A model generated the notes under the pieces. That model was not told the origin of the DNA and ran no database searches. It was given only the letters and a program-made list of their open reading frames with translations. Of a stretch of DNA of 39,726 nt, positions 1-39,726 are shown piece after piece. The position numbers were made by a program, and so were the translations under genes. Origin of the DNA: Microvirga terrae (GTDB lineage: Bacteria; Pseudomonadota; Alphaproteobacteria; Rhizobiales; Beijerinckiaceae). How positions within the stretch are numbered: position 1 is the first letter of the stretch; each line of letters begins with the position of its first letter. Where the stretch lies: positions 1-39,726 of the forward strand of contig NZ_CP102848.1 of NCBI RefSeq assembly GCF_013307435.2, in the 5' to 3' direction.

Positions 1-1800
1 GCTTTCAGCGTCGAGAGGCAGACCGCCGTTCTTGGCGATGAATTGGGTTAGGGAGAGACCGCGGCCTTGTTGCGCAGAGCCTTGTACTCGCGAAGAGCCC
101 GCAAATGATCCAGGTCCGCGTCCTTGCGCAGACGCTTCTCCACCCATGCCAGAAACCGAGCCCGCTCGTAGGGCTCCAGCGGCGCGATTGCCGCTTCCAA
201 TTCCTTGAGCAGATCCGGCTTGGAACTCATTGACGAGGGCCTGGAAACGTCCGTTGGTGGCAGGGTCGGAAGCAATCCGCTCTGCCGCACTTCTTTCCAT
301 AGCCGACCGGAGAACCTGCTGCAATTGCGTCAGGCGGGCATAGGTCCGGGTTGAACCCTTCCGGCTCAACTCCTCACGCATGGTTTCCTTGATGACGGAC
401 TGGAGGTCCATCATCTCGCGGAGGGAGACGACACTAGGCTTGTCGCGGATCAGGTCCGTGATGGCCTTCTCGTCACGCGAAACCTTCAGCCGCGCAGCGT
501 CGCTCAGGCTGTCGTAGATGCTGGCCACCTTCTGCTTGGCACCCTGGATGGGAGCGGTGAGGGTTCCGTCCGGATCAACGGCATTCCAGAGGGAGGCCTC
601 ACGCTGCCGAGCCAGTTCCTCGGCATCCTGCATATCGCCCCGGAGCGAGCGTCCGACGACGTCAGCGTCCTCGCTGGGACGGAGACGGCCAGCCGCATCT
701 TCAGCCGCGGCGCGGGCCTTGGTTTCATACCCCGCCGTGATGCTGTCGATTTCATCCAGTTGGCCCCGAAGGAAGGTGACAATCTCCTCGGCATTCCCTT
801 CACCCTGGACCGACCGCAAGGACTCCAGCCTGGACGAGTTCTGAGCGCCCCGGCGTTCTGCGAACACCTCCGGATTGGCTGTCTGCAACTCCCGCTCAAG
901 AGAACCAAGCCCCATGTCACCCGTAGCCTGGAACGTGGTCGACCGAGAGCCTGGGACGAGTTCCGCCCCCGCTCCTTCATCGATTTCCCGCAAGGCAGCT
1001 TCAGGATCCGAGGCCGCGCCATAGATGCGGGCCTTGGCTGCCTGCTCCCGAGCCTCGGGTGACCGCAGGATGGCTTGATCCAACGCGTTGGTCGCCGACT
1101 GGAAGCCCTGCCGTGCCAACGTGGGAACAGCAGCCCCGGTGACGCCGAGAGCCAAGCCCCCGACGGTTCCGAGGAGCGGATTGACGTCGTTCTCAACGGC
1201 CGTCTGGGCACCAGTCCCTGCAAGACCACCGATGGCAGCCTGCGTGAAGGGAGCATCCGCAAGTTCTGTGAGAACCCGCCTCGTCCCGCCTTCGACGGTC
1301 TTCGCGCCGGCCTTGGCGAGACCCGCCCCGGACAGTGCCTCGAGGGCAGTCTGTCCGCCGGCAACCGCAATGCGTTCGCCCTCCGTCTCTGGCTTCGGCA
1401 GGCCAAGGGCGTCAGCCCCAGCTTCACCCAGCGATGAGACGGCATTGGTCATCTTGAACGGATCGCGATAGGGAACCTCCTGTGCCCCGAGAGCACGGGC
1501 GCCGACGTTGTAGGCCTGGCGCGTCATGTTCTCGAGGAAGCCAATCGTTCCGTCGTAGGCGAGAGCCGGAAGGCCAGCGATTGCCCCGGGGACGGCCTGC
1601 ACACCCGCTCGACCCGTGAGGCCTGCGGCGCGTCCGGCTGTGAGTTCGGGCGCTTCACCCGTATCGGATCCTGCGTCATCACCCGTGACCCCGAGTGATT
1701 GTGCGATTTCCTCCACGGTCGCGTTCTGCTGTTCCTGAGAGAGCTTCAGGAAGTCGTCGCTGACTTCAACTTCCCGATTGCCGATGGTGAGGGTTGTCAT
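1..1800 (-). CDS. Phage ejection-type internal virion protein, N-terminal 600 residues (continues across the window ends)
   Basis: The reading frame opens at the ATG at 1800, after a GAGGTG ribosome site, and has no stop down to position 1. If position 1 is joined to 39726 it continues in the same frame to the TAA at 38044, giving 1160 residues. The start (MTTLTIGNREVEVSDDFLKL) and the Ala/Gly-rich membrane-active segment at roughly residues 55-230 resemble internal ejection proteins of podophage-like Rhizobiales prophages. Residues about 300-520 are helical. The stretch SLTQFIAKNGG, encoded at about 57-24, begins a domain that finishes beyond the join. The likely role is to enter the cell envelope during DNA injection; this is inferred from family resemblance and neighbours. 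Codon third positions look abnormal between about 224 and 57 (see the ORF at 48-230). Confidence 0.75.
   Translation of the reverse strand, partial: MTTLTIGNREVEVSDDFLKLSQEQQNATVEEIAQSLGVTGDDAGSDTGEAPELTAGRAAGLTGRAGVQAVPGAIAGLPALAYDGTIGFLENMTRQAYNVGARALGAQEVPYRDPFKMTNAVSSLGEAGADALGLPKPETEGERIAVAGGQTALEALSGAGLAKAGAKTVEGGTRRVLTELADAPFTQAAIGGLAGTGAQTAVENDVNPLLGTVGGLALGVTGAAVPTLARQGFQSATNALDQAILRSPEAREQAAKARIYGAASDPEAALREIDEGAGAELVPGSRSTTFQATGDMGLGSLERELQTANPEVFAERRGAQNSSRLESLRSVQGEGNAEEIVTFLRGQLDEIDSITAGYETKARAAAEDAAGRLRPSEDADVVGRSLRGDMQDAEELARQREASLWNAVDPDGTLTAPIQGAKQKVASIYDSLSDAARLKVSRDEKAITDLIRDKPSVVSLREMMDLQSVIKETMREELSRKGSTRTYARLTQLQQVLRSAMERSAAERIASDPATNGRFQALVNEFQAGSAQGIGSGNRAAGALRAGSVSGMGGEASAQGRGPGSFAGSSRVQGSAQQGRGLSLTQFIAKNGGLPLDAES
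48..230 (-). other. Overlapping 60-residue ORF inside the ejection-protein gene, with better codon use than the host frame
   Basis: An ATG at 230 opens a second frame ending in TAA at 48. Its product starts MSSKPDLLKELEAAIAPLEP and is helical and charged, with normal codon choice for this replicon. The same bases in the long frame give a low-complexity Gly/Ala/Ser/Arg string with A/T-rich third positions. Either a small gene overprints a linker of the large protein, or two compensating indels, real or from sequencing, lie near 225 and 54. I cannot decide from the sequence alone. Confidence 0.4.
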
Positions 1801-1808
1801 GCTTCACC

Positions 1809-2999
1809 TCACCGTGCCGACCAGGTGACGCCCGAGGACGTCTTGCCGCTGGCAGCCTGTTGGGCCGTGACCGATGCACGGTTCTGTCCGATGGGCTTCC
1901 GTGCTCCGGAGTAGACCCGCTTCTGCACCTCGTCGAACGTCGGGGACTCGAACTCGGGGTAGTCCTTATCAAGCTGACGCTTGGAACGGCGGCCCGTGAG
2001 AGCTTCACGCTGGGCGCTCCGGAGAGCAGCCCGAAGGCGATACTGCTTGTCCAGAACAGTGGCGGCGTTGTCAGACGGCTGCACCAGGTACTGGTTAGCC
2101 TCTTCCTTCGCCTCGGACTCGGAGCGGCCGGCGCCCGTCAACATGCGGACGAGAGCCTCAGAACCAATCTTCATGTCACGCTGGAGTGAACCGCTCTTGC
2201 CGAAGCCGAGACCATCAATCGGTCCGGTAATTTTCGGATCTTGCGACTTCAGATCCGTCTCAATGCCGCCGAAGCGCTTGAAGTACTCGTTGGCCAGACC
2301 GAAGCGGCCAGCGATTTCAGCGGGCAACGGATCGTTGATATCCCGGTCCGGATCCTGCGGGCCACCAGGGATCGGGGCCAGCTTGCCGTCAGGACCGTAG
2401 GCATAACCCGACGGGGCGTTGGGAGCACCCTTCTTGTCACGCAGGAACTTCGCGAATTCCGGATCACGCTTCGCCAACTCGAATTCGACCATGTCGTCGG
2501 TCGTGGCAGGCTTGGTCTCGAGGCCGAGCTTGTAGCGCTTGGCCTTCTGCAACTCCTCAGGGGACAGACCCTGCGTGAGGCGGTCCCATTCAGTCGGCTC
2601 GCGGCGCTTGTATTTGTCGAGCGCCAGGGAGTCGAGGACGTCCGGCATGTTGGCGAGTTCAGGATGACCGATTTCCTCGGCGAACTTCTGATACCCAACA
2701 CGCTTCTGTTCGAGTTCCGCCTGCTTCTGCCGCTGGATGCGCAACGCGTTATCCTGCTGGGCGCCTTCTGCGAAGCCCTTAATGCCACCGCCCCAGCCCT
2801 CACCGTCGAGGAGGGCGGCCGCCATCTGCAATTGGGCATAGGGGTTCTGGTCCGCCATGCGGTTCAGCCCCCCGAGGATGCCCGACCCATACTGCGGGGA
2901 CGGCACCCCCGTCGTCACTGCCCCGGGAGTGCTGCTCAGGATCCCGAAGCCCCCGGACCCCATGTCGCCGAAGATCCCGCCAAGAATTCCACCGCTCAT
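1809..2999 (-). CDS. Phage internal virion/ejection protein, 396 aa
   Basis: The gene lies between a glycine-rich virion gene and the giant ejection protein, separated by 12 and 8 bases. The N-terminus (MSGGILGGIFGDMGSGGFG) is glycine-rich and probably membrane-active. Residues about 85-180 form a charged helical stretch rich in Gln, Lys and Glu, followed by a region of the type LTQGLSPEELQKAKRYKLGL that is familiar from internal proteins of T7-like prophages of Alphaproteobacteria. The C-terminal third includes DPKITGPIDGLGFGKSG. A role as an ejected structural protein is inferred from composition and position; there is no enzymatic motif. Confidence 0.65.
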   Translation of the reverse strand: MSGGILGGIFGDMGSGGFGILSSTPGAVTTGVPSPQYGSGILGGLNRMADQNPYAQLQMAAALLDGEGWGGGIKGFAEGAQQDNALRIQRQKQAELEQKRVGYQKFAEEIGHPELANMPDVLDSLALDKYKRREPTEWDRLTQGLSPEELQKAKRYKLGLETKPATTDDMVEFELAKRDPEFAKFLRDKKGAPNAPSGYAYGPDGKLAPIPGGPQDPDRDINDPLPAEIAGRFGLANEYFKRFGGIETDLKSQDPKITGPIDGLGFGKSGSLQRDMKIGSEALVRMLTGAGRSESEAKEEANQYLVQPSDNAATVLDKQYRLRAALRSAQREALTGRRSKRQLDKDYPEFESPTFDEVQKRVYSGARKPIGQNRASVTAQQAASGKTSSGVTWSAR

Positions 3000-3011
3000 G
3001 TCCTGGCCTCC

Positions 3012-3998
3012 TTACGAGAACGCACCGAGGCCACCGAGGATTCCTCCGCCGATGGCGCCCCAGGGACCGAGCAGGCTGTTGCCGGCCATCGCACCACCCA
3101 AGATGCCTTGAGCCGCGGACGGCGTGGCCTTCGTGGCGGTCGTGGTCTTGCCCATGCCGGCAATCGGGTTGATGAAGCCGGAGAGCTGCGAGAGACGGTC
3201 GAACTTCGCGTCGTACTTGGCCTGATCCCGCTGCTGGTAGTAGTCACCGACGCTCGCCAGGCGGCTGGCGGGGTCATACCGGAGATTGTTCAGGGCGCCC
3301 GTCATCGACATCGCACCCATCATGTTGTCGGCGCCTTGCGAGTAGAGCGAACCCATCGCACCAGCAGCCGACAGACCACGATTGGCGGCGCCCTGGTACA
3401 TGTCCCCGAGGATGCCGGCCGATTGCAACTGCCTGTTCCTCGCGTTTTCATTGCTCTGAAGCATCAACTGGTCGGTGGCGCCTGCTGCCGCATTGGCAAA
3501 GCCCGCCCCCATGCCGGCCGACCCGTAGGACTGGCCCATGCGGGTCTTCGCGGCGTTCAGGGCATTGTTGCGCTCGCGTTCAACCGTCGCCAGAAGGCGC
3601 GGGTCTTCGTTGTACTGGCCTGAAGCGAAGTTCTTCAGGTACCCGGCCGCCTCTTGCAGATCCGAAGTCATGCCGTTGTTGGCAGCGTAGCCTCCGAGAA
3701 TGCCGGCTGCCTGGCTCATGCCCGACGTCATGCCGTTGTTGCTGAGAAGCGAGGAATGAGCGCCATAGGCTGCATCGAGACCCGGCACACCTTGAGCGGC
3801 AAGCGAACGCGTCTGGTTCAGGGCTTCCTTCGAGTAAGCATTGAGCGGGGCGAGCGTCGACTTGTTCTTGTACTGGTTGTACAAGGTGCCAGCCGTTCCC
3901 ATGATGTCCTTGAGGGGCTGCTGTGTAGGCTCCCACGGGGACTGCGTGGAGGTTGCGGGCTTACCGCTGCCGCCACCACCAAACCAATTGTCAGACAT
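3012..3998 (-). CDS. Phage internal virion protein, glycine/alanine-rich, 328 aa
   Basis: I chose the ATG at 3998 (MSDNWFGGGGSGKPATSTQS) because it overlaps the stop of the upstream GNAT gene by 8 bases and has GGAG upstream; an in-frame start at 4049 lies well inside that gene. The Gly/Pro-rich start and the PWEPTQQPLKDIMGTAGTLY segment match a class of prophage structural proteins. Residues 60-230 are helical with repeated Gly-Met-Thr-Ser and Ala-Gly patterns. The C-terminus is a hydrophobic glycine zipper (GAIGGGILGGLGAFS), suited to membrane insertion. The inferred role is as a partner of the next two proteins in the ejection apparatus. Confidence 0.65.
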   Translation of the reverse strand: MSDNWFGGGGSGKPATSTQSPWEPTQQPLKDIMGTAGTLYNQYKNKSTLAPLNAYSKEALNQTRSLAAQGVPGLDAAYGAHSSLLSNNGMTSGMSQAAGILGGYAANNGMTSDLQEAAGYLKNFASGQYNEDPRLLATVERERNNALNAAKTRMGQSYGSAGMGAGFANAAAGATDQLMLQSNENARNRQLQSAGILGDMYQGAANRGLSAAGAMGSLYSQGADNMMGAMSMTGALNNLRYDPASRLASVGDYYQQRDQAKYDAKFDRLSQLSGFINPIAGMGKTTTATKATPSAAQGILGGAMAGNSLLGPWGAIGGGILGGLGAFS

Positions 3999-4728
3999 TA
4001 AAGGGCTTCTCCAAAGTAATCTGTGTGCGCTTGAAGCCGTGCGGCTCAAGGATGCGCGTCAGGCCCTCGCGGCCTGTTGCGACGAGGCGGGAGCAGCCTT
4101 GCTCCCCGAGGAGTTGGAAGAGTTCTGGGAGGACCGATTGCGTGGCTGGGATCGACTTGCCGCCCCACCACATCAGTTCGCCGATGCGGCCCCGTTCGTG
4201 ATCGAACACGCGGGTTCCGATGGCTGCCACGACGTCGCCCCGGTCCAGGACGAGGTGGATCTGCACATCCCCGGCCTGAATGGCCTCGAGGATGGCTTGC
4301 GAATTGCGGCGTTTCGCAAAGGTCTGGAAGTGAGGCATCCAAAGCCCAACTTCCTGCATGGTACGTTCAAGAGGGATGCTGAAGAGCCAGGGCGTCTCAG
4401 GAACTGCGGGAGTGACTTCCTGCTCTGCATCGCCCTGGGTGTCACGAAAGGCATTGGCCACAAGGGCGGTGTAGCTCTCGGCAATCTCCATGGACTGCCG
4501 CATGTGCTCCTGGTGTTGAAGGAGATACCCGTGGATCGACAGCCCATCGGTCCGGCCCTGTTCCCAGGACTGGATGATGAGGTCCAAGCACTCACGGGCC
4601 TGCCTGATGTGCTCGAGGACGTCCGGTCCTATGACATCGGCAATCTCACGCAGACTCTCATCCGTGAGGGCGAATGCGTGGACCTGGTCGAACCTCTGCT
4701 GAAACGAATTGGAGAGGGGCTGCACCAT
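3991..4728 (-). CDS. Phage protein with C-terminal GNAT-like fold, 245 aa
   Basis: Residues 1-110 are helical and not recognised. From about residue 120 the sequence looks like an acyltransferase (GNAT) fold: MPHFQTFAKRRNSQAILEAI, a strand pair IHLVLDRGDVVAAIG, then GELMWWGGKSI and the terminal GLTRILEPHGFKRTQITLEK, which fits the last helix and strand of that fold. T7-group phages carry a comparable acyltransferase-like protein beside their internal virion genes. It sits first among the virion-type genes, two bases after the upstream stop. Whether it acetylates anything is unknown; a structural or assembly role is as likely. Confidence 0.6.
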   Translation of the reverse strand: MVQPLSNSFQQRFDQVHAFALTDESLREIADVIGPDVLEHIRQARECLDLIIQSWEQGRTDGLSIHGYLLQHQEHMRQSMEIAESYTALVANAFRDTQGDAEQEVTPAVPETPWLFSIPLERTMQEVGLWMPHFQTFAKRRNSQAILEAIQAGDVQIHLVLDRGDVVAAIGTRVFDHERGRIGELMWWGGKSIPATQSVLPELFQLLGEQGCSRLVATGREGLTRILEPHGFKRTQITLEKPFNV

Positions 4729-4730
4729 GA

Positions 4731-5003
4731 TCAGGCGTTCCCCTCTGCCGGCATCGCATCAAGGCGAGCGGTGTTCCCATAGTCCTTCAGAAGGTTCAGG
4801 GCGCCCGTCGCGTGATGGTGGAATCCCCGAAGGGCGTAGTTGAGAGCCTCGGAGTTCCCCGGGGCGTTCCGCATCTGGGCAAGGACGAGACCAAGGAATG
4901 CCTGTGCCTGCTCCAGATCAACGATGGCAGCCGTGCGGATCTGCTCCCAGGCCTGTGCCTTGTCCAGCCCCAAGCTGAGTGCTTCCCGCGTATCCGCCTG
5001 CAT
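4731..5003 (-). CDS. Small helical protein of the phage operon, 90 aa
   Basis: Unrecognised. The product (MQADTREALSLGLDKAQAWE...) appears all-helical, with a central ALNYALRGFHHHATGALNLL segment. It lies two bases after the RHH gene and two bases before the GNAT gene, in a clearly co-translated run. No signal peptide or membrane segment is visible. It may be an assembly or chaperone factor, but nothing in the sequence proves this. Confidence 0.6.
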   Translation of the reverse strand: MQADTREALSLGLDKAQAWEQIRTAAIVDLEQAQAFLGLVLAQMRNAPGNSEALNYALRGFHHHATGALNLLKDYGNTARLDAMPAEGNA

Positions 5004-5005
5004 GA

Positions 5006-5227
5006 TCAGGCCCTGACGCCAAACGAGGGAAGGGCGTCCTCGCCATTCATGCCGTTCCCGAAGCGTTGAATCCTCTCGCCGATGGCGCGACGGATGAATT
5101 CGTGCATCGAGACGTCTTCCTGGGCGGCAATCTGCTTCACCGCCTCACGAAGTTCGGTCGGAACCCGCGTCGTAACAACTTCAGGGTACTTGGCCCGACG
5201 CTCGTAATGATTTGGAGCTTCGAACAT
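5006..5227 (-). CDS. Ribbon-helix-helix regulator heading the phage-like operon, 73 aa
   Basis: Residues 16-56 fit an Arc/CopG ribbon-helix-helix domain: strand VVTTRVPTEL, helix LREAVKQIAAQ, turn EDVS, helix MHEFIRRAIGERIQRF. The C-terminal tail is short and disordered. It is the first gene of the minus-strand operon that holds the virion-type genes. Directly upstream is a 15-bp inverted repeat overlapping its own ribosome site, the usual layout of an autoregulated RHH repressor. I infer that it controls the whole operon. It could also be an antitoxin, but no toxin-like partner follows it. Confidence 0.75.
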   Translation of the reverse strand: MFEAPNHYERRAKYPEVVTTRVPTELREAVKQIAAQEDVSMHEFIRRAIGERIQRFGNGMNGEDALPSFGVRA

Positions 5228-5230
5228 AAG

Positions 5231-5274
5231 TCCTCCATTCTAGGTTTCGTATAGAGATTACCTAGAACGGAGGA
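5231..5274. promoter_or_regulatory. Operator-like inverted repeat in front of the RHH gene
   Basis: Arms 5231-5245 (TCCTCCATTCTAGGT) and 5260-5274 (ACCTAGAACGGAGGA) match at 14 of 15 positions, with a 14-bp spacer. The core half-site is TTCTAGGT. The proximal arm contains the GGAGGA ribosome site of the RHH gene starting at 5227, so a bound protein or an RNA hairpin would block both transcription and translation. A related CCTAG pair occurs at about 9973-9985. Confidence 0.65.
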
Positions 5275-5363
5275 GGAATTATAGTTGGATACTTGTTAGT
5301 TGTTGAGCGATTGCTACTGTACTTCGCGCATTACAAGTATGCTTCTTTTTCTTCTCATTCTTC

Positions 5364-5852
5364 TTACTTGCCTACGCTGTCCCAGACCTGGGCGAGCCGC
5401 TCCAGCCCATCCCGCAGCCGTCGGGCGTCGACATCGTCACAGCCGAAGTCGAGGAGCACCACGTCATAGGCGATGCTCCAGGAGGAACCGAGGACTGCCT
5501 TCGCCCTGTCCCATTGGCCCTTCACGCGGTCCGCAGAGGAGCACTTGGCCTCGCATTGGCCGTCGCATCCCCGACAGCGGTACCCGTCGCCATCCGACTT
5601 CCCCGAGCGGCCAGCTTCGTAGTCAGGACTCCTCGAGGTACGGACAGGCGCTGAAATCACGCGGTCATGTTGCCCGACGATCCCAGCCCATTGCCGAGCG
5701 ACCGTGAGGTGTCGGCGTTCGATCAGCCCCTTGGCCAGAAGACGCTCCAGTTCGGATTGCCTCCGGAGCGGCGCCTCGGAGCCGCGCCAGGTCTGTTTCA
5801 AGCGGCCAGTGACGGGGGACCGCTCACCTGCGAGACGAGGACGTCCAACCAT
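5364..5852 (-). CDS. Hypothetical phage-type protein with Cys cluster, 162 aa
   Basis: The start overlaps the previous stop (TAATG at 5852), so the two are probably translationally coupled. The N-terminal half is basic. The centre contains a CRGCDGQCEAKC cluster that could bind zinc. The C-terminal part (VLLDFGCDDVDARRLRDGLERLAQVW) loosely resembles a domain seen in alphaproteobacterial phage and cell-cycle-type proteins (DUF6456-like), with low certainty. Its place after the replication genes suggests an early or middle phage function. The function is unknown. Confidence 0.55.
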   Translation of the reverse strand: MVGRPRLAGERSPVTGRLKQTWRGSEAPLRRQSELERLLAKGLIERRHLTVARQWAGIVGQHDRVISAPVRTSRSPDYEAGRSGKSDGDGYRCRGCDGQCEAKCSSADRVKGQWDRAKAVLGSSWSIAYDVVLLDFGCDDVDARRLRDGLERLAQVWDSVGK

Positions 5853-6715
5853 TACTCATCTCCCTTGTCGGAATGCAGATCCTTGATCCGCGCCATCTGC
5901 GCCAGAAGACGCCCTTCGAACGGTACCGTCTTCGAGGACTTGGAGAGGTAGGCCCCAGCAAGGAAAACCTCGAGGGCGCGTGAGATGGCGTCCCTGTTGG
6001 TCGTTTCCGTGCCCCGGAGGTGGCCAAAGTCCCGCAGAAGATCCAAGTCCCCGTCGTAGACGCTGACCGGGATCATGTGCCGTAGCCCCCGGCGTTCCCG
6101 TTCACGTTTCCGGCGCACCCGTTCGGCGGTGCTCAAGGCTTCTTTCCCGTCCTCTCCATCCGCGGCCGCCTGAAGTTCGGTCTGGATCGACAGCGCCAAG
6201 CCGGCGACCTCCAGAGCCTTGGTCCGAAGGTAGGCCATGGCCATCTCGTCGACCCCAGGGGTGGTGTTGTCGCCCTCCCCGTCGCCCGTGCGGGCCTCGA
6301 AGATGGGCTTCACGCGCCCCTCTCCTCCGACCTGTGCGGCGAGCTCGTAAGCCTGTTCTTCGATGGCGTGCGCATAGGCAACCACCACACCCCGCGGCCA
6401 TGCCATTTCCCCACGCCTTGCGAACAGATCGACCTGTTCGGTGAGTTCCGCCATCCCCTCTTCCATGTTCCGGAAGGCCATCCGGAACGCCTCATCCTCG
6501 ACGAAGGGAAGATACCGCACTGTCCCCCGGCTCAGTCGCCAGGCGGCGAGCATGTTCATGACGGTCACCCCGACCCACTGCAACGTTCCGTCCATCGGCG
6601 CCCCCGTGATCAGGAGCCCGAAGAGCCCCCGCGCCCCGGAGCGAATGATCGACGGTCCTTCCTCCAAGAGGCGGTCTGCGTCGTTCCCGTCCTTTCGTTC
6701 CACTTCGTCCGTCAT
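5852..6715 (-). CDS. Hypothetical protein, helical, possible RHH-like C-terminus, 287 aa
   Basis: Not recognised. Residues about 25-60 are hydrophobic and might touch a membrane (GARGLFGLLITGAP, VGVTVMNMLAAW). Residues 60-190 are helical and acidic. A basic stretch RVRRKRERERRG is followed by HMIPVSVYDGDLDLLRDFGH and a helix rich in Ala and Leu, which could be a ribbon-helix-helix-like DNA-binding end. It is preceded by a long leader with repeats (6716-6826), and its AGGTGGGG ribosome site lies inside one repeat copy. Confidence 0.6.
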   Translation of the reverse strand: MTDEVERKDGNDADRLLEEGPSIIRSGARGLFGLLITGAPMDGTLQWVGVTVMNMLAAWRLSRGTVRYLPFVEDEAFRMAFRNMEEGMAELTEQVDLFARRGEMAWPRGVVVAYAHAIEEQAYELAAQVGGEGRVKPIFEARTGDGEGDNTTPGVDEMAMAYLRTKALEVAGLALSIQTELQAAADGEDGKEALSTAERVRRKRERERRGLRHMIPVSVYDGDLDLLRDFGHLRGTETTNRDAISRALEVFLAGAYLSKSSKTVPFEGRLLAQMARIKDLHSDKGDE

Positions 6716-6826
6716 TGCCCCACCTCACCCAGATTGTTCTTTCTGCCCCGCCACACCCCCCGCCCCCCTATAGAGGGTGTGGCGGGGCGGTGCGGCTGCC
6801 TCACGTGCCCCACCTCTGCCCCACCT
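6716..6826. repeat. Repeat-rich leader: three TGCCCCACCT copies and a 14-bp hairpin
   Basis: TGCCCCACCT occurs at 6716-6725, 6806-6815 and 6817-6826; the last two are 11 bp apart, one helical turn. Between them, GCCCCGCCACACCC (6745-6758) pairs perfectly with 6775-6788, leaving a C-rich 16-nt loop. The copy at 6716 is the ribosome site and start region of the gene starting at 6715. The arrangement suggests operator sites plus a transcript hairpin that could terminate or attenuate transcription coming from the helicase gene. Confidence 0.5.
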
Positions 6827-6861
6827 TGAGGCTATGAGGTGAGGCAAGAGAGAACAGAGCA

Positions 6862-8106
6862 TCAACCCTGCCCCTCGAAGGGACCCGGCACGACGAATGT
6901 CCGGAGGTTACGCTTGCTGTCCTTGCGCTCCTCCGTTGCGAGGGCGCCCGTATCGATCCATGTCTTGATGATGGTCTTGACCTTGGACTTCGCGGCTTTG
7001 TCGGACAGGTCGAGGCCCAGGACCTCAGCGGCACACTTGCCCACCCAATCACCGGACTGAGGATCAAGGCGCCATTGTCCTTCACCCACGCGGCGCCGGA
7101 CCTCGTGCATGTGGTCCGTGGTGACATCGTCGAACGGCTTGGGAGGCTCCCAGCGTGTCACCACACCGATGATGTCGCTCGGGCGCTTCTCCGTCCCGTT
7201 CTCCAGGTTGACCGAAGCCAGCTTGAACCAGATCGACTTCTCTGACGGCGGGGCAAGATTGGCCTTTCCGTCGAAGCACCGGAAGTGCAGGCGGCGGTTC
7301 TCTACCCCCCACTTGTCGGCCTCGTCCTGGGTCATCTGGTTGATGGCCCGAGCAGCACGGACGGCGCCCAGCATCGAGACTGCACCGCGGGCATCTTCAA
7401 CCGTCACCTCCGCACCGTTCGTCTTCCGAACGTGATGGACCAGATCGATTGAGGAATTCGTCCGGTCCGCGATCCGTGCGAACGCCTTGGCCACCATCTC
7501 AATCTGCCCATTGTCGTTCTCGGAGACGCGATGCACCGAAACGAATGGGTCGAGGATAACAACTCCAATGCGGTTGCTCATGATGGTCTCCTCCAGGGCG
7601 GCGACGACTGGAAGGGCAAGCTCTGCCCCGTTCTTCGTTGTGGTCGCGATGACGATTTCGGACGTGCGGCCGGAGTCGAGGAAAAGCCATCCCTCAATCT
7701 CCTCCGGGGCAATGTCGAACTGCATCATGGCGGCACCAACACGCCGCTCCAGTTCGTCCATCGGATCTTCACCGTTCCAGAGCCAGACCCTCGTCCGCTC
7801 ATCCGGCTTGATGCCGAGCAGTTCTCGACCCGTCGCAATGGCCAGGGCCTCAACGATGCTCAGGGACGACTTGCCGACGCCTCCTGGGGCGACAGTGGTT
7901 GAGATGAACTGCCGGACATAGTGGCGACCATAGACCCACTCGCGCGGCGGGATGGTGCGAGGATCCTTCCACTTGAAGGGGGTGGCCGACAGGAGAGCCT
8001 TGGGCTTCTCGCTATGGACGACGACGTCCGGCGTCCCTTCCGGAAGGAAGCGCCGCATCTCCACCAGGTTGGAGGCGAGTTCAGAAGGGGGTGCCAAGTT
8101 GCTCAT
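6862..8106 (-). CDS. RepA-like RecA-fold replicative helicase, 414 aa
   Basis: A P-loop ATPase of the hexameric RepA/AAA_25 type, found in plasmids and prophages of Alphaproteobacteria. Walker A is APGGVGKSS at residues 73-81. Walker B lies in IGVVILDPFVS near residue 185. DLVHHVRKTNG follows, with the sensor His typical of this family. The C-terminal 120 residues are a winged-helix-like tail. The likely role is unwinding DNA at the replicon's origin, working with the primase encoded just upstream, whose stop overlaps this start (TGATG at 8106). The length is normal for the family. Confidence 0.85.
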   Translation of the reverse strand: MSNLAPPSELASNLVEMRRFLPEGTPDVVVHSEKPKALLSATPFKWKDPRTIPPREWVYGRHYVRQFISTTVAPGGVGKSSLSIVEALAIATGRELLGIKPDERTRVWLWNGEDPMDELERRVGAAMMQFDIAPEEIEGWLFLDSGRTSEIVIATTTKNGAELALPVVAALEETIMSNRIGVVILDPFVSVHRVSENDNGQIEMVAKAFARIADRTNSSIDLVHHVRKTNGAEVTVEDARGAVSMLGAVRAARAINQMTQDEADKWGVENRRLHFRCFDGKANLAPPSEKSIWFKLASVNLENGTEKRPSDIIGVVTRWEPPKPFDDVTTDHMHEVRRRVGEGQWRLDPQSGDWVGKCAAEVLGLDLSDKAAKSKVKTIIKTWIDTGALATEERKDSKRNLRTFVVPGPFEGQG

Positions 8107-9044
8107 CAGGCAGCCCTCCCCTGAAGGGCGTCATTCACGTCACCGCCAGCCCTCGAGGCAACCGTGATGACCTCACAGCCCGCCTCATGCCAACGGGTAC
8201 CGCAGGCTTGAACGGCCCTGCGGTTGGCGCCCGTCTTGTCGTCCTCCGTCAGAAGCGTGAGGACTTCGATGCCGGCGAGGACCGGCAGCGTCCCCATGGT
8301 CGAAACCGAACCCAACGCCCAAGCCGGCCGGAACCCGAGCTGACGAGCGGCAAGAACAGTCTCGATCCCTTCGCCGACGGTCAGTCCGGTCGTCACCATC
8401 TCGTCCGCATCAAGCTTGATGGCGGCCTCAGTGGCATCACCGAGCATACGGCGGTCAACCTTCCTGCCGTCGGGCGTCAGCCTCGTCCGGTGAACCGCCT
8501 TGAGCCGATCCGTATGGATGCAGCGCATGGCAGCAATCATCGCAGGAACGCGGATGACCTGGCCGCTCTCGTCTTTCCAGGGGCAAGCCGGATGGAAGCG
8601 AAGGACGGCGCCAGCGACCTCGTCAGGGAGAGCAAGCGCCCTCCCCTCGAGGTAGGTCTGGACGATGGTCCCGCGGGGATTGCGTCCCTCGTTCCACATC
8701 GTCAGGACACGGGACTGAAGCCATGCAGCCTTCCGCTTCTCCTCCTCGTCCGGTTCAGCCGGCACGAAGACGAAGGGACGGGGCGTAGGCGCCCGATCCC
8801 TGGAAGACGGAGCCCAGGCAGGCAGCCCGGCCGCGGATCGCACGTGATCCCGACAGGCAATCGGATCATCGCCCGCGAAGGACGTCACCAGGAAGCCGTC
8901 CGGAGCGCCCTTGTCGATCTTCACGGACAGGCTGCGGTCATGCCGGCTGTGACCAGGCCCCGGGGCAAGGATCCGGTCGCGACCGGAGACCTCGCCGCCG
9001 AGGTTCTTGGCAAGGGTGCGGATGTCGAGTTGGGCGACCGTCAT
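8106..9044 (-). CDS. Toprim-domain DNA primase, 312 aa
   Basis: The N-terminal region (residues 1-90) has the fold seen in small phage/plasmid primases, with APGPGHSRHDRSLSV in the DNA-contact position. A helical region follows from about residue 110. The C-terminal Toprim domain shows GLTVGEGIETVLAAR, with the catalytic Glu, near residue 220, then LTLLTEDDKTGANR and GGDVNDAL carrying the metal-binding acids. It would lay primers for the helicase encoded next. The start overlaps the previous stop by 4 bases (ATGA), so all four genes from 9686 to 6862 look co-translated. Confidence 0.85.
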   Translation of the reverse strand: MTVAQLDIRTLAKNLGGEVSGRDRILAPGPGHSRHDRSLSVKIDKGAPDGFLVTSFAGDDPIACRDHVRSAAGLPAWAPSSRDRAPTPRPFVFVPAEPDEEEKRKAAWLQSRVLTMWNEGRNPRGTIVQTYLEGRALALPDEVAGAVLRFHPACPWKDESGQVIRVPAMIAAMRCIHTDRLKAVHRTRLTPDGRKVDRRMLGDATEAAIKLDADEMVTTGLTVGEGIETVLAARQLGFRPAWALGSVSTMGTLPVLAGIEVLTLLTEDDKTGANRRAVQACGTRWHEAGCEVITVASRAGGDVNDALQGRAA

Positions 9045-9343
9045 GCTGCCTCCCCGAACCGCTTGTCCTTGAGGACCGTGACAGGGGTGCGCAGGACGTA
9101 GCGGGCATGGGTGCCGCTGAAGGGTCCGCCATGAGACTCGTTGATGGTCTCGATGGTGAGACCGTAGCCCCGGAGCACGAAGATGTAGTGGCTCCAGCGC
9201 GGGCCGGGGGTATCGATTGGCGTGACGCCACGTTCCCCACGGTCAATGAGGTTCTGGAGCGCCCAGGCAACCCGGCCTGTGAACACGAGGGTGCGATCCT
9301 CGACTTTGACCTCGAGGCTGACAGTTGGCTTGGATCGGGACAT
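9041..9343 (-). CDS. Winged-helix protein of the replication operon, 100 aa
   Basis: I chose the ATG at 9343, one base after the stop of the upstream HTH gene (TAACATG) and with GGAGG upstream; a longer frame to 9388 would overlap that gene. GRVAWALQNLIDRGERGVTP, PGPRWSHYIFVLRGYGLTIE and SGTHARYVLRTPV form a pattern common in prophages and plasmids of Rhizobiales and resemble a winged helix with a long wing. The likely role is DNA binding in replication control. No enzymatic motif is visible. Confidence 0.75.
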   Translation of the reverse strand: MSRSKPTVSLEVKVEDRTLVFTGRVAWALQNLIDRGERGVTPIDTPGPRWSHYIFVLRGYGLTIETINESHGGPFSGTHARYVLRTPVTVLKDKRFGEAA

Positions 9344-9344
9344 G

Positions 9345-9686
9345 TTAGGCAGCTCCTCCGGCCTGGAAGACGGAGAGAGGAATGCCACACCGCTCGAAGT
9401 ACGCTCCGATGCGGGGATCCGTGCGGTTGCCCTGGCGGTAGAGGTTCAAGGCCTCCTCGTCACCCTCGAGGTGAGCCAGGAGGGCGGGCTGGGAGACCAG
9501 CACAACGCCGCCGACGCGCCGGCCGATGCAATGACGCTCGACCCACACACGGATGGTTACAACACTGACGCCCGCGATAAGCGCTGCTTCGCGGGTCGAA
9601 ATCGCCTCAGGGCGGTAAAAGGGAACTAGCGCAACGTCTTTACGTCGCGTGGTAGAAGGCGCTTGCGGCGCCGGAGATGCTGACAT
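9345..9686 (-). CDS. MerR/excisionase-like HTH protein, 113 aa
   Basis: Residues 30-70 (EAISTREAALIAGVSVVTIRVW through RRVGGVVLVSQPALLAHLEG) fit the HTH_17/excisionase-type DNA-binding domain. The C-terminal part is short and unrecognised. It is followed without a gap by the winged-helix gene and precedes the primase and helicase genes, so it may regulate replication or bind the origin. An excisionase role is possible, but no tyrosine integrase is present. Confidence 0.7.
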   Translation of the reverse strand: MSASPAPQAPSTTRRKDVALVPFYRPEAISTREAALIAGVSVVTIRVWVERHCIGRRVGGVVLVSQPALLAHLEGDEEALNLYRQGNRTDPRIGAYFERCGIPLSVFQAGGAA

Positions 9687-9783
9687 GTCGGGAACCCCTA
9701 CACTCGTTGGTGGAGTGATCCCGCTCCCGATGGTGCATCGGGGATGCGTACATATTTTCTGTAACGCGTTTCACGTTACTCAT
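9640..9783 (-). CDS. Possible small leader protein, 47 aa
   Basis: The ATG at 9783 has a strong GGAGGG ribosome site seven bases upstream and encodes MSNVKRVTENMYASPMHHRE followed by a polar tail. It overlaps the first 47 bases of the HTH gene. A 6-bp inverted repeat (GTAACG 9761-9766, CGTTAC 9774-9779) lies within its first codons and may be an operator. The protein resembles nothing I know; it could be a true small gene or a leader whose translation affects the operon. Confidence 0.4.
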   Translation of the reverse strand: MSNVKRVTENMYASPMHHRERDHSTNECRGSRHVSISGAASAFYHAT

Positions 9784-9849
9784 CTTGTCGCCCTCCCCCG
9801 TATTTGTTACATACACCATATCCAAACTCTCGGAAACGAGACCGTTCTT

Positions 9850-10446
9850 AGATCAGCCGCCAATCCCCTGGCCGGGATTGAATGCGGCTGTCTTTGTATA
9901 AGCTACAGCGTATCTGCGCCGATGTCAAGTTCCGGTTCCGATTGCTGTTCTCTTTCCCGACCCATTACCCCCTAGAATGGCCTAGGAAAGCCGCTGGCGG
10001 GGATTCCCCTGAATCCGGTCTGCCCCACTCATGTTAGAAAATCTGGCGTGGCAACCCGTTATTCGGGGAATCCGGCCTCGACGCCGGCAACTTCAAACGT
10101 CGGTGTACCTGCGCTACCGCATCTCCCGTGCGAGGTCCTCGAGAGCTGTCCCAGGCGGGAGCTGGTTTGATTTCCTTCCGGCGGAGTAGGGGAAGGCTCC
10201 TGATGTAGGACCACGCAGAGCTAGCTATCGTTCCCGTCCCTGGAGGTGCGGCAATCCCTCTTGGCTTGGATCTGGAGCATAGCCCCTAACTGCTCCTCAT
10301 CCTGGCGGGGAGAGGCTGGGAAAGCTCAGGTCTCGGTCTCTCCCTCGCGGGCTTTGCCGGATGATCAGGTGGTCGACCGCACGCACGGCCGCGAAGTTAT
10401 GGGTTCCGGCATTCCTGCGAGTTCTCCCGCTCCAGACCTGTTCATT
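9850..10446. other. Gene-free stretch upstream of the replication operon
   Basis: No reading frame here has convincing codon use or a ribosome site. It contains CCTAGAATGGCCTAGG-like sequence at about 9973-9986, which recalls the RHH operator core at 5238. It probably holds the promoter for the replication operon, but I cannot place one firmly. Confidence 0.4.
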
Positions 10447-10674
10447 TCACAGCTCGTCAGTGTCGTCCGTTGGTTGCGCCAACTGTCGAGGGGTGATGAC
10501 CTCTAAGTCATGGATGCCCCGATAGCTCTTGTTCAACTCGAACCGCACGGCCGTAGTCTGATCATCGGTGCAGGCTTCGAGGGCGGCCTCGAGGCTATCG
10601 TAGATGCCAATCAGTTCCCAGGCTTGCTCGCCCTGCTCAGGTAGCAGTGTGCAGACCGCCCAGACATGCGCCAT
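10447..10674 (-). CDS. Hypothetical small protein, 75 aa
   Basis: The product (MAHVWAVCTLLPEQGEQAWE...) has a beta-alpha pattern: AWELIGIYDSLEAALEACTD then TTAVRFELNKSY. This looks like a small single-domain soluble protein of the kind found as conserved hypotheticals in Rhizobiales. It has a weak ribosome site (ACGGA). No partner gene is adjacent. The function is unknown. Confidence 0.55.
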   Translation of the reverse strand: MAHVWAVCTLLPEQGEQAWELIGIYDSLEAALEACTDDQTTAVRFELNKSYRGIHDLEVITPRQLAQPTDDTDEL

Positions 10675-10926
10675 TCAGAAAGTCCGTTGATGGGGAGGTA
10701 CGAGATCCGACCCGAGGTATCATCAACTGATGAACTCTGGAGCGGGGGAACGGTGCTGCCCCGTCGCTGTGCGGAACGGTCTCCGCCATCGCCTGCTTCA
10801 CCCGCAAGGCGTCCAGATTAGCCTCAGGTCTCTACGCTGCAATACGGCCCCACGGGGTAGCTCTATCGAAGCACAGAACGTCCGCTCACTCCATTCCGCA
10901 CTGGGTATCATGCGAAACGGCGCACC

Positions 10927-11172
10927 TTAGGGATCGACGAAACGATAGGCTTGCCAAGCCGCTCGGCCCTTATGGGTAATCTTGTAGACAGAAACTTGAT
11001 CGCCCTTGGGATCACCAGTCACCACCTTCTCCAGGTAGCCTCGCTGGACGAGCCTCTCCATCTCCGCCGCGAAACGATGCAGTCTCCTGTTTCCTTGGCC
11101 GCGGGATGGCTCCGCAATGCTGCCGAGAACATAGTATTCCCGTTCCGTCAGCCTTTTCTCGCTGTGAGGCAT
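10927..11172 (-). CDS. Small winged-helix-like protein, 81 aa
   Basis: I favour the ATG at 11172 (MPHSEKRLTEREYYVLGSIA), with AAGGG upstream, over a longer frame reaching 11316. LTEREYYVLGSIAE, FAAEMERLVQRGYLEKV and SVYKITHKGRAAW fit a MarR/PadR-like winged helix reduced to its DNA-binding core. It is probably a transcription regulator; its target is not evident. Confidence 0.6.
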   Translation of the reverse strand: MPHSEKRLTEREYYVLGSIAEPSRGQGNRRLHRFAAEMERLVQRGYLEKVVTGDPKGDQVSVYKITHKGRAAWQAYRFVDP

Positions 11173-11362
11173 CCGAGACCCTTTAGAAGCCAGAACAGGC
11201 ATCAAAAGGATCATATTCAAAGATGTTGATCGGAGAACGTAACCTAGACTTATGTTCTCAAGTAAGGAGAGGTAACAACGGCGATTTAATCCGGCGGAGC
11301 GCCAGCTTCCATACAAGCTGTTATCGTAAATTCGGGTCGCGAACGCGACAAGGAAAACGCCC

Positions 11363-11542
11363 TCACCGAGGGGTCATGCGGACCTCCGGCTGAGAGCGCC
11401 TGACGCCCCAGCCGAGGGAGTCGTGGACCTCAGCCAGGGCGCTTGCGAGGGTAAGGGCCCCGCCTTGATTGGGCTGATACGCGACCGCCCAGTGCCGGCA
11501 TCCTGCTACAGCCACGGTTAAAGTTCGGTTTGTAACTTCCAC
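11363..11542 (-). CDS. Small hypothetical protein downstream of a WGR gene, 59 aa (GTG start)
   Basis: The frame starts at a GTG three bases after the stop of the WGR gene and ends with TGA at 11363. Codon use is normal for the replicon. The sequence includes GCRHWAVAYQPNQGGALTLA and ALAEVHDSLGWGVR, suggesting a small alpha/beta fold. Close spacing suggests coupling to the WGR gene. Not recognised. Confidence 0.45.
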   Translation of the reverse strand: MEVTNRTLTVAVAGCRHWAVAYQPNQGGALTLASALAEVHDSLGWGVRRSQPEVRMTPR

Positions 11543-11545
11543 GAT

Positions 11546-11803
11546 CTACAAGTCTCGATATCCTTGCCGCCGCTTTGTACTCGCCAGCGCCTCCAGAGCT
11601 TCCGCCGCCTCACTCTCGGTCGAGAACTCCGTCACGGACTCTTGCCCCCGTGTCCCGACCCTCCCCCAATGGCAGACGAGGCGCACGACGCCGAACAAGT
11701 CTCTCTCGATCATGAGCGAGTAAAACCGCCTGGCGCCGTGCTCCGGGTCGATTCGATGCAGCACGAGATGATGCTTGATAGGAGAGCGGAGTTCGTCAGG
11801 CAT
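11546..11803 (-). CDS. Stand-alone WGR-domain protein, 85 aa
   Basis: Residues 12-80 form a WGR domain: LHRIDPEHGARRFYSLMIER, then the signature LVCHWGRVGTRGQ, then a helix rich in Glu and Ala ending YRDL. In eukaryotic PARPs the WGR domain contacts DNA ends; the bacterial stand-alone forms are common in Rhizobiales plasmids and their role is not settled. A second copy is encoded at 19282-19611. It may bind DNA ends or nicked DNA of the replicon. Confidence 0.85.
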   Translation of the reverse strand: MPDELRSPIKHHLVLHRIDPEHGARRFYSLMIERDLFGVVRLVCHWGRVGTRGQESVTEFSTESEAAEALEALASTKRRQGYRDL

Positions 11804-11900
11804 CGAGCGAATATCTCAGGTTCGCCATTCCAAAGGGCAGCGGTAGGGTGATAGTCTCGCCGGAACAAGCCACATCATTGCAATCAGGAACTCGCCAGCC

Positions 11901-12071
11901 ATGACCTCTCGAATATTCCTGATTGCGCATGTCGTGACCATGGTTCTTGGCACGGCTGCTTTTTGGCAGCTCGTGATGCCGGCACATCCCTGGGAGGCCC
12001 TAGCAGACGGGATCAGTGCCTCGGCCGTTGCCGGATGGGCTGAAATCATGGCCTTCCGTTTCGGTACGTAG
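11901..12071 (+). CDS. Small membrane protein, 56 aa
   Basis: The ATG at 11901, with AGGAA upstream, opens MTSRIFLIAHVVTMVLGTAA..., with one clear membrane helix (residues 4-26) and a second weaker one (38-53). It converges on the 12078-12815 gene, leaving 6 bases between stops. Not recognised; hydrophobicity and codon use support a real gene. Confidence 0.5.
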   Translation: MTSRIFLIAHVVTMVLGTAAFWQLVMPAHPWEALADGISASAVAGWAEIMAFRFGT

Positions 12072-12077
12072 GACACC

Positions 12078-12815
12078 CTAGAACCGGAACGCCGTGCTTT
12101 CGATTGTGTCCCCAAGAGTCATAGGGCCGTCGTCGTAGAGCTGGGCATCCAAGGATGCATGGGCGCCTTTCTCCGGGAACATGGCGTAAGCCTTGGTGCG
12201 GTACTCTTTGACGTGACCGGCGAGGTCGGAGAACTGGATCTTGCGGTCCAAGGTGTCGAGGATCAGGCTCATCACCATTTCCTCGCGTATCTGCGGCGGG
12301 ATGCTCTTGGGCACGAGAGCATCAACCGTCTCATAGAGGGTTTCGCGCTGCTCCACCGAGAGAGCTTTCGTCTTGCTAAGCCCGCGCCTGTTGATCGTAC
12401 TCAGGCCCAACTCCCGAACCTTATTGACGATGCTCCACTTGCTGCGTTGAAGCTTGAACATGCAGTAAGGCTTGCCCCGGTCAGGATAATGCCGGCGCAG
12501 GAACGCAATCTCCCCCTTGCTCCAAGCACCCTCCCGATATCTGATCCCGAGGCGCCATGCCTTGTCCTTCAGGGATCGAGAGCCGCGGCCTTGGACAATC
12601 TCGCCACGGATCAGAGCCTCCAGCTCCTCTCGGCTCCAATGCTTCCACTGGCGGCCCCGGCCGTGCTGGAATGTGCTTCTGTCCTGCCCGTTCGGATGAC
12701 GGCACGGTCCGCACCAGTAGAACTTCTTCTGCATGGCCCGCGCCGTCGGCCGGAAAGGATTGCCGCACTTCGTGCACGCGATGTCCTGGTCGGCCATGAT
12801 GGCTTTCTTCGGCAT
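12078..12815 (-). CDS. Zinc-finger/Myb-like protein with sigma-70-like C-terminal motif, 245 aa
   Basis: Residues 14-40 hold a CTKCGNPF...CGPCRH pair that would bind zinc. Two SANT/GcrA-like helical units follow (WSREELEALIRGEIVQGRGS and WSKGEIAFLRRHYPDRGKPY, each leading into a second helix). The C-terminus reads ASLDAQLYDDGPMTLGDTIES, which matches the conserved SLD-x-P-x-x-DG...LGD stretch of region 3 in sigma factors, but no sigma region 2 or 4 is visible. Five bases separate it from the upstream gene. The inferred role is a DNA-binding regulator derived from parts of sigma-like proteins. Confidence 0.6.
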   Translation of the reverse strand: MPKKAIMADQDIACTKCGNPFRPTARAMQKKFYWCGPCRHPNGQDRSTFQHGRGRQWKHWSREELEALIRGEIVQGRGSRSLKDKAWRLGIRYREGAWSKGEIAFLRRHYPDRGKPYCMFKLQRSKWSIVNKVRELGLSTINRRGLSKTKALSVEQRETLYETVDALVPKSIPPQIREEMVMSLILDTLDRKIQFSDLAGHVKEYRTKAYAMFPEKGAHASLDAQLYDDGPMTLGDTIESTAFRF

Positions 12816-12817
12816 GG

Positions 12818-13591
12818 TTATGCCCTCCCCGTCTTGTCATTCCAGGGGGCGCCTTGCCTGTCTGGGATGGCTCTGGAAGCGCCTTCGGCCCTGCCGAAAA
12901 CCCCTCTCCGCAGGTTCTCCAACGCGGCTTCCAAGCGAGGGTCGGGCTCAAAGGCCAATGGGGGAAGGCCGCTTTCCTTTCTTACCTCACCCATAAGCAC
13001 CAACTTACCCGCTTCGCTCCTGCCTTTGGGCGAGTTAGGAGCCGAAACAACAGGGGAACTGGTGGCCGGCCGCCGTGCTGCTTCTGATGGCATAGGCCGC
13101 ACCGTCTTCGATCCCCTGCCCTGCGCCGCCGCAGCCCGCTTGTTGGCTGCGAGGAACAGCCGAGCGTAGTCCCCGCCGAACACGAAGAAGATGGGCTTGC
13201 GGTGCAGTCCCTCGCCGACTGCCTTGTACTGCGAACCAGGCGCCGGGATTAATCGATCCAGGAAGCCGATTGCCTCGAGGGTCTTGATGGCTCCTCTCAC
13301 CCGCGCTTCAGTCAGAACCAGTTCCGAATGATCCGCGAGGGCGCGGCGGTCTATGGGGAATGACCCCGCCACCCTCCCCGGCATCGACCAGAACCGAGCG
13401 AGGAAGACAGCCAGGGAAAAGGCCGCGTCCCTGTTCCGGAATGGTGCCAGAGCTGCGGCAAGCAGATCCCGCACATCATGCGGCAGCTTGTAGGGGCTGG
13501 AGACCCGCAGCGGATGGAAAGGACGGCGAACGCTCCGCACCTTCGACGCCAAGGGGCGGGCGAACGGAAAGACGTGTTGAACGACAGACAT
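12818..13591 (-). CDS. Winged-helix protein, possibly replication-related, 257 aa
   Basis: I chose the ATG at 13591 (MSVVQHVFPFARP); an in-frame start at 13666 adds 25 unlikely residues. DAAFSLAVFLARFWSMPGRV, SFPIDRRALADHSELVLTEARVRGAIKTLEAIGFLDR and KPIFFVFGGDYARLFLAANK form a winged-helix core seen in Rhizobiales prophage and plasmid proteins. The C-terminal third is basic and disordered, and ends DRQGAPWNDKTGRA. It may bind origin or promoter DNA. The function is not established. Confidence 0.65.
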   Translation of the reverse strand: MSVVQHVFPFARPLASKVRSVRRPFHPLRVSSPYKLPHDVRDLLAAALAPFRNRDAAFSLAVFLARFWSMPGRVAGSFPIDRRALADHSELVLTEARVRGAIKTLEAIGFLDRLIPAPGSQYKAVGEGLHRKPIFFVFGGDYARLFLAANKRAAAAQGRGSKTVRPMPSEAARRPATSSPVVSAPNSPKGRSEAGKLVLMGEVRKESGLPPLAFEPDPRLEAALENLRRGVFGRAEGASRAIPDRQGAPWNDKTGRA

Positions 13592-13758
13592 AGCAGGCCC
13601 TTCGATGGGCCGCGCGTGATCGAAAGGACTCCCGCAAAGGATTCCTCTCTCCAGGCAAGCATTCATCGCTCGGAGAAACGATGTTCTCCGTTGACACCCC
13701 TGAGGGAGTGTGAGACCTTCGCTACTGGCTGGTGACGAAAGTCCCTCTATCGATTTCC

Positions 13759-13800
13759 AAGGCCCTGGCAGAGTTGGCGCTCTCCGGGGCCTTCGCTTTT
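13759..13800 (+). terminator. Rho-independent terminator-like hairpin
   Basis: AAGGCCC (13759-13765) pairs with GGGCCTT (13787-13793), followed by CGCTTTTC. A TTGACA box lies at 13691-13696, so a short transcript ending here is possible, but no gene precedes it on this strand. Confidence 0.5.
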
Positions 13801-13926
13801 CTAGTCGGTCACTGTCGCGGCAGTTGCTCCTTCAGTTCCCGCCGAATCCCATGGTTGAAAATTCGGCTAATCAGGCATGACGCCTTGGGCTCGGTTACGA
13901 GTCAATGAATCAGGCCTCGATTCAAG

Positions 13927-13958
13927 TTGACAGTGAGGCGTTAACCGCTCGTTAACCG
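13927..13958 (+). promoter_or_regulatory. Probable promoter with paired CGTTAACCG operator
   Basis: TTGACA at 13927-13932 is followed by two direct CGTTAACCG copies (13939-13947 and 13950-13958) 11 bp apart, the second at the expected -10 position. It would drive the 14022 gene. Confidence 0.4.
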
Positions 13959-14021
13959 TCGATTGCTCCGGGGCGGACAGTTGCTGTGTCCGCAGGCCAT
14001 CCGTCGAACAGGAACGAGGAT

Positions 14022-14231
14022 ATGGAGAAGCACAAATTTGTCCGGGTCGTCAGCAGCAAGCGCGACATCGATGCGGCGGAAAAGAAGATCCGTGCCGCCA
14101 TGCGGAAATGCCGCTGCACTCCATCGCCGGCTTCGTATCGATCCAGAGACGACGGAAAGACTGAAGTGGTGGTCGAGTACACGTGTCCAGACGGCGACGT
14201 GTCTGAGAAGCTGTCCTTGTTCGTGCTGTAG
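14022..14231 (+). CDS. Small hypothetical protein, 69 aa
   Basis: The ATG at 14022, with GAGG upstream, encodes MEKHKFVRVVSSKRDIDAAE..., a basic alpha/beta protein with two central cysteines (RKCRCTPS) and a C-terminal strand pair (TEVVVEYTCPDGDVSEKLSL). The last codons overlap the first octad of repeat array A. Not recognised. Confidence 0.5.
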   Translation: MEKHKFVRVVSSKRDIDAAEKKIRAAMRKCRCTPSPASYRSRDDGKTEVVVEYTCPDGDVSEKLSLFVL

Positions 14232-14293
14232 TGCTGTAATGCGATAGCGGTCTTGGCATTGAGCCGCCGCACGTCTGGGACAGCACTACAGCA
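14224..14293. repeat. Octad array A: inverted pair between convergent genes
   Basis: Phased 8-mers CTGTAGTG, CTGTAATG and CGATAGCG start at 14226; an opposite copy ending CTACAGCA lies at 14280-14293. The 14-mers at 14224-14237 and 14280-14293 are perfect reverse complements. The pair sits between the convergent genes 14022-14231 and 14305-14574. Confidence 0.75.
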
Positions 14294-14304
14294 GAGAAGT
14301 TATC

Positions 14305-14574
14305 TCACCATCTTGTTTTCTTCTTCACGGGCTTCGCCATCATCCGTTGCATGGCTTCTTCCGCCTGTGCCTTGGCGTCCGCATCATGATTGAGGCTGCG
14401 CACCTCTGATGCTTCGCCCCGGTTTCCCAGCCCCATCTGACGCGCCTTCCACTGCCTCGCCTGGTCCCGTGCGGCTGCCGCATTGGCAAGCTTCTGAAGG
14501 CGGTCGAGCTGCGGTGTGCTGGCGGTCCCCTCGCCCTCGTCCTGTTGGTTGTTCTCTTCCGACTGCTCCGACAT
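14305..14574 (-). CDS. Charged hypothetical protein, 89 aa
   Basis: The product is very polar: an acidic Gln/Glu-rich start (MSEQSEENNQQDEGEG), a helix LDRLQKLANAAAARDQARQW, then a basic end (MAKPVKKKTRW). It looks like a coiled-coil or disordered nucleic-acid-associated protein. Octad arrays A and B flank the gene on both sides. The function is unknown. Confidence 0.55.
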   Translation of the reverse strand: MSEQSEENNQQDEGEGTASTPQLDRLQKLANAAAARDQARQWKARQMGLGNRGEASEVRSLNHDADAKAQAEEAMQRMMAKPVKKKTRW

Positions 14575-14692
14575 ATGCTCCCTTCCCGTTCCGTGTCATT
14601 GGCCTGTCACCGGCCACCGCTAGATCGATGCCGTGGCCGCTTGGCCTGAGGGACAAGGGCGAGCACGGATGTACTGCTCTCCTTGTCGCCTC

Positions 14693-14748
14693 ACCCAGCA
14701 CTGTAGTGCTGTCGCGTTAAAGCACTGAAGCACGACACCGCTGTGATG
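14693..14748. repeat. Octad array B
   Basis: Seven phased 8-mers from 14693: ACCCAGCA, CTGTAGTG, CTGTCGCG, TTAAAGCA, CTGAAGCA, CGACACCG, CTGTGATG. It lies about 120 bp upstream of the 14574 start and is a candidate operator for that gene. Confidence 0.7.
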
Positions 14749-15293
14749 GGAATAGGCGGCAGGTTTCCCCGCCGCCCAGAGACTACAAGGCGCTGAAGTG
14801 ATGCGCAGCGAGTAGCAAGTACAGGGAACCGATTCCCCCGTAGATCAATGCCTCGAACATTTCGGCTGCCCCTTTCTAGGCGTCCGGAACCTGGAGGGCG
14901 CCTGTTCGTTGGCTCGCCGATGGACTAGCATGAACAGCCCGCTCCCATGGTTCGGGTTAATGGACAGCCGGAAAGCTTCGAGTTTCCAGACACAAGCTTT
15001 CCGGCTGGTTCCGCTTTGCGCAGCGGATACACTTCAAGAATGTTCCCTTAGCCTGCGCAGTTCCCACAGATCGATGATACATCCACAGGAACGTTCTGGG
15101 TCCTCTGCCGCAGTCTGCATGGTGCGGTTCGACAGGCGACAGAATTGCGCCCTCCCCTGCCTTATAGGCTCTCAACGAACGAAGGTTATCGGACACCAGC
15201 CGCGGACGGGATCTCCTGCCCTGAGGAACACCAACGTCCACAATCACCGCCTGGTGACCTTGCCCCGGGGCGATCCAGGCCTTAGAGCACCCG
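14749..15293. other. Gene-free stretch with a perfect 14-bp inverted repeat
   Basis: No convincing gene is present. CAGCCGGAAAGCTT (14965-14978) and its exact complement (14994-15007) flank a 15-nt spacer, and a smaller CCGCT/AGCGG hairpin follows at 15011-15026. The stretch ends at the parA-proximal octad array. It could hold a replication, transfer or RNA structure. Confidence 0.45.
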
Positions 15294-15389
15294 CTACAGC
15301 ATTGTAGTGCTACAGCATCGGAGCGCTGTACGTTTACGCCGCTTTAATCTGATGGCGCTACGATGTCGTAAGACCATGGAGCTGTAGCA
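15294..15389. repeat. Octad array C, candidate parS and parA operator
   Basis: Twelve 8-bp units in unbroken phase run from 15294 to two bases before the parA start. The best are CTACAGCA (15294, 15310), TTGTAGTG (15302), CTGTACGT (15326), CTACGATG (15358) and CTGTAGCA (15382). The parA ribosome site GGAG (15378-15381) lies inside the array. It is the longest array in the window and sits where RHH partition proteins usually bind. Confidence 0.75.
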
Positions 15390-15391
15390 TC

Positions 15392-16030
15392 ATGAAAACC
15401 CTGACTCTCGTCACCCAGAAGGGAGGCGTCGGCAAGACCACCATCGCGGCATCCATTGCCGTTGCGGCTGCCCAGGCCGGCGAGAAGGTGGCTGCCCTAG
15501 ACCTGGATCCTCAAGGCTCCCTCGCCGATTGGGGCGATACCCGTGAAGAGGATTCCATTGCCGTCGACCGCATCACTCCGGACCAGGTGAGCCAGCTTCC
15601 GCAGATCCTCCAGGGCCTCAAGGGCCAGGGCTTCACCTTCGTGGTTCTCGATACGGCCGGCAGCGCGAACACGACCAATAATTTGGCCATGAAGGAAGCG
15701 GACCTTTGCCTGGTCCTCGCTCGGCCGTCGAAGCTGGATCTGAAGGCAACGCTCCCGACGGTCGAGGCCTTGATGCGCCTCGAGATGAAGGAGCGGTTCG
15801 CGTTCCTGCTGAACCAATGCCCCCCCAACAAGAGCAGCCGTGCCACGGAAGCAGCCAGCGGGCTCGCTATGTTCGGGGTTCTCGCAGAACCCGCCATGAC
15901 TCAACTCGTCGACCATCAGGACGCCATTGCGGCCGGGAAGGGCGTGACCGAATACGCCCCGGAGGGACGAGCCTCCGAGGAAGTCCGCAATCTTTGGACC
16001 TGGATCGCCCGCAAGACGAAGGCAAAGTGA
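15392..16030 (+). CDS. parA: ParA-type partition ATPase (type Ib), 212 aa
   Basis: A deviant Walker A motif, KGGVGKTT, occupies residues 10-17 with the signature Lys10. DLDPQGSLADW follows near residue 40 and VVLDTAG near residue 88. The protein lacks the N-terminal HTH of type Ia ParA and has the short length of type Ib proteins, which pair with small RHH centromere-binding proteins. Exactly such a gene follows two bases later. It moves plasmid copies by ATP-dependent binding to the nucleoid. The array of 8-bp repeats directly upstream is the likely centromere and operator. The start is the ATG at 15392 with GGAG ten bases before it. Confidence 0.9.
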   Translation: MKTLTLVTQKGGVGKTTIAASIAVAAAQAGEKVAALDLDPQGSLADWGDTREEDSIAVDRITPDQVSQLPQILQGLKGQGFTFVVLDTAGSANTTNNLAMKEADLCLVLARPSKLDLKATLPTVEALMRLEMKERFAFLLNQCPPNKSSRATEAASGLAMFGVLAEPAMTQLVDHQDAIAAGKGVTEYAPEGRASEEVRNLWTWIARKTKAK

Positions 16031-16031
16031 A

Positions 16032-16334
16032 ATGACCAAGCGCCCCTCCCTCGTGGCAGGCCTCATCAACCAGACGCCCGCTCCTGAACCCGTCAGCCCT
16101 GCCCCGGAGCCGATCCCCGCCGTGAAGCCGGCAGCTCGCAAGGCCACGCCGGACATCGTCCACACGAGCGTGTATCTGCCGAAGCAGGCTCACCGGAAAC
16201 TGAAGGAAATCGCCTTCCATACGGACCAGAAGGTTCATGACCTCATCATGGAAGGAATTGACGAAGTTCTGAGGAGGCACGGCCACCCGACGTCCGCCGA
16301 GATGAAGGCTGCCGCCCAGGGAAGCGTGAAGTAA
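16032..16334 (+). CDS. RHH centromere-binding partition protein, 100 aa
   Basis: The first 38 residues are Pro/Ala-rich and disordered (PAPEPVSPAPEPIPAVKPAA), as in the mobile tails of ParG-like proteins. Residues 40-83 form a ribbon-helix-helix: strand VHTSVYLP, helix AHRKLKEIAFHT, helix VHDLIMEGIDEVLRR. The gene is two bases after parA and overlaps the next start (TAATG). In related type Ib systems this protein binds tandem repeats in front of parA, represses the operon and loads ParA. I infer that the 8-bp repeats found around the accessory region are its sites. Confidence 0.8.
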   Translation: MTKRPSLVAGLINQTPAPEPVSPAPEPIPAVKPAARKATPDIVHTSVYLPKQAHRKLKEIAFHTDQKVHDLIMEGIDEVLRRHGHPTSAEMKAAAQGSVK

Positions 16335-16663
16335 TGCAATCTGTTGTTACTGCGGCACTTACAGGTGCACTTGTTGCTGGGACCTTCGTTATTGGCCACC
16401 TTGTCCTGAAATATGGGCTCCGGAAGCCGAGTCCTTCAGGAACAGCCTCGTTCTTCGCTGGAGCCATCACCTGGGCCGCGGTCTTCACTGCCTATGTTTT
16501 GGTGATCAGCCCGGCATGGAATGTGTTCAGCGAATGGTTCAATGCTGACGCCCGTGCAGCCGCACTTGAGGCCAAGAAGGCTGAGTTCTCCAGCATATGC
16601 CAAGACATGATATCGAAAGGCCTGACGCCGGGTCGCGTATGCAAGGAAATAGGTATTGAGTAG
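16334..16663 (+). CDS. Two-helix membrane protein in the par operon, 109 aa
   Basis: Two membrane helices are visible: residues 4-26 (VVTAALTGALVAGTFVIGHL) and 40-62 (FFAGAITWAAVFTAYVLVIS). A cytoplasmic or periplasmic helical tail follows, with two cysteines (SICQDMI, GRVCKEIG). The start overlaps the RHH stop, so it is made with the partition proteins. A membrane protein in a par operon is unusual; anchoring is a possible role but is not shown. Array D follows the stop. Confidence 0.65.
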   Translation: MQSVVTAALTGALVAGTFVIGHLVLKYGLRKPSPSGTASFFAGAITWAAVFTAYVLVISPAWNVFSEWFNADARAAALEAKKAEFSSICQDMISKGLTPGRVCKEIGIE

Positions 16664-16668
16664 AACTG

Positions 16669-16720
16669 CATCTGCGCTGTAGCATTATGGCGCTACAGCA
16701 GCATCCCGCTGTAGCGCCAT
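16669..16720. repeat. Octad array D forming a bidirectional terminator-like hairpin
   Basis: Phased units CATCTGCG, CTGTAGCA, TTATGGCG, CTACAGCA, GCATCCCG and CTGTAGCG run from 16669. ATGGCGCTACAGC (16687-16699) and its exact complement (16708-16720) make a 13-bp stem with an 8-nt loop between convergent genes. Confidence 0.75.
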
Positions 16721-16726
16721 CCTCAA

Positions 16727-16930
16727 TCAACTCTCGACGATTTCGTTGATAATCTTGGAGGCTTCCTCTTCTGAGAAGTCAGCCTCCGCAATCAGGTTGG
16801 CCTCGAGTTCGGCTTTGTCCTCGCCGTTAATCTCGATCCTGTCACCCTTCGCGATGCTAGGAGTCGCCAAAGTCGCGCTTCCCTCCTGCGTCAGGGTGCC
16901 AAGAGTATCCTCTTTCTGGACAGTCCACAC
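16727..16930 (-). CDS. Downstream part of a stop-split small gene, 67 aa (GTG start)
   Basis: The acidic product (TVQKEDTLGTLTQEGSATLA, then DRIEINGEDKAELEANLIAE and DFSEEEASKIINEIVES) starts at a GTG with no good ribosome site. The same frame upstream, across a TAA at 16937-16939, is the 27-codon ORF described next. The two halves read as one 97-codon gene with an in-frame stop. This part could be made by reinitiation or readthrough, or it may be the dead end of a pseudogene. Confidence 0.5.
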   Translation of the reverse strand: MWTVQKEDTLGTLTQEGSATLATPSIAKGDRIEINGEDKAELEANLIAEADFSEEEASKIINEIVES

Positions 16931-16936
16931 TCGCAG

Positions 16937-17020
16937 TTAATCGCCTTCGTCGTACTTCTCAATTGAGATGGGCCGGCCACCGACGGTGCCCTGCCAAAGC
17001 TCGTTCCACTTGTCCGCCAT
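16937..17020 (-). CDS. Upstream part of a stop-split small gene, 27 aa
   Basis: The ATG at 17020 has a good AGGAG site nine bases before it and encodes MADKWNELWQGTVGGRPISI and seven more residues before TAA. The frame continues after two sense codons into the 16930 GTG gene. Array E lies upstream and array D downstream, so the unit is bracketed by octads. Confidence 0.5.
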   Translation of the reverse strand: MADKWNELWQGTVGGRPISIEKYDEGD

Positions 17021-17066
17021 GCAGATATCTCCTGTCGCGGGTGAAACCAGAAGACAGACGTTGGTT

Positions 17067-17114
17067 CCATCGCACTATAGCGCTACGGCACTATAGGTTT
17101 AGAGCACCACAAGG
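17067..17114. repeat. Octad array E
   Basis: Six phased units from 17067: CCATCGCA, CTATAGCG, CTACGGCA, CTATAGGT, TTAGAGCA, CCACAAGG. A perfect 14-bp palindrome (AGGTGGCGCCACCT, 17112-17125) follows. The array lies upstream of the stop-split gene and downstream of the DUF1127 gene. Confidence 0.7.
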
Positions 17115-17148
17115 TGGCGCCACCTCGCTCATTCTGTGTTGGCAGGGA

Positions 17149-17298
17149 TCATCGCCCCTGCCGAACGGCCTTCGAAATGTCGCCCCGCGTCAGACCAATG
17201 TCGGAGAGCTCCCGATCCGTCAAAGCTCCCAGCTCGCGGGCAGTTTTACGGGAACGGTGCCACTGGCGAAGGGTGGAAAGAACGACCGACAGAAACAT
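17149..17298 (-). CDS. DUF1127 (YjiS-like) protein, 49 aa
   Basis: The minus-strand ATG at 17298 opens MFLSVVLSTLRQWHRSRKTA followed by RELGALTDRELSDIGLTRGD and a short tail. This is the classic DUF1127 pattern (Arg-rich start, L-x-x-L-x-D-R-x-L-x-D-I-G-[IL]-x-R). Short DUF1127 proteins of Alphaproteobacteria bind RNA and affect phosphate and carbon metabolism or small-RNA turnover in the cases studied; the role of this plasmid copy is unknown. Confidence 0.85.
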   Translation of the reverse strand: MFLSVVLSTLRQWHRSRKTARELGALTDRELSDIGLTRGDISKAVRQGR

Positions 17299-17585
17299 GG
17301 TGCAACCTCAACAATAAACGCGCACGAGTTGGCCCACGCCGCCTTGAGGCAGCGAAGGAGAAAAGTTGGCCACCCATTGAGATGGCCGAGTTTAGGGAGG
17401 AAACCCGCCACAGGGAGGCCGTGGCGGAGGAGGGGTCATCTACAGCGCACCACGCGCCGGACAAACCTGAAAGTGGTCGCCCCTGGCATGCGGAATGAGC
17501 ATGGAACGGTCTGAGCGCGTTTACCCCGAGTTTACGAACACCCCGAACCCAGAGAGAAGCATCATGCCGCCTCGGTGGAATAAAC

Positions 17586-17609
17586 CTACAGCGCTACAGC
17601 ATTTTAGCA
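17586..17609. repeat. Octad array F
   Basis: Three phased units (CTACAGCG, CTACAGCA, TTTTAGCA) lie 54 bp upstream of the 17663 gene. Confidence 0.65.
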
Positions 17610-17662
17610 GGAACCAGCCCTCACACGGTACGTTCCCGATATAAGATATCGGAGTCGTCGCT

Positions 17663-17896
17663 GTGATCCTCACCAAATCGCCCGCTCTTGGCGCACCTCA
17701 CAAGTCCAACCCTTTCGTCATCTGGCGCTGGGAGCCGGAAGGGCCTCAGTATGTCAGCGAGACCATTGATGACCCGAACACTGGCATCTCCAGAGAGACG
17801 CGGCGCCTCGATGTCCCTGAAGGCGCTATTCTAGGGATGACTCCCGACGGCAAGTTCATGGTCGGGGAAGTGATGAACAACGCTACAGCACCGTAG
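17663..17896 (+). CDS. Small hypothetical protein, 77 aa (GTG start)
   Basis: The GTG at 17663 opens a soluble beta-rich protein: NPFVIWRWEPEGPQYVSETI, then DDPNTGISRETRRLDVPEGA, then GMTPDGKFMVGEV. No family is recognised. Array F precedes it, and its last five codons are the beginning of array G, so the gene is bracketed by octads. Confidence 0.55.
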   Translation: MILTKSPALGAPHKSNPFVIWRWEPEGPQYVSETIDDPNTGISRETRRLDVPEGAILGMTPDGKFMVGEVMNNATAP

Positions 17897-17930
17897 AACT
17901 ACAGCACCACGATGCTAAAGCATCGCAATG
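17883..17930. repeat. Octad array G
   Basis: Six phased units from 17883: CTACAGCA, CCGTAGAA, CTACAGCA, CCACGATG, CTAAAGCA, TCGCAATG. The array begins inside the last codons of the 17663 gene. Confidence 0.75.
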
Positions 17931-18021
17931 CAACCATCCCCCGGGGCGGCCGTTATGCAGACGTGGAGGCTTCCCCGCATTCCCCTTGTGCCGTTTTTCC
18001 TGCACGTCCTCCACCGACTAC

Positions 18022-18055
18022 AGCCCCGCTCAGGCCAATCCCGGCGGGGCTTTTT
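18022..18055 (+). terminator. Rho-independent terminator overlapping the recombinase 3' end
   Basis: AGCCCCGC (18022-18029) pairs with GCGGGGCT (18044-18051), followed by a run of T. It would end plus-strand transcripts from the 17663 gene and lies in the last codons of the opposing recombinase. Confidence 0.7.
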
Positions 18056-18725
18056 CTTGACCGAGTACCCGCATCACCTGCGTCGCGGTCCAGTTCTTGC
18101 CCCGAGACGTCCTGATGTGCCGTTCATTCAGGGCGGCTGCTATCTGCCGGAGAGACGTGGCGCCGCTCGCCTGGATGTCGGCAACGATAGGTCTGATGTC
18201 GGCCGCACGGCTCCTTGCCTTGGTCGACCGGACAAGGGCGCTGGCCTCAGCGCCTTTCTTGGCCACGAGGTGGATCCGGCCGCGGTTCCCGCCGAGCTTC
18301 GTCCCACGCGCCTTGGCAGCGGCGAGGGCGTCCTTGGTCCGCCTGGAAATCATCTCACGCTCATGCTCGGCCACGGCAGCCAGAATGTGAACCGTCAGCC
18401 GATTGGCCTGCGGGAAGTCGACGGCCGTGAACTCAACCCCGGACTCCATCAAGTTGCTGATGAAGGCGACGTTGCGGGCGAGACGATCCAGCTTGGCGAT
18501 GATCAGGATGGCGCCATGGAGCCGGCACAGCCGGAGGGCTTCGGTCAGGCGAGGGCGATTGTTCTTCTTGCCGCTCTCGACTTCGATAACCTCGGACATG
18601 AGCTGCCAGTCCCCGCCGTTGAGGTACGACCGAACGGCTTCCTGCTGCGCCTCGAGGCCAAGGCCGGATCTGCCCTGCTTCTCGGTGCTGACGCGGTAGT
18701 AGGCGACGAACCTGCGCTGAGACAT
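18030..18725 (-). CDS. Serine recombinase (resolvase/invertase type), 231 aa
   Basis: The N-terminal catalytic domain has the nucleophile Ser13 in AYYRVSTEKQ. It also has GLEAQQEAVRSYL, the LIIAKLDRLARN arginine motif near residue 80, and HEREMISRRTKDALAAAKARG at the start of the long E helix. The C-terminal part (SLRQIAAALNERHIRTSRGK, NWTATQVMRVL) is a short DNA-binding region. The length fits resolvases rather than large integrases. It probably resolves multimers of this circular replicon. An 18-bp palindrome at 18804-18821, upstream of the gene, is a candidate crossover site. Confidence 0.85.
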   Translation of the reverse strand: MSQRRFVAYYRVSTEKQGRSGLGLEAQQEAVRSYLNGGDWQLMSEVIEVESGKKNNRPRLTEALRLCRLHGAILIIAKLDRLARNVAFISNLMESGVEFTAVDFPQANRLTVHILAAVAEHEREMISRRTKDALAAAKARGTKLGGNRGRIHLVAKKGAEASALVRSTKARSRAADIRPIVADIQASGATSLRQIAAALNERHIRTSRGKNWTATQVMRVLGQEKAPPGLA

Positions 18726-18803
18726 GACGAACCCTCGGCCGGAGATGCCTAGAACAGGCTCACCCGCGTTACTGCATCACACAAATGGCGGGAGTGACGG
18801 AAG

Positions 18804-18821
18804 CCACTACGTCCGTAGTGG
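18804..18821. promoter_or_regulatory. 18-bp palindrome upstream of the recombinase, candidate res site
   Basis: CCACTACG, TC, CGTAGTGG: perfect 8-bp arms around a two-base centre, as expected for a serine-recombinase crossover with a 2-bp overlap. The location 79 bp upstream of the recombinase start supports this, but an operator role is equally possible. Confidence 0.45.
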
Positions 18822-18961
18822 TAAATGTAACGGGTTTCGGATTGCGGTCAAGCTTGTTCGGCCGGCGCCGGCAGGGACCACCCGCGCATGTAACCCAAAG
18901 GTATCGGTGAGGGCGCAGAAAGATATCGACAGGCGACAGGGCGACCTGTCACAATGCACCT

Positions 18962-19174
18962 ATGATGTATTTCACCTATTCCTTTTCCCCACAAGACGCG
19001 GCTTACACGGCCGATGATTTCATGATCGACCTCTCGTCATTTTCGGATCATCTTACTTTCCATCACTGGAAGGAAGGCGGGTATACTCGGGTCTACGTCA
19101 CTCCTGCGAGCGGCTACAACCCCAACAACATCGCAGTACTTGTCCGGATGAGAACTTCGAGGAAACCGGACTGA
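18962..19174 (+). CDS. Small hypothetical protein, 70 aa
   Basis: The product (MMYFTYSFSPQDAAYTADDF...) is soluble with mixed beta strands and several aromatics, ending in LVRMRTSRKPD. The start is ATGATG without a clear ribosome site. Array H follows the stop. Not recognised. Confidence 0.45.
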   Translation: MMYFTYSFSPQDAAYTADDFMIDLSSFSDHLTFHHWKEGGYTRVYVTPASGYNPNNIAVLVRMRTSRKPD

Positions 19175-19185
19175 CAGAGGCACAA

Positions 19186-19225
19186 CTACAGCGCTGTAGC
19201 GCCAAAGCATTACAGCGCTGTAGTA
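19186..19225. repeat. Octad array H
   Basis: Five phased units (CTACAGCG, CTGTAGCG, CCAAAGCA, TTACAGCG, CTGTAGTA) contain two copies of a perfect CAGCGCTG core. The array ends 56 bp upstream of the preferred WGR start. Confidence 0.8.
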
Positions 19226-19281
19226 TGAATCCGTTCATCGTTTCATGCGTTAATGGTCCAGGCTCACCACAGAGGCCGCCC

Positions 19282-19611
19282 ATGCGCCAACTGTCCTTCG
19301 CCTTCCTGCTCGCTGGCAGCCATGCCGTCCGGGGCGAACCCACATCTGGATCGTCCGCCAGCGAGGCGGGGACTCGGCCCGTCACCCTGCGCCGGATCGA
19401 TCCAGCCAGGAACATGCGCCGCTTCTACTCCCTCGAGGTGGAGTGGGATCTGCTCGGAAATGTCGTTTTGGTCCGCCGTTGGGGACGGATCGGCAGCGCC
19501 GGGAAGGTCCGCTTGGACGCTCATGCAGGAGAGGGCGAGGCTCTCGCAGCCCTCCAAGCCCTTCAGATGGCCAAGGCGAGGAAGGGCTATCAGCCTATGG
19601 TTCGAGCGTAG
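19282..19611 (+). CDS. Second stand-alone WGR-domain protein, 109 aa
   Basis: I prefer the ATG at 19282 (MRQLSFAFLLAGSHAVRGEP), with AGAGG six bases upstream; an in-frame ATG at 19225 abuts array H and lacks a ribosome site. Residues 35-105 are a WGR domain: LRRIDPARNMRRFYSLEVEW, LVRRWGRIGSAGK, then a helix and KGYQPM. It is a diverged paralogue of the 11546-11803 protein. The hydrophobic first 15 residues could be a remnant signal or simply part of the fold. Confidence 0.8.
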   Translation: MRQLSFAFLLAGSHAVRGEPTSGSSASEAGTRPVTLRRIDPARNMRRFYSLEVEWDLLGNVVLVRRWGRIGSAGKVRLDAHAGEGEALAALQALQMAKARKGYQPMVRA

Positions 19612-19799
19612 AGACCCGCCAGTTCGCTTCCACGACGGCCGACGGGTCAACTGATTTCAGGAGGTTACGCACCCGCTATCTCTCGTCCCATTCGCGCTGC
19701 GCCATGTCCGGATCCTTGGGCAGATAGGGCCAGACGTACACGGCCTCCCACAGTCTCCACTCATGAAACGTCCGTCTTGTAGGGGTGGGGTCCGCCGCC

Positions 19800-20525
19800 T
19801 CAGGCAGGCAGTTGCAGATGCTGCTGCGCCCACATAGCGGCTTGGGTGCGGTTGCCCGCCTTGACCTTCCTCAGAATGCTCTTGATGTGGACCTTTACGG
19901 TCGCTTCCACGAGACCGAGCTGACGCGCAATGAGTTTGTTCGTGGCGCCCTCCATCAGGCATCGCAAGACCTGGGCCTCTCTGTCCGATAGCCGCCCTGC
20001 CAACCCGACAGTCGGGAACAACGGACCTTCCTGAGCCTCCGGCTCGCTCCAACGGGACTGCTGTTCGAGCAGGGCCAGGCCAATCTCCGCTGGAAGGATG
20101 GTCTCACCGTCGGTCACCAGTTCAAGAACCTTGACCAAGCTGCTCCCGCCCATGGCGGGGGAGCAAAGCCCATTCAGACCGGCTTCGAACAGACGGAGGA
20201 CGGTGTTGGGCTTCAAATGATCGGCCAGAACAACCACCCAGGCTGAGGGACACTGAGCCTTCAGCCTCTCAAGGGTTTCCAGGTACGCGTTCGGCGAGAG
20301 GCTCTCCCCCAACAGGATGAGAACGCGGTCGCTCTCAGCAAAGACTGATATGTCCGACGTCAGATCAACGACACGATCCGCCAAGGCGAACGGCGTGTCG
20401 GATAGGATCATTCTGAGACCAGCGCGAAGAACAGTGTTGCGGCAGATCAACAGGGTCGTGGTATGCGGTACCGCATCATGGGCAATCGAGTGCGATTGCA
20501 TCCTGACAACAACTTCTTGTCTCAT
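19800..20525 (-). CDS. NarL/FixJ-type LuxR regulator with degenerate receiver, 241 aa
   Basis: Residues 20-150 have the outline of a receiver domain, but the phospho-acceptor position reads VLILLGESLSP with no Asp, so phosphorylation is unlikely. The C-terminal HTH is clear: GRLSDREAQVLRCLMEGATN, KLIARQLGLVEATVKVHIKS, ILRKV, the normal LuxR/GerE form. Such pseudo-receiver regulators are frequent in Methylobacteriaceae. It stands alone; its targets are unknown. Confidence 0.8.
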   Translation of the reverse strand: MRQEVVVRMQSHSIAHDAVPHTTTLLICRNTVLRAGLRMILSDTPFALADRVVDLTSDISVFAESDRVLILLGESLSPNAYLETLERLKAQCPSAWVVVLADHLKPNTVLRLFEAGLNGLCSPAMGGSSLVKVLELVTDGETILPAEIGLALLEQQSRWSEPEAQEGPLFPTVGLAGRLSDREAQVLRCLMEGATNKLIARQLGLVEATVKVHIKSILRKVKAGNRTQAAMWAQQHLQLPA

Positions 20526-20732
20526 AACTCAATGCCCCTTTGGCCCCCTTGGCGGGTAACTCAATACTGTACCAAGAGCTGGCCCGGCGGTTGATCCCGA
20601 ACGGGGCAGTGACTGGGCACGGGTGAGTTAACTCTTTTGGCAGCCTGAACCTCAGTGGGTCACCGTCCGTAAGCTCGTTGGCACCAGGGGCCGCAATTTT
20701 CCGGGGGTATAGAAGGCTCTAGGGCGAGCGTC

Positions 20733-20882
20733 TTAGAGCATGACGTACATCAGGATTGCACAACTCACGCCGGAAAGCGTCAGTGCCAGAGCCACGATGG
20801 AGACAGCCTGATGTCCGAACCGATCAAGCTCAGCCTGAGCCATTTCGGGCTGGGCATGAGGTTCAAGGTCGAGAAAGTTCAT
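20733..20882 (-). CDS. Small membrane protein, 49 aa
   Basis: The ATG at 20882 opens MNFLDLEPHAQPEMAQAELD followed by one membrane helix (VSIVALALTLSGVSCAILMY). There is a GGGGCGG site upstream. It is a single-pass protein with a short polar N-terminus; nothing similar is recognised. Confidence 0.5.
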   Translation of the reverse strand: MNFLDLEPHAQPEMAQAELDRFGHQAVSIVALALTLSGVSCAILMYVML

Positions 20883-20950
20883 TTTGCCGCCCCAGATTAG
20901 ATCCCTTCCAACATACAAACGCCGTGGTACTCCGTAAGGTTCAGCTTACG

Positions 20951-21190
20951 ATGTCGAGAACGAACCTGCCTGGGGATTGGTCCGCAATCAGTGAGGCGCC
21001 ACGTGACGGTACGCCTGTGATCCTTTGGTTGCTTGAGGATGAGGCTCCGCCAGAGGCCCCCAAATCTGTCGGGTACTGGACCGCAAATCCCAGTGCCGGC
21101 ATCGGTTACTGGCGGCTCTTCGGTGATCCACCCAGCTTTTGCTCGGATCGGCAGATACGCGGTTGGCGTCAGCTTCTCCGAGGGGAGTGA
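20951..21190 (+). CDS. DUF551-like small protein, 79 aa
   Basis: The ATG at 20951 gives MSRTNLPGDWSAISEAPRDG, then TPVILWLLEDEAPPEAPKSV and GYWTANPSAGIGYWRLF. The pattern W-x-x-I-x-x-A-P-x-D-G-T-P-V followed by aromatic strands is the DUF551-like fold common in phages and prophages. A longer in-frame start at 20756 overlaps the opposite gene and is unlikely. Confidence 0.65.
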   Translation: MSRTNLPGDWSAISEAPRDGTPVILWLLEDEAPPEAPKSVGYWTANPSAGIGYWRLFGDPPSFCSDRQIRGWRQLLRGE

Positions 21191-21246
21191 CAGAGCAACG
21201 AACAAACGGTTCCCTGATGAGTTTGTAAGCACCCAATCATCAGGAA

Positions 21247-21498
21247 ATGCCGGTGCCGCGTTACTTCTTCGACACCTACGATGGTGAGCGTTTCGTCCCC
21301 GACCCTGATGGAGTCGACCTGCCGGATCTCGCGGCGGCGAAAGCCGAGGCGCAAAAAGCCCTGACGGATATCGCTCGGGATGCCCTCCCCAACGGCGACC
21401 AGCGGACTTTCATGGTCAGCGTCAGAGGAGGGACGGGAGAACTGCTGGCGCGGGCGTCGCTCACCCTCATCGTCGAGGATGTCGAAGTGGCAGCGTAG
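21247..21498 (+). CDS. DUF6894-type protein, 83 aa
   Basis: PRYFFDTYDGERFVPDPDGV followed by DLPDLAAAKAEAQKAL and a C-terminal strand region (RTFMVSVRGGTGELLARASL) match the short DUF6894 family, which is abundant in Methylobacterium and Rhizobium relatives. Its function is unknown. The copy supports an alphaproteobacterial host. Confidence 0.8.
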   Translation: MPVPRYFFDTYDGERFVPDPDGVDLPDLAAAKAEAQKALTDIARDALPNGDQRTFMVSVRGGTGELLARASLTLIVEDVEVAA

Positions 21499-21513
21499 CT
21501 TCCCATAGGGTCG

Positions 21514-21834
21514 TTATGGGTTGCAGCTTCTGCCATAGAACCGCAGCATCCGCTCATAGGCGTCAGTGAGGCGCCGGCCGGCATCCCCTCGCTTGTCTTC
21601 CCTGCCGCTTCTCGAGAATGGAAGCGCCGGGCCGGGCAGGGTGGCGGTCAGGCTCCACGCCCATGTGCCCGCTAGTGGCCCATGAGGCTCCTGATGAACG
21701 TTGCCGATGTAGGTGTGCCAGCGGCTGTCGCTGTCCCGATCCGGCTTGTCCTCGTCGAAACAAGTCCAACTCGTCTCCAACCAGGCATCATCCGGCCAAG
21801 CCTCTGAGGTCTTCATCCAGTAGATGCTAGGCAT
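21514..21834 (-). CDS. Hypothetical protein, 106 aa
   Basis: A polar, Trp-rich protein: AWPDDAWLETSWTCFDEDKP, SRWHTYIGNVHQEPHGPLAG, TWAWSLTATLPGP, then a helix LTDAYERMLRFYG. The composition suggests a compact soluble domain. It lies 6 bases after a 22-codon gene with which it is probably co-transcribed. Not recognised. Confidence 0.6.
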   Translation of the reverse strand: MPSIYWMKTSEAWPDDAWLETSWTCFDEDKPDRDSDSRWHTYIGNVHQEPHGPLAGTWAWSLTATLPGPALPFSRSGREDKRGDAGRRLTDAYERMLRFYGRSCNP

Positions 21835-21840
21835 GCCGCG

Positions 21841-21909
21841 CTACTTACGGGGGCGGCCTGAAGCGTCAATGGTGACGCGCTGTCCGGAAATCGGGTCGAG
21901 AATGGTCAT
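21841..21909 (-). CDS. Microprotein, 22 aa
   Basis: The ATG at 21909 has an AAGGGA site at good spacing and encodes MTILDPISGQRVTIDASGRP and two more residues before TAG. Short proteins with a (T/K)ILDPxTGxxV pattern recur as tiny ORFs in Rhizobiales genomes, from memory, which supports a real gene. It is followed closely by the 21834 gene. Confidence 0.5.
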   Translation of the reverse strand: MTILDPISGQRVTIDASGRPRK

Positions 21910-22030
21910 GGCAGCATCCCTTGTGCAGGCGCATGAACAACGCCGAACGTCCGCTTGCGGATCAGTCTAATTCCCATTGTGGTTACGGGACTCTTACCGA
22001 CACGTGTGCTCAAACACAAAGAGCAGTCCG

Positions 22031-22354
22031 TCAGGGAACAGGCCGCATTTCCATATCGGGATAGTTGTTATCCCACCGAGCCGCCCCGGTCTTCAGGTCG
22101 ATTTCCATAGTGAATCGACGCGGAGCTGTTTCCGGAGCGCCACCGCACTTGCCGCCGTGCTTCTCCCGAACAGTGACCGTTGCCACTGTCTTCGTAGCTT
22201 CTTCCAGCACCAGGGACGAACAAGCCAACTCCGCTCGGGAAAGAAGGCGATGCTGGGTGATGATGCGAGATGCCTTCCGCATGATGACGTCTTCTTCGGC
22301 TGCAAGTGACGTCAGAGGAACGAGGCATGCGATAGTACAGATGACATACTTCAT
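22031..22354 (-). CDS. Small secreted protein, 107 aa
   Basis: MKYVICTIACLVPLTSLAAE is a clear Sec signal peptide with cleavage after LAA. The mature part has ITQHRLLSRAELACSSLVLE, a pair of cysteines (CGG and LACS) and TMEIDLKTGAARWDNNYP. It is a periplasmic protein of unknown function; the pattern recalls small hypothetical proteins of Rhizobiales. Confidence 0.65.
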   Translation of the reverse strand: MKYVICTIACLVPLTSLAAEEDVIMRKASRIITQHRLLSRAELACSSLVLEEATKTVATVTVREKHGGKCGGAPETAPRRFTMEIDLKTGAARWDNNYPDMEMRPVP

Positions 22355-22404
22355 TGAAGGGCGCTAAGCTATACTATGTATTCTATTCATCACATCCGAT
22401 AAAC

Positions 22405-22800
22405 TCATTGTATTTTCAAGCACAAGGCTAGCACATCAGCTTTCGGAACATTTCCTGACCACGCGCATTCCCAGCGGTTCGCTGCTGTATTTGGTCCAAT
22501 ATTTTGCAAGGGGACCGCGCCACTTTGAGAGATGCAAGTTCCTGAAATCACCTTTGTATGTTCAGGACAAGTAGATTCCCAAACAGTGCTGTCTGTCCCT
22601 GGCCTTACAGATCCAGCAGATCCCTGAAGAGGCGCGGAAGCCTTGGAGCCGGGAACAAGTGTTATTTTGCCGAAAAGTTCACTCTCCACCTCCACGGAGG
22701 CACTCAAGACAATGACCCCGTATGCAGCCGCGATGGCGACGATCAAGGCAGATATAGCAGCAATAAGCTTTACTATCTGATCGAAAGACATGAGTGTCAT
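22405..22800 (-). CDS. Membrane-anchored hypothetical protein, 131 aa
   Basis: The start at 22800 (MTLMSFDQIVKLIAAISALI) is chosen over 22827. One membrane helix spans about residues 9-35. The exposed part has four cysteines in the region STCPEHTKVISGTCISQSGA and RWECAWSG...LALCLKIQ, probably two disulfides in the periplasm. The function is unknown. Base composition is a little more AT-rich than in neighbouring genes. Confidence 0.55.
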   Translation of the reverse strand: MTLMSFDQIVKLIAAISALIVAIAAAYGVIVLSASVEVESELFGKITLVPGSKASAPLQGSAGSVRPGTDSTVWESTCPEHTKVISGTCISQSGAVPLQNIGPNTAANRWECAWSGNVPKADVLALCLKIQ

Positions 22801-22895
22801 TGTTTGCCCGCTCTCGCGCACACGCAAACTATACGCTCATTTGCGGACTAAACCCATAGCGGGTCAGATAAAGGCAGCGTTCAGGTTACGCGGGC

Positions 22896-23339
22896 TTATG
22901 CGTTCCGCCTATCTAGGTTCAGCACATCAAGGATCAGGGAAAGGCCGATGACGTGGCCTGTCTCCAATCTCTCCTCGAGGGCATGTTCTAGGTCATCCAC
23001 CGTCGACACGTTCGTAGGGTCCAGCGCCGCCATCTGGGCCTTTACGAGCATTCCCTTGGGTGTCTTCGCCCGCGTCCGGACAATTCGTCCCTCCAGCTCA
23101 TGCAGGGACTCCACGGTCTCACGCACGGGTTGGTCATATCGCTCCTCGCCCTCGTCCGATTGCCTGTAGAGCATGAGCAGGCGCTCCCATGCCTCCTGCC
23201 ATTCCTGCCCCATGGCCAGGAGTGCGCTATCTTCGCCTCCGGGAACGGCAGCCGTAGCAAGGGCAGGAGATGCAGCAAGAGCCGCGAGAGAGCCACCCAG
23301 GACAGAGCGGCGGGACAGGTCGGCGTGCTTCGTCTTCAT
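22896..23339 (-). CDS. Tat-signal hypothetical protein, 147 aa (paralogue of the next gene)
   Basis: MKTKHADLSRRSVLGGSLAA is a twin-arginine-type signal (SRRSVLGG) followed by a hydrophobic stretch and ALATAAVPG. The mature part is helical and acidic (ESLHELEGRIVRTRAKTPKG, then STVDDLEHALEERLETG). The adjacent 228-aa protein has the same plan. Such Tat-like helical proteins are common in Hyphomicrobiales mobile regions, and their role is unknown. The leader carries octad array I immediately before the ribosome site. Confidence 0.65.
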   Translation of the reverse strand: MKTKHADLSRRSVLGGSLAALAASPALATAAVPGGEDSALLAMGQEWQEAWERLLMLYRQSDEGEERYDQPVRETVESLHELEGRIVRTRAKTPKGMLVKAQMAALDPTNVSTVDDLEHALEERLETGHVIGLSLILDVLNLDRRNA

Positions 23340-23345
23340 CTTGAA

Positions 23346-23385
23346 TTCCAATGCTGTAGCGCTTTAGTGGTTTGATGCTGTAGCG
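23346..23385. repeat. Octad array I
   Basis: Phased units TTCCAATG, CTGTAGCG, CTTTAGTG, GTTTGATG, CTGTAGCG lie directly upstream of the 23339 start. Confidence 0.75.
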
Positions 23386-23386
23386 G

Positions 23387-23415
23387 GAAAAGGGCAGCCC
23401 TAGGCGAGGGCTGCC
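23387..23415 (-). terminator. Terminator-like hairpin after the 228-aa gene
   Basis: GGCAGCCCT (23393-23401) and AGGGCTGCC (23407-23415) form a perfect 9-bp stem with a 5-nt loop overlapping the stop codon; on the minus strand it is followed by CTTTTCC. Confidence 0.55.
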
Positions 23416-24086
23416 AGTTGTTCGACGAGCTGGCGCAAGGCGGCATCGCCCGCATCGAGGCTCTCAATGGCCTCCGTCCGGAGGATAGGGCTGTTCTCGT
23501 TCTCCAGCAGGTAGCGGGCCTTGATGGCGGCTCCCTGGATTGTCGTTGGAGTGGTGTTGCGGATCGTCTCGGCCAAAGGCCACACGACTTCCTCGAGGAA
23601 GCGGTCTTGTTCCCGCTGGAGCGGCGTCACGCCATGCCTGTCCCAAGCCTCCTGATATTGCTCGCCCCTGACGTCCTCATAGGCCATCCGCTCTTCTTCG
23701 CTGATGTCCTGAACAGTCGTCCCGGCCCGGTGCCTCCCAGCAGCCAGAGCGACCTTGAAGGGATGTTCCGGAAGAGACTCCACGGCAGCCCTGAACAGCG
23801 GCTCAATCTGCGCATTGAATGCGCTGTTGCGGGCCATGGCATCCTGGAACTTGGCCCAGGCGTCCATCAGGATTGCATCGCCGTCGGAGGCTGCGGCCGG
23901 GAAGGGCAGGACAGCAGCCGTGGCGAGAGAGCCTGCCATCACGGCACGGCGGGAGACGTCGGCTCCGCCTCCAGCACGAGACTTGCGGGAACGAGGCATC
24001 ACTCGTGCGGCCGCGTTCCGGAAGCGCTCACGGATCGAGAGGCGGGGCTTGTTGGTGTCGCGCTTGAAGATGTTGAGGCCGGCCAT
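23400..24086 (-). CDS. Tat-signal hypothetical protein, 228 aa
   Basis: I chose the ATG at 24086 (MAGLNIFKRDTNKPRLSIRE), with GGAG seven bases upstream. A long basic n-region leads to SRRAVMAGSLATAAVLPFPA, a twin-arginine-type signal. The mature domain is helical: DAWAKFQDAMARNSAFNAQI, EDVRGEQYQEAWDRHG, AIKARYLLENENSPIL. It has the same architecture as the 147-aa neighbour, and both leaders share array-plus-TTGGA sequence, so the pair looks like a duplication. The function is unknown. Confidence 0.65.
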   Translation of the reverse strand: MAGLNIFKRDTNKPRLSIRERFRNAAARVMPRSRKSRAGGGADVSRRAVMAGSLATAAVLPFPAAASDGDAILMDAWAKFQDAMARNSAFNAQIEPLFRAAVESLPEHPFKVALAAGRHRAGTTVQDISEEERMAYEDVRGEQYQEAWDRHGVTPLQREQDRFLEEVVWPLAETIRNTTPTTIQGAAIKARYLLENENSPILRTEAIESLDAGDAALRQLVEQLAALA

Positions 24087-24093
24087 GTGAAAA

Positions 24094-24133
24094 CTCCAAT
24101 GCTGTAGTGCTGTGATGCTGTCGTGGTGTCTGT
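24094..24133. repeat. Octad array J
   Basis: Phased units CTCCAATG, CTGTAGTG, CTGTGATG, CTGTCGTG, GTGTCTGT lie directly upstream of the 24086 start. Confidence 0.7.
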
Positions 24134-24486
24134 CAGGACTTGCGGGAACGGTGCCGGGGCGGCTTCGCAGGTTGGGCCAAATGGAAGGCCGCCATTCGAG
24201 CGAGGCCGGCGGTAGCTCCAGCCTCCAGGAGCGCCTCTCGCGCCACGGCCCGAGCGGTGAACATGTCCTTGGAGCAGACGGCCTCGAACACCCGCCGCAT
24301 CGCATCCTCGACGTGAGAGGCGGTGCTCTCGATGTCAGTGAGGAGACCGGAGAGGCGCTGGATTGCCTGAGGATCGACAGCCACAAGGGCGGCAAGATTG
24401 GCTTGGTCCCGCTCCTGCTTCGGACGCTTCACAGGAGCGATAGTAACGCCATCGACAGCGGCAAGGCGGAGGTGAGTGGCGGTCAT
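24133..24486 (-). CDS. Hypothetical protein, 117 aa
   Basis: A helical protein (LAALVAVDPQAIQRLSGLLT, then VEDAMRRVFEAVCSKDMFTA) with a basic tail ending PPRHRSRKS. AAGGAG lies six bases before the ATG. It belongs to the minus-strand run of tiny genes that starts at 25522. Not recognised. Confidence 0.55.
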   Translation of the reverse strand: MTATHLRLAAVDGVTIAPVKRPKQERDQANLAALVAVDPQAIQRLSGLLTDIESTASHVEDAMRRVFEAVCSKDMFTARAVAREALLEAGATAGLARMAAFHLAQPAKPPRHRSRKS

Positions 24487-24497
24487 GGATGGTCTCC

Positions 24498-24593
24498 TTA
24501 CGAGAGGCTGATGAGGAAGCAGGCGAGGTAGAGAAAGGCGGTGCCCGTCAGGACACGGGCGGCCAGCGAGAGGGTGTGCAGGGTCGTTGCCAT
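24498..24593 (-). CDS. Single-pass membrane microprotein, 31 aa
   Basis: The ATG at 24593, with GGAG upstream, encodes MATTLHTLSLAARVLTGTAF and eleven more residues, nearly all hydrophobic. The stop is followed directly by the ribosome site of the 24486 gene (TAAGGAG), which argues for translation. Confidence 0.5.
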   Translation of the reverse strand: MATTLHTLSLAARVLTGTAFLYLACFLISLS

Positions 24594-24648
24594 TCCAGGG
24601 GCTCCGGAGGCTGGGTCAGGGATGCGAGGCGGTAGGTTTGAGACGCGC

Positions 24649-24798
24649 TTACGGAAGCGGCGGCGCTTGAGCCCTTCGAGCCATGGCCAACCAGTAACGG
24701 CAGCAGCTCTTGTAGTGGTCCGCTTCGTTCGGGCAGGCCTTCACTAGGATCCGAGCTTGCCGGGCACAGTGCAGGAAGGTGAAGAATTCTCGGGCCAT
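24649..24798 (-). CDS. Small cysteine-containing protein, 49 aa
   Basis: The start overlaps the previous stop (TGATG at 24798). The sequence MAREFFTFLHCARQARILVK, then ACPNEADHYKSCCRYWLAMA and a basic tail, suggests a helical hairpin with four cysteines that could bind metal or form disulfides. Not recognised. Confidence 0.5.
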   Translation of the reverse strand: MAREFFTFLHCARQARILVKACPNEADHYKSCCRYWLAMARRAQAPPLP

Positions 24799-25010
24799 CA
24801 GTGCGCCCCCACCTGCGAAATGGTGCGGCGAGCAAGGATGCCGATGTCATCGACTAGAGCGTCATCCAGGCGTCCCGTCTCGTGGTACTCGGCCACGAGG
24901 TCGGCAATCTCCTTCAAGGCGTCCAGTGCGCAGGACAGCTCAAAGCTCTTGTCTTGCAAGGACTCCGATATGGCTCCCGCGGGGAACAGGTTCTGCTTCA
25001 CGGTGCCCAT
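24798..25010 (-). CDS. Hypothetical helical protein, 70 aa
   Basis: The start overlaps the previous stop (TAATG at 25010). The product includes ESLQDKSFELSCALDALKEI and ADLVAEYHETGRLDDALVDD: acidic and fully helical. It is part of the co-translated micro-gene chain. Confidence 0.55.
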   Translation of the reverse strand: MGTVKQNLFPAGAISESLQDKSFELSCALDALKEIADLVAEYHETGRLDDALVDDIGILARRTISQVGAH

Positions 25011-25189
25011 TATGCGGCCTCCACAATGCGAGAGGCTGCCTTGCGAACGAGGATCTCACGGGCCTTGGCCTTCTCGATCCAGGCGCCCTTGGAGCGCTTC
25101 ACCGCTACCCCGAACCAGACATGAGCAAGATCAGGGTTGCCCGTCTCGCGGACGCGGAAGAAGCGGTTGTCAGAGGTCTCGATAATCAT
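25010..25189 (-). CDS. Small basic protein, 59 aa
   Basis: The ATG at 25189, with GAGGATCC upstream, opens MIIETSDNRFFRVRETGNPD, then LAHVWFGVAVKRSKGAWIEK and a basic helix. This looks like a compact beta-then-helix fold with a basic face, possibly nucleic-acid binding. Not recognised. Confidence 0.55.
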   Translation of the reverse strand: MIIETSDNRFFRVRETGNPDLAHVWFGVAVKRSKGAWIEKAKAREILVRKAASRIVEAA

Positions 25190-25201
25190 AGGGGATCCTC
25201 C

Positions 25202-25522
25202 TCAGTGAGCGGCGAAGGCGCGTTGGGCTTTGGCGTTGCGCCAGATGTTCTTGAGAGCGGCGCCGACGAGCTGGGACCAGGGAGCCTTGGATCCCTTGGC
25301 CTTCTGAGCACGGGCGGAAGCGATGGCAGCCTTCATGATGGCTGAGCGGTCATAGGAACCAGCGACCGCGAAGGGGACGGCAGCAGCCTCCTTGGCCAGG
25401 CGATCCAGACGGGCAATCTCCATGGAACGAGCGGCGAGGAACCCCGGGGCGGCCGGAGCAACACGGTCCTTGCGCAGGTCCCGCATCGCCGTGCTCCAAT
25501 TTATGGTCCGCTGAGTGCTCAT
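25202..25522 (-). CDS. Hypothetical basic protein heading a micro-gene operon, 106 aa
   Basis: A mainly helical basic protein (TAMRDLRKDRVAPAAPGFLA, IARLDRLAKEAAAVPFAVAG, SAIMKAAIASARAQKAKGSK). It starts 134 bp from, and divergent to, the XRE-type regulator at 25657, with paired operator-like repeats between them, so it and the genes behind it (25189 to 24133) are probably under that regulator. Confidence 0.55.
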   Translation of the reverse strand: MSTQRTINWSTAMRDLRKDRVAPAAPGFLAARSMEIARLDRLAKEAAAVPFAVAGSYDRSAIMKAAIASARAQKAKGSKAPWSQLVGAALKNIWRNAKAQRAFAAH

Positions 25523-25530
25523 TTCCTACA

Positions 25531-25603
25531 ATCCAGTTCGATTGCTATAACTGGATAATAGGTTCTGATGCTGTGATCTGTCAATAGCCCTATAACTGAG
25601 TTA
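25531..25603. promoter_or_regulatory. Divergent operator region between the micro-gene operon and the XRE gene
   Basis: ATCCAGTT (25531-25538) and AACTGGAT (25549-25556) are perfect inverted arms 10 bp apart. CTATAACTG recurs at about 25590, and TAACTGAGTTA (25593-25603) is a palindrome. The shared core is TAACTG. This is the expected place for a divergent switch controlled by the XRE-like protein. Confidence 0.6.
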
Positions 25604-25656
25604 TTGCTTTTTTCTGTTTCAGGTGCTAGTTTCAGACCAATGACAATGGGGGCTTT

Positions 25657-25923
25657 ATGGCTGCACAACCAATCCGCTTAACACCCCGGCTCTGCCGAGC
25701 TGCGAGGGCTCTCCTAGGGTGGCAACAGGCCGACCTTTCGGAGGCTTCGGGAATACCCAAGCCGACGGTCTCCGCGTTCGAGACGAAGGATGAGAGCGCC
25801 CGCATGTCCACCATGAACAACAAGGCGGCCATCGAAGCTTTCGAGAAGGCCGGCCTGGAGTTCATCCCCGAAAATGGGGGAGGGGCGGGTATGCGCTTCC
25901 GGGAACGCCGGACAGAGGACTGA
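25657..25923 (+). CDS. XRE-type HTH regulator, 88 aa
   Basis: Residues 8-55 are a lambda-repressor-like HTH: LTPRLCRAARALLGWQQADL, SEASGIPKPTVSAFETKDES. The C-terminal part (AIEAFEKAGLEFIPENGGGA, GMRFRERR) is the usual tail of short alphaproteobacterial XRE proteins. It precedes the candidate initiator by 8 bases and faces a divergent operon across paired repeats, so it likely controls both and perhaps copy number. Confidence 0.85.
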   Translation: MAAQPIRLTPRLCRAARALLGWQQADLSEASGIPKPTVSAFETKDESARMSTMNNKAAIEAFEKAGLEFIPENGGGAGMRFRERRTED

Positions 25924-25931
25924 CCAGAAGA

Positions 25932-27206
25932 ATGGACACCGAGAACAACGAACCCAAAGCCAAGAAGACAGCGAGGGAACGCTTCTTCGCTATCGATGCA
26001 CAGACATGGCCTAAGGTCTGCGCATTGGGGATGCCCGCGGCTGTTTCCTATCTGGTGCTGGCCTGCGGATCCGGAGGCGACCAGACGACCACTCGATGGT
26101 CGGTTGACGCCATCACGCGTCACACAGGTATCGGCAGGCCCCGTGCCAAGCAGGCCATCGACGCATTGGTGAAGGCAGGCCTCATAAGGATCGAGAGAGG
26201 CGGGACACGCCCTCAGTACTCCATCATCCATGCTCACCAGCAGAAGACGACCCTTCCTGACCTGACGGACGAGGAAAAGCGCATCTATGGCATCATTGCC
26301 ATGGGCAATAACGCTGTCCCCAAAATCGGCCGGCATGACAACGTGTGGCAGTACGGCAAGCCCTATGAGGCAGCCCTATCCCTCACGCGCAAAGGATTCC
26401 TGAAGGATCTGGGAGGGCACAGGTTCACTCTCTCAGAGCCGGGGGCTGTTCCGGAGGGGCCTGATCTGATTTGGCTGCCGTGCAGTCTCGTGGACAGCGA
26501 AGGCAAGCACCTGACCCCAGTGGAGCAGATCCGCCAGTCCAACAATGTCCGGGTCTTGCGGCTCTTCATCGACCTCTACCACTCCCACGACCTCATCAAC
26601 GGACTTGGGATCGAGTGGCGTCCTCCGACGGGGCTCCGGTACAAGTACGAGCGTATCAAGCTCGGGCAGATGGGCGAACATGTCGTGTGGGGCTTCAAGC
26701 CTGAGAATGTTGAAATCCACTTCGCCGCCAGGTTCTGCGCTCCGCATGTGGACCGTACGAAGACGGAGCAGCAGGCCCAGGCGTTCTTCGACGCCCTCCG
26801 AGTATTGACCGACCTTCACCTCGTCGACGTCATCCCCCACCTCGTGGACAACTACAGCGAACACGGCGAGGAGATGTGGCCGATCCCCATGAAGGATGAC
26901 GGAGAGGAGTGCGAAAGGCTCGTCGGCCTCACGGCCGCGAAGCTCGCGTCCCTGATGCTGACCCCCGGACAGATTGAGTGGGCGAACGCACAGGGAATTG
27001 AGATGGCCAGCCCCGTCAAGAAGCACATGGCGGACGTCCAAGCCGTCGGCATCTATCGCCTGAGGCATAGGCCCCACACTGAAGCAACGAAGGCTTGGTT
27101 CAGCGACCTGAACGACCAGTGCCGCGCCGTGGTCGAGCGGTTCAACGAACTGATTGCCGAGTTCGGCGCCGATGCAACTTCATCCAAACATGCAACATCA
27201 AGGTAA
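25932..27206 (+). CDS. Winged-helix protein, candidate replication initiator, 424 aa
   Basis: After a basic N-terminus, residues 35-95 form a winged helix: LVLACGSGGDQTTTRWSVDA, ITRHTGIGRPRAKQAIDALV, KAGLIRIERGGTRPQYSII. The middle and C-terminal parts (EMWPIPMKDDGEECERLVGL, TPGQIEWANAQGIEMASPVK) are alpha/beta and unrecognised. Its last codons run into an 11-bp tandem repeat array. A DNA-binding protein followed by iterons is the usual layout of a plasmid initiator, hence the call; homologues in prophages are known only as HTH proteins, so a regulator role is an alternative. Confidence 0.6.
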   Translation: MDTENNEPKAKKTARERFFAIDAQTWPKVCALGMPAAVSYLVLACGSGGDQTTTRWSVDAITRHTGIGRPRAKQAIDALVKAGLIRIERGGTRPQYSIIHAHQQKTTLPDLTDEEKRIYGIIAMGNNAVPKIGRHDNVWQYGKPYEAALSLTRKGFLKDLGGHRFTLSEPGAVPEGPDLIWLPCSLVDSEGKHLTPVEQIRQSNNVRVLRLFIDLYHSHDLINGLGIEWRPPTGLRYKYERIKLGQMGEHVVWGFKPENVEIHFAARFCAPHVDRTKTEQQAQAFFDALRVLTDLHLVDVIPHLVDNYSEHGEEMWPIPMKDDGEECERLVGLTAAKLASLMLTPGQIEWANAQGIEMASPVKKHMADVQAVGIYRLRHRPHTEATKAWFSDLNDQCRAVVERFNELIAEFGADATSSKHATSR

Positions 27207-27262
27207 GATCAAGGATGTATCAAGGTCGGATCAAGGTTGGATCAAGGAGAGATCAATTATCC
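27197..27262. repeat. 11-bp iterons, candidate origin of replication
   Basis: Five exact-period copies with ATCAAGG plus four variable bases start at 27197, 27208, 27219, 27230 and 27241; a sixth, partial copy (ATCAATT) starts at 27252. The first overlaps the stop of the upstream gene. An AT-richer stretch (27252-27273) and two small hairpins (GGAAC/GTTCC at about 27276-27290 and CCGTCC/GGACGG just after) follow. An 11-bp period puts all sites on one face of the helix. Confidence 0.7.
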
Positions 27263-27333
27263 CTTATCTCTCGTAGGAACACGATGTTCCGTCCTCACTT
27301 CGTTCGGACGGCCCCCATCCAGGGAGGCTTGGA

Positions 27334-27531
27334 ATGAAGAGGAGGCTGAAAGCTGACCTATACCTCCCCCGGCGCTCAGCCGGCACCATCCAGCCGCCTG
27401 TGGTGCTCAGGGAAGAGAAGCCCTCCGAGGCGCCAACGTACACCGTCGACCGCCTGCCGGGTGGATGCGTGGTCATTGGGCTGCCAGGAGGGCAGGCGGC
27501 ATGGAGGGCAGCGCACAAGGACGAGACGTAG
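27334..27531 (+). CDS. Small hypothetical protein, 65 aa
   Basis: The ATG at 27334 has AGGGAGG upstream. The product (MKRRLKADLYLPRRSAGTIQ, then YTVDRLPGGCVVIGLPGGQA) is basic then hydrophobic-glycine, perhaps a small beta domain. It lies directly downstream of the candidate origin. Not recognised. Confidence 0.5.
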   Translation: MKRRLKADLYLPRRSAGTIQPPVVLREEKPSEAPTYTVDRLPGGCVVIGLPGGQAAWRAAHKDET

Positions 27532-27570
27532 TGCGAGGCTTAACCCACCCCTTAACCCATCACCCCCGCT

Positions 27571-27615
27571 ACACCACACCCTGCCTCTGCTGGCGCAGGC
27601 AGGGATGAGGCTTCG
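27571..27615. repeat. REP-like hairpin, copy 1
   Basis: CCCTGCCT (27579-27586) pairs with AGGCAGGG (27597-27604), preceded by CACAC and followed by the conserved ATGAGGCTTCG. It lies 35 bp upstream of the 27651 gene. Confidence 0.6.
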
Positions 27616-27650
27616 CTATCCGCCAGACAAACCGCAACCAGAGGAAAAGC

Positions 27651-28019
27651 ATGACGACCGAGACAGCCGCACCTACCGCAGATCAAGCCGAAACCTATCC
27701 GTTCACCGGAGAGCAGGCCCTTGCCCGCCTCAGCGTCCTGGAGACGCTGGCCATCAACAACGCAATCGTCGTGATTGGCATGGTTGCGGATGCCGAGGGC
27801 CTGACCACCCCGGAACTGGAGAAGCATCTGACCCACCTTCGGGACACTACGGTCAACGGAGTGGCACGGTTCGGCCGCGAAGACGTTACGGACATCGCTG
27901 CCAAGTACGCGGACGCCGTGTTCAAGGGCATCTTCGACAAGGTGAACGAGAACAAGGACGCCCGAGAACGGGCCGCTCAGAAAGGTGCCGCAACCCCTCC
28001 CACGGGCAAGATCCAATGA
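27651..28019 (+). CDS. Hypothetical protein, 122 aa (paralogue of the next gene)
   Basis: A helical protein with ALARLSVLETLAINNAIVVI, LTTPELEKHLTHLRDTTVNG and IFDKVNENKDARERAAQKGA. The N-terminus is Thr/Ala-rich and disordered. The next protein shares the ARL-x-VLE-x-L opening and the same helix pattern, so the pair appears to be an old tandem duplication. The ATG is preceded by GAGG. Function unknown. Confidence 0.6.
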   Translation: MTTETAAPTADQAETYPFTGEQALARLSVLETLAINNAIVVIGMVADAEGLTTPELEKHLTHLRDTTVNGVARFGREDVTDIAAKYADAVFKGIFDKVNENKDARERAAQKGAATPPTGKIQ

Positions 28020-28348
28020 CAGGCCGTCAAATGAGCAACCCAACAGGCACTCCCTTCGACCAGGGGCCGCTCGGCTCGGCGAACGTAACCGCTCGTCTCC
28101 TCGTGCTTGAGTCCCTCATCCTGCAAATTGCCGCCGTTCTGGAGGCGGAGGCAGCGCGTCAGAATGGATTGACGCTAGACGGGGTCAGGAACCGCATCGC
28201 GGCAGTTCACTCGGAGATGATAGATGACCTTCTGAAGACGAACCAAGGGTCGTTCGATGCAGGAGTGCCATATGCCGCTACGGTGTCTCACAAGCTGTTC
28301 GCCGCCGTGAAGACGATGATGCAGGCCTCAGCCAAGAAGCTTAACTAG
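28016..28348 (+). CDS. Hypothetical protein, 110 aa (paralogue of the previous gene)
   Basis: The start ATG overlaps the previous stop (ATGA); a second in-frame ATG at 28031 is possible. VTARLLVLESLILQIAAVLE and LTLDGVRNRIAAVHSEMIDD align in pattern with the 122-aa neighbour. It is helical with no membrane or catalytic motif. The two may form a hetero-oligomer; this is inference. Confidence 0.6.
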   Translation: MTGRQMSNPTGTPFDQGPLGSANVTARLLVLESLILQIAAVLEAEAARQNGLTLDGVRNRIAAVHSEMIDDLLKTNQGSFDAGVPYAATVSHKLFAAVKTMMQASAKKLN

Positions 28349-28370
28349 AACAGCAAGGGGCCGCTACCAA

Positions 28371-28410
28371 ACCCCGCCTCCGGCTAGGGAAGGCGGGGAT
28401 GAGGCTTCGT
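28371..28410. repeat. REP-like hairpin, copy 2
   Basis: CCCCGCCT (28372-28379) pairs with AGGCGGGG (28391-28398), followed by ATGAGGCTTCG. It lies just before the small-RNA promoter. Confidence 0.6.
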
Positions 28411-28422
28411 CTTCGATAAGAC

Positions 28423-28452
28423 TTGACGCCATACACTGTATGGCACATATCT
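28423..28452 (+). promoter_or_regulatory. Promoter with internal palindromic operator, for the AbiF-associated RNA
   Basis: TTGACG (28423-28428) and ATATCT (28447-28452) are 18 bp apart. Between them is CCATAC, ACT, GTATGG (28429-28443), a perfect inverted repeat in the spacer where a bound repressor would block polymerase. Confidence 0.55.
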
Positions 28453-28457
28453 TAACC

Positions 28458-28505
28458 AACACGGCCGGCCCCTCTTCCTCCCTCGGGAGGTACGGGTCGG
28501 TTTTC
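28458..28505 (+). ncRNA. Candidate abiF-type small RNA
   Basis: A transcript starting near 28458 would fold: CCGGCCC pairs with GGGTCGG with one G-U pair, an inner CTCCC/GGGAG hairpin forms the top, and TTTTC follows at 28501-28505. The result is a terminator-ended RNA of about 48 nt placed 5-15 bases before the start of an Abi_2 gene. A structured abiF RNA motif upstream of Abi_2 genes is known from bioinformatic searches. The match here is by position and shape only, not by covariance. Confidence 0.55.
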
Positions 28506-28518
28506 ATTTGTGCGCCCT

Positions 28519-29496
28519 ATGACCCCAATCCCCTACGCGAAGCCTCACCTTCCGGTCCCTGACCAGCTTGAGCTTCTTAAGTCGCGTGGGATGAACGTTA
28601 CGGATGAGCCCCGCGCGATCCAGTATCTTGAGCGCATGGGGTATTACCGTCTGAGCGGGTATTGGTATCCATTTCGGCAGTCTCGGCTCATCACTGGCGC
28701 TGATGGGCGCCCTACCACCCAGATTATTGACCAGTTCCGCCAAGGCACCGAGTTCCGGCACGTTGTCGAACTTTACGTCTTCGACAAGCGCTTAAGGCTC
28801 CTGTTCCTGGATGCAATTGAGCGTATTGAGGTCGCATTGCGAGTTGATGTCGCCCTTCTCCTGGGCGCAAGGGATCCATCAGCGCACCGCAACCCCAAGG
28901 AACTTCATGGTCATTTCGCGGCCAAGATAAACCCTCGAACCGGGGACACTAACCATAAGGCTTGGCTTGCAAGACTGGACGAGAATGAGCGTCGGTCGAG
29001 AGAAGACTTCGTCAAGCACTTCAGAGCCAAATACTCGTCAGACCTACCGATTTGGATAGCCATTGAGCTTTGGGACTTCGGAATGCTCTCAACATTTCTG
29101 AGTGGCATGAAGGTCGCCGACCAGGATGCAATTGCAGCAAAATACAACATCCCACGCCGAGAACTGCTGACGAGCTGGATGCGTGCCATCAACCACATCC
29201 GCAACATCTGTGCCCATCACAGCCGTCTATGGAATTGCTCTCCCTCAGACCAACCGAAACCCCCTAGAGCCGGCGAAATTCCCCTTCTGGACCACCTCGC
29301 GAACGACACCTTCGCTCAGACGCGCCTCTACGCGGTTGCCGCTGTGATCCAATTCCTCCTTCGGCGGATCAATCCAACAACGAGTTGGGCCACGAGATTA
29401 AACGAGCACTTCGCAAGCTTCCCACAGGCGCCTGGGATCGCGCCCGGCCAAAGCGGCTTCCCAGCATCATGGGAAACATTGCCCCTATGGACCTGA
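28519..29496 (+). CDS. AbiF/AbiD-like Abi_2 family HEPN protein, 325 aa
   Basis: An Abi_2-family protein implicated in abortive infection. LERMGYYRLSGYWYPFRQ (from about residue 37) is the family signature near the N-terminus. FDKRLRLLFLDAIERIEVAL near residue 90 and the HEPN motif RNICAHH (Arg228 to His233, R-x4-H) with SRLWN complete the RNase fold. The predicted action is RNA cleavage on phage infection. There is no ribosome site at the ATG (GTG at 28510 is an alternative), and a hairpin ends a few bases upstream, so expression is probably tied to the small RNA. It protects the element or its host from competing phages, by inference. Confidence 0.85.
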   Translation: MTPIPYAKPHLPVPDQLELLKSRGMNVTDEPRAIQYLERMGYYRLSGYWYPFRQSRLITGADGRPTTQIIDQFRQGTEFRHVVELYVFDKRLRLLFLDAIERIEVALRVDVALLLGARDPSAHRNPKELHGHFAAKINPRTGDTNHKAWLARLDENERRSREDFVKHFRAKYSSDLPIWIAIELWDFGMLSTFLSGMKVADQDAIAAKYNIPRRELLTSWMRAINHIRNICAHHSRLWNCSPSDQPKPPRAGEIPLLDHLANDTFAQTRLYAVAAVIQFLLRRINPTTSWATRLNEHFASFPQAPGIAPGQSGFPASWETLPLWT

Positions 29497-29550
29497 GAGC
29501 CATCCACGCCAATCCTGCCACTCCTCGCAAGATGATCTGACTAGCGCGGA

Positions 29551-29874
29551 TTACGTATCCTCCTCACGCTTCCTCGCTCGCCTTATCCGCTCCCGCTCTC
29601 GCTCGATCATCCCATCCAGCACCCTCGAGGCCTGTTCCCGGCTGAAGCGGCCGCGTCCCATGTCGTCCAGGATGCGGTCCTTGAACTCAAATGCATTGTC
29701 CGGCGCCGCAGCCCACAGCCTCAGCAGTCCCTGCAGGAATGCGGCGGCAATGTCTTCCCGATCCGGGGCGCCGTCGTCCTTGAGGCGTTCCCTGTACGCC
29801 GCCTGGTACTCCCGCTGCTTGCGCTTTCGGGTGCGGTAGCGTTTCAGATCCTCGACTTCGTAGAAAACTTCCAT
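29551..29874 (-). CDS. Hypothetical highly charged helical protein, 107 aa
   Basis: The ATG at 29874, with GAGGAGG eight bases upstream, gives MEVFYEVEDLKRYRTRKRKQ, then AAFLQGLLRLWAAAPDNAFE and a C-terminal Arg/Glu helix (MIERERERIRRARKREEDT). It is probably a coiled coil with nucleic-acid affinity. Not recognised. Confidence 0.6.
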   Translation of the reverse strand: MEVFYEVEDLKRYRTRKRKQREYQAAYRERLKDDGAPDREDIAAAFLQGLLRLWAAAPDNAFEFKDRILDDMGRGRFSREQASRVLDGMIERERERIRRARKREEDT

Positions 29875-30061
29875 GGCATGGTCCTCCTCACCACGTGAGG
29901 ATGATTGTCGCCAAGACCATGCAAGGAACCAGACCGACGGCGGAATGCCCAAATCCCGGTGTAGTCACCCGATTTCCCCCTTGGTAACTTATAGGGGCTC
30001 ACCCGATACACTCACCCAGAGAGCAAATCCGGTGATGGAAACCGAGTGAGGAACGACCGCT

Positions 30062-30100
30062 CCACCACACCCCGCCATCCGCTGACGCGGGCGGGGATGC
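30062..30100. repeat. REP-like hairpin, copy 3
   Basis: CCCCGCC (30070-30076) pairs with GGCGGGG (30090-30096), preceded by CCACCACA and followed by ATGCGG in place of ATGAGG. Confidence 0.55.
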
Positions 30101-30196
30101 GGTTCTGCTCAGAGAGGGAATTTGGCCGGCTTGACTACCAACGGTACGGAAGCAGTTCCGTACTGGTTCGGGACAAGGATAGCCAAGGAGAGACAC

Positions 30197-30421
30197 ATGC
30201 AGGTTTTCGGAGCCTTCGAACTCGACGTCCAGCCGGGCACTCCGGACAACCCGGCATCGGTCAGAGCCGCGCTGCTGCGGTACACGAGAGGCGAAGACGG
30301 CCGGCTGTACATCACGCCCGAATGCACGTCCTACGAGGAAATCGAGGGTCAGATAAACGCCCTCCAGGACGAGTTGGACGAGATCCGCGAGAGAGCCCGG
30401 CGAGCGTTCCAGGTCGCCTAA
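30197..30421 (+). CDS. Hypothetical protein, 74 aa
   Basis: The ATG at 30197 with AAGGAG upstream is preferred to an in-frame start at 30122. MQVFGAFELDVQPGTPDNPA, then YTRGEDGRLYITPECTSYEE and a helix INALQDELDEIRERARRA: a small beta domain followed by a coiled coil. Its stop overlaps the stop of the convergent gene by 3 bases. Not recognised. Confidence 0.6.
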   Translation: MQVFGAFELDVQPGTPDNPASVRAALLRYTRGEDGRLYITPECTSYEEIEGQINALQDELDEIRERARRAFQVA

Positions 30422-30738
30422 AGCCGCGGCTCCCTCCTCTCCCTCGGGTACTCGTCCTCCACCACCTCCATGGACAAGAAGGAACTGAGGATGAGAAGGC
30501 CAATCCCGATCCATGTCAGGAACGGCCTATAGGCGAGGGAGCCCGCCAGCTCTGCGACGCTGTAGGCAATCTGGCATCGTTGGGTCGTGTAAACCATGCA
30601 CAGCCACTCTTCGCGGAACAGTTGCTCAACGCTAACACCTGTCGCTTGGCCCACTCGATCTAGGAACGAGAGCCACCACGCGACAGACACAACCATGCTA
30701 ATAAAGCCCAAGCCCCTTAGTATCCCGTTTGGTGTCAT
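30418..30738 (-). CDS. Two-helix membrane protein, 106 aa
   Basis: The start at 30738 (MTPNGILRGLGFISMVVSVA) has GGGG upstream; 30774 is an alternative. Membrane helices lie at about residues 7-26 and 72-92 (LTWIGIGLLILSSFLSMEV). The loop carries two Cys residues (EEWLCMVYTTQRCQIAY), possibly a periplasmic disulfide. Function unknown. Confidence 0.55.
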   Translation of the reverse strand: MTPNGILRGLGFISMVVSVAWWLSFLDRVGQATGVSVEQLFREEWLCMVYTTQRCQIAYSVAELAGSLAYRPFLTWIGIGLLILSSFLSMEVVEDEYPRERREPRL

Positions 30739-30802
30739 TTCAGCCCCAACCCGCCACCTGCGTAGTTGCTCCATGACATAGCAGATCCTACAGATATCCT
30801 AT

Positions 30803-30887
30803 GCGGACGTGGCGAAACTGGTAGACGCAAGGGACTTAAAATCCCTCGGGCTTGCCCGTGCGGGTTCGATCCCCGCCGTCCGCACCA
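30803..30887 (+). tRNA. tRNA-Leu (UAA anticodon)
   Basis: An 85-nt class II tRNA with encoded CCA. Acceptor arms GCGGACG (30803-30809) and CGTCCGC (30877-30883) pair perfectly. The anticodon stem GGGA/TCCC encloses CTTAAAA with TAA at 30837-30839. A variable arm follows, and GGTTCGATCC forms the T arm. It reads UUA and UUG, codons that are rare in a GC-rich host. Confidence 0.95.
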
Positions 30888-30902
30888 TCGACAAATCGCT
30901 TC

Positions 30903-30938
30903 ACACCCCCGCCTGCGTCAGGCAGGGATGAGGCTGCG
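30903..30938. repeat. REP-like hairpin, copy 4, after the tRNA
   Basis: CCCCGCCTG (30907-30915) pairs with CAGGCAGGG (30919-30927) with one mismatch, followed by ATGAGGCTGCG. It could also act as the tRNA terminator. Confidence 0.55.
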
Positions 30939-30939
30939 C

Positions 30940-31188
30940 TCAACGCCGCGGCTCAGGGAATGACGGCGTCCGAGTCGGCACCTCTTGGGGTGTCGTGGGA
31001 GGCACACCTAACGGCTCTCCAGGGTTCGGGACTTCCGCGGGCGTGGTCGGTGGAATGCCTCCAGGCTCCTCATTCCCCGGCAGGCTGGGAGGGCTCGCAG
31101 GCGGCAGGACAGGATTAGGGCCGGGATCTGGCGTGTCAGGTAGCTGAGGTGGTGGAGACGGAACGTCTGGCTGACGCGGATCTGACAT
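30940..31188 (-). CDS. Proline-rich small protein, third of a tandem set, 82 aa
   Basis: The ATG at 31188 has AGGAGG upstream. More than a third of residues are Pro (MSDPRQPDVPSPPPQLPDTP, then a twice-used PPTTP-x-EVP unit). The protein is fully disordered. It is the last of three adjacent genes coding for similar Pro/Glu/Asp-rich chains; these may be extended surface or scaffold peptides. Confidence 0.6.
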   Translation of the reverse strand: MSDPRQPDVPSPPPQLPDTPDPGPNPVLPPASPPSLPGNEEPGGIPPTTPAEVPNPGEPLGVPPTTPQEVPTRTPSFPEPRR

Positions 31189-31225
31189 CACGCATAACCT
31201 CCTACTGGGCTCTCACAAGGCTCCA

Positions 31226-31393
31226 TTAGCCTACCTTTGGGACGTCATCTCCTGGCAACTCTGACGGCTCTGGCGGCAGGTCAGGCTCCTCGCTGGGATC
31301 GGGCTCGACCTCGGGAACTGGCGTCGGCATGTCAGGCTCCGGAAGAACAGGAATGTCCGGCTGTGGTGTATCAGGGTACGGGATGTCAGACAT
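31226..31393 (-). CDS. Proline-rich small protein, second of a tandem set, 55 aa
   Basis: The ATG at 31393 with GGGAGAG upstream gives MSDIPYPDTPQPDIPVLPEP, then PTPVPEVEPDPSEEPDLPPE. It has the same MSD start and composition as the 82-aa protein, and a ribosome site of similar strength, which supports translation of this short frame. Confidence 0.6.
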   Translation of the reverse strand: MSDIPYPDTPQPDIPVLPEPDMPTPVPEVEPDPSEEPDLPPEPSELPGDDVPKVG

Positions 31394-31407
31394 CGCGGCT
31401 CTCCCAG

Positions 31408-31596
31408 CTATTGAGTGCCTGGTGGGGGAACATAGGGGACGTCGTCGGGCTCAGGCTCCCCGTGGTCAGATGGGGTGCCGTCTTCTGGAACAGGATCGAG
31501 TTCTGGAAGCTCAGGTAAGGGAGTCGGCTCCGGCAATATGGGATCGTCTGGTTTCGGATCCCGTGGATCTGGGCTGCCAACCATCTCGCGCTCCAT
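31408..31596 (-). CDS. Proline-rich small protein, first of a tandem set, 62 aa
   Basis: The ATG at 31596 has an excellent AAGGAGG site. The sequence MEREMVGSPDPRDPKPDDPI, then LPEPTPLPELPELDPVPEDG, is acidic and Pro-rich and ends PYVPPPGTQ. The promoter must lie in the 60 bp between this gene and the RTX terminator. Confidence 0.6.
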   Translation of the reverse strand: MEREMVGSPDPRDPKPDDPILPEPTPLPELPELDPVPEDGTPSDHGEPEPDDVPYVPPPGTQ

Positions 31597-31655
31597 GCAA
31601 GGCCTCCTTAAAGGAAGCGCTCACGCGGTCGGCAGTTCCCCAGAGATAAGGCTCC

Positions 31656-31702
31656 AAAAAGAAACGCCCCGGCCGGGGAGGGGCACTTCCTCGGCTGGGG
31701 CG
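31656..31702 (-). terminator. Strong rho-independent terminator of the RTX gene
   Basis: On the minus strand GCGCCCCAGCCG pairs with CGGCCGGGGCG (one mismatch), followed by TTTCTTTTT at 31656-31664. Confidence 0.8.
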
Positions 31703-31739
31703 CTATGGTGCGTGAGCGCACCTTCAACGGTTCCGACTC

Positions 31740-32930
31740 TCAGATGACGTAGAAGTCCTTGTTCGTCATTCCAAGGTTCTTCGAGATAGTCGCGAAAGCC
31801 ACTGCTGCACCTTTCCCGGAGCCGTCAGCGTCGTAGTAGAGAACGCCGCTATCCTTGTCGTAGATAACCCGGTCGTCCTTGTCGTGCGCCTTGCCGGTGT
31901 TGTTCGTCCAAAATGCCCCCGACTTGAGGGTGCCGTTAGCTCCCACCTTCGTGAACACTGCATTGTCCAAACGAACGGTATCGTCGACCACCTTGAAGTC
32001 CTTGATGGCATCCTTGTTCGTGCGGCTGTTCGCCTTCGTGTCGAACACGAATGAATCCTTCCCCTTACCTCCGTAAAGGGTGTCATTCCCGGCCCCGCCA
32101 TAAAGGAAGTCGTTGCCGCCTTGCCCCTTGAGCGTGTCGTTGCCGCCATAGCCCTTGAGTGTGTTGCTGCCCGAGGTCCCATTCAGGGTGTCAGTTCCCG
32201 CATAGGTCTCTTCAGGTGTGGGAGGCGGGGGAGGAGGCGGAGGGTTGCCTGGCAGCAGGCTAGACAGGCTGAACGTCCCGTTATCGAAAAAGAACTCCTC
32301 AACACCGGATACGATGTCGGTGCCCCATCCACCTGTCAGGTCAGTAACAGTGACGGAGCCATCAGCGTTCAGCGAAAAGGTATAGTTGGTGCTGAACCCA
32401 CCAAAGCTAGCAGTGTCGTATCCGCTCCCACCGATGATCACATCGTTCCCGGCCCCGCCGCCGATGACGTCATTACCGTCGTCTCCAAGCAGGGTATCGT
32501 TGCCAGCATAGCCAATGATTAAGTCATCCCCGAAACCGCCACGAATGATGTCATTGTAATCGTTGCCATCAAACGTGTCGTTGCCATTGTTCAAAAGGAA
32601 TGACCAAGCGTTTCCTTGCAAGTCAAATATAGTAGTCTGTAGGTTTAATCCGGTGATCGACATAACCTCTTGGCCTTGCTTGTAGTACCAAATGTTGTCG
32701 ATCAGAACGTCTTGGTTGCCATTGGAGTAAGTGTTTCCAAAGGCGTAGGTAAATCCATAGAAGTCGACTTGTTGACTGCCATATACCGAAAATGTGACAA
32801 GCCTTCCGTCATCGTTGTACAGTTGTTCAGTGACGTTAGGGTCAGCTTCGACATAACTCCAACCTGAGCTTCCTGTCGTGGACATATTGAAGCCCTGACC
32901 GTTGAAGTTGGTCACATTGAAATACGCCAT
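31740..32930 (-). CDS. RTX (haemolysin-type Ca-binding repeat) protein, 396 aa
   Basis: Residues 1-110 form a beta-rich domain specific to this protein ([20 protein letters not shown]). RTX nonapeptides (GG-x-G-x-D-x-L/I-x) occur in two blocks: about residues 110-185 ([20 protein letters not shown]) and 245-295 ([20 protein letters not shown]). A PPPPPPPP linker lies near residue 232. The C-terminus ([15 protein letters not shown]) fits an uncleaved type I secretion signal. No secretion genes are nearby, so host exporters would be needed. It is likely a secreted or surface adhesin. Codon use is AT-richer in the first third, suggesting transfer. Confidence 0.85.
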
Positions 32931-33371
32931 CTTGTGCAGCCCTCTTTGAAACTCAGTGCTGCGGGAGTTTATTCACGCGATGGGCTCTATTAGCTAGCTA
33001 AAAGGAATAATTATCCTAAAGAAAAGCATGGCTTGGTTATTCTGTCTTCACATGTACTACGACCTACGCCGAGCCTTTTGTTCTCTCGTCCGCAACGTAC
33101 AAAAACAACCCTGGAGGGCTGGATGAATTCGTCAGCCATTGCCGGCGGATGTCAGGTTTTGTCAGGTTCCTGGACCTTAGCATTCCTTAGCATGGCGCCA
33201 GGATCGCATTAGAGCCTCACAGGCGACCACTCTCGCCCCACAGCCTCAATCCCTCGCAGATGGCGTCAAAGCCTGCCAGCGGCAGCCGCAGCGGCGCTCC
33301 TGCTGGCATTGCGCCGACAGAACGAGCCCGGCACCCTCTTCATGTGGGGAACATCCCCTTGGGAGGGCGGC
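32931..33371. other. Intergenic stretch with no gene seen
   Basis: It is AT-richer near 32990-33050, with a 12-bp palindrome TTAGCTAGCTAA (32990-33001), probably the RTX promoter region. From 33120 to 33371 I see repeated TGTCAGG and CCTTAGCAT elements but no coding frame with a ribosome site. Confidence 0.4.
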
Positions 33372-33572
33372 ATGAAGTGCGTGGCTTGCGGATCGGTGGA
33401 CGTTGAGACCGACACAGTTGGGTATGTGAACGGCCGCGAGGAGTGGGACGAGTACGAGCTATCCCAATGCGGGAGCTGCGGTCACAGGTGGAAATGGATG
33501 TGGCGCGAAGGTGTCGAGCCCGGCGTCATCCCAGCGAACCCCGTGACCTTCGTCGACTCCTATGACGACTGA
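33372..33572 (+). CDS. Zinc-ribbon protein, 66 aa
   Basis: The ATG at 33372 has GGGAGG at good spacing. MKCVACGSVDVETDTVGYVN and SQCGSCGHRWKWMW place two CxxC pairs about 30 residues apart, the pattern of a single zinc ribbon. It could bind nucleic acid or protein. It converges on the end of the phage-like operon. Confidence 0.7.
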   Translation: MKCVACGSVDVETDTVGYVNGREEWDEYELSQCGSCGHRWKWMWREGVEPGVIPANPVTFVDSYDD

Positions 33573-33630
33573 TGAGACGGGCGAGGGAGGACAATCATCT
33601 CCCTTTGCCCCGACAGAGGATTCAACAGGG

Positions 33631-33912
33631 TCAGAACTGTCCTTGCTGGATCATTCCCACCGACGCCCGAAACTCTGACAGCATCGCTCGAACCAGCCGT
33701 CGGTCCTCGACGGCCTCGCACGTGAACAGGCCATGCCGATAGCTGCCGTTCCTGTTCCCCTTCGGGGCTCCGCTGCCCTTCGATCCACCGTGCATCCTGC
33801 ATCGGCTCTTACCATTCACCGCCGGGGACTGGCACGGCGCCCCGCTGCGTGTCTTCGCTCCACACCGGGGAGCCTGGAGCAAAGGCAATAGCCTTCGGAT
33901 CGATGGGTGCAT
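33631..33912 (-). CDS. HGG...GNRN-HG phage-associated protein, 93 aa
   Basis: CGAKTRSGAPCQSPAVNGKS, then CRMHGGSKGSGAPKGNRNGS and YRHGLFTCEAV are the signature of a small protein family found beside phage genes in Rhizobiales; Cys and His are placed as in a zinc-binding site. I place the start at the ATG at 33912; longer in-frame starts up to 34011 exist. It overlaps the preceding gene by about 100 bases in another frame, as also seen in other members of this gene pair. Confidence 0.65.
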   Translation of the reverse strand: MHPSIRRLLPLLQAPRCGAKTRSGAPCQSPAVNGKSRCRMHGGSKGSGAPKGNRNGSYRHGLFTCEAVEDRRLVRAMLSEFRASVGMIQQGQF

Positions 33913-34594
33913 GGGGTTGGCTTCCATTTCCGAGGGAGACCCCACCCCCTCCGGGATGATTGATGGCTCCAACGATGGCTTGGCCTCCGGAATGGACGTG
34001 GACATGTTCAACTCTCACTGTCTGTTCGCCGCCTCGTCTCAGCTTGGCGAGGGTTTCCACCTGGGTCGTGTAGGTACGGAGGAGTTTCACCGCGAGGCCG
34101 CCAGCGGCTTGGATCGCGGGGACCGCGCCATTGCCCCGAGCGATGTCGAGCATGGACATGGCCGCTTCATGCGTTGCCGCCATCTGGACCGCCAGCATGG
34201 CCTCTGTCTCGTTCTCGGGACGGACGCCAGCCACAACCGCCAGGCCGGCATTGATCCCTTCGGCTCTGCCCTGTCCTGACCGCTGCATGGCTGTGGCCAG
34301 AAGAGCCATCGACCGCGCCATGAAGTCATGGGAGGTCGTCCCGAACGCGTCCTTGAGCTGGGCCGCCCAGCCGTCGTAATCGGAGTGAGAGGCATCAAGC
34401 TTCACGTCGCGGCCTTCGCCTGTAGACTTCACCTGTACCCGCTTGCGACGGGATAGGATGCGAGCCTTGGCGTCGGCCGCCTCCAGCTTGTCGCGTTCCG
34501 TTGCTTCGGGCTTCGGAGGCACAGGAGCAACCGCCTTGGGAGCGGCCGCCTTTCTCTGCTTCTTCTCAGTTGTCACAGTGACCGCCTTACCCAT
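33809..34594 (-). CDS. Rhizobiales phage-associated hypothetical protein, 261 aa
   Basis: The ATG at 34594 (MGKAVTVTTEKKQRKAAAPK) follows GAGG by seven bases and overlaps the previous stop by 8. After a basic Lys/Ala/Pro-rich N-terminus come DAKARILSRRKRVQVKST and a helical core (MLAVQMAATHEAAMSMLDIA). LAVKLLRTYTTQVETLAKLR, RRGGEQTVRVEHVHVHSGGQ and AIVGAINHPGGG follow, a conserved block in proteins paired with the HGG family. Function unknown; the pair is a phage-related cassette. Confidence 0.65.
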   Translation of the reverse strand: MGKAVTVTTEKKQRKAAAPKAVAPVPPKPEATERDKLEAADAKARILSRRKRVQVKSTGEGRDVKLDASHSDYDGWAAQLKDAFGTTSHDFMARSMALLATAMQRSGQGRAEGINAGLAVVAGVRPENETEAMLAVQMAATHEAAMSMLDIARGNGAVPAIQAAGGLAVKLLRTYTTQVETLAKLRRGGEQTVRVEHVHVHSGGQAIVGAINHPGGGGVSLGNGSQPHAPIDPKAIAFAPGSPVWSEDTQRGAVPVPGGEW

Positions 34595-34799
34595 GCGAAG
34601 CCCTCGCCTTTTCCATGGTCGCCGCCCAACGCACACACAGCAGGATCTCCGGATCACGACTCCTTTCCCCAGAGGCGGAGGAGGAAAGCCCCTCCACCTC
34701 GAGGCGAGCCACCGCGTCCAGATCCTGCGCAGAGTTCGATACGGTGGCCCGTGACGCCGTTTCCGCGGAATTCCGCGGCTTCCTACCTGTCATGGGCAT
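34587..34799 (-). CDS. Small hypothetical protein of the phage operon, 70 aa
   Basis: The ATG at 34799 overlaps the stop of the 925-aa gene (TGATG). The sequence (MPMTGRKPRNSAETASRATV, then LEVEGLSSSASGERSRDPEI) is polar and basic, possibly a small regulatory or packaging-associated protein. Not recognised; it is kept as a gene because of the coupled overlaps on both sides. Confidence 0.5.
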   Translation of the reverse strand: MPMTGRKPRNSAETASRATVSNSAQDLDAVARLEVEGLSSSASGERSRDPEILLCVRWAATMEKARASHG

Positions 34800-37576
34800 C
34801 AAAGGATTCCCTGGGGCGAATTCGAGTTGTAGCCTGCCGCCTCTGAAAACGACCCATCGCCTACCGTGGCGTTCCCCGAACGATCCTCACCTGTAGGCGA
34901 GCGTTCGCCCCGGGAGTTGTAGCCAGGCCCGTAGCCCATGGTCGCGGCATCCCAATTGTCCCAGCCTGCGGCCGGCCCGCCGAAGATGCCCCCGAGCATG
35001 TCGCCGAAGCCTGTGTTGCCCCCGAAAAGGTCTCCGATGGCATTGAAGGCCTGCCCACCGAACTTGCCCGTCTGGTAGCCCATGAAGGCGCCCATCGGTC
35101 CGCCCGTCACAAGACCCAAGGCGCCGCCAATCAGTCCTGGAGTGCTCCAGCCCGAGGTGAGGCTGCTCGACATCTTGTCCATGAAGCCGGGGTGATAGCC
35201 CTTCGCGATGTCGGGATTGGCCATCGCATCCATGAAACTCGTGTCCGGCTTGGTGGAGAAGCCCAGGCCGTCCTTGATGGCATCCACGGGCGAGGCATAC
35301 CCGCCAATGGTCAGGCCCGTCTTGTCATTCCAGCCGAAGGGGCCAATCGAAGACGTCGTCGTGGGAGAGACCGACGCCATCTCGTTCATGTAGTTCTCAT
35401 AGGACTTCCCGAAGTTGTCGAGATCCAACCCAGCGAGACCGCCCACTCCGGTTGTATAGCCGCCCCAGCCATCAGGACCGACGCCAGGATTCCAGCCCTC
35501 CGGGGCGCCACTGGTCGGAGCCGACCGGACAGCAGCCACGGGAGCCGAGGCCACGGGAGCGCTCGGCCTCGTCGGAGGTGTCGGCCTGCTCAACCGAGCA
35601 GGAGCCATGGCCGGGCCAACTGCCGTTCCGGTCGTGGGATTGGTGAACCCAGAGAGACCGAAGGAATTCAGCCCCGATGCCACCGGAGCCTCGAGGGATG
35701 CGATGTCAGTGTTGAAGCCCGACGGCGTGGCTGAGAACGACTTGGTTGCGGCGTTGTAGGCAGCCAGATCCCGGTCGTATTGCGCCTTCTCCCGATTGTA
35801 CTCGGACATGGCCCGTTCATAGGCCTGCTGTTCCTTTTCAGAGACGCGGCCCAGGTCGGCATTCATGCGACCTGCGATGGCTTCGTTGGTCATGTCGGGA
35901 GCCGTGGTATTCCTCACGGCCATGGCGCCCTCGAAGCGGTCCAGAGCATTGCGGGCTGCAAGCGACGGAGCATCGAAGTCCGGCGTCACGCCCCACGGGC
36001 CTTCCCCGACACCCGCCGAGAACCCAGAGGGCTGCGCAGGTGTCTGAAGGTCGCTGAAGTCGGGCGTTGCAGGCGTCGGCGCCGTGAACCCGGCCAGATC
36101 ATCATGCAAGATGCCGGCCGTGATGGACGAGGCCGGGGCGAACTCGCCGTACAGATCATACGGCTGGTTCATGCTCACATAGGGCGCCTCGGGGAACGAT
36201 GCCTGACGCTCCGGTACAGACAGCCCCAGAACCGAGCCGAAAGCATCATAGTTCTGATTGGCGAAGCGGTCCCACGAGGCAGCGTCGATGTCTCTGTCCT
36301 CGATGGCCTTGTCGATGTCTTCGCCATACGACCGCGATCCGTGCCGCACCTCGATATTGGTTGAGGGGCGCTGATCGGTCAGGCCCATACGGTCAATGGC
36401 CTGCTGTTCCGTCATGCCCTGACGAACACCCGAGAAGTCCACCGGGGCGGCGTCAACAGGCGTGAAGCTGTCCAGGGGGTTGGAGTAAAGCCCGGCCGTG
36501 ATGTCAGGATAAGAACCAATATCAACGCCCGAGAAGTTCGGGGAGGCTGGTGCCGAGGGGCTGAAGTCCTCCAAAGAAAAACCCGCCGAAGCGGGTGAGA
36601 TGTTGGGAATGGAAGATGCTTCTATCCGCCCGATTGGATCGGCTGGAGTGACTGGCCCGAACTGGTCTGTCGGCGTGATGCCGAAGTTCTCGGCGAACCC
36701 AAGCGCCCCGGGGGGATCGATCCCGAGCCGCCCCGTGACGTCAGGAACGTCTACGGCCCTCAATCCGGTCGGCTGCACCAGGTCGCTGTAGTTCAGGCCC
36801 GGCATGACATCCTGACCGAGATCCTTCGAGAGGTAGTTCTGAGCCTCACGCTGAACGATGGAGGCCGCCGCCATGATGTCCCCACGGCTCACGTGAGCTG
36901 TGATGTCCGGAACCATGTCGTCGGGGATATCAACGCCCGTGAGAGCGGCAGCCGCGGCGAAGCGGGAAGCGAAGTCCTTGGAGGTTGGTGCCGTCACACC
37001 AGCAGGCCATCCACCCGTCGGGGAAAGGCTATGGCCACCGAACCGCGAGCGATTACGGCCGACACCCGCGTCCTTTTCGAAGCCAGGGGCAGAGAAGTGC
37101 TCGACACCCAATCCCAGGTCGATGCCAAGGTCTCGGGCTTTGACCGCCACCTCCACTGCCTTCTGAGCCCGCATGTAGCTATCCTGCCGAATGCCGAGGG
37201 CTGGGGAGAACGTGGGATCGTAGGCGGACTTGAGAGCAGCTTGGAGGCCTGACTTGAAGTTCTGGAAACCTGCCGGCGAGGCGCCCCGAATGTCCTTGTT
37301 GAACGTCGGCGAGAACTGCCGGCCTGCGGCAGGGAGAGACCGCCCCTTCAGGGTGGCATCAACCATCGTCTCCGCATCGAAGGGAGCCGAGAAGACATCG
37401 CCAAGAGCGGCCGAACGGGACAGGTAAGTGCTTGGGTTCTGCGCACGGTTAAGGGCTGTGGCGGCAATCAGGCCCATGCCAACGAGGCCTTCATGCATGG
37501 CCTCACCCATGGTCATGCCGACGGACATGGCGTAGTCGATATCGCTGACGCCGAATTCGGAAAGAGGATTAGGCAT
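34799..37576 (-). CDS. Large virion protein with cell-wall-hydrolase-like N-terminus, 925 aa
   Basis: Residues 15-190 resemble the SleB/cell-wall hydrolase fold: GEAMHEGLVGMGLIAATALN around the candidate catalytic Glu25, then VEHFSAPGFEKD and RFGGHSLSP in the places of the family's His-containing motifs. A second helical unit (FASRFAAAAALTGVDIPDDM) follows at about 205-265. The middle 450 residues are a disordered Pro/Ser/Asp chain. The last 200 are Gly-rich, with a membrane-active zipper (GLIGGALGLVTGGPMGAFMG). The inferred role is to open peptidoglycan during DNA entry. It starts directly after the upstream stop (TAGATG). Confidence 0.65.
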   Translation of the reverse strand: MPNPLSEFGVSDIDYAMSVGMTMGEAMHEGLVGMGLIAATALNRAQNPSTYLSRSAALGDVFSAPFDAETMVDATLKGRSLPAAGRQFSPTFNKDIRGASPAGFQNFKSGLQAALKSAYDPTFSPALGIRQDSYMRAQKAVEVAVKARDLGIDLGLGVEHFSAPGFEKDAGVGRNRSRFGGHSLSPTGGWPAGVTAPTSKDFASRFAAAAALTGVDIPDDMVPDITAHVSRGDIMAAASIVQREAQNYLSKDLGQDVMPGLNYSDLVQPTGLRAVDVPDVTGRLGIDPPGALGFAENFGITPTDQFGPVTPADPIGRIEASSIPNISPASAGFSLEDFSPSAPASPNFSGVDIGSYPDITAGLYSNPLDSFTPVDAAPVDFSGVRQGMTEQQAIDRMGLTDQRPSTNIEVRHGSRSYGEDIDKAIEDRDIDAASWDRFANQNYDAFGSVLGLSVPERQASFPEAPYVSMNQPYDLYGEFAPASSITAGILHDDLAGFTAPTPATPDFSDLQTPAQPSGFSAGVGEGPWGVTPDFDAPSLAARNALDRFEGAMAVRNTTAPDMTNEAIAGRMNADLGRVSEKEQQAYERAMSEYNREKAQYDRDLAAYNAATKSFSATPSGFNTDIASLEAPVASGLNSFGLSGFTNPTTGTAVGPAMAPARLSRPTPPTRPSAPVASAPVAAVRSAPTSGAPEGWNPGVGPDGWGGYTTGVGGLAGLDLDNFGKSYENYMNEMASVSPTTTSSIGPFGWNDKTGLTIGGYASPVDAIKDGLGFSTKPDTSFMDAMANPDIAKGYHPGFMDKMSSSLTSGWSTPGLIGGALGLVTGGPMGAFMGYQTGKFGGQAFNAIGDLFGGNTGFGDMLGGIFGGPAAGWDNWDAATMGYGPGYNSRGERSPTGEDRSGNATVGDGSFSEAAGYNSNSPQGIL

Positions 37577-37912
37577 CTATCGCGCCTCCGGGGGCAGCGT
37601 CATGGGTGCGCCGAAATCATACGAGGGACGAGAACGGGTCTGTTCCTGTGCCCCGGGGTAGCTTCCCATCGGGGGCGGGTTGTATTTCTTGCGGTAGGCC
37701 TCATAAGCCTCCTCGGCCGCCTCCTTGTTTCCCTGGAGGGTGAAGCGGACAATCTCATCCAGTTCGCGGCTCCGGTCCGAGTGCAGCAGCGCCTCATAAT
37801 CGGACTTCGGGCCGCCTGTCGGAGGACGGACGGGTTCGTAGGTGTTATCACGCGCCATGATGGGGCTCCCCAGCGCCAGAGTTGTCAGGATGATGATGGC
37901 GAGGCGGTTCAT
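37577..37912 (-). CDS. Small exported protein of the phage operon, 111 aa
   Basis: MNRLAIIILTTLALGSPIMA is a signal peptide with likely cleavage after the last Ala shown. The mature part is charged and helical (LDEIVRFTLQGNKEAAEEAY, AYRKKYNPPPMGSYPGAQE) with a Pro-rich end. AAGGA precedes the ATG. It has no lipobox and no cysteine, so it is not a typical spanin. It may be a periplasmic lysis or entry accessory. Confidence 0.6.
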   Translation of the reverse strand: MNRLAIIILTTLALGSPIMARDNTYEPVRPPTGGPKSDYEALLHSDRSRELDEIVRFTLQGNKEAAEEAYEAYRKKYNPPPMGSYPGAQEQTRSRPSYDFGAPMTLPPEAR

Positions 37913-38054
37913 GGCTTGATCCTTGATCGGTCGACGTCCCCGTGAGGTTACGCCGTTTCGCGGCTTCGGGATCCACTTTCATGAGGATGAGATGCCCGAT
38001 AGACCGCACGAAGTTGTCCATGTTCGCCTCGAGGGCGGGAGACTTACTGTCCAT
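37848..38054 (-). CDS. Small protein bridging the ejection and secreted genes, 68 aa
   Basis: The ATG at 38054 overlaps the stop of the giant ejection protein by 11 bases. MDSKSPALEANMDNFVRSIG, then HLILMKVDPEAAKRRNLTGT, forms an amphipathic helix. The last 22 residues are in the region shared with the next gene and are Pro/His-rich, so translation may end in a tail of little importance. Confidence 0.5.
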   Translation of the reverse strand: MDSKSPALEANMDNFVRSIGHLILMKVDPEAAKRRNLTGTSTDQGSSHEPPRHHHPDNSGAGEPHHGA

Positions 38055-39726
38055 AGGAGCCTCCCACCGCCGATGATGTTGCCAGGGCAGAGCGCCGGGC
38101 GAGGACCTGGGAGAGAGCCTTCTGGGCGCCCTTGCTGGAGATGGGAGCCTTCAGCAGGGCCGTCTTCGCCAACTGCGGGTCCGTCATCATCTCAAGCACC
38201 AGGTCGTCGACCTTCTTGAGACCAGCAGCCCGCATGGAGCCAAGGACTCCCTTCAGGCCAGCACCCGCAGCACCCACCGCGGCGCCCGTGAAGTCCCCAA
38301 TGAGGGCACCACCGCCAGCAGCCACGAGGATCTGAGAGAACAGGCTCTTGTTGCCGGCCTTCTCCGTATGCTTGTCGAGAACCGCGCCGATGTCCTGCGC
38401 CGTGTTGGACTGCCCCGGGGTTTTCACCGCGGACAGAGACCGCTCAGAGCGCTTGATGTCGTCAGCGATGGCCTGGAGACGCAGGACATGCTCCTGCCCG
38501 AAGACCAGCGTCAGAGCGTTCTTCTTCGACCGGATGAATCCTTGGAAGGCGTCCGCCCTGATGCCGTTCTCTCCGGAGGCGCCAACCTCCTTGTTCGAGA
38601 TGAACCGTTCCTGGACGTATTCGGCCACAGCCCGACGCAAACCTTCCTTAGCTTTCGGGTTCTTGTTGGCGGCCGCCACGAGCTGGGCCATCTGCTTGTT
38701 GGCATCGCCGCTGTTCAGGATCCGGCCAATCGCCCCGGGGAGGTCTGCCGTCTCAATCTTGGCAACCTTGCCCAGAACGCTCTTGTTGAAGGCGTCCAGT
38801 CGCTGCTTCCGGAGCGCCGCCACCTGCTCGAGGGTCTGAGAGGCCAAGGACGCACTGGCGAACTTCGCACGGACGTCCTGGGGCAGTTCCCGCAGCGCGT
38901 CAGCATGTGAGGACCGCCACCTCTGGAGCTTCGCGGCGTCAATCGTGCCGTCAGCCTTGAAGACGTTGGCCTTCTGGAGGGACAGGGCGGCCGCCTCTGC
39001 CACGTCGCTCATCTTGGCCCCGGCTTTGACCAGAGCCTTGATGCGTTCTCCGCCCGTCGGACCAGGCATGAACGCGTTCTTGGCCACCGAGCCGTCCGCC
39101 ATGCGGAAGCTGCCCTTCTCGCCTTCTCGGCGAAGCATCGGGGCAACGTATCCCTGACGGAAGGTCTTGTGCTTGTCGCGGGTTGCCTCGGTGGCTGCCC
39201 GATACCGCTTGCCCACCTCCGGATCGTCCTTGTACCCATCCAGGAGCGAACCAGCGGAAGAACCTTCCCGCTGGGCATAGGCTGCCCTCACAGGCCCCTC
39301 GTCCTCGAGGGACATGACGGCCCGCTCATATGCCGTAATGGCGTCGGTTTCTTCGCCCCGGGCGATCCTCTCAACGGCATCGTTGAAGGCCCGAGCGCTC
39401 ATCTCCTCCGGACGGACACCGACGTTCTGGAGTTCCTCCCGTAGCTGCCTCGAGGCCGCGAGGAAGTCCGCTTCCTGCCCATCAGGTTCAAAGAGGCCCG
39501 AGCGCATCTCATCCGAAGCTGTGAACGTCTTGCGACCAGCCCGCTCGTTCTCGATGGCGTCATACAGTTCCTTGGTGATGTCGCGGCTGGAGTAGCCGTC
39601 CGCATCGCGAGGAAGGTAGCCCTCCTCAATCAGCTTGTTGCGCCAGTACCCATCGACCGAACGACCTTCAGGACGAGCCAACCTGCCGAAGCGACCGACG
39701 GACACGTTGCCCCAATCCCGAGCCGT
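38044..39726 (-). CDS. Phage ejection-type internal virion protein, C-terminal 560 residues (continues across the window ends)
   Basis: The frame is open at 39726 (TARDWGN, then a GTG at 39705) and ends with TAA at 38044. It continues the domain started at 57-1: GRFGRLARPEGRSVDGYWRN and KLIEEGYLPRDADGY complete a conserved segment of prophage ejection proteins. The rest is long and helical (DEMRSGLFEPDGQEADFLAA, ALRELPQDVRAKFASASLAS, LSQVLARRSALATSS), with an Ala/Gly-rich hydrophobic stretch near the C-terminus (GGGALIGDFTGAAVGAAGAG) able to enter a membrane. If the molecule were linear, the GTG at 39705 would be the only visible start. Confidence 0.75.
   Translation of the reverse strand, partial: TARDWGNVSVGRFGRLARPEGRSVDGYWRNKLIEEGYLPRDADGYSSRDITKELYDAIENERAGRKTFTASDEMRSGLFEPDGQEADFLAASRQLREELQNVGVRPEEMSARAFNDAVERIARGEETDAITAYERAVMSLEDEGPVRAAYAQREGSSAGSLLDGYKDDPEVGKRYRAATEATRDKHKTFRQGYVAPMLRREGEKGSFRMADGSVAKNAFMPGPTGGERIKALVKAGAKMSDVAEAAALSLQKANVFKADGTIDAAKLQRWRSSHADALRELPQDVRAKFASASLASQTLEQVAALRKQRLDAFNKSVLGKVAKIETADLPGAIGRILNSGDANKQMAQLVAAANKNPKAKEGLRRAVAEYVQERFISNKEVGASGENGIRADAFQGFIRSKKNALTLVFGQEHVLRLQAIADDIKRSERSLSAVKTPGQSNTAQDIGAVLDKHTEKAGNKSLFSQILVAAGGGALIGDFTGAAVGAAGAGLKGVLGSMRAAGLKKVDDLVLEMMTDPQLAKTALLKAPISSKGAQKALSQVLARRSALATSSAVGGSYGQ

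Follow-up and report, generated by a model that had tools for sequence, protein, structure and literature searches.

The parA-RHH pair

The stretch of DNA analysed here (the window, 39,726 nt) makes up a whole contig and is probably a Microvirga plasmid. Its parA gene (15392..16030, plus strand) encodes a 212-aa Walker ATPase matching Pfam CbiA and AAA_31, and the Walker domain starts at residue 1. The best NCBIfam model for this protein was ParA_partition (136.7 bits), under its cut-off of 180. Assignment of the ATPase as a VirC1 equivalog was rejected on the NCBIfam VirC1 score (45.7 bits versus a cut-off of 313); the protein does match the broader Pfam VirC1 family (44.9 bits, cut-off 24).

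A gene for a predicted 100-aa ribbon-helix-helix (RHH) protein, the candidate binder of the repeats described below, lies 1 bp downstream of parA (16032..16334, plus strand). The assignment was made from an alignment of its relatives and from PF20605 (27.3 bits), a cut-off (27.2) passed by just 0.1 bit and missed by most relatives. PF20605 was its sole Pfam match at E ≤ 0.01, and the MetJ family gave no match. A profile match was obtained to ORF56 (2k9i; E 0.0029), which we take to be an RHH protein. The structure model of the window's protein was poor (mean pLDDT 66), with no strand and no fold match at E ≤ 0.001. In this ParA-RHH family, annotations mostly list the product of the RHH gene as a hypothetical protein.

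The third gene of the par operon is a 109-aa ORF (16334..16663, plus strand) without a Pfam match. According to the available part of PMC3235114, the small downstream DNA-binding proteins of type Ib modules span 46–131 aa, and both the ParA (212 aa) and the downstream protein (100 aa) of the window fall within the type Ib sizes given there. Tandem repeats are also present at par, where an array of 12 octads adjoins parA; the promoter itself was not located by a consensus scan.

Ten octad arrays in the window

The earlier note had described ten arrays (A–J) of CTRYAGYR octads, and all of them were recovered in place. An octad profile trained on the window scored them at 24.4–57.2 bits, compared with a maximum of 16.9 bits in 30 Markov-simulated windows. 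As a guard against circularity, an independent profile was built without the window, from 166 octads at six loci on other plasmids; its best ten runs in the window were exactly A–J (24.5–54.8 bits), and no run of 11 bits or more lay outside them. No eleventh array was found in the window. The ten arrays stand out over a sample of 20 stretches of 20 kb (400 kb) from the other three contigs of the genome, in which the best run reached 15.1 bits with the independent profile and 14.4 bits with the window-trained one.

A sequence model of 22 arrays, seven of them from the window (B–E and H–J), matched the same genome 18 times at E ≤ 1, always on this contig, and the matches together cover all ten arrays, including A, F, and G; scoring extended to 150 of the 738 first-look candidates, so weak sites elsewhere in the genome could be missed. 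Across 48 genomes the model matched at E ≤ 1 in 16, for most at about chance level. The octad was said to be palindromic about its CTRYAG centre, and the profile indeed correlates with its own reverse complement at 0.99. The arrays also keep the 8-bp phase that had been claimed for them, with the exception of array A, which consists of two out-of-phase parts. Its first block (14226..14249; three in-phase octads) overlaps the 3′ end of an 81-aa ORF, and its second (14278..14293; two octads, just 10.8 bits) is 4 bp out of phase. The blocks are separated by 28 bp without octads and together form a 14-bp inverted repeat.

The distances from arrays to genes given here use genes picked from the list of open reading frames and from family matches. 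Array B (14693..14748) has the start of an 89-aa gene 118 bp downstream; this gene (14305..14574, minus strand) lies between A and B, and its family is common across Microvirga. Array C (15294..15389), with 12 octads, stops 2 bp short of the parA start codon, which bears out the earlier statement that it abuts parA, and its octad at 15374–15381 includes GGAG. Array D (16669..16720, of which 16677–16716 is in-profile) is a strong inverted repeat between convergent gene ends, directly after the par operon. Arrays D and E flank a small gene of the MADKW family (16727..17020, minus strand) whose reading frame has a TAA after codon 27; its start codon, counted on the sequence, is 46 bp downstream of array E (17067..17114). 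A 77-aa ORF without a Pfam match (17663..17896, plus strand) begins 53 bp downstream of the three octads of array F (17586..17609); its 3′ end is covered by array G (17883..17930), which is 99 bp from the 3′ end of a serine recombinase gene. The recombinase was considered as a partner of the octads and set aside: plasmid pNMS14P2 carries arrays, and its (incomplete) feature tables name no serine recombinase.

Array H (19186..19225) contains the palindrome CTACAGCGCTGTAG plus a near copy and adjoins the start of a WGR-domain ORF (19225..19611, plus strand; PF05406, 63.5 bits). Arrays I (23346..23385) and J (24094..24133, in-profile at 24094–24125) lie 6 bp and 7 bp upstream of minus-strand genes of 147 aa (22896..23339) and 228 aa (23400..24086), respectively, neither of which matches Pfam or NCBIfam. 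The terminal octad of I contains GGAA, a stretch resembling a ribosome site, and that of J contains GGAG 7 nt ahead of the ATG. A gene start thus lies within 118 bp downstream of seven of the ten arrays (B, C, E, F, H, I, and J), and the other three (A, D, and G) sit between convergent gene ends, where it is difficult to envisage them as operators. The regulon of about ten accessory genes that had been proposed is supported only in part, by the placing of the seven.

Octads and RHH proteins at related loci

Octads were also found at related parA-RHH loci. A search by RHH similarity listed 12 records, nine of which were fetched; three pRPA records were passed over because they have equal length and score. 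All ten loci first fetched in this way, two of which (L010 and L012) have an identical RHH sequence, contain an octad run that outscores all eight shuffles of their own sequence. The complete 8.4-kb pRPA carries up to 20 octads directly before parA, and just two of its arrays score 14 bits or more, each located at parA-RHH. Among 26 loci of RHH homologues from an order-wide search, strong window-type octads were present in two (L055 and L060) and a weak run in L058, whose RHH is nearly identical to that of L112; other RHH clades have different repeat units or none. Judging from periodicity, without reference to any motif, an 8- or 7-bp tandem array lies upstream of parA in 21 of 31 parA-RHH loci including the window (8 bp in 19, 7 bp in two; dinucleotide shuffles), and ten fail this criterion. 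In M. aerilata, IS-like sequence replaces the start of parA. These 31 loci, some of them non-independent, remain from 37 after removal of five without a ParA match and of L057, which is cut by a contig end. Periodicity just upstream of parA was seen in a further 7 of 11 loci collected by ParA similarity (mononucleotide shuffles); these 11 remain from 12 such loci, fetched from 50 records, after removal of L118, which starts 100 bp before parA. No octads were found in 16 kb around an intact parA-RHH pair with a TSIYLP strand in genome G265. The claimed tie between octads and the parA-RHH pair holds for the ten loci first fetched and, as periodicity, for 21 of 31, but not for most of the 26 order-wide loci or for G265.

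The repeat unit and the RHH strand tend to vary together across loci. TS[VIL]Y strands pair with CTRYAG-type octads, QQTVYLP strands with ATGCAATG-type octads, and TVY strands (e.g., KLTVYV, KATVYM, or KVTVYL) with 7-bp units. The rule is not clean because several loci deviate: L060 has a VGLYLP strand and yet a window-type array of 118 bits, L113 has a VVAYIP strand with a 7-bp array, and QLSVYL or QMSVYL strands occur with 8-bp periods. The agreement could also stem from common descent.

Arrays upstream of a Microvirga gene family

In the MGEWK/MADKW family of small Microvirga genes, 17 of the 28 members tested have an octad array upstream, 18–102 bp from the start of the match, and no comparable run was found in the remaining 81,184 bp of these loci. 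Six of the 28 were known beforehand by their arrays, and without them the count is 11 of 22. The 28 come from 46 match rows and were searched 320 bp upstream. The 89-aa family, taken as control, had an upstream array in none of 29 relatives (29 of 68 matches, reach 450 bp), which gives no support to array B as a conserved operator of that family. In both families the members tested are those with a fetched locus; L157 and L158 were omitted, as was L167, which is the window itself. One copy among the other 39 matches of the 89-aa family (G015, contig C33) has an array about 350 bp upstream. A further pair on contig C130 of G046, in which a run of 22 bits adjoins a short match to the 117-aa gene, was judged unconvincing.

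The RHH protein matched at E ≤ 0.05 in just four of the 48 Microvirga genomes, strongly in just two, and a search of four genomes (G019, G007, G029, and G046) for PF20605 found none. In array-bearing genomes without a strong RHH match (G029, G030, G046, G015, G027, and G005), none of 16 ParA homologue matches gave a locus with window-type octads of at least 17 bits; one of them, L123 (G015), shows an 8-bp period of different sequence. The earlier note had named the spread of octads to places without a parA-RHH pair as evidence against its reading, and this is partly what was observed, in 17 of 28 family members from genomes most of which have no RHH match.

Alternative readings of the arrays

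These observations are the evidence for a reading in which the dispersed arrays are operators of another DNA-binding protein, of host or plasmid, with parA-RHH merely one of its targets. We consider this unlikely. Nine or ten of the 17 upstream regions are, by eye, one closely related region and two more are nearly identical, so that there are few independent cases, and four of the 17 arrays score below 20 bits. In addition, the pRPA arrays are confined to parA-RHH, the units vary with the RHH clade, and no candidate protein was found. It is more conceivable, though still not the reading we favour, that the arrays are partition sites only and stand before genes simply because intergenic space is free there. 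The convergent settings of A, D, and G agree with this, as does pMF1, in which some arrays lie within ORFs according to the available part of PMC3235114. It fits poorly with C, H, I, and J, which end within 7 bp of start codons, with the ribosome-site-like stretches inside the terminal octads of C, I, and J, and with M. aerilata, in which an array is retained about 70 bp before the MADKW gene.

A function of the arrays as RNA hairpins or terminators appears very improbable. Several of them fold better than dinucleotide shuffles (z of −4.7 for A, −4.8 for D, −6.4 for H, −3.0 for B, and −3.3 for C; the remaining five are weaker), and A and D lie between convergent ends. When nine arrays (B–J) were compared with arrays redrawn from the same whole octads, however, only H folded better regardless of strand (p 0.0025 and 0.005), D being borderline on one strand (p 0.065 and 0.04), and an RNA-structure role was dropped for most arrays after this control. 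Hairpins do not require a strict 8-bp phase either, and none of the 10 terminator-like sites in the window is inside an array; the consensus scan, with three promoter-like sites against 2.5 in shuffles and 10 terminator-like sites against 7.7, leaves the arrays unexplained. We give equally little credence to the idea that a Rep protein binds the arrays as replication iterons. Relatives from Rhizobium and Shinella have an array after RHH that directly precedes repA, but the longest arrays precede parA, and in pRPA and two Methylobacterium plasmids the arrays have no adjacent annotated repA in gene tables that are incomplete.

A probable partition protein on dispersed octads

Judging from sequence, we consider it likely that parA and the RHH gene form a type Ib ParA/RHH partition module and that the RHH protein coats the octads of array C, at the parA promoter, and of nine dispersed sites. 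Each RHH dimer would bind one 8-bp palindromic octad, and dimers side by side on tandem octads would coat the whole array. Array C would then be autoregulatory operator and centromere at once, and the nine other arrays, bound by the same protein at dispersed positions, would add centromere capacity. B, E, F, H, I, and J, at or before gene starts, may also mediate repression of those genes, and ParA would be stimulated via the N-terminal RPS stretch of the RHH protein, which is largely conserved. A bolder extension makes the partition protein a plasmid-wide regulator acting on all ten arrays; because this type of operator also fronts a gene family of the host genus, a plasmid with the RHH gene could act on host genes in trans, a prospect that we hold to be distinctly unlikely.

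The octads provide a recognisable 8-bp code linked to the ParA-RHH family of alphaproteobacterial plasmids, from which the centromeres of such plasmids should be predictable. RHH proteins with 7- and 8-bp units form a natural series for the study of DNA reading, and the wide spread of arrays on one plasmid opens the coupling of partition to gene control to direct tests.

Comparison with known systems

Among the papers listed by a literature search, mostly without subscription papers, none described the CTRYAGYR octad or an alphaproteobacterial RHH partition system with such repeats. MetJ is an RHH repressor acting on tandem 8-bp palindromes (met boxes); unlike MetJ, the RHH protein of the window is linked to ParA, and it has no MetJ match. 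The alphaproteobacterial pTAR reportedly has a small ParB and repeats at parA, a likeness to the window by description only. ParA/ParB of this Agrobacterium plasmid are classed as type Ib in the available part of PMC3235114. Another alphaproteobacterial small-ParB module, PAR of pMARC3 from Paracoccus, has a putative parS at the parA promoter, as in the window; it consists of three non-identical 13-bp repeats, and the portion of PMC3832669 consulted does not describe dispersed arrays, in contrast to the ten 8-bp arrays here. The delta/omega system of pSM19035 likewise combines ParA, an RHH protein, and short tandem promoter repeats that serve as centromere and operator, and, in the sections of PMC9499535 at hand, omega binds 7-bp repeats arranged in tandem at three promoters, and ParA is fully activated only with four repeats or more. 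Those heptads, found in the promoters of copS, delta, and omega, are non-palindromic, whereas the window has an 8-bp palindrome in ten arrays (PMC9499535, in part).

The closest precedent for the window's arrays is pMF1 of Myxococcus. Its unit, AGATGTCT, is likewise 8 bp long and imperfectly palindromic but differs in sequence, and pMF1 has an extra parC and six arrays, some within ORFs, compared with ten in the window (PMC3235114, in part). The term ribbon-helix-helix is absent from the available text of PMC3235114, and the likeness of pMF1 ParB to the window's RHH protein is by description only. As reported in that text, ParB of the parCAB system binds all six arrays, including the four that lie outside par, and also autoregulates. 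The type Ib module of pMF1 resembles the probable one of the window in its small ParB and in having arrays both at par and dispersed (PMC3235114).

Octad arrays of the window and adjoining genes

Ten arrays of 8-bp units (octads with a CTRYAG core) lie within 14224-24133, intergenic except for small overlaps with gene ends. Their presence there was recovered by a non-circular profile trained on 166 octads from six other plasmid loci, whose ten best runs in the window were arrays A-J and which gave no further window run of at least 11 bits. Strict phase in every array, as claimed in the earlier note, did not survive this analysis, the phase being broken in array A. In a sequence-model search of the genome, in which 150 of the 738 candidates were scored, every one of the 18 matches at E ≤ 1 fell on the window contig.

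The arrays were placed against a gene set of our own choice from ORFs and family matches. Array C consists of 12 octads and stops 2 bp short of parA (15392..16030, +), and the RHH gene (16032..16334, +) starts 1 bp downstream of parA. Array H adjoins the start of a WGR-domain ORF, and the two genes behind arrays I and J, neither with a family match, start 6 and 7 bp away, respectively. The distances to gene starts are 118 bp for array B, 46 bp for E (recounted), and 53 bp for F. Arrays A, D, and G sit between convergent gene ends, so that the proposal of a regulon agrees with the positions of B, C, E, F, H, I, and J but less readily with those three. The terminal octads of C, I, and J ahead of the start codon hold GGAG or GGAA, and these arrays therefore seem to extend through the ribosome site.

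The DNA at 14595-14700, between an 89-aa gene (14305-14574) and array B, resembles stretches of two other Microvirga genomes: G015 matches it at 83% over 106 bp, G030 at 88% over 58 bp. Counting the window's own genome, the 89-aa family was matched in 30 of the 48 Microvirga genomes; it has no match in Pfam.

The window is an entire contig (39,726 bp) of a four-contig, 6.13-Mb genome. The genome-contig search gave one relative of its RHH gene, which belongs to Microvirga aerilata, has 81% identity and sits on a contig of 7,343 bp; the window is therefore probably a Microvirga plasmid. The window contig also carries a tRNA-Leu (taa) gene (30803-30887) and an Abi_2 family gene (28510-29496; 196 bits), possibly for phage defence. 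The stretch 17384-17535, a probable IS remnant, has an 86% match in a Microvirga sp. VF16 plasmid beside an IS6 transposase.

Octads at other parA-RHH loci

In each of the ten loci retrieved first, on RHH similarity, the top run outscored all eight shuffles of that locus; in the weakest, L014, it reached 28.8 bits against shuffles of up to 17.6, and the units there seem to be of another kind. Judging from its feature table, L014 (Bradyrhizobium septentrionale pBs1S1c) resembles two copies of one 11-kb half. Seven records were scanned over their full length (L007, L008 with L011, L009, L010, L012, L013, and L014); each had two to four runs above 18 bits, versus ten in the window, and the commonest layout in relatives was one long array before parA and one after RHH. 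An RHH search over 397 genomes of the order gave matches in 22; among the 26 loci examined, strong window-type octads were found only in L055 and L060, and L058 had a 20.5-bit run. Against the pairing of octads with parA-RHH, G265 has an intact parA-RHH pair, yet no octads within 16 kb.

Periodicity was also tested blind to octad sequence over ~260 bp upstream of parA, accepting a best lag that no more than 1% of 300 dinucleotide shuffles reached. Among 31 loci including the window, the lag was 8 in 19 and 7 in two; no lag was accepted in ten, M. aerilata among them. In the latter (L004, ~5649), the parA match begins at residue 27, IS-like sequence replaces the parA start, and no octad array is left upstream. 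In 11 loci picked by ParA similarity, lag 8 was found in three and lag 7 in four (reached by none of 300 mononucleotide shuffles). Arrays of 7-bp rather than 8-bp units lie upstream of parA in L059, L061, L108, L110, L113, and L115.

The unit partly follows the RHH strand: TS[VIL]Y strands accompany CTRYAG-type units, the QQTVYLP strand ATGCAATG-type units, and several TVY strands 7-bp units, while a Nostoc plasmid carries a TACAAGTA-type unit. The rule is not clean: L060 with a VGLYLP strand has a window-type array, L113 with VVAYIP has a 7-bp array, and QLSVYL/QMSVYL strands are paired with 8-bp periods.

Arrays ahead of a small-gene family in Microvirga

After a sequence-model search had revealed some Microvirga arrays, the MADKW/MGEWK family, whose genes lie behind several of them, was searched in 48 genomes, and a member counted as having an array when a run scored 15 bits or more within the 320 bp upstream of it. 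Arrays preceded 17 of 28 tested members, 18-102 bp from the match start, but none of 29 members of a control family; no run at that level lay elsewhere in 81,184 bp of these family loci. Six of the 28 were already known through their arrays, leaving 11 of 22, and four of the 17 arrays score below 20 bits. By eye, the upstream DNA is closely related in nine or ten of the 17 and two more are near-identical to each other, so perhaps three to six of the cases are independent. The window member behind array E (16727-17020, -) carries an in-frame TAA following codon 27; its M. aerilata counterpart (L004) stays open and links it to the family, sharing 37% identity with the window piece over 62 aa and 29% with a Microvirga protein (BLASTP E 5e-6, comparison with two sequences).

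Under the earlier note, octads spread through the host chromosome and unrelated replicons that lack a parA-RHH pair would refute the proposal. Microvirga arrays without RHH do exist, as in the 8-contig assembly G019, where the search found no RHH of the window family, but in 400 kb sampled from other replicons of the window genome the top run was 14.4 bits with the window profile and 15.1 with the relatives' profile. Such RHH-less arrays may be leftovers of plasmids, may be read by another protein, or may be read by a plasmid's RHH when one is present; all three are candidates.

Comparison with known partition systems

The best reading of the locus is a probable type Ib partition module whose RHH protein would read the octads. 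Support for the RHH fold of this small protein is thin and comes mostly from sequence pattern. What is unusual in the window is the number of dispersed arrays, with several flush with gene starts. In pMF1, ParB binds each of the six arrays, including four that lie away from par (PMC3235114), a precedent for dispersed arrays. Omega, an RHH protein that is both centromere binder and regulator (PMC9499535), is likewise a precedent for the dual role proposed for the window RHH protein.
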